A stretch of DNA of 64,000 nt, from NCBI RefSeq assembly GCF_027946175.1, contig NZ_AP026671.1, positions 1,054,001 through 1,118,000 on the forward strand, in the 5' to 3' direction. This document shows positions 1 to 64,000 of the stretch, in pieces (the stretch's first letter is position 1; every line of letters begins with the position of its first letter). Under the pieces are notes generated by a model. That model was not told the DNA's origin and did no database searches. It saw only the letters and a program-made list of their open reading frames with translations. This stretch comes from Nitratiruptor tergarcus DSM 16512 (GTDB lineage Bacteria; Campylobacterota; Campylobacteria; Campylobacterales; Nitratiruptoraceae). Made by a program: the position numbers and the translations under genes.

Positions 1-160
1 CGTTATAGCGTGCTAAAAGATATGCACCGATAAAAACAACACCTGTACCAATACTTTTTGCCCACATATTGAGTGTAATCATCCATCCCCAAATCACCTC
101 TGGAATTGGGACATCAAGCGTTACAATTGCATTTGTTGCTGCTACTGTATGTTCTACCAT
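1..160 (-). CDS. NrfD/PsrC-like membrane subunit (5' part only)
   Basis: The first about 53 codons of a gene cut by the window edge. The start (MVEHTVAATNAIVTLDVP) leads into a hydrophobic stretch with GWMITLNMWAKSIGTGVVFIGAY, which looks like the first helices of NrfD/PsrC quinone-linked membrane subunits. Its ATG overlaps the stop of the upstream four-cluster Fe-S gene (TAATG), so the two are translationally coupled. In this family the Fe-S subunit passes electrons between the membrane quinone pool and a molybdopterin catalytic subunit. That catalytic gene and the substrate are outside the window. Family call is inferred from the short N-terminus and the partner. Confidence 0.7.
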   Translation of the reverse strand, partial: MVEHTVAATNAIVTLDVPIPEVIWGWMITLNMWAKSIGTGVVFIGAYLLARYN

Positions 161-804
161 TAGTGACCTCCTATATGGTCTAAATGCGTGATTTTATTGA
201 AAAGATTGTATCCCTCTTCTCTCTTCGCTGCCAATGGATTGAGCTGTACTTGACCACCACCTACATAAAAATGTTTCGGATGAGTGTTTTTCTCTGGTTT
301 TCTTACTTGTACGCCACCATCTTTTTGATGTTGCATAATATATTGGCTAATATGACTCGTTGGATCGTCAAGATCTCCAAAGATATTTGCTTCAACCGGA
401 CATGCTACAACACATGCTGGCATCATCTCACTTGCAATTCTATGTGCACAGTATGTACATTTATCTGCAGTATTTGTGACTGGATCCATATAAATCGCAC
501 CATATGGGCAAGCCATCATACATCCTGCACAGCCGATACATCTCTCTTTGTCGATATTGACAATACCGTTTTCAAGATAGTGCAAAGCACTCACTGGACA
601 GATACGCTCACACGGTGCATCTTCGCAATGGTTACAACGGAGTGGCGTATATGTTCTTTTTGTTTCAGGATATACACCTACATCCACATACTTTACACGA
701 AGTCTCCAGCTATGCAGTGGAACCTTATTTTCCACTTTACAAGCAACTTCGCAGCCCTTACACCCCATACATAGGTCAAGGTCGACCAAAAAGCCTAGCT
801 TCAT
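160..804 (-). CDS. four-cluster 4Fe-4S electron-transfer subunit (PsrB/NrfC/DmsB-like)
   Basis: A 214-aa ferredoxin-type protein with four cysteine groups typical of PsrB/NrfC/DmsB: CMGCKGCEVAC near the N-terminus, CNHCEDAPCERIC, CIGCAGCMMAC, and CTYC with a later CVVAC. It should wire a periplasmic or cytoplasmic molybdenum enzyme (polysulfide, nitrite or similar reductase) to the NrfD-like membrane subunit encoded immediately downstream. The open frame extends five codons further up to a TTG, but AAAGGAG lies just ahead of the ATG at 804, so that start is preferred. No Tat signal is seen at the N-terminus. The substrate cannot be told from this subunit. Confidence 0.88.
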   Translation of the reverse strand: MKLGFLVDLDLCMGCKGCEVACKVENKVPLHSWRLRVKYVDVGVYPETKRTYTPLRCNHCEDAPCERICPVSALHYLENGIVNIDKERCIGCAGCMMACPYGAIYMDPVTNTADKCTYCAHRIASEMMPACVVACPVEANIFGDLDDPTSHISQYIMQHQKDGGVQVRKPEKNTHPKHFYVGGGQVQLNPLAAKREEGYNLFNKITHLDHIGGH

Positions 805-1061
805 ACTTTCTCCTTTCAACTGATAAGCACCAGTGTTATAAGCTTGACTTTTAATAACTATAAGCCAAGCTAAATACCGAAAATGCGCTATTTCATAGCT
901 ATTAATAGTCTAACACTCTTTGCTTAACTTTGACTAAAAAATTGTAAAATTGAAAGATTTTTGCAATAAATAAGTTGAAAAAATGAAACAAATAGAGAGA
1001 ATTTCTATTTACAATTTTTTAAATTCAGTTATATTGATTTATTTTTCAATTTATTTTGAAT
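805..1061. promoter_or_regulatory. AT-rich intergenic region, promoter for the Fe-S operon and hairpin end of the upstream gene
   Basis: About 255 bases without a gene. Close to 1062 there is an AT-rich inverted repeat (TAAATTCA and TTGAATTTA about 34 bases apart) that could end transcription of the eIF2B-like gene. Near 850-890 an imperfect inverted repeat (AGCTTGAC and GCCAAGCT) sits beside TATAAC-like boxes, probably the promoter and control region of the Fe-S/NrfD operon. No perfect FNR-type palindrome was found here. Confidence 0.35.
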
Positions 1062-1802
1062 TTAATTTATGATTTTTGTGATGTATTTGGATGGTGTAAT
1101 ATCAAAGTAGATATTGATTGCATTTGGAAAATGAAGCTCTTGCGGATTGCGCTCTTCTTTGGGAAGAGCGTAGTCTGATGGCCATATTTTTTGCTTTGGA
1201 CATAAGCTCATCAAAGGTACTTGCATTTCATATGCTGCCAAAGCTATGGGGAAGCTACCCACTTTATGGACTAATCCAAAACTGCCTATACCATCAGCTC
1301 CAAAAACTACTACATCCACCTCTTTGATGAGTGTTGCAGCAGCTGCATCTATGATGAGAGTTGCATCGATGCCATCTTGCAGAAGTTGCTGTGCTAAAAC
1401 TCTGCCCTCATTTTTTGGTCTCGATTCTGTACACAATACTTGCACATCTTTTGCTTCCAATAGCGCTTTATAGACAAGGGAGCTAAAGGAGTGCGTTAAA
1501 ATCTTTTTACCTCTTAGTATTGGTGCAGCTTTTTGTACTATAAGCTCGTTTGCTTTTTCAAACTCTATCCACCATTTATCACAAAGAGTCGGGGAAAAGT
1601 TTTGTAAATTGTTCTCAATAAAAGAGGCAAAGTTATAGATTGAAGCCATGAACGGCTGTGCATTTTTTAGTTTTGGAAGTATTAGTGGAAGTTCATTGAA
1701 AGAGGCTTTTTTTACAAGTTCTATGCTCTTTTTCGTTAGATATGTAGCTCCATGAAAAGAATCATTCGCTATCTCATCTATCTCTTTCTCCCACCACTTC
1801 AT
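1062..1802 (-). CDS. eIF2B-alpha/beta/delta-like (IF2B superfamily) protein
   Basis: A 246-aa protein matching the C-terminal Rossmann-like part of the eIF2B/MtnA/ribose-1,5-bisphosphate isomerase superfamily: ILTHSFSSLVYKAL, VLCTESRPKNEGRVLAQQL, and VVVFGADGIGSFGLVHKVGSFPIALAAYE. In the enzymes of this family the E-S-R-P segment and the GAD motif bind sugar phosphate. The true substrate of the bacterial short forms is not known to me. It starts 2 bases after the stop of the radical-SAM gene and is the last gene of a pit/spl-like/IF2B operon. Confidence 0.8.
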   Translation of the reverse strand: MKWWEKEIDEIANDSFHGATYLTKKSIELVKKASFNELPLILPKLKNAQPFMASIYNFASFIENNLQNFSPTLCDKWWIEFEKANELIVQKAAPILRGKKILTHSFSSLVYKALLEAKDVQVLCTESRPKNEGRVLAQQLLQDGIDATLIIDAAAATLIKEVDVVVFGADGIGSFGLVHKVGSFPIALAAYEMQVPLMSLCPKQKIWPSDYALPKEERNPQELHFPNAINIYFDITPSKYITKIIN

Positions 1803-1804
1803 AG

Positions 1805-3040
1805 CTACTCTTGTAAACTTTTAATTTTTACTAAATAGCTATATTTCATATCTAGTTCAAAACTCTCATTTGTAGGATATTCATAGCCAAATACATCCTT
1901 CCACAATGAGTGATCCTCCATACACATATAAAAAAATACTTTTCCATGCCATGGCTTTAAAGACTCATAAGCAAAACGAAAAAGCTCTCTTTTGATTGAG
2001 AATGGATAGGAGAGTTTACCAGCTGCATTTACAAGTGGCATCTGTAAAATTTTGCTCTTCATTGCCCTTTGGCGCAGTTTTTTAATCACTGGTTTGATAA
2101 AAGTTAACGTTCCTAAACTCACCAATGCGACTCTATTGGGGTCAAACTCTTTTATAAGCCTTGCAAAAATCTCTCCATACTCCTCTTGCCACCCTTTGTA
2201 GTAGATCATTGGATGAAAATGAAAACCAACCAATCTTCCTTTATCGTGCACCTTTTTTGCCGCTTGCAATCGCTCCTCTAACGAAGCAGTGAGGCGCTCC
2301 TCTTTTTCGATAATTGTTTGAGGATTGAGACTCCATGTGGTTATAATATTTGGAGGATACTCATTTTCTACTAAGTAGCTTACATTATCGCTTTTTGTTT
2401 TGAGCTCTAGTATCGCATTTGGATTTTGTTTTGCAAAAGCAAAGAGGGCATCAAGCACTCCTCCACGATTACCCCACATGAGACTATCGCTACTTTGCCC
2501 TGTACCAATATGGTAAATCTCATTGGGATCGAGCTCTATATTTAAAAGTTTTTCTTTGAGATTTGTATTAAAAGTAATTGTATCTTCATTGTAAAAACTC
2601 TGAATCGAGCAGTAGCTGCAATCATACCCGCAAGACTCTACCATATCCAGTGTCCAAAGATTGCAGCAGCGCGTCTTTGGACTAGCCACAGGACACATAC
2701 CAAAGCCAAGTTTTTTATCAATTTGCTCAAAACGAATCTTATGTGTTTTTTCTTTGTCTATAGAAAAATTCTCATAGCTTTTGAGATCTTTTCTATAAGC
2801 CTCATAGCGCTCATACAAGTGCTTAAGCGCCTCTTTTTTATTTTTTCCCTCTTCCCAAAGCCCCTCAATACTCGCCTCTGCCCACATATAGAGATCTACA
2901 GCAATATCACAAATCTGCTTGAGCTCAGCATGAGAGAGTCTATACTTGTAGGCTAGATTACGTATAAACTCTCTTTGCTTTTCGGGAAGAGAGAAATAGT
3001 GGGTATGTGCTACTTTTTTTTCAAAATCGTATATTTTCAT
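1805..3040 (-). CDS. spore-photoproduct-lyase-like radical SAM protein
   Basis: A 411-aa protein with the SplB-type radical SAM cysteine motif CGYDCSYC (C137, C141, C144), preceded by MCPVASPKTRCCN and followed by GTGQSSDSLMWGN as in the family. SplB repairs spore photoproduct using a 4Fe-4S cluster and SAM. Homologues in non-spore-formers are of uncertain function. The frame is open 26 codons further up, but that would run into pit. The ATG at 3040 overlaps the pit stop as ATGA and is the natural coupled start. The C-terminal half is ordinary for the family. Confidence 0.85.
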   Translation of the reverse strand: MKIYDFEKKVAHTHYFSLPEKQREFIRNLAYKYRLSHAELKQICDIAVDLYMWAEASIEGLWEEGKNKKEALKHLYERYEAYRKDLKSYENFSIDKEKTHKIRFEQIDKKLGFGMCPVASPKTRCCNLWTLDMVESCGYDCSYCSIQSFYNEDTITFNTNLKEKLLNIELDPNEIYHIGTGQSSDSLMWGNRGGVLDALFAFAKQNPNAILELKTKSDNVSYLVENEYPPNIITTWSLNPQTIIEKEERLTASLEERLQAAKKVHDKGRLVGFHFHPMIYYKGWQEEYGEIFARLIKEFDPNRVALVSLGTLTFIKPVIKKLRQRAMKSKILQMPLVNAAGKLSYPFSIKRELFRFAYESLKPWHGKVFFYMCMEDHSLWKDVFGYEYPTNESFELDMKYSYLVKIKSLQE

Positions 3041-4671
3041 CCTGGCAGCATAATTCCTCGAATCATAAAATAAAACATCGCTGCCAGCACTCCTGCAGCT
3101 GGTACAGTAATAATCCAAGCTGCTACAATCATTTTTAAAGCACTTCGTTGTACAAGCTCATACTTTTTAAGTGCCTTTATAGCCTTTTTCTCAATTTTTG
3201 TTAATTTTATCTCTCCATGCTCTAGACTAGCTATAACCTCTTTTTCTCTATTAATTTTTTCAATGAGCGCTTTTACGATAAAAGGATCAGCTTTTTTTGG
3301 ATCTCCCAAAGCCTCTAATGCTCTTTCATACTCTTCTAATTTTTTCCTCTCCTCCTCTATCTTTGCCTCTTGAAACTCTTTTTCCAACACTTTTTCCTCT
3401 TTTTTGGCACGATCTTCTAATCGCATCAAATATTCACGCAAAAATCCAACACCAAATACACCCCCAACAGCAATATGTGTAGAGCTTACAGGAAGTCCCA
3501 AAGCAGACGCTACAATAACAGTAATAGCAGCAGCAAGTGCTATACAAAAAGCTCTAATTTGATCAAGCTCAGTAATTTCACTTCCAACTTTTTTAATAAG
3601 TTTTGGACCATACAGTGCTAGCCCTATGGAGATTCCAAGAGCTCCCACCATCATAACCCAAAGGGGGATTGGCGCCTTTTTTCCAAATTCTCCACTCATA
3701 ATAGCATCATTGATACCTGCAAGAGGACCCACTGCATTAGCAACATCATTTGCTCCATGCGCAAAGCTCAAGAGTGCTGCACTAAAAATAAGCGGAATTG
3801 TAAATAGTTGATTAATAGATTCTCGCTCATTGGGAAGCGTTTGCGCTTTTTTTGCAATATATGATCGCACAAACATAAAGATTGGTACAGCTATAAAAAA
3901 GCCTATTACAACAGCAAGGGGAAGAGGAACTTTTACTATATGTTTGAGTCCTTTAACGATTAAATAGCTTGCAAACGCCCAACTCATTGTAGCAATATAG
4001 AGTGGAACCCATTTTTTTGCCGCTGCAATTTTATCTTCTTGAAAAATAACATTCTTCTTGATAATATACAAAAATCCAGCTGCAATGAGTCCGCCCAATA
4101 CGGGAGAAATCACCCATGAAGCGGCAATTTTACCCATAGTCACCCAATTAACCATTCCAAAACCTGCTGCTGCTATACCCCCACCCATCACACCACCTAC
4201 AATAGAGTGAGTGGTAGAGACTGGTGCTCCCATAGCAGTAGCAAGATTGAGCCATATTGCACCAGCAAGGAGTGCAGCAAGCATAATCCAAATAAACATC
4301 TGCGTATTGGCTATCAGATTAGGATCGATAATGCCTTTTCTGATTGTACCCACAACATCAGCTCCTGCGATAAGTGCACCTGCAGCTTCAAAAATCGCAG
4401 CTATAATAATTGCACCCATCAAAGAGAGTGCCCCACTTCCCACTGCAGGACCAACATTATTAGCCACATCATTGGCACCAATATTCATTGCCATATATCC
4501 GCCAAAAATTGCTGCAACTATAAGCAGTGTTCTATGCTCAATGCCGCTTGCGTGCATAGATGCATACCACATAACACCAATGATAAAGAGGAGCGCTATA
4601 ATAATTCTCCCAGCATCTGAAGCTTCAAATTTCCTCGCTCTTTTGACTTCTGGTATATGTTTGAGTTCCAA
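3037..4671 (-). CDS. pit: PiT-family inorganic phosphate transporter
   Basis: A 544-aa inner-membrane protein with the two inverted PiT signatures GANDVANNVGPAVGS (first half) and GANDVANAVGPLAGI (second half) in about ten predicted membrane segments. It imports phosphate, probably with a cation. A strongly charged, coiled-coil-like cytoplasmic insert of about 100 residues (EDRAKKEEKVLEKEF onward) lies before the last membrane helix and makes the protein longer than most PiT carriers. The start is TTG behind a good AAGGAGAT site. It heads a coupled operon with the SplB-like and IF2B genes. Ion choice is not visible. Confidence 0.93.
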   Translation of the reverse strand: MELKHIPEVKRARKFEASDAGRIIIALLFIIGVMWYASMHASGIEHRTLLIVAAIFGGYMAMNIGANDVANNVGPAVGSGALSLMGAIIIAAIFEAAGALIAGADVVGTIRKGIIDPNLIANTQMFIWIMLAALLAGAIWLNLATAMGAPVSTTHSIVGGVMGGGIAAAGFGMVNWVTMGKIAASWVISPVLGGLIAAGFLYIIKKNVIFQEDKIAAAKKWVPLYIATMSWAFASYLIVKGLKHIVKVPLPLAVVIGFFIAVPIFMFVRSYIAKKAQTLPNERESINQLFTIPLIFSAALLSFAHGANDVANAVGPLAGINDAIMSGEFGKKAPIPLWVMMVGALGISIGLALYGPKLIKKVGSEITELDQIRAFCIALAAAITVIVASALGLPVSSTHIAVGGVFGVGFLREYLMRLEDRAKKEEKVLEKEFQEAKIEEERKKLEEYERALEALGDPKKADPFIVKALIEKINREKEVIASLEHGEIKLTKIEKKAIKALKKYELVQRSALKMIVAAWIITVPAAGVLAAMFYFMIRGIMLPG

Positions 4672-4707
4672 AATATCTCCTTGCTATGCTTTTTTGAGAT
4701 GAAGAGT

Positions 4708-6000
4708 CTATTTTTTTAGTCGTATTTCAATAGATTTTGCATGAGCCTCTAGCCCTTCAGTATGTGCCAAAATTGCTGCTGCTTCACCAATATCTTGCAT
4801 TGCTTGACAAGAAAAACTAATAATCGAGCTCTTTTTCAAAAAGTGCTCAACACTCAGAGGTGAGTAAAAGCGTGCAGTTCCGCCTGTTGGCAAAGTATGG
4901 TTAGGCCCAGCAATATAATCTCCTATAGGTTCTGGCGTATTATCCCCTAAAAATATAGCTCCAGCGTTTTTAATTTTTGGTAAGAGTGTAAAAGGATTTT
5001 GCGTCATAATCTCTAAATGCTCAGGAGCTATCTGGTTCATCAAATCAATTGCCTCTTCCATACATTGCGTAACTATTATAGCTCCCCTCTCATCAATAGA
5101 TTTTTGCGCAATTTCTCTTCTTTGTAGATTTTGCAAAAACTTCACTACTTCGCTGCTTACATTTTTTGCCAAAGTAGCAGAAGTTGTTATTAAAATAGAG
5201 CTCGCCATCTCATCATGCTCTGCTTGACTAAGAAGATCTATTGCAACAAAGCGCGGATTTGCACTCTCATCTGCAATAATTCCAATCTCACTTGGACCTG
5301 CAATCATATCAATATTGACTTCGCCATAGACAAGTTTTTTTGCAGTGGCTACAAAGATGTTGCCAGGACCAGTAATAACATCTACCTTTTCTATCGTTTG
5401 CGTACCATAGGCGAGAGCTGCAACTGCACTCGCTCCTCCTACTTTATAAACTTTTTCAATTCCACAAAGATGGCATGCAGCAAGTAAGAGCTCATTTGGC
5501 TCATTGTTGGGAGTAGGAGTAGTCACAACTATATCTTTTACGCCAGCTACTATTGCTGGAATAGCATTCATAAGTAGACTACTTGGATACGCAGCCTTTC
5601 CTCCAGGAATATAGAGACCAGCTCTTTCAACTGGTGTGACTTTTTGCCCTAAAATAGTGCCATTCTCTTCAAAATCGTTCCAAGACTTTGGCATCTGCTT
5701 TTCATGGTATGCCTTGATCCTCTCATACGCCAAATGCAAAGCCGCACGCAGCTTCTCATCAAGATTTTCATAAGCCTTTTGCATTAAAGCTGCATCAATG
5801 CGCAAATCTTCACTGCTCTTTGGTTCCCATCCATCAAACTTTGCTATATGACGATAGAGTGCATCATCACCCTCTTTTTTAATCTCATCAATAATTTGCA
5901 TCACAATTGGAGTAACCTGCTCTATATCCATATCGGAACGCTCTAAAATTGCTGTAAATTCCCTTTGAAAACTGCTATCATCTGTGTGGAATATTCGCAT
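4708..6000 (-). CDS. hisD: histidinol dehydrogenase
   Basis: A 430-aa full-length HisD, which oxidises L-histidinol to L-histidine with 2 NAD, the last two steps of histidine synthesis. Visible family blocks are GQKVTPVERAGLYIPGGKAAYPSS, VDVITGPGNIFVATAKK, MIAGPSEIGIIAD, LSQAEHDEMASS (catalytic and zinc ligands Q, H, E, H), and GPNHTLPTGGTARF. It stands apart from other his genes. It ends 36 bases upstream of pit and may be in the same transcript. Confidence 0.97.
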   Translation of the reverse strand: MRIFHTDDSSFQREFTAILERSDMDIEQVTPIVMQIIDEIKKEGDDALYRHIAKFDGWEPKSSEDLRIDAALMQKAYENLDEKLRAALHLAYERIKAYHEKQMPKSWNDFEENGTILGQKVTPVERAGLYIPGGKAAYPSSLLMNAIPAIVAGVKDIVVTTPTPNNEPNELLLAACHLCGIEKVYKVGGASAVAALAYGTQTIEKVDVITGPGNIFVATAKKLVYGEVNIDMIAGPSEIGIIADESANPRFVAIDLLSQAEHDEMASSILITTSATLAKNVSSEVVKFLQNLQRREIAQKSIDERGAIIVTQCMEEAIDLMNQIAPEHLEIMTQNPFTLLPKIKNAGAIFLGDNTPEPIGDYIAGPNHTLPTGGTARFYSPLSVEHFLKKSSIISFSCQAMQDIGEAAAILAHTEGLEAHAKSIEIRLKK

Positions 6001-6026
6001 AAAAGATTCCTTCTCCTACTAATTTA

Positions 6027-6938
6027 TTATGAGATTGTAGCAAACTTTTTCTTGTATCTCTCTTCCATTGTAATATTGCCAAGTACACCTCCTTGATGGA
6101 TATATAAAAAGGCATTGGACATGAGACATTGGAGATTGGATAAAATTGTGCTAAAGGCTATTGGATCATACAAGAGATCAAATTCCACTCCTGTTTGTTT
6201 TTTTAAATTTAGCCATATTTCAAACAGCTCCTCATAAAGTTTTCCAAAACGGTATCTCTTTGGAGGCTCAAGAATAGTTGGATGAAACTTCTCATCTGCT
6301 TCAAGAGCAAAAAACTGCTTTTTTAGATACTCTTTATCACCTACACAAGGAACAGTATAGACATTGGACATTGGACACCGGACACTAGAAAGAGTTTTTT
6401 GAAGATACAAAGCTGTAGTACCTGTTCCTGATGGTAAAAAGATATTGAGTTTTTCTATATTTTTCTCGTTTGCCCACTCTATAATCTCTTGGGCTAAAAT
6501 TTTTATGCCATATTCAGCCTCTTTACATCGTACCCCCTCGGGTACTATTAAAGTGTCATCTATGATTTTACACTCACTTAATAAATTCTTCTCCCCAATG
6601 TCCATTGTCAAGTGTCCAATGTCTATAATTTTCATCCCCTTTTCAAGTGCTGCTTTTAAATTTCCCTTTGGATTTTGCAAAAGTTCTTCATTGATCCTTG
6701 TATGATATTCAAACTGCCAACCCTTCATCTTTGCTAAAACTGCAAGGGAATACATTGCATTGGATTGCATAGAGCCGTAGGAGATAACCTTCTTGATTTT
6801 TAAGGGAATTTGGAAAAAGTAGTAGAGTTTTCTTGCCTTATTACCACTAAAATCGGGGTGTAAGAGATCATCACGTTTGAGATAAAAAGAGTACCCTTCA
6901 AACTGCACTTTTTGTATGGGAGAAGATTGAAGCTTCAA
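6027..6938 (-). CDS. PLP-dependent ACC deaminase/D-cysteine desulfhydrase family enzyme
   Basis: A 303-aa tryptophan-synthase-beta-fold PLP enzyme. FSGNKARKLYYF carries the PLP lysine, SYGSMQSNAMYSLA follows it, LPSGTGTTALY forms the phosphate-binding loop, and IHQGGVLGN is near the end. The family cleaves ACC or D-cysteine; which one is used here cannot be told. The start is TTG with a weak ribosome site. Three short in-frame segments (encoding about HLTMDIG, VRCPMSN and LQCLMSN) come from a DNA repeat inserted in the gene without breaking it. It lies 18 bases downstream of fba in the same direction. Confidence 0.85.
   Translation of the reverse strand: MKLQSSPIQKVQFEGYSFYLKRDDLLHPDFSGNKARKLYYFFQIPLKIKKVISYGSMQSNAMYSLAVLAKMKGWQFEYHTRINEELLQNPKGNLKAALEKGMKIIDIGHLTMDIGEKNLLSECKIIDDTLIVPEGVRCKEAEYGIKILAQEIIEWANEKNIEKLNIFLPSGTGTTALYLQKTLSSVRCPMSNVYTVPCVGDKEYLKKQFFALEADEKFHPTILEPPKRYRFGKLYEELFEIWLNLKKQTGVEFDLLYDPIAFSTILSNLQCLMSNAFLYIHQGGVLGNITMEERYKKKFATIS
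6109..6631. repeat. three degenerate ATTGGACA-type repeats inside the PLP-enzyme gene
   Basis: Three short blocks share the word GACATTGGACA and close variants: about 6109-6141 (plus), 6358-6392 (plus) and 6594-6631 (reverse orientation). Each is roughly 30-37 bases of near-tandem ATTGGACA/ACTTGACA units. All three keep the reading frame, so they add or replace residues in surface segments of the enzyme. I see no other copies in the window. Confidence 0.6.
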
Positions 6939-6956
6939 AGAGCAAAAGCCCTTTGA

Positions 6957-8033
6957 TTAATTGATATTGAGGCAACGAAGATCCTCATAAGCCTTTAGGA
7001 CTCTTGCTTTCATACTCTTTTCACCCTCTCTTAGCCACTTTCTTGGGTCGTAATATTTTTTATTTGGCTTATCTTCCCCTTCTGGGTTACCAATTTGGCT
7101 TTGAAGATAGTCATGATATTTTTCGATATACCCTTTAACACCACTCCAAAATGCCCACTGGGTATCGGTATCAATATTCATTTTTACAACGCCATAATTG
7201 ATCGCTTCATGGATTTTTGAGAGTTCACTCCCACTCCCACCATGGAAGACAAAGCTCACAGGTTTATCCTTATCAATGCCAAAATGCTTCTTTATATACT
7301 CTTGTGAGTTTTTAAGAATAATTGGCTCTAATCTTACATGCCCAGGCTTATAGACGCCATGTACATTGCCAAAACTTGCTGCAATTGTAAAATATGGACT
7401 AATTGCACTCAGACGCTTATACGCTTCAGCTACCTCTTCAGGCTGGGTATAGAGCTTGGCATTATCGATACCGGTATTGTCCACTCCATCCTCTTCACCA
7501 CCAGTTACACCAAGCTCAATTTCAAGATGCATACCAAGAGGTGCCATACGCTTGAGATACTCTTCACAAGTTGCTAGATTCTCTTCAAGAGGCTCTTCGC
7601 TTAAATCTAGCATGTGGGAGCTAAAAAGTGGGCGACCATGCAATTTAAAATACTCTTCGCCTGCTGCTAAGAGCCCATCAATCCAAGGAAGCAGTTTTCT
7701 TGCAGCGTGATCTGTATGGAGTACCACACTCACACCGTAGCTTTCCGCTAAGATATGAACATGTTTTGCAGCAGCAACTGCTCCAAGAATCGCTGCTTTT
7801 TGCCCCTCATTATCAAGACCTTTGCCTGCCCAAAAATGCGCGCCACCGTTACTCAGCTGTATGATAACCGGAGAGTTTGCTTCTCGCGCAGCCTCCATGA
7901 CAGCATTAATCGAGTTGGTACCTACAACATTGATTGCTGGCAGAGCGAAAGAGTGCTCTTTAGCATACTCATACAGTCGCAAAAGATCCTCACCCCACAC
8001 TACACCAGGCTTGAGAAACTCTCTCACTCCCAT
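6957..8033 (-). CDS. fba: class II fructose-1,6-bisphosphate aldolase
   Basis: A 358-aa zinc aldolase interconverting fructose-1,6-bisphosphate with dihydroxyacetone phosphate and glyceraldehyde-3-phosphate; in an autotroph of this kind it would run mainly in gluconeogenesis. Visible are VVLHTDHAARK (catalytic D and zinc H), LEIELGVTGGEEDGV, GNVHGVYKPGHVRL, and VFHGGSGS. The length fits class IIA. It starts 13 bases after the stop of the PpiC-type isomerase gene, an order also seen in Campylobacter (peb4-fba). AAGGAT precedes the ATG. Confidence 0.97.
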   Translation of the reverse strand: MGVREFLKPGVVWGEDLLRLYEYAKEHSFALPAINVVGTNSINAVMEAAREANSPVIIQLSNGGAHFWAGKGLDNEGQKAAILGAVAAAKHVHILAESYGVSVVLHTDHAARKLLPWIDGLLAAGEEYFKLHGRPLFSSHMLDLSEEPLEENLATCEEYLKRMAPLGMHLEIELGVTGGEEDGVDNTGIDNAKLYTQPEEVAEAYKRLSAISPYFTIAASFGNVHGVYKPGHVRLEPIILKNSQEYIKKHFGIDKDKPVSFVFHGGSGSELSKIHEAINYGVVKMNIDTDTQWAFWSGVKGYIEKYHDYLQSQIGNPEGEDKPNKKYYDPRKWLREGEKSMKARVLKAYEDLRCLNIN

Positions 8034-8046
8034 CTCTTATCCTTTA

Positions 8047-8868
8047 TCAGACGTTTTTCTTTATTTTCGCACTTTTTTTAAGCTTTTCAGCCTCACTTTT
8101 TATTACTTTTTGAAATTTTTGCATTTTAAGCTGAGATTTAATCTTCTCTTTTACTTGTGCAAAAGGAACAGTTGAAGCTGGTTTTTTATCTTCTACATAG
8201 ATAACATGGTATCCAAATTGTGTTTTGACTGGTTTTGTTGTAAACTCTCCAGGTTTAAGTGAAAATGCTGCATCACTAAAAGGTTTTACCATCTGTCCCT
8301 GTTTAAAGTATCCTAAATCTCCTCCTCTTTTACCGCTTGGACCAACAGATTTAGTTTTTGCTAACTCAATAAACTTCTCTTTGAGTTTATCTTTTGGAGT
8401 TTTTTTGAGCTCATTGATAATATCTTTCGCCTCTTTCTCGCTTTTTACAAGAATGTGTCTTGCATGTACTGTCTCAGGCTGTTTAAATTTATCGATATTT
8501 TTTTTATAAAAATCCTCCGCTTCTTTATCAGTAACTTTTATAGAGTTAAACTGCTTTCTCATCCAGATTTCAAGAGCTAAATCGGCTTTAAGTTTATTGA
8601 GAGCTTCTTTGTACTCTTTTGTCTTTTCTACACCACTTTTGAGAGCCTTTTCTTTGAGAAGTTCTCTTTCAACTAGTTGATCCACAACTTTTTGTTGGAT
8701 TTGTGGAGGGAGTTGCTCAAATTTCATACCGCTTTGTGCAAGCATTGGAGCTGCATCTTCAGTTGTAATCTTTTTACCATTCACAACAGCCAAAACTTTA
8801 CCTGCTACTGCACTACTTGCTACAAGGCTTAATGCCACCAAACCACCAACGAAATATTTCTTCATCAC
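8047..8868 (-). CDS. peb4: periplasmic PpiC/SurA-type peptidyl-prolyl isomerase (PEB4/CBF2-like)
   Basis: A 273-aa secreted chaperone/isomerase. It has an N-terminal signal peptide (MMKKYFVGGLVALSLVASSAVAG), a SurA-like helical part with LVERELLKEKALK, and one parvulin domain (VHARHILVKSEKEAKDI, GKRGGDLGYFKQGQMVKPF, FGYHVIYVEDKK). In Campylobacter and Helicobacter this protein helps fold outer-membrane proteins. It lies directly upstream of fba, as in Campylobacter. The C-terminal tail is lysine-rich. AAAGGAAAG precedes the ATG. Confidence 0.92.
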   Translation of the reverse strand: MMKKYFVGGLVALSLVASSAVAGKVLAVVNGKKITTEDAAPMLAQSGMKFEQLPPQIQQKVVDQLVERELLKEKALKSGVEKTKEYKEALNKLKADLALEIWMRKQFNSIKVTDKEAEDFYKKNIDKFKQPETVHARHILVKSEKEAKDIINELKKTPKDKLKEKFIELAKTKSVGPSGKRGGDLGYFKQGQMVKPFSDAAFSLKPGEFTTKPVKTQFGYHVIYVEDKKPASTVPFAQVKEKIKSQLKMQKFQKVIKSEAEKLKKSAKIKKNV

Positions 8869-8903
8869 TTTCCTTTTGTTGTAATATATAATTTACCCTG
8901 CAA

Positions 8904-9617
8904 TTATTTCATATTATGGTAAACGTTTTGCACATCGTCATTTTCTTCAAGTACATCAATAAGTTTTTCTACTTTCTCTGCTGTTGCATCATCTACATCG
9001 ATCTCATTTGAAGCTACAAGCCCCACGCTACTTTCTAAAATATTTGCCCCAACCTTTTCTACCGCTTCAAGTACGCTGTTAAAATCTGCTGGATCAGTTT
9101 CAATCACAAGCACTTCATCAAATTCGAGTATATCACTTGCCCCCGCTTCAAGAGCTGCTTCCATTATTGCATCTTCGTTTTCGCCACGTTCTACAGTGAT
9201 AACTCCCTTTTTCTCAAACATCCATGATACGCTTCCGCTTGTGCCCAAACTTCCACCACTTTTGCTAAATGCATGGCGTACTGCCGCTACAGTTCTATTC
9301 TTGTTGTCTGTAAGGCACTCTACCATGATAGCTACACCACCAGGCCCATATCCCTCATAGGTAATCTCTTCATATTTTACACCTGGAAGGTTACCACTCG
9401 CTTTATCGATTGCTCTTTTTATATTATCTTGAGGCATTGAGACCGCTTTTGCCCGCTCAATTGCAAGGCGCAGTGCTGCATTTGTTTCGGGATTCGGTCC
9501 TCCATCGCGCACAGCAGTCATGATATCACGCACTGCTTTGGTAAAGACTTTTCCCTTTTTCGCATCCTCTTTTGCTTTGATGTGTTTGACTTTCGACCAT
9601 TTATTATGACCGGCCAT
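8904..9617 (-). CDS. yebC: YebC/PmpR/TACO1-family protein
   Basis: A 237-aa full-length YebC family protein beginning [25 protein letters not shown], with [21 protein letters not shown] and [14 protein letters not shown] as in the family. Members act as DNA-binding regulators (PmpR) or as ribosome-associated helpers for proline stretches (YebC/TACO1); the sequence does not decide between them. It is divergent from nth, with a 57-base shared promoter region. Confidence 0.95.
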
Positions 9618-9674
9618 AAAATCTCCTCATAGAAAAATTTAGGTAAAATTATATCAAAAACGAAAGGCTCACTT

Positions 9675-10322
9675 ATGGTACTGCGAAAGCCAAAAGAGAT
9701 AGAAGAGATAAAAAAAAGACTTTTAGAGCACTATCCCCAAGCCCATACCGAGCTCAAATATAAAAATCTCTACCAACTTCTCGTTGCAGTTATGCTCTCT
9801 GCACAGTGTACAGATAAACGCGTCAATATGATTACACCTACGCTTTTTGCGAGATATCCTGATATTCATACACTCGCTCATGCAGATATCGATGAAGTTA
9901 AAGAGATTATTAAAAGCTGCTCATTTTTTAACAACAAAGCAAAAAATCTCATCAAAATGGCACAAATGGTAGAAGAAAAATATGGCGGCAAAATTCCTGA
10001 AGATGAAAAAGAGCTTGTGAAACTTCCAGGTGTAGGACAAAAAACTGCGCATGTGGTTATGATTGAATACTTCAAAAAAAATCTCATGGCAGTTGATACT
10101 CACGTATTTCGCGTAGCACACAGACTAGGTCTCAGTGATGCAAAAACGCCACAAGCTACAGAGAAAGATCTTGTAGAGGCTTTCAAAACAGATCTCAATG
10201 CAATCCATCAAGCTATGGTACTTTTTGGGCGCTATATCTGTACAGCTAAAAATCCAAAATGCGATCAGTGTTTTTTGTATGATCTTTGTGAAAGTGAAGA
10301 TAAGAGAGAAATCAAAAAATAG
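9675..10322 (+). CDS. nth: endonuclease III
   Basis: A 215-aa base-excision repair glycosylase/AP lyase for oxidised pyrimidines. It shows the HhH-GPD core LPGVGQKTAHVVM (catalytic lysine in GQKTA), the catalytic aspartate in MAVDTHVFRV, and the C-terminal 4Fe-4S loop CTAKNPKCDQCFLYDLC. The length is typical. It is the only rightward gene in this part and converges with a lipoprotein gene 6 bases beyond its stop. Confidence 0.96.
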   Translation: MVLRKPKEIEEIKKRLLEHYPQAHTELKYKNLYQLLVAVMLSAQCTDKRVNMITPTLFARYPDIHTLAHADIDEVKEIIKSCSFFNNKAKNLIKMAQMVEEKYGGKIPEDEKELVKLPGVGQKTAHVVMIEYFKKNLMAVDTHVFRVAHRLGLSDAKTPQATEKDLVEAFKTDLNAIHQAMVLFGRYICTAKNPKCDQCFLYDLCESEDKREIKK

Positions 10323-10328
10323 CGCAAA

Positions 10329-10733
10329 TTAGATCTTTGTAAGGACCCATTTGCCATATCTTTTTTCAAATACTACATCATCGCAACGTTTTTTAATATC
10401 ATTTTTTTGAAAGTTATCAAATTTTTTCCCTAAGAGTGCTACGAGACCAAAATCAAATTTAGCAAAATGGGAGTTTGGATGTTTTTTGATATAGTCGACC
10501 AGACTCTCATAGCTTGTTAAGAAGCGAAATTGATAGCAAACCTTCGCAATGGCTCTTTTTTCATCTACTTTTTCAATCTTTACAACTTCTACACTTTGTG
10601 GCACCAAAATATCTATAGATGAGTAGGGCATAAAGTAGTTTACTACCTCATCAGCCACATACACACGCGACAACTCTCTGCTTCCACATCCAGTTAGCAC
10701 AAATATGAGAAGAAGAAAAAAGAGTCTTTTCAT
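10329..10733 (-). CDS. small hypothetical lipoprotein
   Basis: A 134-aa protein with a lipoprotein signal peptide and lipobox (LLLIFVLTGC, lipidated Cys16). The mature part contains two cysteines (VCYQF, KKRCDD) and no domain I recognise. Its start overlaps the stop of pepD as ATGA, so it is translated with that gene. It is the last gene of the long leftward operon from 16.9 kb. Function unknown. Confidence 0.75.
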   Translation of the reverse strand: MKRLFFLLLIFVLTGCGSRELSRVYVADEVVNYFMPYSSIDILVPQSVEVVKIEKVDEKRAIAKVCYQFRFLTSYESLVDYIKKHPNSHFAKFDFGLVALLGKKFDNFQKNDIKKRCDDVVFEKRYGKWVLTKI

Positions 10734-11965
10734 AATAGCTCTTGTAACATTGTATAAAGAGGTTCTATCGTTGCTATCTTTACACGCTCTCTTACAGAGT
10801 GGGGATTTTCTATCTCTGGGCCAATAGAAACTATCTGCATATCAGAATATTTTTGAGCAAATATAGCACACTCAAGCCCTGCATGAATTGCTGCAAAATC
10901 GACACTTTTACTAAACTTTAGATATTTTTCTCTTATCTCTTTTGCTAAAGGTGTAATTTGTGGTTTCCAAGCTGGATACTCATCTTCCCATTGGCAATTC
11001 CAATCTTGAAAAAAGCATCCATATTCACTTTTGAGACGCTGGAGTTTTTCTTGAGAGTTTGCTCTTAGGCTCACTTCAATAGTAAGCTCACTGCCTTGCA
11101 GGGAGATTTTTGCTAGATTTACACTCTCTTGAGGAATATTAAAATTTTTCTCCCACGATCTTACTCCATTTGCAAAAGCGCAAAGGGTCTGCACTAAAGG
11201 ATAATCAATTACTTCAAAAGCTTGGACTGTCTCAACTGTGAAGAAATCATTGTTCTTTAATTTTTTATCTGTAGCAATTAGAGCGTGCAAATGTACAGGA
11301 ATAGAGTTGCGTCGCTCGCCCGCTTTTATTGCTCCAACTGCAGCATCTTCTACAAAAAATGCAAACTCTTTGATAGCATTGGGGATATCTTTATCAATAT
11401 CCACACCACTATGACCGCCAGGAAAGTTTTTGGAAGTTACTTTATAAAAATTTTGCTGTGTAGCAGGAATATATCCTATATCTTTTTTAGCAATAAGATC
11501 AGCTCCACCTGCACAGCCTACATAAATCTTGCCAAACTCCTCACTATCAAGATTTATCATCTTCGTCGCTTGCAAATCTAAATCAAGGTTTTTAGCTCCA
11601 ATAAGTCCAATTTCCTCATTATTCGTAAAGAGAAATTCTGCCTCTTTTCCCTCTTCCATAAGTGCAAGCATCATTGCTACGCCAATACCGTTATCAGCAC
11701 CTAGTGAAGAGTCTTGTGCATAGAGATATCCATCCTTTTCGATACGCTCTATAGCAGGTGCTTTGCCAACACACACCATATCATAATGTGCTTGAAGGCA
11801 TATATCACGTCTATCTTTATAGCATAAAATATTACCAGCTCTATCAGATTGCACACAATATCCACAATCTTTTGCAAAATTTGCAATGAAGATGCGCAGC
11901 TTGGCAGTATTGCCAGAGCAGTGAGGAATCGTTACGATTTCAAGAAATATCTCTAGTACGCGCAT
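10730..11965 (-). CDS. pepD: aminoacyl-histidine dipeptidase (M20C peptidase)
   Basis: A 411-aa cytosolic zinc dipeptidase of the PepD type. It has IPHCSGNTAKLRIFI at the N-terminus, LQAHYDMV (zinc H and catalytic D), DSSLGADNGIGVAMML, FTNNEEIGLIGAK (catalytic E-E), NLDSEE, and GGHSGVDID. It is slightly shorter than the E. coli enzyme. It follows the host-attachment-family gene by 18 bases and overlaps the downstream lipoprotein gene. Confidence 0.92.
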   Translation of the reverse strand: MRVLEIFLEIVTIPHCSGNTAKLRIFIANFAKDCGYCVQSDRAGNILCYKDRRDICLQAHYDMVCVGKAPAIERIEKDGYLYAQDSSLGADNGIGVAMMLALMEEGKEAEFLFTNNEEIGLIGAKNLDLDLQATKMINLDSEEFGKIYVGCAGGADLIAKKDIGYIPATQQNFYKVTSKNFPGGHSGVDIDKDIPNAIKEFAFFVEDAAVGAIKAGERRNSIPVHLHALIATDKKLKNNDFFTVETVQAFEVIDYPLVQTLCAFANGVRSWEKNFNIPQESVNLAKISLQGSELTIEVSLRANSQEKLQRLKSEYGCFFQDWNCQWEDEYPAWKPQITPLAKEIREKYLKFSKSVDFAAIHAGLECAIFAQKYSDMQIVSIGPEIENPHSVRERVKIATIEPLYTMLQELL

Positions 11966-11983
11966 AGGGAGGGCAAACCTTCG

Positions 11984-12484
11984 TTAGAAGTGTTTGCCTT
12001 TTTCTTTAAAGATTTTAGGAAGTTCATTTTTATCTGTTTTTGTGAGATCCTCTTCAACATAGCGAAAGAGTTTATTAACAACATCTGGGTATTTTGCCTG
12101 TAGATCTTGCACTCTTTGCCAAACTCTTGAAAAGATATTCTCAGGAAGTGCTAGAAAATATTTTGGAGGATTATATTGTTCAACCATTTTCGCAATATCT
12201 TCTGCTATCACTTTTATCACATCCTCTTCCATCTTCTTTTCAAGTTCATGGCGCTCTCCTGCATTCCCTCCCATTTTACCAGCATCAGCTTTAAATCTTC
12301 CTGCTTCATCTGTAACAATATCTTGAAGCTTCCAGTGAGCTTCGACATAATCAACAGCGTTGACAAGATCAAGCTTAATATTTTCTGGCTTGAGTCCTGC
12401 TTCAGCTTCAAGATCTCTTGGATTTGCTTTGTAAACCTTCATCTCTCCAAGGTTTGATACGATTACTAAATCTCCAACTTTCAT
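11984..12484 (-). CDS. host-attachment-protein family (aeRF1/VLRF1-like) protein
   Basis: A 166-aa soluble protein resembling the family annotated as required for attachment to host cells, whose fold is related to the release-factor eRF1 domain. Typical features are the opening MKVGDLVIVSNLGEMKVYK, a central glycine/charged loop (GKMGGNAGERHELEKK), and YFLALPENIFSRVWQRV. The historical name is misleading for a free-living organism; the cellular role is not known. It sits between galU and pepD with short gaps. Confidence 0.7.
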   Translation of the reverse strand: MKVGDLVIVSNLGEMKVYKANPRDLEAEAGLKPENIKLDLVNAVDYVEAHWKLQDIVTDEAGRFKADAGKMGGNAGERHELEKKMEEDVIKVIAEDIAKMVEQYNPPKYFLALPENIFSRVWQRVQDLQAKYPDVVNKLFRYVEEDLTKTDKNELPKIFKEKGKHF

Positions 12485-12511
12485 TCTTATCCTTTTTTTC
12501 TTTTATTGTAG

Positions 12512-13336
12512 CTATTTTTGAGTAAATTTTTGATAAAAGTAGTTGGTAGCAGCAACATATCCTTCCACACTTCCACAATCAAAGCGTTCTCCTCTAAATT
12601 TATAGGCAATCACCATATTATTTTTTGCTTGAACTCTTAGAGCATCTGTGAGTTGAATCTCTCCGCCAGCTCCTGGTTTTATATCTTGTAAAATTTCAAA
12701 AATATCTGGTGTCAAGATATAGCGACCAATCACAGCAAGATTGCTCGGGGCTTCGTCAATAGATGGTTTTTCTACCATATCGCTCACCATATATACCCCT
12801 TCTTCTATCTCTTTGCCGCTAATAACGCCATATTTGCTAATATTCTCCTTCTCAACCTCCATAACAGCTACTATAGATGTACGATACTTTGTAAAAAGTT
12901 CCACCATTTGCGCTAAAACCCCTTTGCCCTCGCCTTCACACAAATCATCAGCCAATACCACACCAAAGGGCTCATTTCCTATAAGTGTCTCTCCTACTAA
13001 TACAGCATGCCCTAACCCTTTCATCTCTTTTTGTCTTGTATAGGCAAAAGTGTAGTTTTCCACCAAATTGCGAATATCTTTTAAAAGATACTCTTTTGAT
13101 GTACCTTTGATTTGATGCTCAAGCTCATAACTTATATCAAAATGATCTTCAATTGCCCTTTTGCCTCGCCCCGTAACAATAGCCATCGTATCCATACCAG
13201 CTTCAATCGCCTCTTCTACACCATACTGAATGAGAGGTTTATTGACGATTGGAAGCATCTCTTTTGGAATCGCTTTTGTTGCTGGCAAAAACCTTGTACC
13301 ATAACCTGCTGCTGGAAAAAGACATTTTTTAATCAT
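12512..13336 (-). CDS. galU: UTP-glucose-1-phosphate uridylyltransferase
   Basis: A 274-aa nucleotidyltransferase making UDP-glucose for surface polysaccharides. FPAAGYGTRFLPATKAIPKEM is the nucleotide-binding and catalytic loop. GLGHAVLVGE, FGVVLADDLC, VEKP and GEIQLTDAL follow the GalU pattern. Its ATG overlaps the stop of the upstream membrane-protein gene by 4 bases. AAATGATT-style coupling suggests it is part of the same operon as cobO and the TonB receptor. Confidence 0.96.
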   Translation of the reverse strand: MIKKCLFPAAGYGTRFLPATKAIPKEMLPIVNKPLIQYGVEEAIEAGMDTMAIVTGRGKRAIEDHFDISYELEHQIKGTSKEYLLKDIRNLVENYTFAYTRQKEMKGLGHAVLVGETLIGNEPFGVVLADDLCEGEGKGVLAQMVELFTKYRTSIVAVMEVEKENISKYGVISGKEIEEGVYMVSDMVEKPSIDEAPSNLAVIGRYILTPDIFEILQDIKPGAGGEIQLTDALRVQAKNNMVIAYKFRGERFDCGSVEGYVAATNYFYQKFTQK

Positions 13337-13884
13337 TTGCGCCTTTCAAAAGATTTTATAAATAGCATAATTATAACAACTTCCACTACTAAGAGCAGAT
13401 AGTGGAGCATATAGACCTGCTGCTGCTTTGATGCATCAACAATCTGATAGAAGATAAAACTTCCCACCATCCCAGCTAAGTAACCCACCTGTTTGCTTAC
13501 ATCTACTTTCGTCAATGCAACTGCTTTTTTGACTATAAGAGTCTCGGCACGCACCAAATAAGCACCAAACATAAATGTAAGCTGATAACCACTATATACT
13601 AAAAGTGCTGTCATGTAAGTATAGGGGTGCAGTAAAAAAATGATAATGAGTCCAAGCATTACAAGTTCTACAAAAATGCCTATTTGAAAGTAGCGTCTGA
13701 TTTTGAGAAGCACATCATAAAATTTTGCAATAAGAAGCATTCCAACTGCAAGCACAATTCCACCAAAAGAGAATATTGAGGGCTGCAAGGGAGTATAAAT
13801 CACAAAAATACTCCCTACTGAGAGCCCAGTAAAAAATGAATTAAAAAATTTATAAAAGATATAGTTTTTTAGACGCAGTCTCAA
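13333..13884 (-). CDS. polytopic membrane protein, function unknown
   Basis: A 183-aa protein with about five hydrophobic segments (for example SFGGIVLAVGMLLIAKF, IFVELVMLGLIIIFLL, LAGMVGSFIFYQIV, HYLLLVVEVVIIMLF) and few polar regions. It may be a half-size MFS-like protein, but I do not recognise a family with certainty. The start is TTG overlapping the stop of the TonB-receptor gene, and its stop overlaps galU. Placement after a BtuB-like receptor could hint at transport, which is only inference. Confidence 0.6.
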   Translation of the reverse strand: MRLRLKNYIFYKFFNSFFTGLSVGSIFVIYTPLQPSIFSFGGIVLAVGMLLIAKFYDVLLKIRRYFQIGIFVELVMLGLIIIFLLHPYTYMTALLVYSGYQLTFMFGAYLVRAETLIVKKAVALTKVDVSKQVGYLAGMVGSFIFYQIVDASKQQQVYMLHYLLLVVEVVIIMLFIKSFERRK

Positions 13885-15743
13885 AAGCTGCCCTCAATTC
13901 CTATATAAAAACTGCGTGGCTGCGCACCGTATCCGTAAACCTCTTGATAGCGTCTATTAAAAATATTTTGTACTCGTACATATCCTCTATAGTTTTTTGC
14001 AAACTGATAGGAGAGCAAGAGGTTTGTTACATTGTAATTGCCAGTTTTCTTACTTTTTGCAGCATCATCATAGCGTTTGCCTACATAGTAACCATTGATA
14101 TTGATAGTATGTTTTGCAGTAGGATACCAAGAAAGTGCATAGCTATAGCGTGTTTTAGCCCTGCGAGGAAGATAGTTACCTTGTGAATCTTTTGTTTGGA
14201 GGTAGGTAAAGCCAATTTGAGCAAAAATATCTTCTCCAACTGCTTGGCGATAGCTAGCTTCAACACCTTTAAACTTACTTGTACCAGGAAAATTTTTGTA
14301 GTATTCATCTCCATAGCTATTATAGTCTGGATCATACCAGTTGATAAGATCTTTTACTCGCTCTACAAAATAGACCAGTTTTACTCCATATGCTTCAATA
14401 CCAACATCATAGCTTCTACTCTTTTCTGGCTGGAGATTGAAATTGGCTTTTCCCCATGGATTTATCATTTTGATTTGGTTTGGAATATTGTATGCTTTGG
14501 CAATATTGGCAAAGAGATTCACATCTCCTAATGCATATTTTGCGCCAATCTTTCCTGTTACTTGGTTATCAAACTTATCATAAGCATCGTAGCGAACATT
14601 TTCTTGGAGTATCAAAGATCCAAAACGGTTAAAATTTGTAAAGTAGATATAGCTATCATCATAATCGATACTTCCACTTTTTGCTGCAGTATCGCTGTAT
14701 GCGCTCTTATATCTTTGTGATCCTCCTCCTAGTTGCAACTTTCCATTATCATAACGAAAAGTATCTCGCACCTCCACTGTACCTGTTTTACCCTCAAAAT
14801 AGTTAACACCCCAACTTGCATCTAAAAAGTAGCGTTTAGTCGTTGTAGAATCTAAATGGAATGAGAGATGGTGCTTTTGTAGTTCTTTTGATCCATTGAG
14901 AAAAATTGCATAGTATTTGAATTTATCATTATTGCGAGAGTTTGGATCTGGAGCAAAGCTTTTTGGATTGTACCCATCAGCTTCATTATACGCATTGATA
15001 TAAAAGCCACCAGTATCTAACGAAAAGCTCTCTGCATTATACTCTACTTTAAAGCGAACATTTCTATTGATATAGCCATCACTCTCATAATCTTTTGGAT
15101 TTTTACGATAAGGTGTAATTGCAGAAAACCCATCAGTTTTATAGTAACTCATATCGAACACATAAGAGAACCTCTTTGTTAAAGAGTCTGCCAAATAGAG
15201 TGCTGCTTTTGTAGTACGAAAGCTGCCTCCCATTATATCAATACTCTTTTGGGCTTTTGTTTTCGTAATAATATTGATAACACCTGCAGCAGCATCAGCA
15301 CCCCAAATTCCACTTTGGGCACCTTTGATAATCTCAACCCTTTCGATATTTTGTAAAAGAAGATGCTCAGAAGATGGACCACTTATATTGGAAGGATCGT
15401 TAAATCTTACTCCATCGATGAGAATAAGTACTTTGTCGTTTGCTAAGCCTCGCAAATAAATTGCATTTGCCTTACCCGGGCCACCATTGCTACTTTGCGT
15501 CACTCCTACTGCGTATTGCAAAAGATCTTTTAAGCTTTCTATCCCCAGCTCTTCTAATTCTTGTGTATCGATGACTTCGATATCGTCACTCACATCCTCT
15601 ATCGATTCGCTCGATTTACTTGCACTTACAACCACTTTTTGGATCTGTGCAATTTGTGAAGCCTCAGCTTGCAATACTACCGTTGAAACAGTTGCAGCAA
15701 TTGCAGCAAGAGAGAAGTACTTCCTTTTAAATCCTTTTGCCAT
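13881..15743 (-). CDS. TonB-dependent outer-membrane receptor, BtuB-like
   Basis: A protein of about 620 aa: signal peptide ending at LQAEAS, a plug domain (VVVSASKSSESIEDV as TonB-box region, VLILIDGVRFNDPS, IERVEIIKGAQSGIWGADAAAGVINIIT), then a 22-strand-type barrel ending in aromatic Phe (FYIGIEGSF). The frame opens 15 codons further up, but GAAGGAG sits before the ATG at 15743. Lying 34 bases downstream of cobO, it is probably a cobalamin receptor, though no cobalamin riboswitch was seen. The ligand call is inference. Confidence 0.85.
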   Translation of the reverse strand: MAKGFKRKYFSLAAIAATVSTVVLQAEASQIAQIQKVVVSASKSSESIEDVSDDIEVIDTQELEELGIESLKDLLQYAVGVTQSSNGGPGKANAIYLRGLANDKVLILIDGVRFNDPSNISGPSSEHLLLQNIERVEIIKGAQSGIWGADAAAGVINIITKTKAQKSIDIMGGSFRTTKAALYLADSLTKRFSYVFDMSYYKTDGFSAITPYRKNPKDYESDGYINRNVRFKVEYNAESFSLDTGGFYINAYNEADGYNPKSFAPDPNSRNNDKFKYYAIFLNGSKELQKHHLSFHLDSTTTKRYFLDASWGVNYFEGKTGTVEVRDTFRYDNGKLQLGGGSQRYKSAYSDTAAKSGSIDYDDSYIYFTNFNRFGSLILQENVRYDAYDKFDNQVTGKIGAKYALGDVNLFANIAKAYNIPNQIKMINPWGKANFNLQPEKSRSYDVGIEAYGVKLVYFVERVKDLINWYDPDYNSYGDEYYKNFPGTSKFKGVEASYRQAVGEDIFAQIGFTYLQTKDSQGNYLPRRAKTRYSYALSWYPTAKHTININGYYVGKRYDDAAKSKKTGNYNVTNLLLSYQFAKNYRGYVRVQNIFNRRYQEVYGYGAQPRSFYIGIEGSF

Positions 15744-15777
15744 TTTTGCTCCTTCATTGAAATAGAAGGAAATTATA

Positions 15778-16269
15778 CTAAAACTCAAAACCTTCTCGCG
15801 CTGCTACTCCTGTATCAAAATAGTGTTTGATTTTCTTCATCTCTGTTACGAGATCTGCAATCTCTATCAGCCTCTTTGTAGCACCTCTACCTGTTAGTAC
15901 TAGTTCACACTGGGCTTGTTGCATAAGATCTATTATCTCCTCTTCATAGAGCAGTTTAAAATGCATCGCTACTATGATTTCATCTAGCACAATTAGATCG
16001 TAACCCTTTTGCAGTGCCTCCTTTGCTCGCTGATATTGCCTTTGCACCATCGCTTTTTGCTCTTGCGATGGAGCATCAACGATAAATCTCCCATCCCACT
16101 CCCTATCTACCTCAATTCCTAGGCTCTGCAATACTGCAATTTCACTGGAATGCATTCCTTTCATAAACTGCATAAAGAGCACGCGTTTTTTAGCTCCCAC
16201 TGCACGTATTGCCAAACCAACTCCAGCTGTTGTTTTGCCTTTACCATCACCAGTGTAGATCTGAATCAC
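15778..16269 (-). CDS. cobO: cob(I)yrinic acid a,c-diamide/cobalamin adenosyltransferase
   Basis: A 163-aa CobO/BtuR-type ATP:corrinoid adenosyltransferase that forms adenosylcobalamin precursors. It has the P-loop IYTGDGKGKTTAGVGLAIRA, the Walker-B-like YDLIVLDEIIVAM, and LVLTGRGA, and ends FDTGVAAREGFEF as usual for the family. Its start overlaps the stop of the upstream exported-protein gene (4 bases). It is followed by a TonB receptor, and metH elsewhere in the window needs cobalamin. Confidence 0.95.
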   Translation of the reverse strand: MIQIYTGDGKGKTTAGVGLAIRAVGAKKRVLFMQFMKGMHSSEIAVLQSLGIEVDREWDGRFIVDAPSQEQKAMVQRQYQRAKEALQKGYDLIVLDEIIVAMHFKLLYEEEIIDLMQQAQCELVLTGRGATKRLIEIADLVTEMKKIKHYFDTGVAAREGFEF

Positions 16270-16877
16270 TGCGATACCTTGATGACAATATCATCAAAAA
16301 CTGCTTGCGAGCTACCAGAGGCTACAACTCCTACTCCACCCGCTCTTTTTTTGAGATTTGTGAGTTTTGCAACCTCTTTTTCATCTATAAAAATAGTCGC
16401 ACTATCTCCACAATAGGCAACTTTTAGTACTTTAGGCTTTTCACTTAAAGAGAGCTTTTTTTCAAGAAGCAGTTTTGGTTTTTTGTTTTCAACCTCCTCT
16501 ACAATAAGTTTATTGTTTTTAAAATCGATGCTTACTGCATAATAGTTTTTGCGATCTCTTGCTCGAAAAAGCACTCCAGCATTTTTTTTGCTGAGGATTT
16601 TTGCTTGGCATACCCCATTGGTAAAATACTCATCTTTTGTAAAGAAGATATTTTTCTCATCTGCTCTATTACCTCGCGGATATTTTATAAAAAGTCTTTT
16701 CTTCTCATCTACCTCCCAGATACCTGGAAAAGATTTACCGCTACAGCTCACAATCCAGCCAAAAGGAAGTTCTCCTTTTTGTACATTTGCAAAATCCATC
16801 GTAACAACTTTTTGAAAATGTTCACACTTTCCAAACAAAAAGCTTGCCAATAAAGCTATAAATACAACTCTTTTCAT
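16266..16877 (-). CDS. exported protein with concanavalin-like (laminin-G/DUF1080-type) fold
   Basis: A 203-aa protein with a signal peptide (MKRVVFIALLASFLFG). The mature part reads like a jelly-roll carbohydrate-binding or glycosidase-accessory domain: FANVQKGELPFGWIVS, NAGVLFRARDRKNYYAVSIDF, TIFIDEKEVAKL, AGGVGVVASGSSQAVFDDIVI. It begins the leftward operon running to 10.3 kb. A TATAAT box lies about 25 bases upstream and AAAAGGAG precedes the ATG. The ligand is unknown. Confidence 0.7.
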   Translation of the reverse strand: MKRVVFIALLASFLFGKCEHFQKVVTMDFANVQKGELPFGWIVSCSGKSFPGIWEVDEKKRLFIKYPRGNRADEKNIFFTKDEYFTNGVCQAKILSKKNAGVLFRARDRKNYYAVSIDFKNNKLIVEEVENKKPKLLLEKKLSLSEKPKVLKVAYCGDSATIFIDEKEVAKLTNLKKRAGGVGVVASGSSQAVFDDIVIKVSQ

Positions 16878-16940
16878 ACGACTCTCCTTTTTTGGTATTA
16901 TACCTTGTAGCTAGTTTATTATAAATTTTGAGGAAATAGT

Positions 16941-17102
16941 ATGTGTTTAATAGTAACAACTCTTTTTCTTGTACTCACTTTCTGGGCACTCATGCAAAAA
17001 GATTTTACAGCTGCTGCCCTTTATGCAAGCATTGCACTGCTCTTTGGTGCTTTAATGGTTTGGAATATCAAAAAAACTTGGAAAAGTCGTCATAAAACTT
17101 GA
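16941..17102 (+). CDS. 53-aa membrane protein overlapping the mutY 3' end
   Basis: A short frame starting ATG at 16941 behind GAGGAAAT. The product has two hydrophobic helices (LIVTTLFLVLTFWALM and AAALYASIALLFGALMVW) joined by QKDFT, with a basic tail KKTWKSRHKT, so both ends probably face the cytoplasm. It runs on the opposite strand to mutY and overlaps its last 35 bases tail to tail. Helix length, basic C-terminus and ribosome site make a real gene likely. Function unknown. Confidence 0.6.
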   Translation: MCLIVTTLFLVLTFWALMQKDFTAAALYASIALLFGALMVWNIKKTWKSRHKT

Positions 17103-17994
17103 GAGCTTTTTTCACTAGTGTTGGTAAATGGGCATTACGCGCTTTTGCTAAATCCATCCATATAAAATCTCCTTCAACTTCTTCAGCGTAGCAGTAAACG
17201 GTAATTGCATATTTTGTATAGTTGTGTTTGAATGTTCCAAGGAGCTTCTCTTTTTTCTTTGCTTCAGGCAAAAGCAGCATACCTTTGTACATAGAGCCTT
17301 TGGAATACGTAAGTGCAATTTTTTTATCTTTGATAAAAAGAGCATAGTGAAGATCGAGTCTTTCATGCTCTCTTTTTCCTTTACTCCAGTACGTTTGTGG
17401 CTCGTTTTGCCCTTTGCAACTCTTTTGTAATGGACAATTTTCACACTTTGGATTTTGCACACATACAAGACTTCCAAGATCCATAAGTGCAAGATTGTGC
17501 TCTTTAGGAGAGGTTTTATCTAAAAATTCGCTAGCTTTTTGCCATATCTCTTTTTGCGAGCCAGTAAGTGCAAAGAAGCGCCGCAAAACCCGCTCAATAT
17601 TCACATCCACTACAGGAACTGACTGGTTAAAAGCAAATGAAGCAATTGCATGGGCAGTATATTTGCCTATTCCTGGCAGTTTTTGCAGCTCTTGAATATT
17701 TTTCGGTAATGTATCTACAAGCTCCGCAACTTTTTTCATAGCAAGTGCTCTACGGTAATACCCAAGGCCACTCCATTGGGCTAAAAGCTCCTCATCACTT
17801 GCCATGCGAAGGCTTTGTAGTGTAGGAAATTTTTGCAAAAACGGCTCATACTTTTGCAGCACCCGCTCTACTTGTGTCTGCTGGAGCATTATTTCGCTCA
17901 CATAGATATGGTAAGGATTATCTGTTTGGCGCCAGGGAAGATCGTGGCGCCCATGTTGCTTAAACCATCTTAGAAGCATGAGAGTTTTTCCCAT
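17068..17994 (-). CDS. mutY: A/G-specific adenine glycosylase
   Basis: A 308-aa repair enzyme removing adenine opposite 8-oxoguanine. HDLPWRQTDNPYHIYVSEIMLQQTQ contains the catalytic Glu. LPGIGKYTAHAIASFAF is the helix-hairpin-helix, VVDVNIERVLRR the catalytic Asp, and CVQNPKCENCPLQKSC the 4Fe-4S loop. A reduced Nudix-like C-terminal domain (about 190-300) follows and is shorter than in E. coli, as is common in this phylum. It is divergent from the BrnT module. Confidence 0.95.
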   Translation of the reverse strand: MGKTLMLLRWFKQHGRHDLPWRQTDNPYHIYVSEIMLQQTQVERVLQKYEPFLQKFPTLQSLRMASDEELLAQWSGLGYYRRALAMKKVAELVDTLPKNIQELQKLPGIGKYTAHAIASFAFNQSVPVVDVNIERVLRRFFALTGSQKEIWQKASEFLDKTSPKEHNLALMDLGSLVCVQNPKCENCPLQKSCKGQNEPQTYWSKGKREHERLDLHYALFIKDKKIALTYSKGSMYKGMLLLPEAKKKEKLLGTFKHNYTKYAITVYCYAEEVEGDFIWMDLAKARNAHLPTLVKKALKFYDDFSKFF

Positions 17995-18048
17995 TGGATT
18001 TTATTATTTCGTTATACTGAAAAATTATTATATCTTAAAACTTTTGTA

Positions 18049-18077
18049 TTGACTATATATGTACATTTTGTTATTAT
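18049..18077 (+). promoter_or_regulatory. strong promoter of the BrnT-type TA operon, giving a nearly leaderless mRNA
   Basis: TTGACT at 18049-18054, a 17-base spacer, and TATTAT at 18072-18077. Transcription should start about 18084, exactly at the ATG at 18085, so the toxin mRNA would be leaderless. The palindrome ATGTACAT in the spacer is a candidate operator for the ribbon-helix-helix antitoxin. Confidence 0.6.
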
Positions 18078-18084
18078 AGTTCAC

Positions 18085-18363
18085 ATGAAAGAGATTAAAT
18101 GGAACGAAGAGAAAAATCAGATTTTACAACTTACGCGAGGTTTTTCATTTGAAATGGTTTTAGATGCTTTAGAAAATAAAGAAATTATTGATATCAAAGA
18201 ACATCCGAACAAAGATAGATATCCAAATCAAAAGATATTTATTTTAAGACTCAATGATTATTTATGTTATGTTCCATTTGTAGAAAATGAAAAGGAGATC
18301 TTTTTAAAAACAATAATACCAAGTCGAAAACTTAAAAAGGAGTATGAAAATGGAAAAAAATGA
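18085..18363 (+). CDS. brnT: BrnT-family toxin
   Basis: A 92-aa protein of BrnT type, a RelE-like ribonuclease toxin: IKWNEEKNQILQLTRGFSFEMVLDAL, DIKEHPNKDRYPNQKIFILRL, and IFLKTIIPSRKLKKEY fit the family. The frame opens 12 codons earlier, but that would lie inside the promoter, so ATG 18085 (MKEIKWNEE) is chosen. Its end overlaps the antitoxin gene. The pair is self-contained and lies between mutY and metH. Confidence 0.82.
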   Translation: MKEIKWNEEKNQILQLTRGFSFEMVLDALENKEIIDIKEHPNKDRYPNQKIFILRLNDYLCYVPFVENEKEIFLKTIIPSRKLKKEYENGKK

Positions 18364-18631
18364 CTTTTTTTACAATTTAGAAGAGATGGAAATCTTGGAA
18401 AATATAGAAAATGCAAAAAGTATATTGAAAAAAGAGGATAGAGAAAAATATGCAAAATTTGCAAAATATACAAAATCTTTACGCAAAAAAAAGCCTGTTA
18501 CTATCCGCTTTAGCATAACCGATTTAGCAGCAGTAAAGGCTAAAGCTAAAGAGCTTGGTATCAGTTATCAAAACCTCATCCAAGCACTTGTACATAATTT
18601 CGCAACCGGAAAGATTAAGATAGATTTGTAG
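18350..18631 (+). CDS. CopG/ribbon-helix-helix antitoxin partner of BrnT
   Basis: A 93-aa protein: acidic N-terminal part, then KKPVTIRFSITDLAAVKAKAKELGISYQNLIQALVHNF, a ribbon-helix-helix pattern common in antitoxins paired with BrnT. AAGGAG at 18337-18342 is 7 bases from the ATG at 18350 but only 1 from the ATG at 18344, so the later start is preferred. It overlaps the toxin stop. It should neutralise the toxin and repress the shared promoter. Confidence 0.82.
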   Translation: MEKNDFFYNLEEMEILENIENAKSILKKEDREKYAKFAKYTKSLRKKKPVTIRFSITDLAAVKAKAKELGISYQNLIQALVHNFATGKIKIDL

Positions 18632-18713
18632 GTTTGTTTAATACTAAAAATTTTTTATAAACAATTATTATGATAACTATAATATTACTTCAAATTCTTT
18701 GTACTTATTGTCT

Positions 18714-21700
18714 CTAAACGTTAAAATACTTCGCCTCTGGATGATGTACAACTATCGCACAGGTTGACTGCTCAGGATGTATTTGAAACGTTTCACTCAG
18801 CTCAATACCAAACTCCTCTGGTTTTAAGAGGTTAAATATGTGACGATTGAGCTCAAGATCAGGACATGCTGGATAGCCTGGTGAATACCTAGCTCCTTGA
18901 TAGCCTACCATTTTTACATCGCGTAAATCTGCCTTTTCATTGCGTAAAATCCCAAGCTCTATTCGTATCTGCTTGTGTGCAATCTCAGCCAATGCTTCGG
19001 CAAGCTCAACGCTGAGACCATGTACCAAATGATACTCATGATATTTCCCAGCTTTAAAAAGCTCTCCCTCATATTCACTAAACTTGCTTCCAGCACTCAC
19101 GCAGGTAAAAGCACTTACATCCATTCTATCAGCATGAAAATAGTCTGCGATACATCTATGAGGCGGTTTAGACTGCCTTGGAAAGGTGAAAATCTCTATC
19201 GCGTCACCGATGATATTCTCTATCGGCTCACGATTGGCATCCTCATCCCTTTGCCAGCCAAACTCTTCTCCAAAAACATAGAGCTCATTATCTACAGCTC
19301 TTGCAGGCCAATATCCATAGAGAATTACTGGCTGGAATATATCTTTTAGCTCACTTCTAAGCCTATTAAAAGCTGGAATCACCTTTTCATCAAGCTGCTT
19401 TTGATACTCCTCTTTGCTCAGACCTTTTGACTTATAACCCCAACGCTGTTTAAAAAGAAGCCTTTTGTTGATCCACTCATAGGCGATATCCGGATCAATC
19501 TCAAGTGTCTTTCTACCCCAAAATGGTGGGATAGGTACAGGAGCCGGTTTTGGCAAGATAATGTTTGCCGGATCGATCTTTACTTCCTCTTTTGGCTTGA
19601 CCTCGACAATCTCCTCTTCATCCTTGTCGCTTCCAAGCTTTGTATCAAAGTTTCCCTCTTCGATTCTGCTCATTGCCACTATTCCATCAAAAGCATCGCG
19701 GCAATAAAAGATAGGTCCATCATAGGCTGGACGGCAAAACTCATCCACAAATTTCTTCGTCAGCGCAGCCCCACCCAAAAGAACAGGCGCATCAATTCCT
19801 TTTTGCTTCATCTCTTTGAGGTTTTCCAACATCACTTGGGTAGATTTGACCAGCAGTCCACTCATTCCGATTGCCTGGGCATTATGCTCTTTATAAGCTT
19901 TGATAAACTCTTCGAGCTCTACTTTGATACCTAGATTGACAACTTTAAAGCCATTATTGGTGAGCAATATATCTACAAGGTTTTTACCAACATCATGCAC
20001 GTCACCTTTGACCGTTCCTAAAATGAGCGTAGTCTGCGACTGTTTCTCTGTCTTTGGCAAAAACTGGTTGAGATAATCCACTGCTGCTTTCATCACCTCT
20101 GCACTTTGTAGTACAAATGGCAGCTGCATCTGCCCACTTCCAAAGAGATCGCCCACCTCTTTCATAGCCCCGATTAAAATCTCATTGATAATCTTTTCAG
20201 GATCTATCACATCTTTGGCTTTTTCAAGCAGTGGCATCATCCGATCTTTGTCCCCATCGATGAGGAGTTTGTGGATTTGCTCTTCAAGTGGGAGTTTGCT
20301 CAGTTCATCATCACTTGCAGTCTCTTTTTTCTCCGCTTTGCTGAAGTGCTCGATAAAGGCAAAGAGTGGATCGCCATTTTCGCGTCTGTTAAAGAGCAGA
20401 TCCTCACAAACTTTTCGATCCTCTTCACTGATTTTGTGGTAAGGGATGAGATTTTTGACATTGACGATCGCCATCGTAAGACCGGCTTCGACGCAGTGGT
20501 GCAAAAAAACACTGTTGAGGTACTCCCTTGCATGTTTGTCTAAGCCAAAGCTGATATTGGATACTCCTAAAACTGCTCCCACTTCTGGATGACGCTTTCT
20601 TAACTCACGAATCGCTTCAATGGTTTCAATAGCTGCTGTTTGATACTCCTCATCCCCACTTCCAACAGTAAAGGTTAAAAGATCAAAAACAAGATCACCA
20701 GGATTGAGGCCATGCAGATTCACAGCTCTTTCATACATACGCTCAGCAACCGCCAATTTTTTCTCTTTTGTCTTTGCCATTCCCTCTTCATCGATTGCCA
20801 ACAGTACCAATGCCGCACCATAGCGCTTTGCCAATGAACAGATCTTGTCAAACTTCTCTATCCCATCTTCGAGGTTGGCTGAGTTGATAATCGGACGTCC
20901 GCCAATGTGCTTAAGAGCTGTCTCTATGGCTGGCACTTGCGTGGAGTCCGGCATGAGGGGGATTGGAATCTTTTCATTATAGAGCTGGATGACTTCTTTC
21001 ATATCTTTTGTCTCATCACGCCCTGCAAACCCCACACTTACATCAATTCCATGGGCTCCACTGCGCACTTGCTGCTGGGCAACACTGAGTGTCCCTTCAT
21101 AATCGCTTTTTAAAAGAAGCTCTCTAAAAGCTTTGCTTCCTGTCGCGTTACTTCGCTCACCCATTAAAAAGGGAGGAGGATTTTGCATGAGTGTACGAGC
21201 TTCAAAAAGGCTTGCAATGCTTCTTGGCTGCTTTCCTTTTGGAGGAAGGGGCTTTTTGCCTTCAACTGAATCTACCAAAGCTTTGATATGCTGAGGAGTC
21301 GTCCCACAACATCCGCCTAGCAGCGTCACACCCGGTATGGCGGTAAATTTTGCTTCAAGCTCGGTAAACTCTTTTGGTCCCATAGGATAGTAGGTATAGC
21401 CGCCTCTGTTTTGAGGAAGCCCAGCATTGGCATGGATACTAATTGGCCGATCCCACACTTCGCTCAGCACTCTTACATGTTTTTCCACCATATCAGGACC
21501 GGTTCCGCAGTTAAATCCCAAAGAAATAATGTCAAACGGTTCTAAAATAGTCGCAATAGTTGCTGCATCAGTTCCGATAAGCATTGTACCATTTTGCTCA
21601 ATGGTAACACTTACCATAATGGGAATTTGGGGAGCTGTATCTTGACAAGCATGAATCGCTGCTTTAATTTGAAGTGGATCTTGACAAGTCTCAAGCAAGA

Positions 21701-22160
21701 AAAGATCTGCTCCTCCATCTCTTGCCCCACGAGCAGCTTCGCTGTATCCTGCATACATTTCATCATAATCGATATGCCCAAGGCTTGGCAGTTTTGTTCC
21801 AGGTCCCAAAGAGCAGGCAGTAAAACGCGGTTTATCAGGTGTGCTATAAGCTTCGCAAACCTCCTTGACTAGCTCACATCCTCGTTTTGTAAGATCATAC
21901 GCTTCGCTGGCTAAATCATACTCCTCCAAGACCCATGGCATTGAGCCAAATGTGTTTGTTTTAATGATATCAGCCCCTACTTTTGCATAGGCTTCATGGA
22001 TCGACCTAATCACATCTGGAGCAGTTTTATTGAGAAGCTCATTACACCCCTCTTTACCTTCCCAAGCTTTGGCTGGAATCTCATTTGCTTTTGCCTGAAG
22101 CTGCGTTCCCATTGCACCATCAATGACTAAAATCCGCTTTTTTAGCAGCTCTTTAATCAA
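18714..22160 (-). CDS. metH: cobalamin-dependent methionine synthase
   Basis: A full-length 1148-aa modular MetH. It has the homocysteine domain (VIDGAMGTQLQ near the start; zinc cysteines FNCGTG and GGCCGTTP), the pterin domain (PPFLMGERSNATGSKAF onward), the cobalamin cap and Rossmann modules with the lower-ligand histidine in GDVHDVGKNLV and GMSGLLVKST, and the C-terminal SAM-dependent reactivation domain (RYSPGYPACPDL). It methylates homocysteine from methyl-tetrahydrofolate. The start is TTG behind AAAGAGGTG. cobO and a BtuB-like receptor in the window serve the same cofactor. Confidence 0.97.
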   Translation of the reverse strand: MIKELLKKRILVIDGAMGTQLQAKANEIPAKAWEGKEGCNELLNKTAPDVIRSIHEAYAKVGADIIKTNTFGSMPWVLEEYDLASEAYDLTKRGCELVKEVCEAYSTPDKPRFTACSLGPGTKLPSLGHIDYDEMYAGYSEAARGARDGGADLFLLETCQDPLQIKAAIHACQDTAPQIPIMVSVTIEQNGTMLIGTDAATIATILEPFDIISLGFNCGTGPDMVEKHVRVLSEVWDRPISIHANAGLPQNRGGYTYYPMGPKEFTELEAKFTAIPGVTLLGGCCGTTPQHIKALVDSVEGKKPLPPKGKQPRSIASLFEARTLMQNPPPFLMGERSNATGSKAFRELLLKSDYEGTLSVAQQQVRSGAHGIDVSVGFAGRDETKDMKEVIQLYNEKIPIPLMPDSTQVPAIETALKHIGGRPIINSANLEDGIEKFDKICSLAKRYGAALVLLAIDEEGMAKTKEKKLAVAERMYERAVNLHGLNPGDLVFDLLTFTVGSGDEEYQTAAIETIEAIRELRKRHPEVGAVLGVSNISFGLDKHAREYLNSVFLHHCVEAGLTMAIVNVKNLIPYHKISEEDRKVCEDLLFNRRENGDPLFAFIEHFSKAEKKETASDDELSKLPLEEQIHKLLIDGDKDRMMPLLEKAKDVIDPEKIINEILIGAMKEVGDLFGSGQMQLPFVLQSAEVMKAAVDYLNQFLPKTEKQSQTTLILGTVKGDVHDVGKNLVDILLTNNGFKVVNLGIKVELEEFIKAYKEHNAQAIGMSGLLVKSTQVMLENLKEMKQKGIDAPVLLGGAALTKKFVDEFCRPAYDGPIFYCRDAFDGIVAMSRIEEGNFDTKLGSDKDEEEIVEVKPKEEVKIDPANIILPKPAPVPIPPFWGRKTLEIDPDIAYEWINKRLLFKQRWGYKSKGLSKEEYQKQLDEKVIPAFNRLRSELKDIFQPVILYGYWPARAVDNELYVFGEEFGWQRDEDANREPIENIIGDAIEIFTFPRQSKPPHRCIADYFHADRMDVSAFTCVSAGSKFSEYEGELFKAGKYHEYHLVHGLSVELAEALAEIAHKQIRIELGILRNEKADLRDVKMVGYQGARYSPGYPACPDLELNRHIFNLLKPEEFGIELSETFQIHPEQSTCAIVVHHPEAKYFNV

Positions 22161-22217
22161 TCTGCACCTCTTTAAATTTTTTTGCCATTATACTATTATA
22201 TTTAAAAGGAGTTTGCA
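22161..22217. promoter_or_regulatory. divergent promoter region between metH and a small gene
   Basis: 57 bases between two divergent starts. On the minus strand AGTATAATGG is a good -10 box for metH. On the plus strand TATATT followed by AAAAGGAG serves the 151-aa gene. No SAM or cobalamin riboswitch fits in so short a space. Confidence 0.45.
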
Positions 22218-22673
22218 ATGTTTATCAACCGCTTTCCCAAAATGGCAGCACTCCAAAAGTTTCGCGCAATTGCTTTAGGATTTAATGAAGAGATAGCTGA
22301 AGCAATTGGCATCGCAGAAGCTACAAAGTATGCAATATTTAAAAACCTCTCTTATAGAAGGCGCAGGGAAAAAGAGCGAGAATATGTCACTAAAAAGCTT
22401 AAAATCACACCAGAAAATCTAGATGTTGAGACATTTACTCTATTTAAACTCCAAGCGCTCAATGGGCTACCTTTTGTCGGAGAAAAGACATATACTAGTG
22501 AAGATTACAATAGAGCAGTCTTTATGAAATTTGGCGAAGAAGCTGGCAAAAAAATTGAAGAGTGGGCAAAAAATATAATAGATTCATGTGATAAAGCGCT
22601 CTTAGAAAATGAACAAAAATTCTTCAATGAGTGCTGGAAACCACACCGGGATGAGAATCCTTTAAAGAATTGA
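22218..22673 (+). CDS. conserved-looking hypothetical protein, mainly helical
   Basis: A 151-aa soluble protein, rich in charged residues and probably all-helical (FNEEIAEAIGIAEATKYAIFKNLSYRRRREKEREYVTKKL, then FGEEAGKKIEEWAKNIIDSCDKALLENEQ). I recognise no family. AAAAGGAG precedes the ATG. Its stop codon lies inside the FNR-type box of the next gene, so the two are separately promoted. Confidence 0.65.
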   Translation: MFINRFPKMAALQKFRAIALGFNEEIAEAIGIAEATKYAIFKNLSYRRRREKEREYVTKKLKITPENLDVETFTLFKLQALNGLPFVGEKTYTSEDYNRAVFMKFGEEAGKKIEEWAKNIIDSCDKALLENEQKFFNECWKPHRDENPLKN

Positions 22674-22711
22674 TAAGAATCAATATAAAGAGAATAAAAA
22701 AAGTTTACAAT
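22670..22711 (+). promoter_or_regulatory. perfect FNR/CRP-type box with a class II promoter for the peroxidase gene
   Basis: TTGATAAGAATCAA at 22670-22683 is a perfect FNR consensus palindrome. A -10-like TACAAT lies at 22706-22711, so the predicted start is near 22718 and the box centre is at about -41.5, the classic class II activator position. This predicts activation of the downstream di-heme peroxidase when oxygen is scarce. Confidence 0.7.
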
Positions 22712-22745
22712 AGAAACAAGAACTAAAAGGAGATAAATAAAAAAA

Positions 22746-23873
22746 ATGAAAAAAGTCTTAATTTTTATTGTGTTACCTCTTTTTATTTTTTCAACTCCCT
22801 ATATTGTCGGAAAAATGAGTACATATATTATCCTCAAAACTTCTAGTCAAGAGATTTCCCCTCAGCAGCTACGCAAACAAGCGATTGCAGCTGGATTTCG
22901 ATCCAATCCCAAAAATTTTAATGATCTTATGAAACTCCTTGATACACCATCCAATCGACTCACAAAAGAAAAAATTCTTCTTGGAAAAATGCTCTTTTTT
23001 GATCCAAGCCTATCTAGAGATGGAACGATTAGCTGTGCAAGCTGCCATAATCTCGATAGTGGTGGAGATGATAACAGGCCAACAGCAATCGGTTATAAGA
23101 ATCGAAAAAATCCTCATCATCTCAATTCTCCAACTGTACTTAATGCAGCGCTTCAAAAGTTTCAATTTTGGGATGGAAGAGCTAAAAGTGTCGAAGAACA
23201 AGCCAAAGGGCCATTACAAGCACCTTTTGAAATGGCAATGACGCCAAAAGAGGTGGTAGAACGGGTACGACAAAATCCATCTTACCGCAAGATGTTTAAA
23301 GAGGTTTTTGGCGATGAGACTATTACATTTGATCGTGTTACCAAAGCGATAGGAGCCTATGAACGAACACTCCTCACACGAGGGCGGTTTGATGATTTTC
23401 TCGATGGTAATCTGAGTGCATTGAATCCAAAAGAGCAAAAAGGTTTGAAACTTTTCATTAGCATCGGTTGTAAAGCATGCCATATGGGACGTAGTATTGG
23501 TGGGAAAATTATACAAAAATTCCCTATCATTGAGCGCCATACTCCAATTTATCCGGTTTTTGGTTTTCATGAGGGCAAATACTACTTCAAAGAATTACGT
23601 TTCGATACAAATATTTCTTATGAACCCTATCCATTTCCTAATTTTGGCCATTACTATGGCAAAAATAGTGCAAGATATTTTAAAGTTCCAATCTTACGGA
23701 ATATTACAAAAACTGCCCCCTACTTTCACAATGGAGCTGTAAAAGACCTCAAAGAAGCCATTCGTATTATGGGGAAATATCAAAGAGACTTAAAGTTAAA
23801 TGAGAATCAAATTGATGCTATAGAAGCATTTTTCCACACATTAGAAGGCAAAATAGTTGATTATGGTATTTAG
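22746..23873 (+). CDS. di-heme cytochrome c peroxidase (CcpA/MauG family)
   Basis: A 375-aa periplasmic protein with an N-terminal hydrophobic anchor or signal (KKVLIFIVLPLFIFSTPYIVG) and two c-heme sites, CASCH (with LSRDGTISCASCHNLDSGG) and CKACH. LFFDPSLSRDG, NSPTVLNAALQKFQFWDGRA and APYFHNGAVKDLKEAI are family blocks. It reduces hydrogen peroxide with electrons from cytochrome c. AGGAG is 13 bases from the ATG, a long spacing. The upstream FNR-type promoter fits anaerobic control. The 3' end overlaps the convergent Sua5-like gene by 4 bases. Confidence 0.93.
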   Translation: MKKVLIFIVLPLFIFSTPYIVGKMSTYIILKTSSQEISPQQLRKQAIAAGFRSNPKNFNDLMKLLDTPSNRLTKEKILLGKMLFFDPSLSRDGTISCASCHNLDSGGDDNRPTAIGYKNRKNPHHLNSPTVLNAALQKFQFWDGRAKSVEEQAKGPLQAPFEMAMTPKEVVERVRQNPSYRKMFKEVFGDETITFDRVTKAIGAYERTLLTRGRFDDFLDGNLSALNPKEQKGLKLFISIGCKACHMGRSIGGKIIQKFPIIERHTPIYPVFGFHEGKYYFKELRFDTNISYEPYPFPNFGHYYGKNSARYFKVPILRNITKTAPYFHNGAVKDLKEAIRIMGKYQRDLKLNENQIDAIEAFFHTLEGKIVDYGI

Positions 23874-24310
23874 CGAACTTTCACAACTCTTTTTTTTGAC
23901 AATTTAAAAATCTTTGATGGCTCACTCTCATAGAGCCCTCGCCAATCTTCTACAACAATATCGGCTCGCTTTATAGCCCACTCTCTCTCAAATCTCTTTC
24001 CACTTTCATTGGCACTTGTAGAATAGAACCAACAAAACTTTTGTAAAAACTTATAGTGCTCCCCGCTATTTATCACACGCAAAGCTTTGCCATTCGGATA
24101 GATAAAAGTAGTTTTTTTCGCTCGCCTCACTAGGTTTTTGTGCTTTTTGGGAACTCTTACAAACTTTTGTAAATTTTTCAATGAAGATACTGCTATGAGA
24201 AATGGTTTGGAGGGAGGACGTTTTTTAATTTGTGCTAGTTTTTCACTATCTTGGCTCAAAAAACCGACAGTTGTGTCGGTTTGAGCAAGGTAAACTTTTG
24301 TGGGTTCCAT
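23870..24310 (-). CDS. short Sua5/YciO/YrdC-domain protein
   Basis: A 146-aa protein resembling the RNA- and ATP-binding core of threonylcarbamoyl-AMP synthases: YLAQTDTTVGFLSQD, KKRPPSKPFLIAVSS (the K-R-x-x-x-K-P motif), and FYSTSANESGKRFE. It is clearly shorter than TsaC/Sua5 (about 190-340 aa). It may be the minimal form used for tRNA t6A in this group or a paralogue. The ATG overlaps the carB stop (TAATG), so it is coupled to carB. Confidence 0.75.
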   Translation of the reverse strand: MEPTKVYLAQTDTTVGFLSQDSEKLAQIKKRPPSKPFLIAVSSLKNLQKFVRVPKKHKNLVRRAKKTTFIYPNGKALRVINSGEHYKFLQKFCWFYSTSANESGKRFEREWAIKRADIVVEDWRGLYESEPSKIFKLSKKRVVKVR

Positions 24311-27300
24311 TATTCGCTGAGGTAGTCTTGCAGCGCTTTTGGAGTAAGCTCTTTGGCTCTCAGGCTCTTAATCGCTTCAGCTGCTACTTTTGCTGCTGAA
24401 ATAGTTGTAAAGTAAGGGATCTGATGGCGCAGCACCTGCTCGCGTATCTTTCTTGCATCACTCTTACTTGCTTTATTGTCACTTGTATTGATTGCCATTG
24501 CAATCTCACCATTTTTAATCATATCTTCGATATTCGGACGCCCTTCGCTAATTTTAAGTACCAATGTACTCTCAATTCCAGCATCTTCTAAGATTTTATG
24601 CGTTCCTCGCGTAGCAACGATCTCAAATCCTAAATCTTTATAAAGTCTCGCAATCTCTGGGGCATATGGCTTATCATAGTCAGTCAGCGATAAAAAGAGC
24701 TTTCCAGCAGTTGCCAGGCGGTTACCTGCTGCAAACTGTGATTTAGCAAAGCTCTCTCCAAAACTTTCACTTATCCCCATTACCTCCCCGGTACTCTTCA
24801 TCTCAGGCCCTAATAATAAATCGGCTCCAGGAAGTTTGTTGAATGGAAATACCGCCTCTTTTACGGCTATATGATTTTTGAGTTTTGGTTTGAGAATTTC
24901 TTGGCTAAAATCTACTACTCCATATTCATCATAATATTGAAGCGCTTCTACAAGATCACCTTTGATCATCACGCGCGTTGCCACTTTTGCCATCGGAACA
25001 CCTGTAGCTTTACTCACAAATGGCACGGTGCGCGATGCTCTTGGATTTACTTCAATCAAATAGACCTCATCTTTATAGATTGCATATTGGATATTGAGTA
25101 ATCCCTTTACGCCAAGTCCAAGGGCAATTTTTGCAGTCTGCTCTTCAACTTCAAATAAAATCTTCTCGTCAATCGTCACTGTTGGCAAAGAGCAAGCACT
25201 ATCACCAGAGTGGATCCCAGCCTCTTCGATATGCTGCATAATTCCACCGATATAGACTCTCTTACCATCACTTATAGCATCTACATCAAGTTCAATTGCG
25301 TGATCGAGAAATTTATCAATTAAAACGGGAGATTCATGGCTGACACTCACTGCCTCATCCATATACTCTTTAAGCTCACTTTCATTATAGACGATGCGCA
25401 TTGCTCGCCCACCGAGAACGTAGCTTGGTCGCACAAGCACAGGATATCCAATCTCTTCTGCAATTTTCAAAGCATCTTCTTTGGTAAAAGCTGTCCCATT
25501 TGGAGGCTGTTTGAGTCCATTTTTGGCTATAAATTCGCTAAATTTCTCTCTATCTTCAGCTAAATCTATCACTTTTGCACTTGTTCCTACAATTTTAGCT
25601 CCAATAGCTGTGAGAGGCTTGGCAAGTTTGAGGGGAGTCTGCCCTCCAAAGTGCACTATCACACCACTTGGATTTTCTTCTTTGATGACACTGCGCACAT
25701 GCTCAAAATCGATAGGCTCAAAGTAGAGAATATCACTTGTATCATAATCAGTAGAGACCGTTTCAGGGTTGCAGTTGTACATAATTGATTTAATCCCCAT
25801 ATCTTTGAGAGCAAAGGCAGCGTGCACACAGCAGTAGTCAAACTCAATCCCCTGCCCAATGCGGTTTGGGCCTCCACCGATGATAAGCACCTTCTCTTCA
25901 TTTGACTCTTTTTGCACCTTTGGAAGTTTTGTAATATTTGTAGAGCTATAGAGATAGGGAGTAAGGGCTGGAAACTCTGCTGCACAAGTATCTACTTCGT
26001 TGTATTCAAGTTCAATTCCTAAAGAGACTCTGGCGCTGTACACATCATTTTCTGTAAGCTCTGTATGCTCTTTTTCATTGATAAGCTTTGCAATCATCTT
26101 ATCGCTAAAGCCATATGTTTTGGCTCTGCGTAGCATCTCTTCATTTTGCAAAATATCAAGATCTATTTTTTCTTCAAACTGCACAATCTCTTCTATTTGA
26201 TACAAAAACCATGGATCGATTTGTGAGAGTTCATGGATCTCTTCTACACTCAATCCTTCACGAAAACCTTGCGCAATATAGAGGAGGCGTTTCTCATTTG
26301 GACGGCGGATTTCATGCTTGATAGTCTCGATATCTGCTTCAATCTTCTCAAATCCAGCAAGTCCCGTCTCTAGTGAGCAAAGCCCCTTTTGGACAGATTC
26401 TTTAAAGGTGCGTCCTATTGCCATCACTTCGCCAACACTTTTCATAGATGTAGTAAGTGTAGAGTCAGCTTGTGGGAACTTTTCAAAAGTAAAGCGTGGA
26501 ATTTTTGTTACAATATAGTCAATCGTTGGCTCAAAACTTGCAGCAGTACCTGTAATATCATTTTCGATCTCATCAAGGGTATAGCCAACAGCAAGCAGCG
26601 TCGCTACTTTTGCTATAGGGTAACCTGTAGCTTTACTCGCAAGTGCACTTGAGCGGCTCACTCTGGGATTCATCTCGATAACAATCATGCGCCCAGTTTT
26701 TGGATTGACTGCGAACTGCACATTACTCCCACCAGTATCCACACCAATCTCTCGCAAAATTGCAAAAGAGGCATCGCGCATACGTTGATACTCTTTGTCC
26801 GTGAGAGTGAGAGCTGGGGCTATAGTGATAGAGTCTCCTGTATGTACGCCCATAGGATCGAGGTTTTCGATGGAGCAGACAATAATACAGTTATCTTCGC
26901 GATCTCTGATTACCTCCATCTCATACTCTTTCCAGCCAAGAAGCGACTCTTCGATGAGAATCTCACTAATAGGACTTGCCTCTAAACCCTTGGCTGCAAG
27001 AGTTTTAAATTCATCGATATTGTATGCTACACCACTTCCACCACCAGCAAGTGTATAAGAAGCGCGGATAATAAGAGGAAATCCAATTTCACGGGCTGCT
27101 TCCATCGCCTCTTCGAGGCTGTAAGCGTAACGGCTCTTTGGAAGATCCATACCAAGCCGTAGCATCGCCTCTTTGAAAGCCTGTCTATCTTCACCCTTTT
27201 TAATAGCCTCTGGATTTGCTCCAAGAAATTTTACTCCCTCTAACATCCCCTTTTCATACATACTCATTGCAACATTAAGAGCAGTCTGCCCACCCATTGT

Positions 27301-27564
27301 AGGCAAGATCGCATCAACTTTTTCTTGTTGAATAATCTTATAGATAATATCTTCTGTAATTGGTTCGATATATGTGCGATCTGCAAAGCCTGGATCAGTC
27401 ATAATAGTTGCAGGGTTGGAGTTTACTAGAACTACGCGATAACCTAAAGATTTGAGAGTTTTTACTGCTTGAGTTCCTGAGTAGTCAAATTCACATGCTT
27501 GGCCTATAACGATGGGACCTGAGCCTATGAGGAGAATCGTGTGGATATCGTCTCTTTTTGGCAT
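24310..27564 (-). CDS. carB: carbamoyl-phosphate synthase large subunit
   Basis: A 1084-aa enzyme with two homologous ATP-grasp halves ([24 protein letters not shown] in the first, [24 protein letters not shown] in the second) and a C-terminal MGS-type regulatory domain ([22 protein letters not shown]). It makes carbamoyl phosphate for pyrimidines and arginine. The frame opens 21 codons earlier, overlapping mreC, but [14 protein letters not shown] at 27564 with AAGGGT upstream is the usual start and gives the usual length. carA is not in the window. Confidence 0.97.
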
Positions 27565-27608
27565 TGTTACCCTTGTGATTTTAGTTTTTGATTTTATCGA
27601 AAAGTTCT

Positions 27609-28358
27609 TTATAACTTCATTAGCCAAAAAAATCTTGGATGGGATAAATTAGCAAAAGTACGTACTTTAGCTACTTTATAGCTTCCTTCTTGCCAGATTT
27701 TGATTACAACTCCCACTTTCAGTCCATAGACAAAAATCTTATCAAGCCCACTTGTTACAACCTGTTGTCCTACGTGAAAGTTCTCATAATTTGGGATATA
27801 TTTGACAATGACGAATCTATTATCACCACTTCCAGTCGCAACACCTTGTGCTTTCTCCCCAATAATAACTCCATAGCTACATTTTGTATTACCATTGAGC
27901 AGTGCAAGTGTTTTGCCATTCTTTTCAATGGCTATACCTGCAACATACTCTCCTTTAAGTAGCCCAGCAATATTTTGGGATTGCAGTTTTGTATCTAGCC
28001 ATAATGCAGTAAAATCTCCAAATTTTTCATATGCTAAGGCACGTACATACCGCAAATCTACTTTATATGGAAGTGAAATATTGCAATCATGCATAAGTGA
28101 TTGGAGATGCTGCTGGAGATCTGCTACAAGAAGTTGCGATTTTTGTAGTTCTCTATTTTCTCGCTGTAATTGTGCTATTTTATCTGCTTGATTGAGATAT
28201 TTATAAAAAAAAGCATCAATATTATCTAATGTTTTTACTACAGTTGATTTAATAAAATTGGTAGAAGTAAGTATTGCATTGCGCAAATGTGAATCAATCT
28301 CAAAAAAGAGCAGCGCCAGTAGCAATGCTGCTATGACAAAACCTACTCTTTTAATCAT
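27609..28358 (-). CDS. mreC: rod-shape-determining protein MreC
   Basis: A 249-aa protein with one N-terminal membrane helix ([17 protein letters not shown]), a coiled coil with [22 protein letters not shown], and the periplasmic beta domains typical of MreC. It links MreB filaments to the cell-wall synthesis complex. It overlaps the end of mreB by 8 bases. mreD is not next to it. Confidence 0.93.
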
Positions 28359-29385
28359 TAGCGAGTTGTTCGAGGATCTCTATCTCTTCAAGAACTTTTC
28401 CAGTACCTTTTGCAACAGCAAGAAGTGGCTCTTCTGCAATATAAACAGGAATTTTTACCGCTTGTGAAAGGTAAGTATCGAGATTACGAATATGAGCACC
28501 ACCGCCCGTTAGCACAATACCATTTTCTATGATATCACCAGCAAGTTCTGGCGGGGTTTGCTCTAAAACATCTTTGAGTGCTTCTGCAATAGCCTTAATT
28601 GGCTCTCGCATTGCTTCATAAATATCTTCACTTGTAATAGTTATACTATTTAAAAGGCCTCCTACCTGATCTCTTCCTGTTACAGTCATCTTGAGAGGCT
28701 CATCAAGAGGCATAGCAGTACCTATCTCTATTTTTACCTCTTCAGCTACCCTATCTCCAATGATAAGGTTATACTTTTTCTTTATATAATCTATAATAGC
28801 ATTATCTATTTTATCCCCAGCTACGCGAATAGATTTACTCACAACAAGACCACCTAAAGAGATCACACCAATCTCGGTTGTCCCTCCTCCAATATCCACC
28901 ACTAAACTTCCTTGGGGCTCTTTAACAGGAAGTCCTGCACCAATTGCTGCTGCCATCGGCTCTTCTATGAGATAAACCTCTCTTGCTCCAGCACTGAGGG
29001 CTGACTCTTTGACAGCTTTACGCTCTACTTGTGTCAAACCATAGGGAACACAAATAATAATACGCGGGCGGATGAAAGCTTTGCGTTTATGAGCCTTTTC
29101 AATGAAGTAACGAATCATTTTTTCAGTTATATCAAAGTCTGCTATAACACCATCTTTCATAGGACGAATGGCTGTAATATCGCCTGGAGTTTTTCCTACC
29201 ATCTCTTTTGCTTCATGTCCTACTGCAAGGATGCGCTGCCTACCAAATTTATCTTTTTTGATTGCTACAACAGAGGGCTCATTGATAATAATCCCTTCGC
29301 CGCGACTCAGCACTAAAGTATTCGCTGTACCAAGATCGATTCCCATATCATTGGAAAAAAACCCTATAACTTTATCAAAAATCAT
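28351..29385 (-). CDS. mreB: rod-shape-determining actin homologue MreB
   Basis: A 344-aa bacterial actin with GIDLGTANTLVLSRGEGI (phosphate 1), VVDIGGGTTEIGVISLGGLV (phosphate 2), and GIVLTGGGAHIRNLD (adenosine motif). It forms membrane-bound filaments that guide lateral wall growth. It lies 9 bases after clpX and overlaps mreC. Confidence 0.98.
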   Translation of the reverse strand: MIFDKVIGFFSNDMGIDLGTANTLVLSRGEGIIINEPSVVAIKKDKFGRQRILAVGHEAKEMVGKTPGDITAIRPMKDGVIADFDITEKMIRYFIEKAHKRKAFIRPRIIICVPYGLTQVERKAVKESALSAGAREVYLIEEPMAAAIGAGLPVKEPQGSLVVDIGGGTTEIGVISLGGLVVSKSIRVAGDKIDNAIIDYIKKKYNLIIGDRVAEEVKIEIGTAMPLDEPLKMTVTGRDQVGGLLNSITITSEDIYEAMREPIKAIAEALKDVLEQTPPELAGDIIENGIVLTGGGAHIRNLDTYLSQAVKIPVYIAEEPLLAVAKGTGKVLEEIEILEQLAND

Positions 29386-29394
29386 ACTCCGCCC

Positions 29395-30630
29395 TTATGC
29401 ACTCTTCTTCTGTTTTTTTACAAGCAGTGGTGCTGCTTTTTTGGTAATCACATCTTTTGTAATGATAACCTCATACCCTTTATATTCAGGCAGATCATAC
29501 ATAATATCCATCATTATCTCTTCCATAATGCTACGAAGGCCCCGCGCTCCTGTTTTTCTTTTGATAGCAAGATCAGCTACTGCTTCAAGGGCATCTTTTT
29601 CAAAAGTAAGCTCCACTTCATCAAGAGCAAAAAGCTTTTTATACTGCTTCACAAGAGCATTTTTGGGCTCAGTCAAGATGCGTACCATATCATCTCGGCT
29701 CAGTTCATTGAGTGTAGCTATCATATGAAGACGCCCTATGAGCTCTGGAATAAGTCCATAATGGACAAGATCATCTGGCTCTACATAGTTAAGGAGATCG
29801 CTCTCATCTCTTTTACTACGTTTTTCTTGTCCAAATCCAAGGACATTACCACCAAGCCTTCGCTTAATAATATCAGTTAAACCATCAAATGCACCACCAC
29901 AAATGAAGAGAATATTTGACGTATCTATCTGTACAAACTCTTGATTTGGATGTTTTCTGCCACCTTTTGCACTGATATTAACTACACTCCCCTCAATAAT
30001 TTTTAAAAGGGCTTGCTGTACTCCTTCACCACTCACATCTCGTGTGATGCTTCGATTTTCACTAAGTCTAGCAATTTTATCTATCTCATCAATAAAAACA
30101 ATACCCTTTTCTGCCTTTTTCACATCTTCATCTGCTGCATGATAGAGACGTGTAAGGATATTTTCTACATCCTCTCCCACATATCCGGCTTCAGTAAGAC
30201 TCGTAGCATCTGCAATTGCTAAAGGAACATCAAGCACTTTCGCCATCGTTTGCGCCATTAGAGTTTTTCCACTCCCAGTAGGACCGATAAAGAGAACATT
30301 TGATTTTGCAATCTCTGTATCATCCTCTTCAATCTCATTTTGTTTGAAAATGCGCTTATAATGGTTATATACTGCAACACTAAAAACTTTTTTAGCTTTT
30401 TCCTGCCCTATAACATACTCATCTAAAATAGCCTTTAACTCTTTTGGAGTAGGAAGATAATCAAGTTTTATCTCTTCTTCACTCTGCTCTTTGATATCTC
30501 CAAAAAGAATTTTATATGCTGAGACTATACAGTTTTTACAAATATAGACATCACTCTTCTCTTGTCCAGCTATCAAAGGATTATCACGACTCTCAAAACT
30601 TCCACAAAAACTACACTTTTTTAACATCAT
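29395..30630 (-). CDS. clpX: ATP-dependent Clp protease ATP-binding subunit ClpX
   Basis: A 411-aa AAA+ unfoldase with the N-terminal C4 zinc finger ([10 protein letters not shown] and CKNCIV), Walker [12 protein letters not shown], Walker [12 protein letters not shown], pore loop and sensor regions, and [13 protein letters not shown]. It unfolds substrates for ClpP. The gene begins with two adjacent ATGs overlapping the lpxA stop; either could be used. Confidence 0.98.
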
Positions 30631-31400
30631 TCACCTCTATATGGTATCCCTCTTTTTGTTGTAAGCACAAACTGTGCCAAATTTTTTACATGTTCATTGT
30701 GAGACTCTTCAAGTAGCTCTTTTGCTACCTCTTGCAAAGGTCTACCACTCAAAAAAAGCTCTTTATATGCTTGTTTTAATGCATTAACAACATCGCTGCC
30801 TAGTCTGCGTCTAATTCCTGTAAGATTCAATCCTCGCAGCTTTGCACGATTACCTTCAGCAAGACAGTAAGGTGGAATATCTTGACTCACTGCACTAGCT
30901 CCTGCAATCATAGCATAATCACCAATGTGCACAAACTGGTGTATTGGTGTCATTCCTCCAATGACAACAAAATCTCCCAATTCCACATGTCCAGCAAGCG
31001 TAGCAGCATTTGCCAAAATACAGTTATTTCCAATTATACAGTCATGTGCCACATGCACGTATGCCATAAGAAGATTATTATCACCAATTACTGTTTTACC
31101 ACCTCCCCCTTCAGTACCTGGATTTATAAAACAAAACTCTCTTATTATATTATTTTTACCAATTATGAGCTCTACCTCTTCACCTTTAAATTTAAGATCT
31201 TGTGGAATAGAGCCTACTACTGCATTATAAAAGACCTTTGTACCTTCACCAATTCTTGTTTTGCCATCTATGATGGCTCCTTGCATAATGGTTACTTCAT
31301 CCTCAATAACAGCATCTTTTGAGACAAAGGCATAAGCACCTATATTAACATTTTTACCAATCTGAGCACCTGGCTTTACGATTGCAGTTGGATGTATCAT
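30627..31400 (-). CDS. lpxA: UDP-N-acetylglucosamine acyltransferase
   Basis: A 257-aa left-handed beta-helix acyltransferase with hexapeptide repeats ([20 protein letters not shown] onward), the catalytic His in [14 protein letters not shown], and [14 protein letters not shown]. It carries out the first step of lipid A synthesis. GTG at 31403 is possible, but the ATG at 31400, overlapping the fabZ stop as TGATG, fits better. fabZ-lpxA order is widespread. Confidence 0.97.
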
Positions 31401-31846
31401 CACTTATCCACTATCATAGCTTTGAGCTCAGCTTCAGCTACAAGATTATCATCTACGTAAGCTTTTCCTTCAAGTACCCAGATATTTCCTCTATGTTTAA
31501 GAACTTCAAGACGATATTCTAGTCTATCTCCTGGACGTACGGGATTGCGAAACTTACATTTATCAATACTCATAAAATAGACCACTTTATCTTTTGCAGC
31601 CTCCTGTTCAGACTCGCTTGCACTCTTAAATGCAAGCACCCCACCAGCCTGTGCCATTCCCTCAACTATCATAACACCCGGATATATAGGATGGCCTGGA
31701 AAATGCCCTTGGAAGACTGGCTCAGATATACTGACATTTTTATAAGCTATAATACTCTTTCCCTCTTGAATCTCTGTTACTCTATCAACTAGCAAAAAGG
31801 GAAATCTATGGGGTAAAATCTCTTGAATAGCTATCACATCAAGCAT
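31400..31846 (-). CDS. fabZ: 3-hydroxyacyl-ACP dehydratase FabZ
   Basis: A 148-aa hot-dog-fold dehydratase. [13 protein letters not shown] has the catalytic His, and [23 protein letters not shown] has the catalytic Glu. It removes water in fatty-acid elongation. It overlaps the end of queH by 8 bases and the start of lpxA by 1. Confidence 0.97.
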
Positions 31847-32918
31847 TCTTATCCTTTATAATTAATTTCTCTTTTACATCTTTGTAGCTTACTGCATCAA
31901 TAGCAATCTCAAACTTATCTGGAATTTTATCTAAAACTACAATAGGTGACAAACTCCATTCTCCATCTATATCAGCTCTTATCTTTTGCTCAAGCTCCCA
32001 AGGAATTCCTCGGTAATAAAGCTCCTTCATGCTTTGCACATTCATATAATTACGTAAATACTCAAGATCTATGATGCGAATCTCATCTCTATTTGCATAC
32101 CCCACACCATCAATAATCTCTTCAACTCTTGCTCTTGCATAGTTGCGGCGTAGATGGGAATAGCTCAAAATATAGCTTGGAACAACCTCTTTATTTATTC
32201 GAACAAATCCTCTCAAAAGTCTATAATTCAAAAATCTTTTTCTTACAATTGTGTAAGAGATATTTTGTTCTTCTAATTTTATGCGTTTTTGATAGAGTGC
32301 AAGACGCTCTTCAATTGAGGCTGGCAAAATCTGGCGAGTAATAGGAGAGAGCATCTCATCCATAATCACCTCTTGCTGCGCACGCTGCTGTGAAAGCCCA
32401 AAGAGACAGCCGCAATAGTCTTGGCGATAAAGCTTTTGCTCTTTTGTAACCCTGCTTTGTAGCTGTGTCCCTCCAAAGGATCGGAAATCTACAAAAACAA
32501 ACTCCGTACCAAGCTTGCTATCTACCTCGAAGGCACTCTGTTTGAGCTGCTCTTGCGATTTGAGAGGACTTACAAGAAGTGTTGTGGTATAGCGTTTAAT
32601 TCCCAACTCTTTTGCTTTCTTAGCACTCACATGCAGCCGTCTATCAAAGCAAACCCTGCACCGCTCCCCTTTTTCAGGCTCATTTTCTAAACCTCTCACA
32701 GCCTGCAGCCAATTTTCGTAATCATACTCCCCTTCAATAAGCTCTATACCTAATCTTTTACAACTTCTTTGCACATCTAGTAAGCGCAGTTTATACTCAC
32801 TATAAGGATGGATATTGGGATCATAAAAAAAACCTACAAGTCTCTCATGAGGATACTTTTCTTTAAGTTTTTCAAGAAAAAAGTGGCTATCTACACTGCA
32901 ACATATATGTACTAGCAT
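31839..32918 (-). CDS. queH: epoxyqueuosine reductase QueH with a C-terminal extension
   Basis: A 359-aa protein. The first about 190 residues are QueH (DUF208), which reduces epoxyqueuosine to queuosine in t[14 protein letters not shown] (vicinal CC), [24 protein letters not shown], and [10 protein letters not shown] give the cluster and metal cysteines. The remaining about 170 residues are an extension I cannot assign. The frame opens 8 codons further up; ATG 32918 overlaps the nadE stop (TAATG) and is preferred. Confidence 0.9.
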
Positions 32919-34789
32919 TACTCTTTCAACTCCTTTAGCCACATAGCAACATTTACATCACTTGGCATACGCCAATCACCCCGAGGGCTTAGTGCAATTG
33001 TCCCAACTTTTACACCATCTGGCATAGCATCACGTTTAAACTGATTTGCAAAGAAGCGCTTAATAAAAACTTTTAGCCACTTTTTGATAGTCTCTTCAGA
33101 GTATTTTTTACCAAAAGCGAGTTTTGCGATCATGAGAAGTTTTTTTGGCTCTGCTCCATATTTGACAAAATGATACAAGAAAAAGTCATGCAGCTCATAA
33201 GGACCTATAATCTCTTCAGTTTTTTGTACTATTTTCTCCCCTTGTGCTGGTAAAAGTTCAGGAGAAACAGGACGCTCAATGATCTTAGTAAGAGTTTCAC
33301 TCAGATCCTTTTTCACACTAGCTACCCAAGCTATCACATACTTGACCAGTGTTTTTGGTACACCTGCATTAACATTATACATAGCCATATGATCACCATT
33401 GTATGTGTTAAACCCTAGTGCAATCTCACTCAAATCTCCAGTTCCTACAACGATACCACCCAACTTATTTGCAAGATCCATAAGCACCATTGTACGATAG
33501 CGCGCCTGGGCATTTTCAAAGGTTACATCATGCACACTCTCATCATGACCAATATCTGCAAAATGTTTTTTTACTGTATCAACGATATCAATCTCTTTAA
33601 ACGTTACTCCAAGCGTAGTTGCTAGCTTTTTAGCACTCTTCCTTGTGCCCTCAGTGGTTCCAAATCCTGGCATAGAAACTGCTATAATATCTTTACGTGA
33701 TTTACCAAGTTTCTCACACGCTTCAACGCACACAAGAAGCGCAAGTGTAGAATCGAGCCCTCCACTTATTCCAATAATTAGTTTAGGATCTCCAATTTGC
33801 CGTATGCGCCTAGCAAGAGCACTCGATTGAATCGAAAAGATCTCTTTACATCGCTCATCTCTATCGGCCTTTTTGCCAGGAACAAAAGGGTGGGGATCGT
33901 AATAGCGTTTTGGAGTTTTTTGGACAGGAACATCTGCGCATGCAACAATGCGAAAAGATCTTCTCTCGCTTTGTGCATAACTTGTCTCTGTACCACGTAG
34001 ATTTTTCAGCTTAGCCGTATCAATATCAGCAATGCAGCCTTGTGAGGCAAAAGAAAACCGCTCTCCTTGTGCTAAAAGCGCTCCATTTTCTGCTATGAGT
34101 GTAGCTCCGCTATAACACACATCTGCGCTACTCTCCCCCACACCACTACTTGCATACGCATAGGCGCATACTCCTCTTGCACTCTGGGTGCGCACAAGCT
34201 CTGTACGATATGCTGATTTGCCAACCACCTCATCGCTTGCAGAGAGATTGCAAATAAGATTTGCCCCGGCTGCAGCTTGATAGAGTGAGGGGGGAATTAC
34301 GCTCCACAAATCCTCACAAATCTCCACTCCTACTACAAGTTCGCCACTTTGGAAGAGAATATCCACACCAAAAGGAGCACCAAGAAGCGTCTCTCCATGT
34401 ATTTCTTTACCACTCACAAACCAGCGCATCTCATAAAATTCACGATAGTTTGGTAAATAGCTCTTTGGCACAATACCTCTTATTTCTCCATTTTGCAAAA
34501 TAACTGCACAGTTATAGAGCCTCTGGCGAAACCAAAGGGGCGCACCAATAATCACAATTGAGTCCATTGCTGCAGCCTTGAGCTCCTCAATAGCTGCCAA
34601 AACCTCTTTTTCTACCTCTTGCTGCAAGAAAAGATCCCCCATTGTATAACCAGTTATACAGAGCTCAGGAAAAACTATTACTGCAGCATCTTTGTATGTA
34701 TGCATGAGCTCTTTGATGATAGCAACATTTGCAGCTATATCGCCAAGAGAGAGCTTGGGACTCACTGCAGCAACGCGGTAAAAACTCAT
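32918..34789 (-). CDS. nadE: glutamine-dependent NAD+ synthetase
   Basis: A 623-aa two-domain enzyme. The N-terminal nitrilase-type glutaminase ([16 protein letters not shown] with catalytic Glu, [11 protein letters not shown] with catalytic Cys) feeds ammonia to the C-terminal synthetase ([17 protein letters not shown]-loop, [23 protein letters not shown]). It amidates nicotinate adenine dinucleotide. It overlaps the cyclophilin gene by 4 bases upstream and queH by 1 downstream. Confidence 0.97.
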
Positions 34790-35292
34790 CTTGTCTCTTT
34801 GACTTCAATCTTTTCTATAATGTCGTTTTGATCAATCATATCAAGAGTCATAAAAGATGCGGCATCATCTTCAGGGATCTGTCCAAAAACCGTATGAACT
34901 CCATCAAGATGAGGACAATCTACAAAACAGATAAAAAACTGGCTTCCTCCTGTATCTTTGCCAGCATGTGCCATAGAGATTGCTCCCCTTTTATGTTTAT
35001 GTACATTTTTGTCACATTCACACTTTATCGCCCAACCTGGTCCTCCTCTGCCAGTTCCTTCGGGACATCCACCTTGTGCCATAAATCCTTTAATAACACG
35101 ATGAAATTTGAGTCCATCATAAAAACCACTATTGGCTAAATAGGCAAAGTTGGCTACTGTATTTGGTACCTCTTCAGGAAAGAGTTTTATCCAGATATCT
35201 CCTTTATCTTTTACTTTTATATGAGCCCACTGGTACGTATCTACATTACTCAAATCATACTCTTTGAGCTTTTTTCCAAATATGTTTAACAT
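34786..35292 (-). CDS. cyclophilin-type peptidyl-prolyl isomerase
   Basis: A 168-aa cytosolic cyclophilin: [32 protein letters not shown] contains the catalytic Arg and the FMxQGG core, and [32 protein letters not shown] follows. No signal peptide is seen. It is the first gene of the leftward operon running through nadE, queH, fabZ, lpxA and clpX, and is divergent from the FadL-type gene. Confidence 0.95.
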
Positions 35293-35393
35293 CTTCGCAA
35301 ACCTTTTATAATTTTTTGTCTCTTTTGTACATTAAATAGATTTTATCTTAATCTTTGTTACAATTTTATAAATTTCTTTTTTAAGGATTAGCT

Positions 35394-36554
35394 ATGAAAA
35401 AGGTTTTAGCAATCACAGCAGCAGCTTCAGTACTCTCTTTTGGCGCAGCATACAAACTCCCTGAACAGTCGGCTAGAAGTGTAGCCCTTTCTGGTGCGTA
35501 TGTTGCTGGAGCAGATCATGCAGATGCAGCATATTTTAACCCAGCTAATATGAGTTTTATGCCAAATGATAGCTTTTTTGAATTTAGTCTTACCGGCATC
35601 TACTTGCCAAAAATCACTTTTACTGGCCAGGTCTACTCTCCGCAAACTAAACAGTTTGAGCCTGCAAATGCCAGAAGTAAAAAAGAGGGATTTTTAGTTC
35701 CACATCTACATTGGGTAGGAAAAGAGTACAAAGGTCTTCGTTTTGGTTTAAGTATAGTAACTCCCGGAGGACTTTCAAAAAGATGGACAACACAGCCTCA
35801 AATCTGGAGTGCAGAGGAGTTTACACTCCGCATAGCAGAAATCAACCCTTCTGTTTCATATAAAATTACTGATAAAGTTGCGATAGCTGCAGGAGTGAGG
35901 GCTCTTTATAGTGATGGAAAAGTACGTGTCCATTTTCCTCATCTCTATAAAGAGGATCTCGATGGAGATACCGATTTTAAATGGGGATACAATTTAGCCC
36001 TTGCCTACCGTATCGATCCTACATTTACCCTTGCAGCAACATACCGATCAAAAATTAGCTTGCAAGAGGTTGGATCTGCAAAAGGGTATCTAGGCAAATA
36101 TCTTCTTTCTAAAAATCCACAAGATCTTACAACGCTTATTCCCTACTACACCAAAGCTAATGTTGCAGTACCGCTTCCAGCAACACTCACTCTAGCAGCA
36201 GCACTTTGGATGAGTGAAAACACAAGAGTAGAGTTTACGTATGAACGCACATACTGGAGTAAATATAAAAACCTCGATTTTAATTTTTACAATAATCAAT
36301 TTGCAGAAGCGGTACTTGGACAACCAAAAGCAAAAAATTGGAAAGATACAAATACTTTTAGAGTGGGTATTACTCACAAAAATAGTCCAAAATTCACAAC
36401 TATGTATGGTCTTGCATACGATGAAACACCAGTGCCAACAAATCGTGTAGGATTTGAGCTTCCAGATGCAGATGCCATCATTCTCTCTCTTGGTGCACTC
36501 TATAACCATACACAAAATCTCTCTTTTGGTATTAGCTATCTCTATAGACTATAA
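35394..36554 (+). CDS. FadL/OmpP1-type outer-membrane transporter, C-terminus frameshifted
   Basis: A signal peptide (MKKVLAITAAASVLSFGAAYKLPE) and a FadL pattern: QSARSVALSGAYVAGADHADAAYFNPANMSF, then a long beta-barrel. The family imports hydrophobic substrates such as fatty acids. The frame ends at ISYLYRL, which is not a proper barrel end. The missing end is in the next frame, ending CYRY at 36663. One extra A near 36546 would explain this. It is followed by an acyl-CoA ligase gene, which supports fatty-acid uptake. AAGGAT precedes the ATG. Confidence 0.87.
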   Translation: MKKVLAITAAASVLSFGAAYKLPEQSARSVALSGAYVAGADHADAAYFNPANMSFMPNDSFFEFSLTGIYLPKITFTGQVYSPQTKQFEPANARSKKEGFLVPHLHWVGKEYKGLRFGLSIVTPGGLSKRWTTQPQIWSAEEFTLRIAEINPSVSYKITDKVAIAAGVRALYSDGKVRVHFPHLYKEDLDGDTDFKWGYNLALAYRIDPTFTLAATYRSKISLQEVGSAKGYLGKYLLSKNPQDLTTLIPYYTKANVAVPLPATLTLAAALWMSENTRVEFTYERTYWSKYKNLDFNFYNNQFAEAVLGQPKAKNWKDTNTFRVGITHKNSPKFTTMYGLAYDETPVPTNRVGFELPDADAIILSLGALYNHTQNLSFGISYLYRL

Positions 36555-36663
36555 GGTAGAGCGCTCTATTTCGCCACTTGATCGCAATAATAACGGCATA
36601 GCTGGAAAATTTAGTAATGTGCGTGCACATCTACTCAATCTATCTCTTTGCTATAGGTATTGA
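36547..36663 (+). pseudogene. displaced last strands of the FadL-type barrel
   Basis: In the frame one base on from the FadL gene this stretch reads DYKVERSISPLDRNNNGIAG, then a segment ending LLNLSLCYRY and TGA. This is the expected end of a FadL protein, with polar turn residues and a final aromatic. It has no start of its own. It shows either a real frameshift mutation or a sequence error in the gene. Confidence 0.75.
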
Positions 36664-36666
36664 TAG

Positions 36667-38211
36667 ATGTTTGATTACAAATACAACAGCTTTTACGAAG
36701 TTCTCAAAGAGCATGCCCAAAAACGCCCCAAAGCTACTGCATACTATGTAGGAGATCGTAAAATTAGCTTTGAGCGTATGCTGCTCAAAGTAGACACATT
36801 TGCAAGATTTCTAGAGTTAATAGGCGTTCATAGAGGCGATAAAATAGCACTCTATTTGGCAAACTCTATTGAATTTATTGTCGCACTCCTTGCTGCGCAA
36901 AAACTAGGAGCCATTCCCGTACCAGTGAATAATTTTTTAAAAGAAGAAGAGGTTGTATTTATACTTAATGACTCTGAAGCTAAAATACTCGTTGCCAGCG
37001 CAGATTTTTCAAAAGAGCTGCAAAATATTTTTAGCCGTACCGGAGTACAAAAAATTATATGGGAGGGCGAATACAATGGATTAGATGAGAATAATATCTC
37101 TTTTAATGAGATCTTATCCAATCTTGAATCCCATGAAAAGATTACACAAAGTGTAGATATCGACGATATTGCTGTTATTATCTATACATCTGGCACAACT
37201 GGTAAACCAAAAGGTGCAATGCTTAGTTACCGCAATATCTTTTCTAATATTTTAGGCATCGAGCAGCTTCTACAAATTAAACCAAAAGAGCGTTTTATTG
37301 TATATCTGCCTATGTTTCACTCTTTTACTCTTACCGTTACTATACTTATGCCCCTTTATTTTGGATCCCCGGTGGTTATTATTAGATCAATCATGCCTTT
37401 TTCTAATATTATCAAGCAGGTTTTACTCAAGCGTGTCTCAATCTTTGTTGGCGTCCCTGATGTATACAATGCTCTATCCAAAGCAAAACTTCCATGGTAT
37501 TTTCACTGGTTTAATAGTGTGAAATATTATGTAAGTGGAGCAGCAGCGCTGCCAGAAGATACGCTCAAACGTTTTCGCAAGCGCTTTAAAAAAGGGGTTT
37601 TACTTGAAGGGTATGGCCTTAGCGAAGCAAGTCCCGTTGTTGCAGTGAATCTTCCCAATAAGCAAAAACCAAAATCAGTAGGCCCAGCAATTCCAGGTGT
37701 TACTGTGAAAATAGTCGATGAAGATATGGTAGAGCTTCCGCTTGGAGAGATTGGTGAAATCATCGTCAAAGGTGATAATGTAATGCAAGGTTACTGGAAA
37801 AGGCCAGAAGCGACAGCCGAAACAATTGTCAATGGATGGCTAAGAACCGGGGATCTTGGATATATGGATGAAGATGGCTTTATCTTCATAGTAGATCGTA
37901 AAAAAGATCTCATCATCTCCAAAGGCATCAATATCTATCCAAGAGAGATCGAAGAGGTGCTCACTTCACATCCACTCGTAAAAGCTGCAGCTGTTATTGG
38001 AATCAAAGATGAAAAGAGTGGAGAGGTACCAGTGGCCTATATTGAGAGCGAAGATGGTGAGCAGATCAGTGAGAGCGAGATAAAAAAATATTTGCGTGAA
38101 CATCTTGCCAACTATAAGATCCCAAAATCTATATTTATTGTCGATGAACTTCCAAAAAACGCAACAGGTAAAGTGCTCAAACGGGTACTCAAAGAGAGGC
38201 TCTCACAATGA
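36667..38211 (+). CDS. long-chain acyl-CoA synthetase (AMP-binding family)
   Basis: A 514-aa adenylate-forming enzyme with IIYTSGTTGKPKGAML (phosphate loop), LLEGYGLSEASPVV, GWLRTGDLGYMDEDGF, and the C-terminal lysine motif LPKNATGKVLKRVL. It activates fatty acids to acyl-CoA. It begins 3 bases after the end of the frameshifted FadL gene, so uptake and activation are likely one operon. Confidence 0.92.
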   Translation: MFDYKYNSFYEVLKEHAQKRPKATAYYVGDRKISFERMLLKVDTFARFLELIGVHRGDKIALYLANSIEFIVALLAAQKLGAIPVPVNNFLKEEEVVFILNDSEAKILVASADFSKELQNIFSRTGVQKIIWEGEYNGLDENNISFNEILSNLESHEKITQSVDIDDIAVIIYTSGTTGKPKGAMLSYRNIFSNILGIEQLLQIKPKERFIVYLPMFHSFTLTVTILMPLYFGSPVVIIRSIMPFSNIIKQVLLKRVSIFVGVPDVYNALSKAKLPWYFHWFNSVKYYVSGAAALPEDTLKRFRKRFKKGVLLEGYGLSEASPVVAVNLPNKQKPKSVGPAIPGVTVKIVDEDMVELPLGEIGEIIVKGDNVMQGYWKRPEATAETIVNGWLRTGDLGYMDEDGFIFIVDRKKDLIISKGINIYPREIEEVLTSHPLVKAAAVIGIKDEKSGEVPVAYIESEDGEQISESEIKKYLREHLANYKIPKSIFIVDELPKNATGKVLKRVLKERLSQ

Positions 38212-39035
38212 AAATAGCAGTAGTAGGAGGTGGTGGAGTTGGCGGCTATATTGCCGCAAAACTGAGTGAACATTTTCATGTGGATCTTCTTTCAAAATCG
38301 ATGCAGCAACTCCATCTCATTGAAAATGGCAAACTGCAAACCTATCATCCTCATATTCTCGATAAACCAAAAGGGGTATATGATATTATCTTTTTTGCTA
38401 CAAAAAGTACTGTACTTCCACAAAGAGCTAAGGAGCTACAAACACATATCCATACTCATACCATCATTGTACCCCTTCTCAATGGGATCGAGCCATATAA
38501 CCAGTTAAAAAAACTCTTTCCCACAGCCAAAGTCCTCAAAGGCGCAATCTATATTATCGCAAACAAAGTAGCACCAGATACAATAGAACTCAAAGGTAAA
38601 GGAGCGCTTGTAGTTACTGAGCAAAATGAGACTCTTGCACACATCTTACAAACTGCTGAAATTAAATATAAAATGCCTCAAGATATCGACAAAGCTATTT
38701 GGCAAAAGTACCTTTTTATTGCAGCAACTGCAGCTTTAACGACTCTTTATAATGCAACGTTTGGTGAGATTGCAAAAAACCATCTTGACGAATTTACAAG
38801 GCTTTTAAAAGAGATAAAAGATATAGCAAACAAAGAAGGAATTCCTCTTAATGAAGAAGATATTGAGCGCTCAATAATGCTTTTAGAAAAGTCTCCACCC
38901 AATGCAAAAACTTCTATGCAACTCGATTTTGAAAAAGGGGCTCCAAGCGAAGTTGATAATCTCATTGGGTATCTTGCACAAAAGTCACCACTTTTTACAC
39001 AGATTCATAATAGACTCTTAGAACAAAGAAGATGA
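38208..39035 (+). CDS. panE: 2-dehydropantoate 2-reductase (ketopantoate reductase)
   Basis: A 275-aa NADPH-dependent reductase: MKIAVVGGGGVGGYIAAKL is the Rossmann loop, VPLLNGIEPYNQL and KAIWQKYLFIAATAALTTLYNAT (catalytic Lys) follow, and SMQLDFEKGAPSEVDNLIGY completes the site. It serves pantothenate and CoA synthesis, consistent with the acyl-CoA ligase it overlaps by 4 bases. Its 3' end overlaps the convergent EAL-HDOD gene by 18 bases. Confidence 0.92.
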   Translation: MKIAVVGGGGVGGYIAAKLSEHFHVDLLSKSMQQLHLIENGKLQTYHPHILDKPKGVYDIIFFATKSTVLPQRAKELQTHIHTHTIIVPLLNGIEPYNQLKKLFPTAKVLKGAIYIIANKVAPDTIELKGKGALVVTEQNETLAHILQTAEIKYKMPQDIDKAIWQKYLFIAATAALTTLYNATFGEIAKNHLDEFTRLLKEIKDIANKEGIPLNEEDIERSIMLLEKSPPNAKTSMQLDFEKGAPSEVDNLIGYLAQKSPLFTQIHNRLLEQRR

Positions 39036-40199
39036 ATAGCTCTTTGCTATCTCTTCTGGCTTTACCTCAAGATCCTCTACAAGATTATTTATCTTTTCAA
39101 ACTCTCCTCGCTCCAGTTTTTGTGCTATACGTAACAGCAACCCATAAGGTGTCTCATGAGCCACTATCGCTTTATGTATCTCTTCATCAAGGGATGGAAA
39201 CTCTGCTAAAATCTCCTCCTTCTCTCCAAGCACTTCCGTTAACACTGATAGCATTCCTACAAGATATGCTTTATCGCTATCAAGTTCCAACCTTGAAGCT
39301 ATATTATTTAAAAATGTAGCACGGCTTACTGCCACAGCTACCCAAGGATTTGTATCAAAATCACCTCCTTCATGTGCAAAAAACATGAGTAGAAGCCACT
39401 TTTTAAGATTTTTGATACCAAGGTAGGCAACCGCCTGACTAATAGAAGCAACTTCTTTTTGTAGATTAAAATAAGATGAATTTATAAGTTTTAAAATATT
39501 AAATGAGAGTTCTGGACTCTTTTTCAATGCTTCAACGATTTCTTCAAACTCATCCTCACTCATTGACCATATCTTTAATATCTCATTTTTTGATGGCATC
39601 ACTATTTTTTGTCGAGCTATTTGTGGCTTCATAAAATAGTAACCCTGAAAATAGTCAAAACCTAGTTCCTTGAATCTATCATACTGCTCTTTTGTCTCTA
39701 TTTTTTCTGCCAAAAGTTTAATACCGTTTTTCTTAAGACTTATTACAATCTTCTCTAAAGCATCTTCATCTAAATCTTCATGAAGAGCATCGAATTTAAC
39801 AATATCAAAAAGTGAAAAAAATTTCTTGTATTTATCAAATGCATTCCAGTTTGCCACAAAATCATCAAGTGCAATCTGAAATCCGGCTTTTTTATGTTTT
39901 TCTAAAATATGTGCCACACGAGATATTTCAACCTTTTCTAATACCTCAATAACAAAATACTCTTTGGGAAGAGACTCTATTGTACCACTTACTAAAAGCG
40001 TCTCATCTATATTGATAAATCCTAGCTTTCTATGCAGTACTGCCATAAAATTACTAAACAAAAAACCTGTTAGAACTAGACTAGTAGCACCTCTATCTGT
40101 TAATTGTTGTTTTTCGCCACGAAAAAGCAGTTCATAACCAAACAGTCTCTCTTCTCTATCTAAAATTGGTTGCCTCGCAAAAACCACCTCTTTAGACAT
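39018..40199 (-). CDS. EAL-HDOD signalling protein (YuxH-like)
   Basis: A 393-aa protein with an N-terminal EAL-type domain (FARQPILDREERLFGYELLFRG, FINIDETLL, IALDDFVAN, KIETKEQYDRFKELGFDYFQGYYF) and a C-terminal HDOD domain (SFNILKLINSSYF, SISQAVAYLGIKNLKKWLLLM). The EAL signature is degenerate (ELL) and some metal residues look changed, so it may sense cyclic di-GMP rather than cleave it. ATG 40199 overlaps the stop of the peptidase gene (TAATG). Confidence 0.88.
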   Translation of the reverse strand: MSKEVVFARQPILDREERLFGYELLFRGEKQQLTDRGATSLVLTGFLFSNFMAVLHRKLGFINIDETLLVSGTIESLPKEYFVIEVLEKVEISRVAHILEKHKKAGFQIALDDFVANWNAFDKYKKFFSLFDIVKFDALHEDLDEDALEKIVISLKKNGIKLLAEKIETKEQYDRFKELGFDYFQGYYFMKPQIARQKIVMPSKNEILKIWSMSEDEFEEIVEALKKSPELSFNILKLINSSYFNLQKEVASISQAVAYLGIKNLKKWLLLMFFAHEGGDFDTNPWVAVAVSRATFLNNIASRLELDSDKAYLVGMLSVLTEVLGEKEEILAEFPSLDEEIHKAIVAHETPYGLLLRIAQKLERGEFEKINNLVEDLEVKPEEIAKSYSSSLF

Positions 40200-42151
40200 T
40201 ACCCCTCTATTCCGCAAAGTTTGAGAAGTGCTTCACTTCTTGGCTCTCTACCTGCAAATGCTTTAAAGCTCTCCATTGCTGGACGACTTCCACCTTTACA
40301 AAGTATCTCTTGCAGATAACTTTCGGCAATCTCATCATTATAAATGCCATTATCCACAAACATAAAAAATGCATCAGCGCTTAATACTTCTGCCCACTTG
40401 TAGCTGTAGTACCCTGCTGCATATCCTCCCGCAAAGATATGACCAAAACCCCATTGAAACTTATTGTATGGTGGTACAGGCACCACACTTACCTCTTTGC
40501 GAACTTCATCTAGTATTTGCTGTACGTCCACTGGCCACTGCATGTGTACTTTCATATCAAAAAGACCAAATTCAAGCTGACGTACCATTGCCATGGCACT
40601 TTGAAAATTTTTGGCTCGTTTAAGATTTTCTATCATCTCTTTTGGAAGGGGCTCTCCTGTTTGATAATGCTTTGCAAAAAGACTTAGCACCTCCTCTTCA
40701 TAGGCAAAATTTTCTAAAAATTGGCTTGGAAACTCCACAGCATCCCACTCAACTCCTGCAATGCCACTGACTGCAGGCTCTTTAACTTCGCTTAATAGAT
40801 GGTGCAAAGCATGTCCCATCTCATGAAAAAGCGTTACCACATCATCTGGTCTTAGAAGACTTGGAGCAGTATCACTACTGGGAGCAAAATTTGCCACAAT
40901 ATAGGCAACAGGATAGACAACCTCTCCCTTTTCATCTACATGGTGCGTTACCCACTCATCCATCCATGCTCCGCCTCGCTTACCTTCTCTCGCTTCCAAA
41001 TCCACATAGAGTCTTCCTACGAGTCTGTGAGGCAAAGAGATCTCATAGCATTTGACACTCTCATGCCAAACAGGCGTATCAATCTCTTGAAACTGTAGTT
41101 TAAAAAGTCTGTTTAAAAAAGTAAAAAGTCCATTTACTGTTGCATCCTTTTCAAAATAGGGTTTATACTTTTCATCATCCACATCCAATTTTGCAATTTT
41201 GAGTTTTTCGCTCCAGTAAGCAATATCGTAGGGCTGTAATTCATAGGCAGCACCATTTTCTTTGGCAAATTGTTGCAGCTCTTCAAACTCTTTTTGTGCC
41301 TGAGGTTTGCTCTTTTTTGCAAGATCTTCTAAAAAGCTCACTATCTCTTCTGGACTTTGCGCCATCTTTGTCTCTAAACTTAGCTTGGCATAATTTTTAA
41401 ATCCCAATAGCTTTGCCTTTTTATGGCGCAATTCCAAAATAGCATTAATAAGTTTTTCATTTTCTGGCGCTCTCGTTACATAGGCTTTGTAGAGTTCCTC
41501 CCTCCGCTCGCGGCTTGGACCATAAGTCATATAAGCAATATAGCTTGGCTGCTTGAGAGTAAAGCGCCATCCATTTTCTACTTTGGCAGCCCTCAGCTCA
41601 TCTTCTGGCATCTCAGCTACCTCTTTTGGATCTGTAATGAGCATCTCATACTCATCAGTAGCTTTGAGGAGGTTTTGGGCAAAACTGCTTGAAAGTTCAC
41701 TCAATTTTATATTAATCTTTTTAAGCTCCTCTTGCTCTTTTTGAGGCAATGCTACACCACTAAGCTCAAACTCTATGAGCATATCTGTTACCACTTTTTT
41801 TTGCTCATTACTGAGATCTTGCAACTCAAAAATCTCTTTGAGAGCATCATACACTGCACCATTTTGCCCAAGCTCTGTATGATAGCGACTAAGCTCAGGC
41901 AAGAGTTCATCATAAACCTTTTGCGTTTTAGGAGAGTTTTTGACGTAGTTCAGATGACTAATAGGACTAAAATAAAATCCAAGTTTCTCCTCCATAAGCT
42001 GCAAAGGTCTTACAAAGTTTTCATAGCTCTTTTTTGGAATTGTCAAAAGATTTGCAAGTTTTTCTCTATTTTCCTCAATTGTTTTTAATACAAGCTCTTT
42101 TTGCTTTTCAATATTCTCTTCAGTAATTGTAAACTTTGGGAATTTAGGCAT
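40199..42151 (-). CDS. M3-family oligopeptidase (oligopeptidase A/PrlC-like)
   Basis: A 650-aa zinc metallopeptidase. The HEXXH motif lies in VTLFHEMGHALHHLLSEV, preceded by GKRGGAWMDEW and followed by VEWDAVEFPSQFLENF (third zinc Glu). It degrades cytosolic peptides. The frame opens 25 codons further up, but AAGGAGG directly precedes the ATG at 42151 (MPKFPKFTITEEN). Confidence 0.94.
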   Translation of the reverse strand: MPKFPKFTITEENIEKQKELVLKTIEENREKLANLLTIPKKSYENFVRPLQLMEEKLGFYFSPISHLNYVKNSPKTQKVYDELLPELSRYHTELGQNGAVYDALKEIFELQDLSNEQKKVVTDMLIEFELSGVALPQKEQEELKKINIKLSELSSSFAQNLLKATDEYEMLITDPKEVAEMPEDELRAAKVENGWRFTLKQPSYIAYMTYGPSRERREELYKAYVTRAPENEKLINAILELRHKKAKLLGFKNYAKLSLETKMAQSPEEIVSFLEDLAKKSKPQAQKEFEELQQFAKENGAAYELQPYDIAYWSEKLKIAKLDVDDEKYKPYFEKDATVNGLFTFLNRLFKLQFQEIDTPVWHESVKCYEISLPHRLVGRLYVDLEAREGKRGGAWMDEWVTHHVDEKGEVVYPVAYIVANFAPSSDTAPSLLRPDDVVTLFHEMGHALHHLLSEVKEPAVSGIAGVEWDAVEFPSQFLENFAYEEEVLSLFAKHYQTGEPLPKEMIENLKRAKNFQSAMAMVRQLEFGLFDMKVHMQWPVDVQQILDEVRKEVSVVPVPPYNKFQWGFGHIFAGGYAAGYYSYKWAEVLSADAFFMFVDNGIYNDEIAESYLQEILCKGGSRPAMESFKAFAGREPRSEALLKLCGIEG

Positions 42152-42391
42152 TAAGCCTCCTTGAAAACTTTTTTTCTTCATTTTATCCAAAATATCGCTA
42201 ATTTTATAATAAAGCAAAGCTTTCAATGATTTTTATGCAGATTAAAAAATATTCTTGTTTTACTCAACTTCGTTTATTTCAAGATAAACTAGATATTTGT
42301 ATGCCAAGTACAAAATTCTTAAGATTTTCGCAAAAACTCTTAGCGCACTTTGGCGCGCTACCCTCTTTTGTCGTGCTGAGAATGGATCCTT
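42152..42391. repeat. gene-free stretch with a degraded copy (C) of the two-hairpin repeat and a GGATCC-type dispersed repeat
   Basis: From about 42255 CTCAACTTCGTTTATTTCA and the AAAATTC-TTA-GATTTT hairpin match copies A and B near 43.7 kb, but the GCAG-loop hairpin is missing. A second inverted repeat (TAGCGC...GCGCTA) lies near 42333-42361. About 42368-42391 reads GTCGTGCTGAGAATGGATCC, a degenerate form of a common dispersed bacterial repeat (a similar block is near 62.13 kb). It abuts a truncated antitoxin fragment. Confidence 0.45.
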
Positions 42392-42508
42392 GGTGTAACA
42401 AATAGTGAAGCTATAAAAATAGCCTTTCAAAAATATGAAAAAAGATCCTTGGCAGCTATCAAAAGCTTGAGAAATTCAAACGAGGAGAGGATATTAAGAG
42501 GATTTTAA
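42392..42508 (+). pseudogene. 5'-truncated ribbon-helix-helix antitoxin remnant
   Basis: An open stretch without a start codon reads GVTNSEAIKIAFQKYEKRSL, then AAIKSLRNSNEERILRGF and a stop. GVTNSEAIKIAFQKY fits the second helix of CopG/MetJ-type antitoxins. The N-terminal half is replaced by a dispersed repeat. It lies just upstream of a possible toxin gene. Confidence 0.45.
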
Positions 42509-42548
42509 CAGGCTAAGACCGAAGTATCCGATACGAAGATACAAAGAG

Positions 42549-42911
42549 GTGATAGGATATAATAGTAAAATGAAAGAATATGAGCGCAATATTATAAGTA
42601 AATTCAAAGACTTTGATGCCACAAGCACATTGCAAGCTATCAAAAGCTTCAAAAAAGTCTGGAATAGTGAGCAAGATTATTTAAAGCATATAGAAAAAAG
42701 ATTGGCTGAAAAAACTATCAGAAATGAAGAGGAATATCTCTATAAAACCATAGATTGTCTGGCAAACGCTGAAACATACGTTGTAGCCGAATATGAACAA
42801 AGTTGGGATAGGATTCGATATGCATCTTTTGGTAATTTGGCTGTTGTGTTTAATGAATATGGTACAATATTAACAAGCTACAAAATAGATGAGACAAAAA
42901 AGCCTTTTTAG
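42549..42911 (+). CDS. hypothetical protein, possible RelE/barnase-like toxin
   Basis: A 120-aa protein (or 113 aa from ATG 42570; the GTG at 42549 follows AAAGAG). The end, YASFGNLAVVFNEYGTILTSYKI, after a helical part YLKHIEKRLAEKTIRNEEEYLYKTI, resembles small nucleases of the barnase/EndoU/ColicinE5/RelE group, but I cannot name catalytic residues with certainty. The neighbouring antitoxin fragment supports a toxin role. Function is inference. Confidence 0.5.
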   Translation: MIGYNSKMKEYERNIISKFKDFDATSTLQAIKSFKKVWNSEQDYLKHIEKRLAEKTIRNEEEYLYKTIDCLANAETYVVAEYEQSWDRIRYASFGNLAVVFNEYGTILTSYKIDETKKPF

Positions 42912-42927
42912 GTGAAGCATAAAGAGT

Positions 42928-43362
42928 TTGGAGCAAAAATTAAAAAAAGTACGACTGATGAAAAATTTAGAAAAGTTTTTAGAAAGCTACGAGATAAACT
43001 TAAAATATTTTGATTTAGAGGCTTTTGAAAATGAGATAATGGATATCCCATATCAAATTGAAGTGCTTGAACAAAACTATGATAAGCTTACAGATGCCCA
43101 AAAGAAGAAATTTTTAGAGCTCAATAAAAAACTTGTTGAAATTCTTGGCAATATTCAAGCAAAAAATAGCTTGCAAGAGAAAATTTTAGAAGCGCTAAAA
43201 GAGTCTTTAAAAGTAGAGCAAGAAAAAGAACATATAGCAGCTCAAAATTATGCCATAGGCAAGAGGGCTCCCACCTCCTCCTTTGCCCGTTCCTCTGTGC
43301 GAGGCGGCACGGCCGGGAGAATCACCGCGTCAACCTATGGCTTTAATAGTATTATAATATAA
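42928..43362 (+). CDS. coiled-coil hypothetical protein with an odd GC-rich tail
   Basis: A 144-aa frame (TTG at 42928; ATG at 42958 is the alternative). Residues about 10-105 are helical and charged (LEQNYDKLTDAQKKKFLELNKKL onward). The last about 35 residues (KRAPTSSFARSSVRGGTAGR onward) are encoded by a very GC-rich block at about 43260-43340 unlike its AT-rich surroundings, which suggests inserted foreign DNA. Probably a partner of, or debris from, the upstream toxin-like gene. Confidence 0.45.
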   Translation: MEQKLKKVRLMKNLEKFLESYEINLKYFDLEAFENEIMDIPYQIEVLEQNYDKLTDAQKKKFLELNKKLVEILGNIQAKNSLQEKILEALKESLKVEQEKEHIAAQNYAIGKRAPTSSFARSSVRGGTAGRITASTYGFNSIII

Positions 43363-43365
43363 AAT

Positions 43366-43584
43366 TTACTCTTTACCTAAATCCTCCAATTCCATCCTAA
43401 TCTTATCCATATATTCAATATCAATGGAGTTTAAATCATTATTAATAATCTGCAGCAGCTTTAGTCTTTCATAGATAAGTTCTGAATAGCCCAAGTTTTT
43501 AAATGCTTCGAGTGTACTATGTTTTGATTTTTTTTCAAGAGATCCTATAGAAATACTTACTTGAGTAAAGCGAAAATAGCCCAC
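43366..43584 (-). CDS. short hypothetical protein, probably 5'-truncated
   Basis: A 72-aa frame. The part from about residue 20 (KSKHSTLEAFKNLGYSELIYERLKLLQIINNDLNSI) looks like real helical protein; the first residues are encoded next to repeat copy A, which seems to have replaced the original start. No family recognised. It may be a remnant of a toxin-antitoxin or HEPN-type gene, which is only a guess. Confidence 0.35.
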   Translation of the reverse strand: MGYFRFTQVSISIGSLEKKSKHSTLEAFKNLGYSELIYERLKLLQIINNDLNSIDIEYMDKIRMELEDLGKE

Positions 43585-43618
43585 CTGGTTATTGAAATTT
43601 TTAAAATAAAGGAGTAAT

Positions 43619-43762
43619 CACAAACTTGTTTCGCGTCACTCAACTTCGTTTGCTTCAGGGTAAACCAGCCACTCATATGCTCAGACACGAAATTTCTTGA
43701 ATTTCTACTTCGTATATACTTACGGCTTTCGCTTTGGAACGAAAGCAAAGCAGTTTGCTTTC
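43619..43762. repeat. two-hairpin structured repeat, copy A
   Basis: Begins TTGTTTCGCGTCACTCAAC, then a hairpin GAAATTT-CTT-GAATTTC near 43688-43704, and ends with the perfect hairpin GAAAGCAAA-GCAG-TTTGCTTTC at 43741-43762. It aligns along its length with copy B while the stem bases differ and remain paired. A further small hairpin AAGCC-TTT-GGCTT follows at 43765-43777. Confidence 0.7.
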
Positions 43763-43795
43763 TTAAGCCTTTGGCTTGCGATTTAATGAAATCAT

Positions 43796-43935
43796 AAATT
43801 TGTTTCGCTTCGCTCAACTTCATTTATTTCAAAGCAAACCATCTGCTCGTATATTCGTCACTAAAATCCTTGATTTTAGGACTCACATATACTCGCAGAT
43901 TTCGCTCAGGCACGGACAACAAGCAGTTGTTGTCC
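43796..43935. repeat. two-hairpin structured repeat, copy B, abutting CRISPR array 1
   Basis: Begins TTTGTTTCGCTTCGCTCAAC. A nested hairpin has outer pair ATCTGC/GCAGAT and inner TAAAATC-CTT-GATTTTA. It ends with GGACAACAA-GCAG-TTGTTGTCC at 43914-43935. Only 25 bases separate it from the truncated last repeat of array 1. Confidence 0.7.
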
Positions 43936-43960
43936 TAAAACTTCGTTTTGCCCTCGCTCA

Positions 43961-44718
43961 CTTAAAATCGGGTCATCGGTGTAATATAAGAAAAGTGGTT
44001 CTTTTTTTGAAAGGACATAATATGAGTCTCAATCCCCTTAAAATCGGGTCATCGGTGTAATTTGAAAAAATTGTCAGCTAAAGAATTGGCTGACATTAGT
44101 CTCAATCCCCTTAAAATCGGGTCATCGGTGTAATGAAGGCTTGAAGAGGCAGATAAGCTTGCAATAGAAGTGTCTCAATCCCCTTAAAATCGGGTCATCG
44201 GTGTAATGTAGGTGCTATTTCATCAAATGTAAAAAAAGTGCTGTCTCAATCCCCTTAAAATCGGGTCATCGGTGTAATTATGATTATCGCTTCAACACTG
44301 CAATGGATGTGGCTGAGTCTCAATCCCCTTAAAATCGGGTCATCGGTGTAATATTTAGTCCAGATATAGCTAAATGGGAGGAACTATCAGGAAAGTCTCA
44401 ATCCCCTTAAAATCGGGTCATCGGTGTAATAAGTTATTAGAGGCATGTTAAGAGGCTATTATGTCTCAATCCCCTTAAAATCGGGTCATCGGTGTAATTG
44501 ATGTAGCTTTTGAAGCACATTCAGTTAAATCATTAAGTCTCAATCCCCTTAAAATCGGGTCATCGGTGTAATAGCTAAATGGGAAGAGTTAAATAGTGAA
44601 CAAAAGCTTGGTCTCAATCCCCTTAAAATCGGGTCATCGGTGTAATATAGTGAACAAAAGCTTGAAGTTAAAAAATCCTTAAGTCTCAATCCCCTTAAAA
44701 TCGGGTCATCGGTGTAAT
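43961..44718 (-). CRISPR. CRISPR array 1: 36-bp repeats, 10 full plus one truncated, 10 spacers
   Basis: Full repeats start at 44026, 44099, 44172, 44243, 44317, 44395, 44463, 44537, 44611 and 44683. A truncated repeat lies at 43961-43985. Spacers are 32-42 bases. On the minus strand the repeat ends GGGGATTGAGAC, a type III/I-B style 3' end, and the truncated repeat is at the low-coordinate side. The array is therefore read leftward, with its leader next to cas2 at 44.88 kb. The last 25 bases of the repeat are identical to those of array 2. Spacers 44573-44610 and 44647-44682 overlap by 18 bases of the same target. Confidence 0.97.
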
Positions 44719-44883
44719 AGTAACAACAAGTTGTCAAATACCCATAAATACGATAATTTAGTGTATCAATAGTTTTCTTAAAATTTACTTTAGTATCCAT
44801 TATTTGTCTTTTTATCGAAAATCGATCTCCGAAAAATCGATACTTTAAGTCTCATTTAATACTTAAATGAAACTTTAACACAT
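44719..44883 (-). promoter_or_regulatory. leader of array 1 with a long hairpin
   Basis: 165 AT-rich bases between the stop of the last cas2 and the first repeat of array 1. A 13-bp inverted repeat with one mismatch and loop TAC lies at 44847-44875 (AAGTCTCATTTAA / TTAAATGAAACTT). Next to it ATCGAAAATCGAT and GAAAAATCGAT form direct/inverted words. This should hold the array promoter and integration signals; the hairpin might also end cas transcription. Confidence 0.6.
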
Positions 44884-45156
44884 TTACCGTATGAGAAATA
44901 TCTCTTTCAAATCATACGCAACACCCATGTATATACCATGATCTTTGATTTTGTATATTCTTACATCGTCCTCATCTGGATCAATAAGTTCGGTAAGTTT
45001 ATCAGCTATCGCATAAATCTCCTCTTTAGTTGCTTTCTTTGCAAGGAAGATAGAGTATTGGATCCTTATACATTCTTGCTCTAATAATTTTGCAATTTTG
45101 CGAAGTCTTTTTGGATTGCTAATGTCATAGCAGATCAAATAGTCACTTCTTTTCAT
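44884..45156 (-). CDS. cas2: Cas2 (distal copy of module 1)
   Basis: A 90-aa Cas2: DYLICYDISNPKRLRKIAKLLEQ (first strand with the conserved Asp in CYDI), RIQYSIFLAKKATKEE, and DDVRIYKIKDHG. Cas2 dimers bridge two Cas1 dimers in the spacer integrase. It overlaps the solo Cas1-N-like gene by 14 bases and is the last cas gene before array 1. It is a different sequence from the Cas2 at 46.2-46.5 kb. Confidence 0.95.
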   Translation of the reverse strand: MKRSDYLICYDISNPKRLRKIAKLLEQECIRIQYSIFLAKKATKEEIYAIADKLTELIDPDEDDVRIYKIKDHGIYMGVAYDLKEIFLIR

Positions 45157-45460
45157 AATTTACCACTCTTCCCACTATGTATCTACGTGCATCAATGATA
45201 TAAACTTTAAAGAATTTTGTAAGATAGAAGAGTTCGCGCAGTGATATTTCGGTATTGAGACTGAGGTAGAGTGCATAAATTTTGTTATATGAAACAATAA
45301 ATTGAGTATCTTCGATTCTGATATCCAGATATCCATCATTAGCTTTTACTTTGGCATTTGATTTAATGATGAGTTTTTTTCGATAATATCTCTCATTGTT
45401 GCGAGGGTTTGCTTTATTGCTGACTCTTGGCCTTCTATGAAAATCTTGAGATTTGTCCAT
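45143..45460 (-). CDS. solo protein resembling the Cas1 N-terminal domain
   Basis: A 105-aa protein. After an Arg-rich start (MDKSQDFHRRPRVSNKANPR), residues about 29-95 read like the Cas1 N-terminal beta domain: LSLNTEISLRELFYLTKFFKVYII aligns with LSHRTDISLKDIATIAKNDTAILI in the Cas1 next door. It has no catalytic domain. GGAAGG lies before the ATG, inside cas1; the gene overlaps cas1 by 115 bases out of frame and the next cas2 by 14. It may be an accessory subunit of the integrase. Role is inference. Confidence 0.7.
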   Translation of the reverse strand: MDKSQDFHRRPRVSNKANPRNNERYYRKKLIIKSNAKVKANDGYLDIRIEDTQFIVSYNKIYALYLSLNTEISLRELFYLTKFFKVYIIDARRYIVGRVVNYEKK

Positions 45461-46242
45461 AACTTTTTCCTTCCATTGTGCGTTAGCAGTACACTTTTCT
45501 TATTTTTAGAAAAATCCTGAATTGTAAGATGCTTATCGAGAAATTGATATGCTACAAACTTGTCAATTTCAGCTCTGAAAAACTCTAAGATATCTGAACT
45601 CAAAGCTAAATGATCTCTAAAAGAGGTATGTAAATAGCCAATAAGTGGCTCAAAACCATAAAAATGAAGCCATGTTGATATTTCAAAATAGAAGATAGTA
45701 TATACATAGGATAGCAGAGCATTTACCGGATCAAGAGGCGGATTTTTACTTCTTTGCCCTTTGGCTAAAATTTTTGGAAATAACGTAAAATAGTGTTTGA
45801 AGTACTCTTTTGCCAAACTACCCTCAATTCCTAAAAGGGTTTGAAGATCTTTTGCTTTTTGCAGTTCTTTTAAAATTTTTCCTTTTTCAAAATTGAGGTT
45901 GAAGTGCTTGAGCGTTTCGTATGATTTATGGATCTTCGCTTCAAGAATAAATTTTGCAATTTCTACTCTTTTGACAAGAGCGTGATATTGAGCCTCTTTG
46001 AGGTGCGCATTTTTGTTATATTTTTTTTGAATATGGATAAACTCTTTTGGGTTTGTAGTTACTATCAAGATTGCAGTATCATTTTTGGCAATTGTTGCAA
46101 TATCCTTGAGTGAAATATCGGTTCTATGTGAGAGTATGAGATAATCTATAGCCTTCAATGGGAGCTTCATCTCATTGTCTATTACCAAAACAGTGCTTTT
46201 TATCTCTATTGATGACGCTCTATCGATGATGACTCTATTCAT
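45346..46242 (-). CDS. cas1: Cas1 integrase of module 1
   Basis: A 298-aa Cas1 with its own N-terminal beta domain (1-75) and helical catalytic domain. The expected metal ligands are visible: E140 in LLGIEGSLAKEYF, H205 in LIGYLHTSFRD, and D217/E220 in SSDILEFFR. PPLDPVNALLSYVYTIFYFEI is a typical family block. It inserts spacers at the leader end of array 1. Its ATG overlaps the stop of the upstream cas2. Confidence 0.96.
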   Translation of the reverse strand: MNRVIIDRASSIEIKSTVLVIDNEMKLPLKAIDYLILSHRTDISLKDIATIAKNDTAILIVTTNPKEFIHIQKKYNKNAHLKEAQYHALVKRVEIAKFILEAKIHKSYETLKHFNLNFEKGKILKELQKAKDLQTLLGIEGSLAKEYFKHYFTLFPKILAKGQRSKNPPLDPVNALLSYVYTIFYFEISTWLHFYGFEPLIGYLHTSFRDHLALSSDILEFFRAEIDKFVAYQFLDKHLTIQDFSKNKKSVLLTHNGRKKLWTNLKIFIEGQESAIKQTLATMRDIIEKNSSLNQMPK

Positions 46243-46514
46243 ATAACAACTGTTCCTTTGTCAAAAGGCAACTGCTTTGCTTTGCCGAGCAAAATAGCAT
46301 CCTTTTCAACTTCAACAATATTGATTCTATCAACTTCAGCATCCATTCTCAAAAAGAGTTTTCTTATCAATTTTTCGAGATCTTTTTGTGATAGATAACT
46401 CTCCACTGCACTCTTTTGCCCGCCAAAGGCAAAAGAGTAAACTACTTTTCTTACCTTATAGAGTCGCTTTTTATCTGCTATGTCATAACAAATAAGATAG
46501 AGTTTAGTCTTCAT
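46239..46514 (-). CDS. cas2: Cas2 (proximal copy of module 1)
   Basis: A 91-aa protein: LYLICYDIADKKRLYKVRKVVYSF, SAVESYLSQKDLEKLIRKL, and DRINIVEVEKDAILLG follow the Cas2 ferredoxin-like fold, with the conserved Asp in CYDI. It overlaps the upstream lipoprotein gene by 11 bases and cas1 by 4. With the copy beyond cas1, module 1 carries two different Cas2 proteins. Confidence 0.92.
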   Translation of the reverse strand: MKTKLYLICYDIADKKRLYKVRKVVYSFAFGGQKSAVESYLSQKDLEKLIRKLFLRMDAEVDRINIVEVEKDAILLGKAKQLPFDKGTVVI

Positions 46515-46887
46515 CGACTCTGCTTTTCAAGGATGCAACAAAACTACAATCTTTTTTAATGGCAGACTGCTGTAACGCTTCATATTCACCTTTTAGGCGG
46601 CTTAATTCTTCAGCTTTGTCGCCACTTGCCAAAAAGAAAAGAGCCGGCCAAAACACTACTAAACCCACAGTGGTTGCTAATACATCTCGCTTATGAGCTT
46701 TATCTTGAACACCTGCAATTTCAGATACTTTTGCAGAAACTCTTGCCATCTCGTCTTGAAGCTGTTCACAAGAGTAATGACGGTATTGCAATGGAGATAC
46801 ATACGCAGCATTGATATCTTCAGCCTTTTTGGCACATCCTGTGAATAAGACTCCCAACATGAGAGACAAAGAAACAATTTTTCTCAT
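46504..46887 (-). CDS. lipoprotein with a second hydrophobic segment
   Basis: A 127-aa protein with lipobox LGVLFTGC (Cys18), YRHYSCEQLQDEMARVSAKVSEI, a membrane segment (TTVGLVVFWPALFFLAS), and a C-terminal coiled coil (ELSRLKGEYEALQQSAIKKDC). Small proteins of this style are found widely in proteobacteria and mobile elements. A role in the CRISPR system is not evident, but its end overlaps cas2, so it shares the transcript. Confidence 0.7.
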   Translation of the reverse strand: MRKIVSLSLMLGVLFTGCAKKAEDINAAYVSPLQYRHYSCEQLQDEMARVSAKVSEIAGVQDKAHKRDVLATTVGLVVFWPALFFLASGDKAEELSRLKGEYEALQQSAIKKDCSFVASLKSRVDED

Positions 46888-46929
46888 AACAACCTCCAGT
46901 TTTTGAGGAGATTGTAGTAGATAAAACCG

Positions 46930-47901
46930 TCAATTATTGTCGTTTAGAAACTTTAATAGAAGATTTTCAAGCTCTTTTTGAAGATATGCAGGGGATATTA
47001 TTCTCATATGAGGAAGCCATCTCTTGGCCAAAAGGAGAATTTCATTGTCGTTGTTTATATTGTATTCTATGAGCAACGAACCATCTTCATGCTCCTTGAG
47101 AATTTTTTGAGATTTTAAAAACTTTTTTACCTTAAAATGCCTTGCAACCTCTGCATCAACTTTTACAGTTACAGGAAAAAATGGCTCATTATAACTTGTA
47201 AAGAGAGATTGGAAATTTTTGAAAAAATAGTCTACTTCTGCTGGTGTTTTAAATGTATTCGGATGTTGCGTTATTTCTTGAATAAAATTGATTCTTAAAA
47301 ATTTAAAACCATTATTAATAGGATCTTTGCTCAAAATCGCCAAATACCAGTTATTTTCTGCAAAAACAATTTTAAGCGGTTTTACTTTACTAAAATAATA
47401 CGTTTTATCAGATTTATAGACTATATCGATATATTTTTTGAAATAGATTGCGCTTTTGAGGATCTGCAAATGTTTTGTAGCTATTAACTCTTCGAAAGGA
47501 GGCTCTTTGATGAAGAATATTTTGTCATCTTTTTTAATTATATTGTTTGGGCAAAAGCCAAGATATTGTAAAAAAGGGCTATTGGTCAAAATCAAAACAT
47601 CTATAAATTTTTCATACTCTCCAAAATCTCTTTTTGAAGGCAGAAGATCCCCTATAGCCAACGTTTGCGGCAATGCGTAACAGCCTTTTGTAGTTGGGAT
47701 AAATGAAATCTGAAAAAACTCTTCAATCTCAGCTTTTAACCTCTGTACATTTCGCACAGAAGTTTGAAGCAATTCTGCAAGATGTTTGATACAGAATTTT
47801 CTATGTTTTTGAATATACATCAAAAATGCAAGGAGTTTTCTGCTTTTAGTCACTGTCAATCCTATCGCCAAAATAATCTCATCAGCTGTTAAATAGTTCA
47901 A
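46930..47901 (-). CDS. HTH-WYL transcriptional regulator
   Basis: A 323-aa protein with an N-terminal helix-turn-helix (KSRKLLAFLMYIQKHRKFCIKHLAELLQTSVRNVQRL), a WYL domain around 160-220 (YFSKVKPLKIVFAENNWYLAILS), and a C-terminal WCX-like part. WYL proteins often regulate phage-defence and CRISPR genes in response to nucleic-acid ligands. Its place inside the type III operon makes autoregulation of this locus likely. Confidence 0.85.
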   Translation of the reverse strand: MNYLTADEIILAIGLTVTKSRKLLAFLMYIQKHRKFCIKHLAELLQTSVRNVQRLKAEIEEFFQISFIPTTKGCYALPQTLAIGDLLPSKRDFGEYEKFIDVLILTNSPFLQYLGFCPNNIIKKDDKIFFIKEPPFEELIATKHLQILKSAIYFKKYIDIVYKSDKTYYFSKVKPLKIVFAENNWYLAILSKDPINNGFKFLRINFIQEITQHPNTFKTPAEVDYFFKNFQSLFTSYNEPFFPVTVKVDAEVARHFKVKKFLKSQKILKEHEDGSLLIEYNINNDNEILLLAKRWLPHMRIISPAYLQKELENLLLKFLNDNN

Positions 47902-47914
47902 TGTCTTTGTTTGC

Positions 47915-48340
47915 TTAAATTTTAAATTGCTCTGCTTCTTTTTTGCTCATTTTGATAACAAATTCTTTGTTCTTGCCTGTTTGGGTCTCTTGAAGAGTTT
48001 TTAACATATTTTTATCCTGAAAAAATGAAAGCTTGTATCTTGTATCTTGATCTTTTTGTATCATCCCCAATATTCCCATAAGTTCGCTTCTTGTAAAATT
48101 CTTCCTCAATAGAGACAAGCCTGTATCGACCCTTTTTCCATCTATTTCAAAAATGATTTCTACGGGCTGTTCGTTTCTTATGAACTCTATAAAACCCCAG
48201 CCAGCCAAAATTGCCAAAGCAACAGCGCTTGCTGTATCCAAGATCCCATATATTTCCCACAAATAAGAATTAAGAATTTTTGCAATGATTCCGCTAATGA
48301 TTACAACTATAAATACAATAAATGGAATATATCGATTCAC
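47915..48340 (-). CDS. two-helix membrane protein coupled to csx20
   Basis: A 141-aa protein with two membrane helices (IPFIVFIVVIISGIIAKIL and ASAVALAILAGWGFIEFI) and a cytosolic C-terminal domain of about 85 residues (PVEIIFEIDGKRVDTGLSLL, then ELMGILGMIQKDQDTRYKL). I recognise no family. Its ATG overlaps the csx20 stop (4 bases), and csx20 overlaps csx1 the same way, so all three are translated together. This makes it a candidate membrane accessory protein of the type III response. Confidence 0.65.
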   Translation of the reverse strand: MNRYIPFIVFIVVIISGIIAKILNSYLWEIYGILDTASAVALAILAGWGFIEFIRNEQPVEIIFEIDGKRVDTGLSLLRKNFTRSELMGILGMIQKDQDTRYKLSFFQDKNMLKTLQETQTGKNKEFVIKMSKKEAEQFKI

Positions 48341-48717
48341 TCATATCTCCTAAATCTCACAAATTGAAACTCAGAGTATTTTGCAACTTTATCATCAATG
48401 TTTCTCTCTTTTACAATACGTTTCGTGGTAGCATAAACTGGCACTACTCCCAGCTTTTTAGCTTCATTTACAAGAATGCAACAAAGTCCAAAATCTCCTT
48501 GAATGAGAGCAAAATCTCCCTTTTTGGTATTCTCTTGCAAAAAATCGACTAGAGGCTTCGCATAATTTCTCAGACTTTCAAGATCAGGCGGCACATTGGA
48601 AAAAAGCGTTTGAAGATCTGGCGGAAGATAGACAAACTCTTCTATTCCCATCTCTTTTGCAGCTTTAATCTGTTCAGGTATCAGTTTGTGGGAAAAAAAG
48701 AGAAGTAATTTTTTCAT
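48337..48717 (-). CDS. csx20: Csx20
   Basis: A 126-aa protein of the Csx20 type: KLLLFFSHKLIPEQIKAAKEMGIEEFVYLPPDLQTLF, NVPPDLESL, and KKGDFALIQGDFGLCCILVNEAKKLGVVPVYATTKR. Csx20 proteins are type III accessories, proposed or reported to be ring nucleases that break cyclic oligoadenylate and so switch effectors off. It overlaps csx1 by 4 bases, as expected for an off-switch paired with its effector. A broken second copy is at 50.98 kb. Confidence 0.87.
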   Translation of the reverse strand: MKKLLLFFSHKLIPEQIKAAKEMGIEEFVYLPPDLQTLFSNVPPDLESLRNYAKPLVDFLQENTKKGDFALIQGDFGLCCILVNEAKKLGVVPVYATTKRIVKERNIDDKVAKYSEFQFVRFRRYE

Positions 48718-49940
48718 TTGTGATACTTTCTCTTCTTTTTTTCCAGTTCATTTAAAAGAAATAGCTTGAAATTACTTTTATCTATAATAGGAGCTTCTTG
48801 TAAAACTTTATTTGCTTGATTGATATAATTTTGAAGGTGTTCAATGCTTTTCTTTAGACTTTTTTTACCACCTTTTTCTCCAATGAATGCGTGATTGGCC
48901 AAATTCCTCAAATCTTTAATTTGTTCAACAAGCTTGATAAACTCTTTTTTAAAAAAATGCTGCTGATATTTCAATATGTATCCTATTGATGAATCAATAT
49001 CTCGGATTTTATAACCTTGTTCCAATAAATTAAGTTCTTCAATAATGTAATAATGAAGCGTTTCACGTAAAATAGTAAGAGCCTGAGCATATCTGTTTTT
49101 ATGAAACAATACATCAGATAGTATAAGATAGAGTTGCCACTTTGGTAAATTGAAATCAAAGTTTTTAGTTTCTTTTTTCAATTCATCGATTATAAATGAA
49201 AACGATTTTATATCATTAGGTACATTTTCAACTTTTTCTAATTTCTCTTCAATTTCTTTAATTGTTTCTAAATAGATATCAGCAGCGGCAAAACCGACGC
49301 TTTTTGTATAGATATCAAATTTATTCGCCAATGAACTGATTGGATGATATTCTTCATCTCCTTTATGTTCTCTTATTTTTTTAGAAATCAATTGAGCTAT
49401 TTCTCTGCCATCGCCATATTTTTTAAAAATATTTGCAGACTCTATCCATTGATTAAGTTCGATAAATGGAAGCATATTGACAATAGGTGTTATATTTTCC
49501 TCTTTGGCTTCAAATATACCGTAATACACTCCCTTTACTTCAGCATTTTTGAAATTTTTAAAAAATTGCAATATAGTAGATATAAAAAGAGGCAAGGAGC
49601 GAAATCCATGAGTAATATCGAAATATATTTCACTATTATCAACATCTAAACTTGTTAAAACTTCAAATATTTTCCAAAACTCTTCACTGTTTTTTCCAAA
49701 TGGGATAATTACCTTTTCATAATCTTTTATATATTCATCAGCCAAATTCCACAAGGATTCTACAGTTCCTACAATAAAAATTTTGTCAGGATTATATAAT
49801 CTCCTTAAAGCATCACCGACCAATTTACTTTGAATTATCTTGTCTTCTATTTTATAGGATGTCAAACTATAATTATATTTTTGGTTTTCTTTTTGATATT
49901 GCCCTTTTCCAAGTATACTGATAAGTATTTTCTCTTTCAT
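48714..49940 (-). CDS. csx1: Csx1-type CARF-HEPN ribonuclease
   Basis: A 408-aa effector. The N-terminal CARF domain shows the DxTHG signature (D108, T110, H111, G112 in YFDITHGFRSLPLF). The C-terminal HEPN domain has the catalytic R345-x4-H350 (DLRNLANHAF). When Cas10 makes cyclic oligoadenylate after target RNA binding, Csx1-type proteins cleave RNA without sequence choice. It has its own promoter upstream and is coupled to csx20. Confidence 0.92.
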   Translation of the reverse strand: MKEKILISILGKGQYQKENQKYNYSLTSYKIEDKIIQSKLVGDALRRLYNPDKIFIVGTVESLWNLADEYIKDYEKVIIPFGKNSEEFWKIFEVLTSLDVDNSEIYFDITHGFRSLPLFISTILQFFKNFKNAEVKGVYYGIFEAKEENITPIVNMLPFIELNQWIESANIFKKYGDGREIAQLISKKIREHKGDEEYHPISSLANKFDIYTKSVGFAAADIYLETIKEIEEKLEKVENVPNDIKSFSFIIDELKKETKNFDFNLPKWQLYLILSDVLFHKNRYAQALTILRETLHYYIIEELNLLEQGYKIRDIDSSIGYILKYQQHFFKKEFIKLVEQIKDLRNLANHAFIGEKGGKKSLKKSIEHLQNYINQANKVLQEAPIIDKSNFKLFLLNELEKKKRKYHK

Positions 49941-50002
49941 GTTTCTGCCTTAAATGTCTCTTTTTTCTTAATATGGACAGCCTATTTATCTCTACCTACT
50001 TT

Positions 50003-50031
50003 TTTATACTAGTTCCCATAAATGAAATCAA
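50003..50031 (-). promoter_or_regulatory. promoter of the csx1-csx20 group
   Basis: Read leftward: TTGATT at 50031-50026, a 17-base spacer, and TATAAA at 50008-50003, about 60 bases before the csx1 ATG. The effector group can therefore be expressed apart from the csm genes. Confidence 0.5.
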
Positions 50032-50056
50032 AATTTTCGCCATTATTCAAACTATC

Positions 50057-50425
50057 TTATTTTTTTACCACACATTTTTGCAGTTTTTTATCAAATGTTT
50101 TAATCATATAATCTTGTGACATTGAGCAAAGTAATGCATCTACAAAATCTAAATTCTTTATTGTATATAATCTAAGGGCGTCTATAATGTAATACTTCTT
50201 TGGTAAAAGAGTGATATTTGGATATTCAAAAAGCAACTGCAACGAATCAACAATCTCTTTTTTCTGAACATCGTATACACCTCTTAAAACATAAATTACT
50301 TCTGCCACCACTTCACCTAAAATTAATATCTCTTGATTTTCGATGATATCTTTCACTTCTTCAAACATTTTTGCATCATCTTGCAGCAAATAACGCAAAA
50401 CAATATTAGTATCGATTACTATCAT
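50057..50425 (-). CDS. PIN-domain (VapC-like) toxin
   Basis: A 122-aa PIN nuclease: acidic residues in MIVIDTNIVLRYLL, VVAEVIYVL, NLDFVDALL and KTFDKKL match the four-acid active site. Such toxins cut tRNA or other RNA. It overlaps its antitoxin gene by one base (50425). It lies inside the CRISPR island, between the two CARF effectors. Confidence 0.87.
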   Translation of the reverse strand: MIVIDTNIVLRYLLQDDAKMFEEVKDIIENQEILILGEVVAEVIYVLRGVYDVQKKEIVDSLQLLFEYPNITLLPKKYYIIDALRLYTIKNLDFVDALLCSMSQDYMIKTFDKKLQKCVVKK

Positions 50426-50718
50426 TAATCTACTTTTCGATACTTATTCATAACATACTCTTGCCAAGCACCTTCTTCTTTTTCTTTTAAAGTTGGATTT
50501 GCATACTTTTTCAACATTCCTGCTGCTCTATTTTTTTTAATTTGTACTATTTTTTTTTCGATTTCATTTACTAAATCTGCATATTTCGCTTGAATATAAA
50601 ATCCTTTTACTACATTTTTTTTCTTATCGATAATCTCGATAATTTCATACTCATCCAATTTATGCAAATTTCTTTGAATCTCAGAAATTGATAATTTTTG
50701 CACAACTTTCCTTTTCAT
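50425..50718 (-). CDS. antitoxin partner of the PIN toxin
   Basis: A protein of about 97 aa beginning MKRKVVQKLSISEIQRNLHKL, with a short N-terminal strand-helix part and a charged C-terminal region. The first ATG is at 50730. GTG at 50703 behind AAAAGGAAA is also possible and has the better ribosome site. A TGTTATAAT extended -10 box lies at about 50732-50740. The gene order (antitoxin then toxin, 1-base overlap) is the main evidence. Confidence 0.75.
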   Translation of the reverse strand: MKRKVVQKLSISEIQRNLHKLDEYEIIEIIDKKKNVVKGFYIQAKYADLVNEIEKKIVQIKKNRAAGMLKKYANPTLKEKEEGAWQEYVMNKYRKVD

Positions 50719-50743
50719 ATATATTTTCATATATTATAACAAA

Positions 50744-50978
50744 CTATTTCAAATGGTCATCAATTTTTTCCAAAACTATTTTATTGTCTTTTTCGTTACA
50801 ATAGACTCTTCTACTATCATCTCCATCAAATGGATAAAATTCATGAGAATTTTTTTTAAAATTTTCCTTCTATTTGTTGTCTCTGTGGGAGATAAACAAA
50901 ATCCCTTATTCCTTTTTCTTTGATTACTTTAATCTGCTCGGGCACTAGTTTGTAGGAGAAAAAGAGGAGTTTTTTCAT
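50744..50978 (-). pseudogene. csx20: broken second csx20
   Basis: From ATG 50978 a 40-codon frame reads KKLLFFSYKLVPEQIKVIKE and KGIRDFVYLPQRQQIEGKF, clearly like the start of Csx20 at 48.7 kb, then stops at 50856. Just beyond a run of eight A, another frame continues SHEFYPFDGDDSRRVYCNE and EKDNKIVLEKIDDHLK to 50744. The second part does not match the end of Csx20, so this is a decayed or fused gene. It starts 5 bases after the CARF-RelE-like gene. Confidence 0.75.
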
Positions 50979-50983
50979 AATTG

Positions 50984-52105
50984 TTAAATTTTAAAAAGTT
51001 CTACTTGTTTTAAAAATTCATCTTTTATTATTCGCTTTTTTTCTTCATTTAAATATTTTATATATTTATCATGATCTTCAAAAGTTTTATAAATATAAAA
51101 ATTATTATCATTAACAAAATAGAAAATTCTATACGGATTATCTCCATTATCATATACATAGTGACCATTTTTTAATTCAGTTTTATTTTGATAGTTCCAC
51201 TGAAATTTGTTTTTAAGAATATCTATTATGTGTGGTTGTTTTTTAATCTCATTATAAATATCGTCAGTAGTATAAAAAATAAAATTTTCTCTTTTATACT
51301 TATCCCATAAAATTTTTCCAAGAGGATTTAATGCAACAATATCCTCTTCTATTTCTAATAAATTTTTACATTTTTTAAGATATTGATAATTTAATTCACT
51401 TTTATTTAACAATAAATTTGCGTCAATGATACAAAACTCTTTCCAATACTTATCAAAAAGTTTTTCATCAATACTAATTGGAATTTGTGGAATTTCTATT
51501 AGTGCATCAGTAAACTCAAATATATAAAAAATTGGTATTTTATTAACCTGTCCAAATATTGTCATATAAGGAATCACACCTTTAAATCCACCAGTTACAT
51601 TAAGCACCATATCTCCAAAATATTCTCCATTTGAACCTATTTGATTTAATCTATTAAGAAGATTAATCAAACCTTTTTTATATCTCTTATAATCTGCAAC
51701 TTGCAGATCTTTAATAATATTTTTCTCATCAAAATTGACTCTATAATTACTATTTTTCTCAATTAGCTCTTTTAATATTTCGCTACATAAAGGAGATAAT
51801 ATAGAGTCTGTAGCAATAAGTTCAATATCAATTGAAAAATTTTTAAATTTTTCATTTTTTTGTATAGCAATAAGACTTTTTATTTCTGCTGAAGTTTTTT
51901 CATCAAAAGTAATATTTTCTTTTATAAAATCTTTTAATGCATTAAACTCTTTAGAAAAAGATTCTTTTTCCCTATAGTCCTTCTTAAAAAGTTTAGAAAA
52001 ATTCTCAAGAGCTTCTTTTTCACTTTGTATTAAATTACATTTATTTCTCAAAGGGTTAATAATATTAGTTACCAAAGATGTCCCTACAGTAGTAACTATT
52101 TTCAT
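50984..52105 (-). CDS. CARF effector with a RelE-like C-terminal domain
   Basis: A 373-aa protein. The N-terminal about 205 residues look like a CARF domain of the APE2256/Csm6-like group (MKIVTTVGTSLVTNII; NVTGGFKGVIPYMTIFGQ). The C-terminal part, about 285-360, ends with NPYRIFYFVNDNNFYIYKTF, a RelE/HigB-type toxin pattern; no HEPN R-x4-6-H motif is seen. It is likely a cyclic-oligoadenylate-controlled ribonuclease or translation blocker. It overlaps csm5 by 4 bases. The RelE call is by eye. Confidence 0.75.
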   Translation of the reverse strand: MKIVTTVGTSLVTNIINPLRNKCNLIQSEKEALENFSKLFKKDYREKESFSKEFNALKDFIKENITFDEKTSAEIKSLIAIQKNEKFKNFSIDIELIATDSILSPLCSEILKELIEKNSNYRVNFDEKNIIKDLQVADYKRYKKGLINLLNRLNQIGSNGEYFGDMVLNVTGGFKGVIPYMTIFGQVNKIPIFYIFEFTDALIEIPQIPISIDEKLFDKYWKEFCIIDANLLLNKSELNYQYLKKCKNLLEIEEDIVALNPLGKILWDKYKRENFIFYTTDDIYNEIKKQPHIIDILKNKFQWNYQNKTELKNGHYVYDNGDNPYRIFYFVNDNNFYIYKTFEDHDKYIKYLNEEKKRIIKDEFLKQVELFKI

Positions 52106-53085
52106 GGTTTTATCTCCAACTTAGTCCATCCTAATTGATTTTTATCCTCATCACACCAAGTTGAAAGTTGATAAGCAAAATCTTTTTTTACTTTCTTACC
52201 TTTTTTATCTTTTACATCAACTTTTATTTTTCTTTTGTTCTCTATTGTTTTGGCACCAGCACCTGAATGTTTACCAATTTTGATTAAATATTCTTCATAT
52301 TCTGGTATCTTTATACCTTGCCACCACTCTCTTTTTCTCTCAAAACTGTTTATTTTTTGATAATAATCTTTTAAACAAGTTTTGATAAATTCAAAATCAA
52401 AATTTTCCGGTACGTGTGAAATCTTTTTTAATAAATTTTCATTTATATTTATTGTTCCTTCAAATTCTCCATTTTTTACCACTTCTAATATTACTGGTAT
52501 TAATTGAAAATCTTCTTTTCCTTTATTGAAAGGTTGAATTATATTTTTCTCAACATTAACAGGTTTTAAATCACTAATGCTTAAAACTTTTAAAAAGTCT
52601 TTTGTAGCATCAAATTTATCTTGATTACAAAAAATTTGAGCCATAAATTTATTTTCATTTTGAATATCTTTTAAATCTTCATACTTTTGATTAAAAATAT
52701 AGTTTGCAACTGCTGTTCTTATTGCTCCCTTAATACTACTTCCGGGAATATATACTTTTTTATAAACATCTTTAATAAATTGATTAATCGGTGCTCTAAT
52801 ATCTCCCCTTTTTGATAAATACTCTTTTGCATTTGGTTTAAGTTTAATCTCTTCTAAAAATTCTTTTGCATTTTTTCTATAGAAACTAACAATTTTTTGT
52901 GAATTTTCGCTAATTTCTAAAAAATTTTGATAAAGTTTTTCATCACTTAACACTCTTTTATTAAACTCTATATCATTAATAATTTTAACACTATTATTTG
53001 TAATTAGATAATCATAAGGCCAATAATCTTCCCCACTACCAATATGAATAGGAGTTTTAACTATCAATCTTATTTTAGCTTGCAT
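52102..53085 (-). CDS. csm5: Csm5 (RAMP subunit)
   Basis: A 327-aa Cas7-like RAMP protein starting MQAKIRLIVKTPIHIGSGE, with VYIPGSSIKGAIRTAVANYIF, the family glycine loop. It caps the 3' end of the crRNA in the type III-A complex. TTGGAG lies before the ATG at 53085, preferred over the TTG at 53097. It overlaps csm4 by 11 bases. Confidence 0.93.
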   Translation of the reverse strand: MQAKIRLIVKTPIHIGSGEDYWPYDYLITNNSVKIINDIEFNKRVLSDEKLYQNFLEISENSQKIVSFYRKNAKEFLEEIKLKPNAKEYLSKRGDIRAPINQFIKDVYKKVYIPGSSIKGAIRTAVANYIFNQKYEDLKDIQNENKFMAQIFCNQDKFDATKDFLKVLSISDLKPVNVEKNIIQPFNKGKEDFQLIPVILEVVKNGEFEGTININENLLKKISHVPENFDFEFIKTCLKDYYQKINSFERKREWWQGIKIPEYEEYLIKIGKHSGAGAKTIENKRKIKVDVKDKKGKKVKKDFAYQLSTWCDEDKNQLGWTKLEIKP

Positions 53086-54001
53086 CTTTGACTCCAAAAT
53101 AGATTCCTATTGAATAACCACTATGAAAATAGCCTTTTTTATTAAAAACCTCTTCTTTAGCTGTTCCATAAACTTCATTAAACTCTTTTATCAAAAAACT
53201 TGTTCCAGGTAAAAACATAATTACAGGATTTTTAAATGGATGATGACTTGCTAAATAACCCCCACTTTTTGGAAATTTGGTGATTTTTTTACCAAAAGAA
53301 AGTTGAAGTTTTTTATCTTTAAACATTGTAGAGAGATTTAAATAAAAATTTCTATTTTCTTTTGGTTTAAAAAACTTTTTCTCTTCAAAATCTTCAAAGA
53401 TTTCAATTCCAAATTTTCCTTTACCGCTACTTTTATCCTTTCCATATCCTCTCATTCCAATAAATTCAAATACTTCTTTAATTTCTTCTAATGAAATTTG
53501 CCCTTCATCAAACTTTGCATAAATCTCTATTGCAAAATTTTCTATATAAAAAATCTCATTAATTGCATAAAGTCCTTTTGACGTTCGATTAAATCTTCTA
53601 TCAATTGAGTTTTTTAAAGTAAGAGTAGTTTTTTTATCTTTTTCATATTTGAATTGTTCCTCTTTAAATTTTTTAAAAATTACTTTATCCGTTAAATTAT
53701 CAATATTTTTAAATATCCAATTTTTAGGGATAAAATTTGTTTTTTTATATTTTTTATTTAAATCCATAAAATTTGGCGGAATCAGATAAGAAGATAAAAA
53801 AGGTTTTGGTAATTTTCCTTTATCAAAACCATCACTAAAAACTATAAAAGGCTTTGATTGAAAATTTTTTAATAGTTCTTTTAACTTACCCTCACCATAC
53901 TTATAAACTACTCCCCAAGCAAAATGACCAAATATTGTATCACTTTGCAATGGAGTAATAAAAGGTGTTTTAAGTTTCAAAACAATCTTAATTATTTTCA
54001 T
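53075..54001 (-). CDS. csm4: Csm4 (Cas5-like RAMP subunit)
   Basis: A 308-aa protein starting MKIIKIVLKLKTPFITPLQSDTIFGHFAW, with GMRGYGKDKSSGKGKFGIEIFE as the second glycine-rich loop. It binds the 5' handle of the crRNA and joins Cas10. It overlaps csm3 by 14 bases. Confidence 0.93.
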   Translation of the reverse strand: MKIIKIVLKLKTPFITPLQSDTIFGHFAWGVVYKYGEGKLKELLKNFQSKPFIVFSDGFDKGKLPKPFLSSYLIPPNFMDLNKKYKKTNFIPKNWIFKNIDNLTDKVIFKKFKEEQFKYEKDKKTTLTLKNSIDRRFNRTSKGLYAINEIFYIENFAIEIYAKFDEGQISLEEIKEVFEFIGMRGYGKDKSSGKGKFGIEIFEDFEEKKFFKPKENRNFYLNLSTMFKDKKLQLSFGKKITKFPKSGGYLASHHPFKNPVIMFLPGTSFLIKEFNEVYGTAKEEVFNKKGYFHSGYSIGIYFGVKDAS

Positions 54002-54764
54002 TGCCCAAACCTAACTCTTTTTCAATTTCTTTAATATCTATTAATTTTTTATTATCTAAAAATTTTTCATCAATCCCTTCAATATCAAAAAACTCTACTT
54101 TTCCATATCCTCTACTACTATTTCCACCAAGTGCAGTAAGTTCCAAAAGTTTCATTCCAAGAGCTAAATAATTAAAATTATTTTTATCATCTTCATTAAA
54201 TACCATATAAGTTAAATAAAACTCAAATTCAGCTCCAGCTGGCACTCTTTCAATCTGTCTTAATCCACCCCTTCTAACAGTTCCACTAAACCTGTCTATA
54301 ATAATCTCATATTTAGATTCAGTTAATGCATTAACGCTCATTAGCTGTTCTTTACTCTCTTTTGTTAAATAACAATCATAAAAACTCACTTTTGTCGGAC
54401 CTATATCTTTTGCAATGTCTTCATTTTTAATAGTTGCACCATTTCCAAATATTTTAGCGATTATTTTAAAATTTTTTAATTTTTTATCATCTTCATAAAT
54501 CCATTTATCATCTTTTTTATCTTCAGTTGGTTTATTCACTTTTGTTGGTGAGCCATCTACAATAGTGCCAAGTCTCCATTCAAGCAAAGTTCTCATTTTT
54601 CCTTTTATACTACTTCCTGGGATATATGGTTCATTTGTAATTGGATTTTTAATTACTGGCGTATCTATTCCACCTATTTTAATTTCATCATTACCTGCAC
54701 CAATATGAAGCCCAGTTAATACTTTTATTTTTCCACTAATTTGTTTAATCTCTTGTAGTTTCAT
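53988..54764 (-). CDS. csm3: Csm3 (Cas7-like backbone, target-RNA nuclease)
   Basis: A 258-aa protein: LTGLHIGAGNDEIKIGGIDTPVIKNP contains D34, the position of the catalytic Asp that cuts target RNA every 6 bases in known Csm complexes. YIPGSSIKGKMRTLLEWRLG and LGGNSSRGYGKVEF are family loops. The active site is intact, so RNA slicing is expected. Confidence 0.95.
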   Translation of the reverse strand: MKLQEIKQISGKIKVLTGLHIGAGNDEIKIGGIDTPVIKNPITNEPYIPGSSIKGKMRTLLEWRLGTIVDGSPTKVNKPTEDKKDDKWIYEDDKKLKNFKIIAKIFGNGATIKNEDIAKDIGPTKVSFYDCYLTKESKEQLMSVNALTESKYEIIIDRFSGTVRRGGLRQIERVPAGAEFEFYLTYMVFNEDDKNNFNYLALGMKLLELTALGGNSSRGYGKVEFFDIEGIDEKFLDNKKLIDIKEIEKELGLGNENN

Positions 54765-54776
54765 TTTCCATCCTTT

Positions 54777-55298
54777 TTAGTTTTCATTAATTACACCTTT
54801 TGCATATGCAATAACTGCTTCAAATAAAGAAACAAAAATTGTAAATTTTTCCAACGATTTTTCTAAATCTTTATCATACCCCTCTACTATGTAATCAATG
54901 TTTTTATCAATGAATCTTTTAAAATTTGTATTCATATTTTTCTTTTGATAGGCAATATTTGCTTTAGCTTTTTCCATCTTTATAAGAGGTAAAAGTTCTC
55001 TAAATTTTTGTAACTTTTTTTCTTTATAACTTATAGAGTTTATTTGAATCTGATAATTTAAAATCTCATTATAAAATTTTCTCATCTGATTTATAGAAAT
55101 CTTTCTTTTATTACTTTGATCATCATAAGTAAGATACTTGATACATTTAAAAACAATTTTTTCTGCTATATCACTAAATAAATCTACTTTAATTTTCCCA
55201 TCAACATCAAAATAATTTACTTCCCATTCAAAATCCCCACATTTCATTTTTTTATCCTTTTTTTCTATTGCTTTTTTTATTTTTTCAAGTCCTTCCAT
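54777..55298 (-). CDS. csm2: Csm2 (small subunit)
   Basis: A 173-aa helical protein: IVFKCIKYLTYDDQSNKRKISINQMRKFYNEIL and LPLIKMEKAKANIAYQKKNM match Csm2. The first about 30 residues are an extra polar part. Csm2 lines the target-RNA groove and marks the system as III-A. It begins 2 bases after the cas10 stop. Confidence 0.9.
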   Translation of the reverse strand: MEGLEKIKKAIEKKDKKMKCGDFEWEVNYFDVDGKIKVDLFSDIAEKIVFKCIKYLTYDDQSNKRKISINQMRKFYNEILNYQIQINSISYKEKKLQKFRELLPLIKMEKAKANIAYQKKNMNTNFKRFIDKNIDYIVEGYDKDLEKSLEKFTIFVSLFEAVIAYAKGVINEN

Positions 55299-55300
55299 CT

Positions 55301-57754
55301 TTAATCCTTTTTATATTTTCTCTTAGAATAGAGGTATAAATTTAGTGGAATTTTTAACTTCTCGCCCCACTTTTCTATCCAATCTGCAATTTGCAAAGCT
55401 TCATTCCATTTTCTTTCTTGCTCTAATTTATTCTTATCTTTTACACTATTTTTTAAATAATAATTAAATAAGGCTTTCCAACGTGCATTTTCTATTAAAA
55501 CTTGAGAATTTACATTTTGCATATTTTGCAAAAAAATTAATGTTTGTTGCATATCGATGAAAGTATAAACTTTATATAAAAAACTCTCACTTAAATAATC
55601 CATTTTTTTAAACTCATCCTCTAATGCATAAAGCTCTAAAACTTCCTCATTACTTACTTTTATTCCAAAAATTACAGAATTATTTTTATTAAAATCTTTT
55701 GCTTTATTTAAATCCTCTTCTGCAAACTCTGCCATTTGCATTATTGGAACATTAGCAGATATGAATTTAATTGCATAACTTAGATGAAAGTCACTATTTT
55801 GTGTGAACTTTTTAAAATCTATTATAAGTTCTTTATGCAAAGCAATAATCTCTTCATAATGGCCAATTAAAAAAAGATCATCTCCACCAGCAAATACGGT
55901 ATAAATATTTTTATATTCTTCTTTTTCTTCTTTAATCTTCTTTTTCAAAATTGAAGTAAAATAGAAATCTGTAAATCTTGATAAACTCATTATTCTTGAA
56001 AATGTAGCTTCATCAAAAATTTTTTCATTTTTTACTCTTTTAATTGGAATATAATCATTTTTTTCATTTTTTCCTTTTTTAAACCCATATATAAAAATTT
56101 GCCCCAAATTATCCACATCAGCCTTTAAAATAGCCAAATATTTTCGTCCATAAAATCCATCATCTTCTTCTTTTAATCCCTCTACAGCTATATGATAAAA
56201 GCTTTTTACATCTCCTTTTTTTAATCTTTCATCAAACTTTTCTTCAATAAGTTTATATCTTTTATCATTTTCATCTTCTATCAAAGGGACATAATTAGCA
56301 ACTCTTTTATATGCAAAATTATCATTTTCATCCATAGAAAAATAGATTAGATTATGATTTTGTATATCATTTACAAAATCAAATGCATCTATTAGATCTT
56401 TTGATAAATCTATTTGAATATATTTTTTCTTCGTAAATTTTTCACCTATTTCTTTAAATTTTTTACAAAACTTACAAATATAAATATCATCTATTTTTTC
56501 AGTTGTTGGCACAATTCCACATATATCACATTTTTCTTTACTTTTAAACTCTTCTATATAGTCTTCAAAAACTTCTATATTACTATCAAATTTTAGTTTT
56601 TCTTCTTCAAAAGATTTTGCTAAATTCCAAAATACACAAGAAGCATTATAAGGTCTATTTTGACAATGTAAATTCTTTTCTTTTTCAAATATTTTATTAT
56701 TATATTGCAAATGCTCATATTTTTCTTCTATAAAAGTAAGTGCAAATTTTGTTTGCAAATAATTTATAGTAGCAAACTGCTTATTTATTTCATCTTTTAT
56801 ATACTCAATAAATTCATCAAAAGTAAATTCTTTATTATTAACTTTTACCTTCTCATATTTTGGTGCGATAATAGTGAATTTTCCTCCAGCACTTAATACA
56901 ATATTTGTAGGAGGTATTTGAAGTAATTTACATATTTTAAGTGCAATATATTCTGTTGAAAGTGATACAAAAAGCGATTTTGCTCTTAATATTTTTGCTA
57001 AAAATTTATTACTTTCTCCAAATTTAGAAAAAATAAAACTCTGAATTGAAGTAAAATCACCTTGTATAAGATAAAATTTATCTTTATTTGTTTTCAATGC
57101 AACACTTAAAGCAGAGGTTAAAAGTAAATGATCAAACAGTGATACATCTGGATAAGATCTGTAGCTTGAAGAAGGTATAAAGGTTGTATATTTCTCAAGT
57201 AATGACTTAATTTTTAAAAACTCTAAAAAATTATCTTCTTTATTAAAGTTCAATTGCAAATTTTCGGCATCTTTTTTAAAATCATTATAAAGTCGTTGAT
57301 ATTTTTCTTGTGCTTGACTATCTTCTTTTTCTCTATTTGGATAAGCAATATTAGAAGTAAATTTTTGCACAGGAAAGAAAAACTCTTCATTTTCATTACA
57401 TAAAGCTACTTCACTAAAAATTGACATTAACTTAGTCTTTTTAAAATTGGAGCTTTCTCCTTCTTTTCTTTCAGCACTTGCATATCTATCTGCAAGTTGA
57501 ATTATTTTTTTATCATCATTTAAATTATTTTCATGATGAGATGATGCAATCTCAACTAGATTCTCAATGCCAACTAATCCCATCTCTTCAATAGCTTTGC
57601 TCGTATGAGCCGCATGAATATATGAGCATTTTTGTTCATTACATAAAGCAAAAGTCATATCATGATCATCTAAATCCTTTTTACCTGTTCTTTGTCTAAA
57701 CTTCCCAATATCATGTAAAAGTCCCGCAAGTGCAATTAAATCAACATCTCTCAT
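55301..57754 (-). CDS. cas10: Cas10/Csm1 with HD nuclease and GGDD cyclase
   Basis: An 817-aa large subunit. The N-terminal HD nuclease is intact (H14-D15 in LAGLLHDIGKFRQ; HAAHTSKAI; ASSHHEN). There is a zinc-binding middle (CDICG and CKFC), and the palm cyclase motif GGDD at 623-626 (TVFAGGDDLFLIG). After target RNA binding it cuts ssDNA and makes cyclic oligoadenylates that switch on the CARF effectors downstream. It overlaps cas6 by 4 bases. Confidence 0.97.
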   Translation of the reverse strand: MRDVDLIALAGLLHDIGKFRQRTGKKDLDDHDMTFALCNEQKCSYIHAAHTSKAIEEMGLVGIENLVEIASSHHENNLNDDKKIIQLADRYASAERKEGESSNFKKTKLMSIFSEVALCNENEEFFFPVQKFTSNIAYPNREKEDSQAQEKYQRLYNDFKKDAENLQLNFNKEDNFLEFLKIKSLLEKYTTFIPSSSYRSYPDVSLFDHLLLTSALSVALKTNKDKFYLIQGDFTSIQSFIFSKFGESNKFLAKILRAKSLFVSLSTEYIALKICKLLQIPPTNIVLSAGGKFTIIAPKYEKVKVNNKEFTFDEFIEYIKDEINKQFATINYLQTKFALTFIEEKYEHLQYNNKIFEKEKNLHCQNRPYNASCVFWNLAKSFEEEKLKFDSNIEVFEDYIEEFKSKEKCDICGIVPTTEKIDDIYICKFCKKFKEIGEKFTKKKYIQIDLSKDLIDAFDFVNDIQNHNLIYFSMDENDNFAYKRVANYVPLIEDENDKRYKLIEEKFDERLKKGDVKSFYHIAVEGLKEEDDGFYGRKYLAILKADVDNLGQIFIYGFKKGKNEKNDYIPIKRVKNEKIFDEATFSRIMSLSRFTDFYFTSILKKKIKEEKEEYKNIYTVFAGGDDLFLIGHYEEIIALHKELIIDFKKFTQNSDFHLSYAIKFISANVPIMQMAEFAEEDLNKAKDFNKNNSVIFGIKVSNEEVLELYALEDEFKKMDYLSESFLYKVYTFIDMQQTLIFLQNMQNVNSQVLIENARWKALFNYYLKNSVKDKNKLEQERKWNEALQIADWIEKWGEKLKIPLNLYLYSKRKYKKD

Positions 57755-58566
57755 CTCACATCCTCTACTTCAATTTTCCCTAGTCCAAATGTCCCAAGCT
57801 TCCCCACTCCTACAATCTCACCATATTTTAAAAATTCATACGTTTGTCTATCAAGTCCATCAACAACCATTTCTCCTACTATGCCTCCAATTTTCATTTT
57901 TGTTTTTTGTCTATTGGAATATCTTGCAAAATCAACAAATCTCAAATCTTTTTTTATTACTTCTGGAAAATTTTCTATCTTTTCATCAATTCCATCAAAA
58001 AAGAGCCTCTTTTTATAAATTGAAACTAAAATATCCTTTATATCAAGCTCACTAAGTCGCAAAAATTTTCCCTCCCTCTTTAATCTAAGAGGCGTTACAA
58101 ATCTTATCTTTACTTTTGGACAAAATTCGTCGCATTTAAAATTTTTTGGCTCTGTTTTTATACTCTTAAACTCATTTTCAAACACAACCTCACTACCTAG
58201 ATAAATCTTTTCTATCTCATATTTTTTTCTATTTGCCCCAAGTCCTTTTTGCGTTAGCATCCTATAAAGAGCACTTAATACATACGGATACTTTTGACAC
58301 GCTTCATTAAAAAGATACAAGGAAAAATCAAGTTTTTTTGGCTTTAGTGTAAAATCGAATCTAAACTTGTGAAATCTATTTTTCTCTTCATAAAACTCAT
58401 AATAAAGACAATTCTCTTTTGCAAAGCAGGTTGAACATTCAAAAGAGGGATTTATGCAGACTACATCTTTGAGATTCACTCCAAAAGCACCACGTAGCAT
58501 GGAGCCTATAAAGGGAGGTAATTGTGCAAAATCTTTTGATACTACATCTATTTTAAAATAGTTCAA
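57751..58566 (-). CDS. cas6: Cas6 crRNA-processing endoribonuclease
   Basis: A 271-aa RAMP protein with four cysteines near the N-terminus (CSTCFAKENC, with VVCINPSF before) and the C-terminal glycine-rich loop KYGEIVGVGKLGTFGLGKIEV. It should cut both arrays' repeats, which share their 3' part, leaving an 8-nt 5' handle. It is the first gene of the operon; the start is TTG behind AAAGG, and it is divergent from cas2/RT-cas1. Confidence 0.9.
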   Translation of the reverse strand: MNYFKIDVVSKDFAQLPPFIGSMLRGAFGVNLKDVVCINPSFECSTCFAKENCLYYEFYEEKNRFHKFRFDFTLKPKKLDFSLYLFNEACQKYPYVLSALYRMLTQKGLGANRKKYEIEKIYLGSEVVFENEFKSIKTEPKNFKCDEFCPKVKIRFVTPLRLKREGKFLRLSELDIKDILVSIYKKRLFFDGIDEKIENFPEVIKKDLRFVDFARYSNRQKTKMKIGGIVGEMVVDGLDRQTYEFLKYGEIVGVGKLGTFGLGKIEVEDVR

Positions 58567-58631
58567 AAACTTACCTTTAAATCTACAATTAATTTATTTT
58601 ACATTCAAAAAAGTTATATTAAACTTAATTT

Positions 58632-58904
58632 ATGAATACCCTTATAATGTATGATATAAGCTGTGACAAAAAAAGAAACAAAGTTGAAAAGCTCCTCTCT
58701 TCATATGGTTATAGGGTCAACTATTCTGTCTTTGAAATTTCAGTGCCAAAGCATCAATTCAAAAAACTTCTTCAAAACCTAATAAAACTAACTTCCAAAG
58801 AGGATAATGTAAGAGTCTATATCCTCACAAAAGAGGTATTAAAAAAATCTTTCAAACTCCACTCAAATGAAGGGATCTTTACAGATGAAGAGCTATATTT
58901 TTAA
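58632..58904 (+). CDS. cas2: Cas2 partner of the RT-Cas1 fusion
   Basis: A 90-aa Cas2: NTLIMYDISCDKKRNKVEKLLSSYG, VNYSVFEISVPKHQFKKLLQNL, and DNVRVYILTKE. Its end overlaps the RT-Cas1 start. It differs from both Cas2 proteins of module 1. It is divergent from cas6, with a 65-base promoter region between. Confidence 0.95.
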   Translation: MNTLIMYDISCDKKRNKVEKLLSSYGYRVNYSVFEISVPKHQFKKLLQNLIKLTSKEDNVRVYILTKEVLKKSFKLHSNEGIFTDEELYF

Positions 58905-61020
58905 TAAAACTTTTGAAGATATTTTCACAAAAGAGCGAATTGCATATGAGGCAAAAAGAGCCGGATTTGATATACCATATAAAAACTTTTTTAATTTTGC
59001 ACCGCACAAAAGTTTTTTTATTCCAAAAAACTCAAATGGAATGCGCCAGATTTCAGTTCCAGATACAAAAGCCAAAATCATTCAAAAAATCCTGCATGAT
59101 GAACTCACTTCTGTTTTGAGATTTAGTGACAGAAACTATGCATACCAAAAAAATAAATCGCCTCTTAAAGCCATCAATAGAGTTAAACATATTATAAAAA
59201 ATTACGAATTCATACTCAAAGCCGATATTAAAGATTTTTTCGACAGTATTGATCACGATAGACTCCTTGCTAAACTTTCAAAGATTATCAAAGATCCTAA
59301 AATCATATATCTCATCGCTCTTTTCCTCAAAAATGGCTCACTATTTCATAATCAATGGATTGACAAAACTGAAGGAGTTTATCAAGGTGATGTTTTAAGC
59401 CCGCTACTATCCAATATTTATTTGCACAAGTTTGATATGAAACTCGAAAATGAAAATATAGAGTTTGTCCGTTTTGCTGATGATATGATCTTTTTTGCCA
59501 ATCCCTACAAAGAAACTAAAAAGATTTTAAATTTCATAAATCAACTATTACAACAAGAAAAACTCTCTTTACATCCTGATAAACTCTATATTACCCATAA
59601 AAACAAACCTTTTGAATATTTAGGAGTACTTTTTGACATCCCTACTAACAGCTACTCCATAGAAAATGAAAGACTTATGAGCAAAATCTCCACCATCTCA
59701 AAAGAGACAAAAAATCTTGACCTCGATCAAACTATTAAAAAACTTAATGAACATATTGAAGGATTTTTAAACTATTATGCAAAGATAATCAACAATACAA
59801 ATCAATTGGAACTTCTGCAAAAAAGAGCCGATGAGATCATCATAGCAAAAATCATAGAGGCAAAACAGAATAAAACCATAACACGCAAAAGCGATTTTTT
59901 GCAAAAACTATCTTCTCTTCTTGCCTATACAAAAACCTCTCCTATAAATTTGGTAAATCATGCATACGAACAACTCAGACTCAAAAGTCCAAAAAAAGCA
60001 GCGTATAAAACTATTGAACAAAAAAAGAGGGACTTTTTCAAAAATAGTCTTAAAACTACAGAACTCATCATCTCAAAACCAGGAACCTATCTCTCTTTCT
60101 CGCAGGGAAAAATTTCTATCAAAACCCACGATGCACCCATCAAAAGAATCCCGTTCAAAAAACTTCGCCGTATCATTATCCTTACAACAAGAAGCTCTCT
60201 TTCTACATATCTCATCAAAAAATGCGCCGAAGAAAAAATAGATATAGATTTCATTGCAGAAAATGAACCATACGCTCTTCTCACATATCATAAAACAATA
60301 GCTAAAGAACTTCATATCAAGCAGCTTAAACTCATCTTATCCCCAAAAGGTTTACATTACACCAAAAATCTTTATTATGCAAAAGCAAAAAATCAAAGGA
60401 ATTTGTTAAAATATTTCAATATAAGAAGAAAAAATGAAAGTTTGCAAAAATATATTGAAAAAATCACTCTTCTTATTCCCAAAATCAAAAATGCAAAAGA
60501 TAGCAAAACCATTATGGGCATAGAAGCACAGATTAGTCAACTCTACTGGAATGGCTTTAAACTTATTACCAATTTACCATATTTCCAGCGAACTCACAAA
60601 GATTCCAAAGATCCAATAAATCAAGCTCTAAATTATGGCTATGCAATACTCTATAACAGAATCCAAGCAGCTCTTATCAAAGAAGGATTAAATATCTATT
60701 ACTCTTTTTTACACGTCACAGATTACCGCAAGCCTACACTGGTTTTTGATATGATAGAGCCTTTCCGTCAACCTATAGTAGATCGAGAAATCATCTCAAT
60801 AATCACCAAAAACCAAACAATAAAACAAAAAGATGGTAGGCTTACTTCAAATTCACTCAAACTCATTATCCAAAATATCCAGGAGCGTCTTGCATCATTC
60901 ACCAAAACAAAATTTGGCAAAACCACCTATCTCAATCTCATCTATTTTGAAGCTAATGCGCTCAAAAAAGCAATAGAAAATGAAGATCCAAACCATACAT
61001 TTTTTATAGCAAAATATTAA
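58885..61020 (+). CDS. reverse transcriptase-Cas1 fusion
   Basis: A 711-aa protein (717 aa if the ATG at 58867 is used; numbers here follow the longer form). RT domain, about 60-300: KADIKDFFDSID with D120, QGDVLSPLLSNIYLHKFD, FADD with D205-D206, and EYLGVLFD, close to group II intron RTs. Cas1 domain, about 395-717: E553 in MGIEAQISQLYW, H616 in YYSFLHVTDYR, and D628/E631 in LVFDMIEPFRQP. There is no Cas6 domain at the N-terminus. Known RT-Cas1 proteins take spacers from RNA as well as DNA; all catalytic residues appear intact. It lies next to array 2. Confidence 0.97.
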   Translation: MKSYIFNKTFEDIFTKERIAYEAKRAGFDIPYKNFFNFAPHKSFFIPKNSNGMRQISVPDTKAKIIQKILHDELTSVLRFSDRNYAYQKNKSPLKAINRVKHIIKNYEFILKADIKDFFDSIDHDRLLAKLSKIIKDPKIIYLIALFLKNGSLFHNQWIDKTEGVYQGDVLSPLLSNIYLHKFDMKLENENIEFVRFADDMIFFANPYKETKKILNFINQLLQQEKLSLHPDKLYITHKNKPFEYLGVLFDIPTNSYSIENERLMSKISTISKETKNLDLDQTIKKLNEHIEGFLNYYAKIINNTNQLELLQKRADEIIIAKIIEAKQNKTITRKSDFLQKLSSLLAYTKTSPINLVNHAYEQLRLKSPKKAAYKTIEQKKRDFFKNSLKTTELIISKPGTYLSFSQGKISIKTHDAPIKRIPFKKLRRIIILTTRSSLSTYLIKKCAEEKIDIDFIAENEPYALLTYHKTIAKELHIKQLKLILSPKGLHYTKNLYYAKAKNQRNLLKYFNIRRKNESLQKYIEKITLLIPKIKNAKDSKTIMGIEAQISQLYWNGFKLITNLPYFQRTHKDSKDPINQALNYGYAILYNRIQAALIKEGLNIYYSFLHVTDYRKPTLVFDMIEPFRQPIVDREIISIITKNQTIKQKDGRLTSNSLKLIIQNIQERLASFTKTKFGKTTYLNLIYFEANALKKAIENEDPNHTFFIAKY

Positions 61021-61411
61021 AAACAATATTAGAACTTTTTTCATAATCATAAGATAAGATTGAAAGCAAAAATTACCATTTTATGGAATTATTACTTTTT
61101 CTGATAGTTCTGATTTCAGGGATTATTAAGTATTCATCAGCAGATGTTAGAACTTTTAGCTAATTTTAAGTTTAAAAAGCCTTATTTTATGGGCTATATT
61201 ATTTGCAGACTTCTAACATCACATTTTCACAATAATTTTTTTTCAATGTTAGAACTTTTTTAAAGTCAAAAATCCCTTATTTTAGGGGCTTTAAGTTAAA
61301 ATTAAGCAATTTTTACATATGATATCTTAATAGATGTTAGTATTTTTTGGATATTTGAAAACTCGCTTGTTTTAAAAAGGTAAGTTTTTAAAAAGTCTCG
61401 TTATTTGGGTT
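61021..61411 (+). promoter_or_regulatory. leader of array 2 with TGTTAGAACTTTT direct repeats
   Basis: About 390 AT-rich bases without a gene between RT-cas1 and array 2. TGTTAGAACTTTT occurs near 61145 and 61247, related forms near 61030 and 61333, and an inverted form (ACTTCTAACATC) near 61210, so about every 60-100 bases. Two copies are followed by small hairpins around TTATTTTA (GCC..GGGC and CCC..GGGG). These are likely integration or transcription signals of the array. Confidence 0.6.
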
Positions 61412-61989
61412 ATTTACCTATTAGACCCGATTTTAAGGGGATTGAGACAGAAAGAGTCTCTAAGAGACTCTTTTCTCTCACCTTTACCCTCTATTTACCT
61501 ATTAGACCCGATTTTAAGGGGATTGAGACATTTGAAAAGCCCTTTAATGTCGGGCTTTACTAATTCACTATTTACCTATTAGACCCGATTTTAAGGGGAT
61601 TGAGACTTTAAAAAGAATAACACTGCTTCGCCTCTCATTTTTACTATTTACCTATTAGACCCGATTTTAAGGGGATTGAGACACTTTACTTCCATGTCCC
61701 GGGTAAGGTTCCCAACTAAAATAAATTTACCTATTAGACCCGATTTTAAGGGGATTGAGACTTAATTTTAATATTGTAGTCGGTGATGTACAAATTTATT
61801 GTCATTTACCTATTAGACCCGATTTTAAGGGGATTGAGACTCAAAACCCGCAACCTTAACATCTCCGTAAATCTCATTAAGATTTACCTATTAGACCCGA
61901 TTTTAAGGGGATTGAGACCTTCGCTAAAATCGTTCCCGTAAGAGGGGGCTTTGGCGTATTTACCTATTAGACCCGATTTTAAGGGGATT
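61412..61989 (+). CRISPR. CRISPR array 2: 37-bp repeats, 7 full plus one truncated, 7 spacers
   Basis: Repeats start at 61412, 61493, 61570, 61646, 61725, 61804, 61882 and 61958. The last loses its final GAGAC at 61989. Spacers are 39-44 bases. The repeat starts ATTTACCTATTA and shares its last 25 bases, ending GGGGATTGAGAC, with array 1. It is read rightward, away from RT-cas1. A detached piece of repeat (CCTATTAGACCCGATT) lies at 62094-62109, beyond an inserted structured repeat, so the array was once longer or was split. Confidence 0.97.
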
Positions 61990-62093
61990 TTTTTTCGGTA
62001 ACCGGGCGTAGGCTATGGTCGCTACGCTCCCATAAACGCTCGCCGTGCGAGCCTGAAAAAGCCAAGCAGTTGGCTTTTTCTTTACGGCTCTCC
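61990..62093. repeat. two-hairpin structured repeat, copy D, inside the end of array 2
   Basis: Sits exactly between the truncated repeat ending at 61989 and the repeat fragment starting at 62094. The first hairpin pairs GCGTAGGCTATGG with CCATAAACGC; a smaller hairpin GCTCG/CGAGC follows. The second is AAAAAGCCAA-GCAG-TTGGCTTTTT at about 62055-62080, with the same AAGCAGTT loop region as copies A and B. Confidence 0.65.
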
Positions 62094-62233
62094 CCTATTA
62101 GACCCGATTAATAAGTTTGTGGTTAAGATAGATCCTTCGCTTGTGTTCAGGATGACGAAGAGAAAAGCTCAGGATGGTAAGACGTCTATTTTTAAAAATA
62201 TATCTTATAGACAATTTATGACGCTTTCAAGAT

Positions 62234-62260
62234 GTATCCTTTCAAAAAAAGAAAGGATAC
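62234..62260 (+). promoter_or_regulatory. perfect hairpin masking the ribosome binding site of the next gene
   Basis: GTATCCTTTC (62234-62243), loop of seven A, and GAAAGGATAC (62251-62260) form a perfect 10-bp stem ending 3 bases before the ATG at 62264. The Shine-Dalgarno GAAAGGA is the whole 3' arm, so translation should depend on opening the stem, for example by heat, an sRNA or a protein. Confidence 0.6.
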
Positions 62261-62263
62261 AAA

Positions 62264-62509
62264 ATGCGAGAATTTCTCTATTTGTTAGGAGGCGCCAGCG
62301 CTTTTGTGGCAATGTTTGTCTGGAGAACTTTTTTCTTCGTGAGTGCCATTGTGATGGCTTATGCTTTTATCAATAAAAGTTTGGATATAGGTGATGCGAT
62401 CATGATGGTTTTGGGATATGCTTTAGTGGGTTTCGCGTGTATAATCATTGGAGGCTTGGCTATGATGTGGGCAGAAAACATGAAAGGTGGAGACCATTTT
62501 AGTCATTGA
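62264..62509 (+). CDS. small two- to three-helix membrane protein
   Basis: An 81-aa protein: YLLGGASAFVAMFVWRTFFFVSAIVMAYAFI and IMMVLGYALVGFACIIIGGLAMMW are hydrophobic, ending in a polar tail ENMKGGDHFSH. I recognise no family. The region 62110-62233 before it holds only a CCTTCG/GGATGACGAAG-type dispersed repeat and AT-rich DNA. Translation is probably controlled by the hairpin over its ribosome site. Confidence 0.55.
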   Translation: MREFLYLLGGASAFVAMFVWRTFFFVSAIVMAYAFINKSLDIGDAIMMVLGYALVGFACIIIGGLAMMWAENMKGGDHFSH

Positions 62510-62576
62510 GAATTTTGGGTATATATATGAACTTTCATACGCCTTTGGATCTATGTGGCGATTATGTTCTCTTGAC

Positions 62577-62740
62577 ATACTCCCCATGTATTTTTTTTGG
62601 GGGGTTCAGGTAATAACAGCCTATGGCATAGGCTATAAACCTGGCGTAGGTTATGCAAACAAGCTTGCATATACGCCCATATTGGATCTTTTAAAAAGTA
62701 GTCAGCTACCCCACGCCTAAAGGCGGGGGAGTAGCTGACC
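62577..62740. mobile_element. IS200/IS605-like palindromic remnant (MITE-like), containing repeat copy E
   Basis: The left end TTGACATACTCCCC forms a hairpin with GGGGGG (62580-62604). The right end is a strong imperfect palindrome, GTCAGCTAC...GTAGCTGAC with inner CGCC-TAAA-GGCG, at 62701-62739. Subterminal hairpins of this kind mark IS200/IS605 elements. No transposase or TnpB lies between. The middle holds hairpins GCCTAT-GGC-ATAGGC and AACCT-GGCGT-AGGTT, and GGCGTAGGTTATGC/GCATATACGCC, which matches the first hairpin of repeat copy D. Confidence 0.5.
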
Positions 62741-62753
62741 CAAATATTCATTG

Positions 62754-63323
62754 CTAACGATTTTTAAAATCCATTCTACATCCAAATTCACTATCAAGTA
62801 AAAGATTCACTTTTTTCATTTTTTTATCAAACCCTCGGATTTTGACTTCTATTTGCCCATTTTTTAATAGCTCTTTTGCATCTTTTTTGGTTAGCATTTT
62901 GCCTCCAAATTTTTTGATACTATCTTTAAATATAGCAAACTCGCACCCCTCTTCCCATTTACTACATCCGTAACTTAGTGGATACTCCACTATATCCGCT
63001 CCACACACTGGGCAACTCCCAAGTGATTCTGCTGCAATACCTGCTGTAAAATCGACTTGTGGTAAAAATTTGCTAGCTTTTTGCACAAGCTCCACCCAAA
63101 AGAGACGCTCAATGCCACTACTTATTTTAAAAGAGAGTTGGACTGAACCCTTCAATAGTGCTCGCATCTCTTTGGGAGTGATAGTTGGGTGTCCAAGATG
63201 AGACAGGGAGCTTTTGCCGATGCTAAAGTCACACCCTTTTACAAATCCAGCGCACCCATAAAAGCTTCCTCTATCTACAACAGCCTTACCGCACTTTGGA
63301 CACTTTCCAACTTTAGATTGCAT
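62754..63323 (-). CDS. orphan topoisomerase-type zinc-ribbon/C-terminal-repeat protein
   Basis: A 189-aa protein made of two copies of the zinc and C-terminal repeat module of topoisomerase I/III: CPKCGKAVVDRGSFYGCAGFVKGC then PTITPKEMRALLKG, and CPVCGADIVEYPLSYGCSKWEEGC then MLTKKDAKELLKNG. It lacks any catalytic part, so it probably binds single-stranded nucleic acid. ATG 63323 overlaps the end of the HIT gene; a TTG one codon earlier is possible. Confidence 0.82.
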   Translation of the reverse strand: MQSKVGKCPKCGKAVVDRGSFYGCAGFVKGCDFSIGKSSLSHLGHPTITPKEMRALLKGSVQLSFKISSGIERLFWVELVQKASKFLPQVDFTAGIAAESLGSCPVCGADIVEYPLSYGCSKWEEGCEFAIFKDSIKKFGGKMLTKKDAKELLKNGQIEVKIRGFDKKMKKVNLLLDSEFGCRMDFKNR

Positions 63324-63678
63324 CAAGTTTTGCTCTTAACCTCTTAATAAACTCTTCCATCGAAGGGATCTGCACATTGCCTTCTCGCTGCTTCTTGCCC
63401 CAAAGAGGCTCTGGGAAGAAGCTGTCATTTTCAAATCTTGCCTGTATGTGCCAGTGGACTTGCGGCACATAGTTGCCAAAGGAGGCGATATTAATTTTAT
63501 CTGGCTTAAAATAGTCTATCATCTCTTTTTCTACAATCTCTAAAGCTTTGTAGATTGCCTCTTTAGTCTTCTCATCGCACTCGCTCATCTCTTTGCATCT
63601 TTTTTTGGCGAAAATTTTCAGCCACGGAACTTCACCAGGCTCACTTTCAATAGTGATATACTCATTTTCATAAATCAT
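63313..63678 (-). CDS. HIT-family nucleotide hydrolase/transferase
   Basis: A 121-aa protein with the histidine triad motif VPQVHWHIQAR (H-x-H) and VPWLKIFAKKRCKEMSE before it. HIT proteins act on nucleoside phosphoramidates or dinucleotides. The frame opens 27 codons further up, but AGAGGAG precedes the ATG at 63678 (MIYENEYITIE). It overlaps the downstream zinc-protein gene. Confidence 0.87.
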   Translation of the reverse strand: MIYENEYITIESEPGEVPWLKIFAKKRCKEMSECDEKTKEAIYKALEIVEKEMIDYFKPDKINIASFGNYVPQVHWHIQARFENDSFFPEPLWGKKQREGNVQIPSMEEFIKRLRAKLDAI

Positions 63679-63850
63679 CCAAACTCCTCTTTTCAACAAT
63701 CTCTTCGCTTTTACTTTCTCCATAGGGAGCAAAAAGTTTTTAAAAATTAAATATAACATTTTTTCTTTTTAATATCTTTTTAAGTAATATCTATTACACT
63801 TTTTATTGTAACATGAACCCTAATTACAATCTTAGCTACAAAGGAAAAAA

Positions 63851-64000
63851 ATGAGAAAAATATTGATACTTATATTAGCATCTCTTACACTTTTTGCCTC
63901 TATCAATTGGTATACAGATTTCAATAAAGCATACCAAGAATCACTTGCAACCAACAAACCTCTTTTTGTCTTTATTGAACGACTCAATCCCCCCTGTCAG
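63851..64000 (+). CDS. secreted thioredoxin-fold protein (5' part only)
   Basis: The first 50 codons of a gene cut by the window edge. It has a signal peptide (KILILILASLTLFAS), then INWYTDFNKAYQESLATNKPLFVFIERLNPPCQ, the usual start of periplasmic thioredoxin-like proteins in which a lone or paired Cys follows the beta strand. The active-site sequence lies beyond the edge. AAAGGAAAAAA precedes the ATG. Confidence 0.65.
   Translation, partial: MRKILILILASLTLFASINWYTDFNKAYQESLATNKPLFVFIERLNPPCQ

Follow-up and report, generated by a model that had tools for sequence, protein, structure and literature searches.

The window, the whole 64,000-nt stretch of DNA analysed here from the deep-sea vent bacterium Nitratiruptor tergarcus DSM 16512, carries a reverse transcriptase-Cas1 (RT-Cas1) adaptation module with its own array on the plus strand, and type III-A effector genes, ancillary genes and a second, RT-less adaptation module on the minus strand. 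The features are as follows.

58632 to 58904, plus strand: cas2 of the RT-Cas1 module, 90 aa (Pfam CRISPR_Cas2, 64.6 bits)
58867 to 61020, plus strand: RT-Cas1 fusion, 717 aa (likelier start 58885)
61021 to 61411, plus strand: leader of array 2, 391 nt with repeated sites (from an alignment of 19 leaders)
61412 to 61994, plus strand: array 2, 8 repeats of 37 nt and 7 spacers of 39-44 nt
57751 to 58566, minus strand: stand-alone cas6 (Pfam, 44 bits; PADLOC Cas6)
55301 to 57754, minus strand: cas10/csm1 with HD and palm domains (TIGR02578, 469.8 bits)
52102 to 55298, minus strand: csm2, csm3, csm4 and csm5 (PADLOC)
50984 to 52105, minus strand: ancillary nuclease of the CARF-RelE type, Csm6-like (PADLOC CARF_RelE, 315 bits)
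47915 to 49940, minus strand: ancillary genes csx1, csx20 and csx23 (NCBIfam TIGR02221 and CAS_Csx20; PADLOC Csx23)
same minus-strand stretch as the csm and csx genes: a PIN/antitoxin pair and a WYL regulator
44884 to 46514, minus strand: second, RT-less adaptation module (cas2, cas1, a 105-aa ORF, cas2)
44026 to 44718, minus strand: array 1, 10 repeats of 36 nt

The first-pass annotation had placed an RT-Cas1 gene here with its own cas2 and its own array in a type III-A locus, and this layout was confirmed: cas2 overlaps the start of RT-cas1, array 2 lies beyond the leader, and Cas10/Csm1 and csm2-csm5 are all present, which makes the effector type III-A. The repeat of array 2 ends in ATTGAGAC at its 3' end, with the last of the eight copies degenerate, and it has the 3' half GACCCGATTTTAAGGGGATTGAGAC in common with the repeat of array 1. 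The genome (1,905,901 + 34,983 bases) holds two Cas1s besides RT-Cas1 and three arrays of related repeat. I-B and III-A systems have been reported for the N. tergarcus strain (PMC9723563), in a text from which the words Cas1 and reverse transcriptase are absent.

The protein has an RT domain with a catalytic Asp triad fused N-terminal to Cas1, the arrangement that defines an RT-Cas1 fusion, and is divided as follows (717-aa numbering).

residues ~43-257: RT palm and fingers
residues 258-398: thumb-like linker with the GIIM match
residues 399-717: Cas1

Every residue named from the letters alone was found where it had been put: D120 falls in LKADIKDFFDS, QGDVLSPLLSN occupies residues 173-183 and FADD residues 203-206, and E553, H616, D628 and E631 are all present in the Cas1 domain. 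The second Met, at 58885, is the likelier start, giving 711 aa, because a Shine-Dalgarno-like AAGGGA stretch lies just upstream; this start would lower every residue number by 6. Pfam matches were found to RVT_1 (124 bits), to Cas_Cas1 (205 bits) and to the group II intron maturase family GIIM (25 bits, over its cut-off), the last being weaker in two Nitratiruptor relatives and in one Bacteroidota protein. Because only ~42 residues precede the RT, there is no fused N-terminal Cas6 domain, as had been noted at the outset, and cas6 is a gene of its own on the other strand. The best solved match was the Thiomicrospira Cas6-RT-Cas1 (7kft), which covers both domains. The Thiomicrospira protein (PMC8102632) likewise has FADD and a Cas2 partner, and its RT and Cas1 catalytic residues align with those of the window protein (E553, H616 and D628 on the Cas1 side, with the H and D motif retained in relatives). 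The window protein differs from 7kft in having no Cas6 domain, and the region between RT palm and Cas1 is ~75-80 residues longer than in Thiomicrospira in the phmmer alignment and includes the GIIM thumb match. An AlphaFold model built from two sequences reached a pLDDT of 40 and was structurally uninformative.

A search of 397 Campylobacterota genomes at E <= 1e-30 gave relatives in 26, a few of which are RT-less or partial, and the named ones are located on Arcobacter plasmids. The combination of RT-Cas1, Cas2, leader and array, often with cas6 and csm genes adjoining, recurs in ~20 loci and on the A. cloacae plasmid pACLO. In trees of both the RT and the Cas1 domain, with the named Arcobacter plasmid RT-Cas1s standing in for clade-2A reference sequences, the window forms part of a Campylobacterota group, in which its neighbours are two other Nitratiruptor genomes. 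The RT tree places this group (support 91/96) as sister to the Bacteroidota RT-Cas1s (98/94 for the two together), with the cyanobacterial ones standing apart; the main groups of the Cas1 tree match, as expected of co-evolving domains, and the other two Cas1s of the genome are unrelated to RT-Cas1. The same topology has been published for clades 2A and 2B, and that paper (PMC6013744, Toro et al. 2018) describes clade 2A for Epsilonproteobacteria, including Caminibacter mediatlanticus, as Cas6-less RT-Cas1 fusions that have a Bacteroidota sister group and occur with type III systems. On this phylogenetic evidence, the RT-Cas1 of the window is assigned to RT-CRISPR clade 2A, a line already known from its phylum.

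The first-pass annotation had gone further, arguing from the FADD box and the absence of a Cas6 fusion, both of which are real features of the protein, that the module should be a separate functional line. The analysis did not support this. Eight of the aligned RTs have FADD, and they are dispersed over the tree in a way that calls for at least six FADD/YADD changes; the next-nearest relative (a Nitratiruptor protein, 64% identity, G009) has YADD. The Thiomicrospira Cas6-RT-Cas1 carries FADD and makes cDNA (PMC8102632), and RT-Cas1 without Cas6 is the commonest architecture, with 76 of the 110 records catalogued in PMC5541045. FADD was accordingly discarded as a marker of a distinct line on the strength of the RT tree and 7kft, and we consider a line defined in this way barely credible.

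Among individual systems, the type III-A locus of A. cloacae pACLO (NZ_CP053834) resembles the window in cas6, cas10, csm2-5, RT, cas1, cas2, array and leader sites and also in carrying a TM1812-family CARF gene, but its RT-Cas1 lies in two frames and its cas2 follows cas1. The order seen in the window, with cas2 ahead of RT-cas1, is shared by the nearest kin (Nitratiruptor, L004 and L067), whereas cas2 comes after RT-cas1 in most clade-2A relatives. Marinomonas mediterranea likewise combines RT-Cas1 and Cas2 with a type III effector and acquires spacers from RNA and DNA, but its protein (PMC11014452) has an N-terminal Cas6 and is described as Cas1-fused without a canonical thumb.

In the 391-bp leader of array 2 a ~13-bp site occurs six times, with four copies direct and two inverted.

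61027 to 61039, plus strand: site I1, TATTAGAACTTTT
61106 to 61114, minus strand: site I1', inverted and degenerate, AGTTCTGAT on the plus strand, aligned with AAGTTCGCAAA of relatives
61145 to 61157, plus strand: site I2, TGTTAGAACTTTT
61206 to 61220, minus strand: site I2', inverted, TTCTAACATC on the plus strand
61247 to 61259, plus strand: site I3, TGTTAGAACTTTT
61335 to 61347, plus strand: site I4, degenerate in the window, TGTTAGTATTTTT, and intact in Nitratiruptor strain YY09-18

When 19 leaders were aligned, the same arrangement was seen. The site consensus is ATTTGCGAACTTTT for the majority of families, whereas one other family has ATTTTCGAACTTTT and Nitratiruptor has GTTAGAACTTTT. 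The conserved element spans ~390-450 bp and recurs in clade-2A relatives throughout the phylum, including RT-less ones. Among the 17 leaders with readable I2 to I4, the I2-I3 interval is 113-115 bp in 14 and 102-103 bp in the three from Nitratiruptor, the I3-I4 interval is 96-98 bp in 12 and 87-88 bp in five, and the distance from I4 to the first repeat falls into classes of 70-72, 80-86 or 94-96 bp; the leader of the RT-less G258 has spacings of 96, 113 and 98. Because these classes lie ~10-12 bp apart, we infer that the sites are phased to about one helical turn, as read off the distances themselves rather than from a formal periodicity test.

The exact two-site pattern occurred in 15 of 397 genomes, and a reversed control pattern in none of the 397. 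Twelve of the 15 carry the Cas1 lineage of the window's RT-Cas1 (hypergeometric p ~1e-13); of the other three, in G042 and G031 the sites precede arrays or array remnants of the same repeat type, and in G272 they adjoin a cas6 and a degenerate repeat. Within the retrieved loci, the exact site was confined to array leaders except in L073, where the non-leader copies form a second cluster of identical spacing. The leaders of the strain's own arrays 1 and 3 and of its I-B array showed no such sites. Further away, three of the readable cyanobacterial RT-associated leaders carry three copies, ordered inverted, direct, direct, and repeated sites scored above shuffles in two of three Bacteroidota leaders. 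Of five control leaders from unrelated plasmids or megaplasmids, one, that of Herpetosiphon, also had three repeated sites; such sites in a leader are therefore not peculiar to RT-Cas1. The excess over shuffles in single leaders was modest (p mostly 0.016-0.05, 60 shuffles), and one RT-fused and two RT-less leaders did not differ significantly from shuffles; judged from these comparisons, the signal rests on conservation across leaders, not on single-leader statistics.

The conserved, spaced sites suggest that the Cas1-Cas2 module integrates at a platform assembled on the leader DNA. The motifs of type I-E and I-F leaders, which are bound by IHF and Cas1-Cas2 and fold the leader for integration, likewise lie upstream of the first repeat (PMC12259127); that work concerns IHF and a 200-bp fragment, whereas the window has six related sites of different sequence over about 320 bp. 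Phased leader motifs are not a new idea in themselves. What is new is the evenly spaced, widely conserved set of sites, and the RT-Cas1 interpretation is mostly known already: in the portion of the literature covered, no description of repeated sites or iterons of this arrangement in CRISPR leaders was found, and the clade-2A account in PMC6013744, in the portion available, makes no mention of the leader sites present in the window. The wider proposal, to which we give even odds, is that clade-2 RT-Cas1 leaders in general would form a large nucleoprotein platform of ordered sites dedicated to their integrase lineage and reduced in some cyanobacterial RT-Cas1 arrays. Such a platform would have the order direct, inverted, direct, inverted, direct, direct, with a site sequence that drifts by lineage and a spacing kept in steps of about one helical turn, and it would be bigger than the leaders of the E. 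coli or Pseudomonas systems.

The sites might instead be operators through which a transcriptional regulator, such as the WYL protein, controls the array or the cas genes. Regulators typically have several direct and inverted sites, and many of the loci have a WYL gene nearby; the confinement of the exact site to leaders in the retrieved loci, with the extra copies of L073 forming a second cluster of the same spacing, and the fixed intervals that reach as far as the first repeat and cover about 300 bp speak against operators, which we regard as a rather unlikely reading while taking it seriously. That the leader encodes a structured RNA for the RT, in the manner of a retron, seems very improbable: pairing between inverted copies is conceivable and several sites are followed by small hairpins, but RNAalifold returned just a weak 8-bp pairing of two inverted sites (-2.6 kcal/mol), and RT-less relatives retain the leader. 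The same retention argues that the leader serves integration rather than reverse transcription, in keeping with the integration platform.

Whether the RT itself is in use was approached through selection, RT loss and the spacers. Between the window and YY09-18, omega was 0.10 for the RT (215 codons), 0.08 for motifs 3-5 and 0.075 for Cas1, values that are approximate with dS above 1 (1.4 for the RT, near saturation). Because the RT domain is under purifying selection, it is probably used. RT-less or frameshifted relatives nevertheless exist (G258, G285, G200, A. cloacae, G025 and G094), so that the RT is dispensable in some lineages. In G094 (L045), G025 (L048) and A. cloacae (L058) the RT frame is broken independently and the Cas1 frame is intact; three further clade-2A relatives are RT-less, and the RT part has thus been lost repeatedly.

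The spacers of array 2 differ wholly between the window and YY09-18 and the leader and repeat are conserved, which indicates turnover since the two strains split. The seven spacers had no match in phages, in the strain's own genome or in 22 family genomes, nor did seven exact 20-mers taken from them in IMG/VR, and the large arrays of four relatives gave no convincing phage match. Three of the seven spacers fold better than shuffles. Over 277 spacers of RT arrays the mean folding z was -0.47, on both strands, close to the -0.38 of the strain's own array 3, and hairpins or terminators in spacers were therefore rejected as a discriminator of RNA origin. A spacer of the third array matches phage NrS-4 at the target listed for DSM16512C4_s18 in PMC9723563. 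Acquisition from RNA by the array-2 module, which the first-pass annotation had proposed, would follow by analogy with the family.

The RT could be a passenger, with integration from DNA only and the domain retained for folding or for Cas2 or RNA binding, making no spacer cDNA. This would fit the RT-less or frameshifted clade-2A relatives that retain Cas1, Cas2, leader and array, and it would fit the collections searched, in which no RNA-derived spacer could be demonstrated. It sits poorly with the RT motifs retained in the intact relatives examined, with the omega of ~0.08-0.10 in the catalytic region and with the use of RNA by characterised family members (PMC11014452); we hold a passenger RT to be unlikely.

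Taken jointly, these data favour, with a probability of roughly 80%, a module in which a clade-2A RT-Cas1 with Cas2 feeds array 2 from DNA and RNA and the leader acts as a docking or bending platform. RT-Cas1 and Cas2 would assemble as a hexameric integrase, which would join fragments of DNA, and of RNA or RNA/cDNA, to the leader-proximal end of array 2, and the role of the RT would be to tail RNA prespacers or to copy them, as its counterparts do in M. mediterranea and Thiomicrospira; the RT and integration chemistry is here taken over from those characterised relatives (PMC11014452, PMC8102632). A leader-bound factor, or the integrase itself, may bend or mark the DNA by way of the repeated sites, and the leader may in this way direct the Cas1 lineage of RT-Cas1 to its own array. 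Transcripts from the related arrays would be cut by Cas6 to crRNAs that all bear the 8-nt tag AUUGAGAC, and Csm would use these crRNAs to locate its target transcripts, the Cas6/Csm effector being shared by the arrays.

We know of no biochemical tests of the clade-2A RT-Cas1 lineage. Nitratiruptor is a cultivable host genus (37-55 C) that bears such a protein; since the genome also encodes two further Cas1s and has three arrays with related repeats, a single strain could reveal how integrases pair with arrays and whether spacers come from RNA. The conserved leader offers a concrete, mutable target for how RT-Cas1 chooses its array.

Several further features of the locus were observed. The csm/cas10 cassette (50867-57698, 24-26% G+C) has no nucleotide similarity to that of YY09-18, whereas the sequences on both sides of it align at 82-88%, a pattern suggestive of a wholesale exchange of the effector genes, with the adaptation and ancillary genes around them conserved. 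In YY09-18 (L065:8479-11649), cas10 and cas6 each lie in several broken frames and cas2 and RT-cas1 are intact; the breaks could be sequencing error or real decay. At 48337-49940, csx20 and csx1 are 98% and 94% identical to those of YY09-18 (dS 0.07-0.12), against 80-86% (dS 0.6-1.4) for their neighbours, a contrast that marks this stretch as a recent recombination tract. A degenerate copy of the start of csx20, 72% identical over 96 nt, adjoins the CARF-RelE gene at 50887-50982.

In the second module (44884-46514), cas1 is flanked by a cas2 on each side and all four genes are conserved in YY09-18; the 105-aa ORF (62% identical there) had no family match in profile searches. The third array (G000:C1:928283-929722, L084), with 20 repeats of related sequence, lies ~168 kb from array 1, and the homology between its leader and the array-1 leader makes it probable that it belongs with the RT-less module. 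In array 1, spacers 1 and 2 have an 18-nt overlap in source sequence and spacers 2 and 5 have CCCATTTAGCT in common, overlaps that we read as one gene family having been sampled more than once. Several array-1 spacers are, by eye, open as protein on the reverse strand, so that their crRNAs would be antisense to mRNA.
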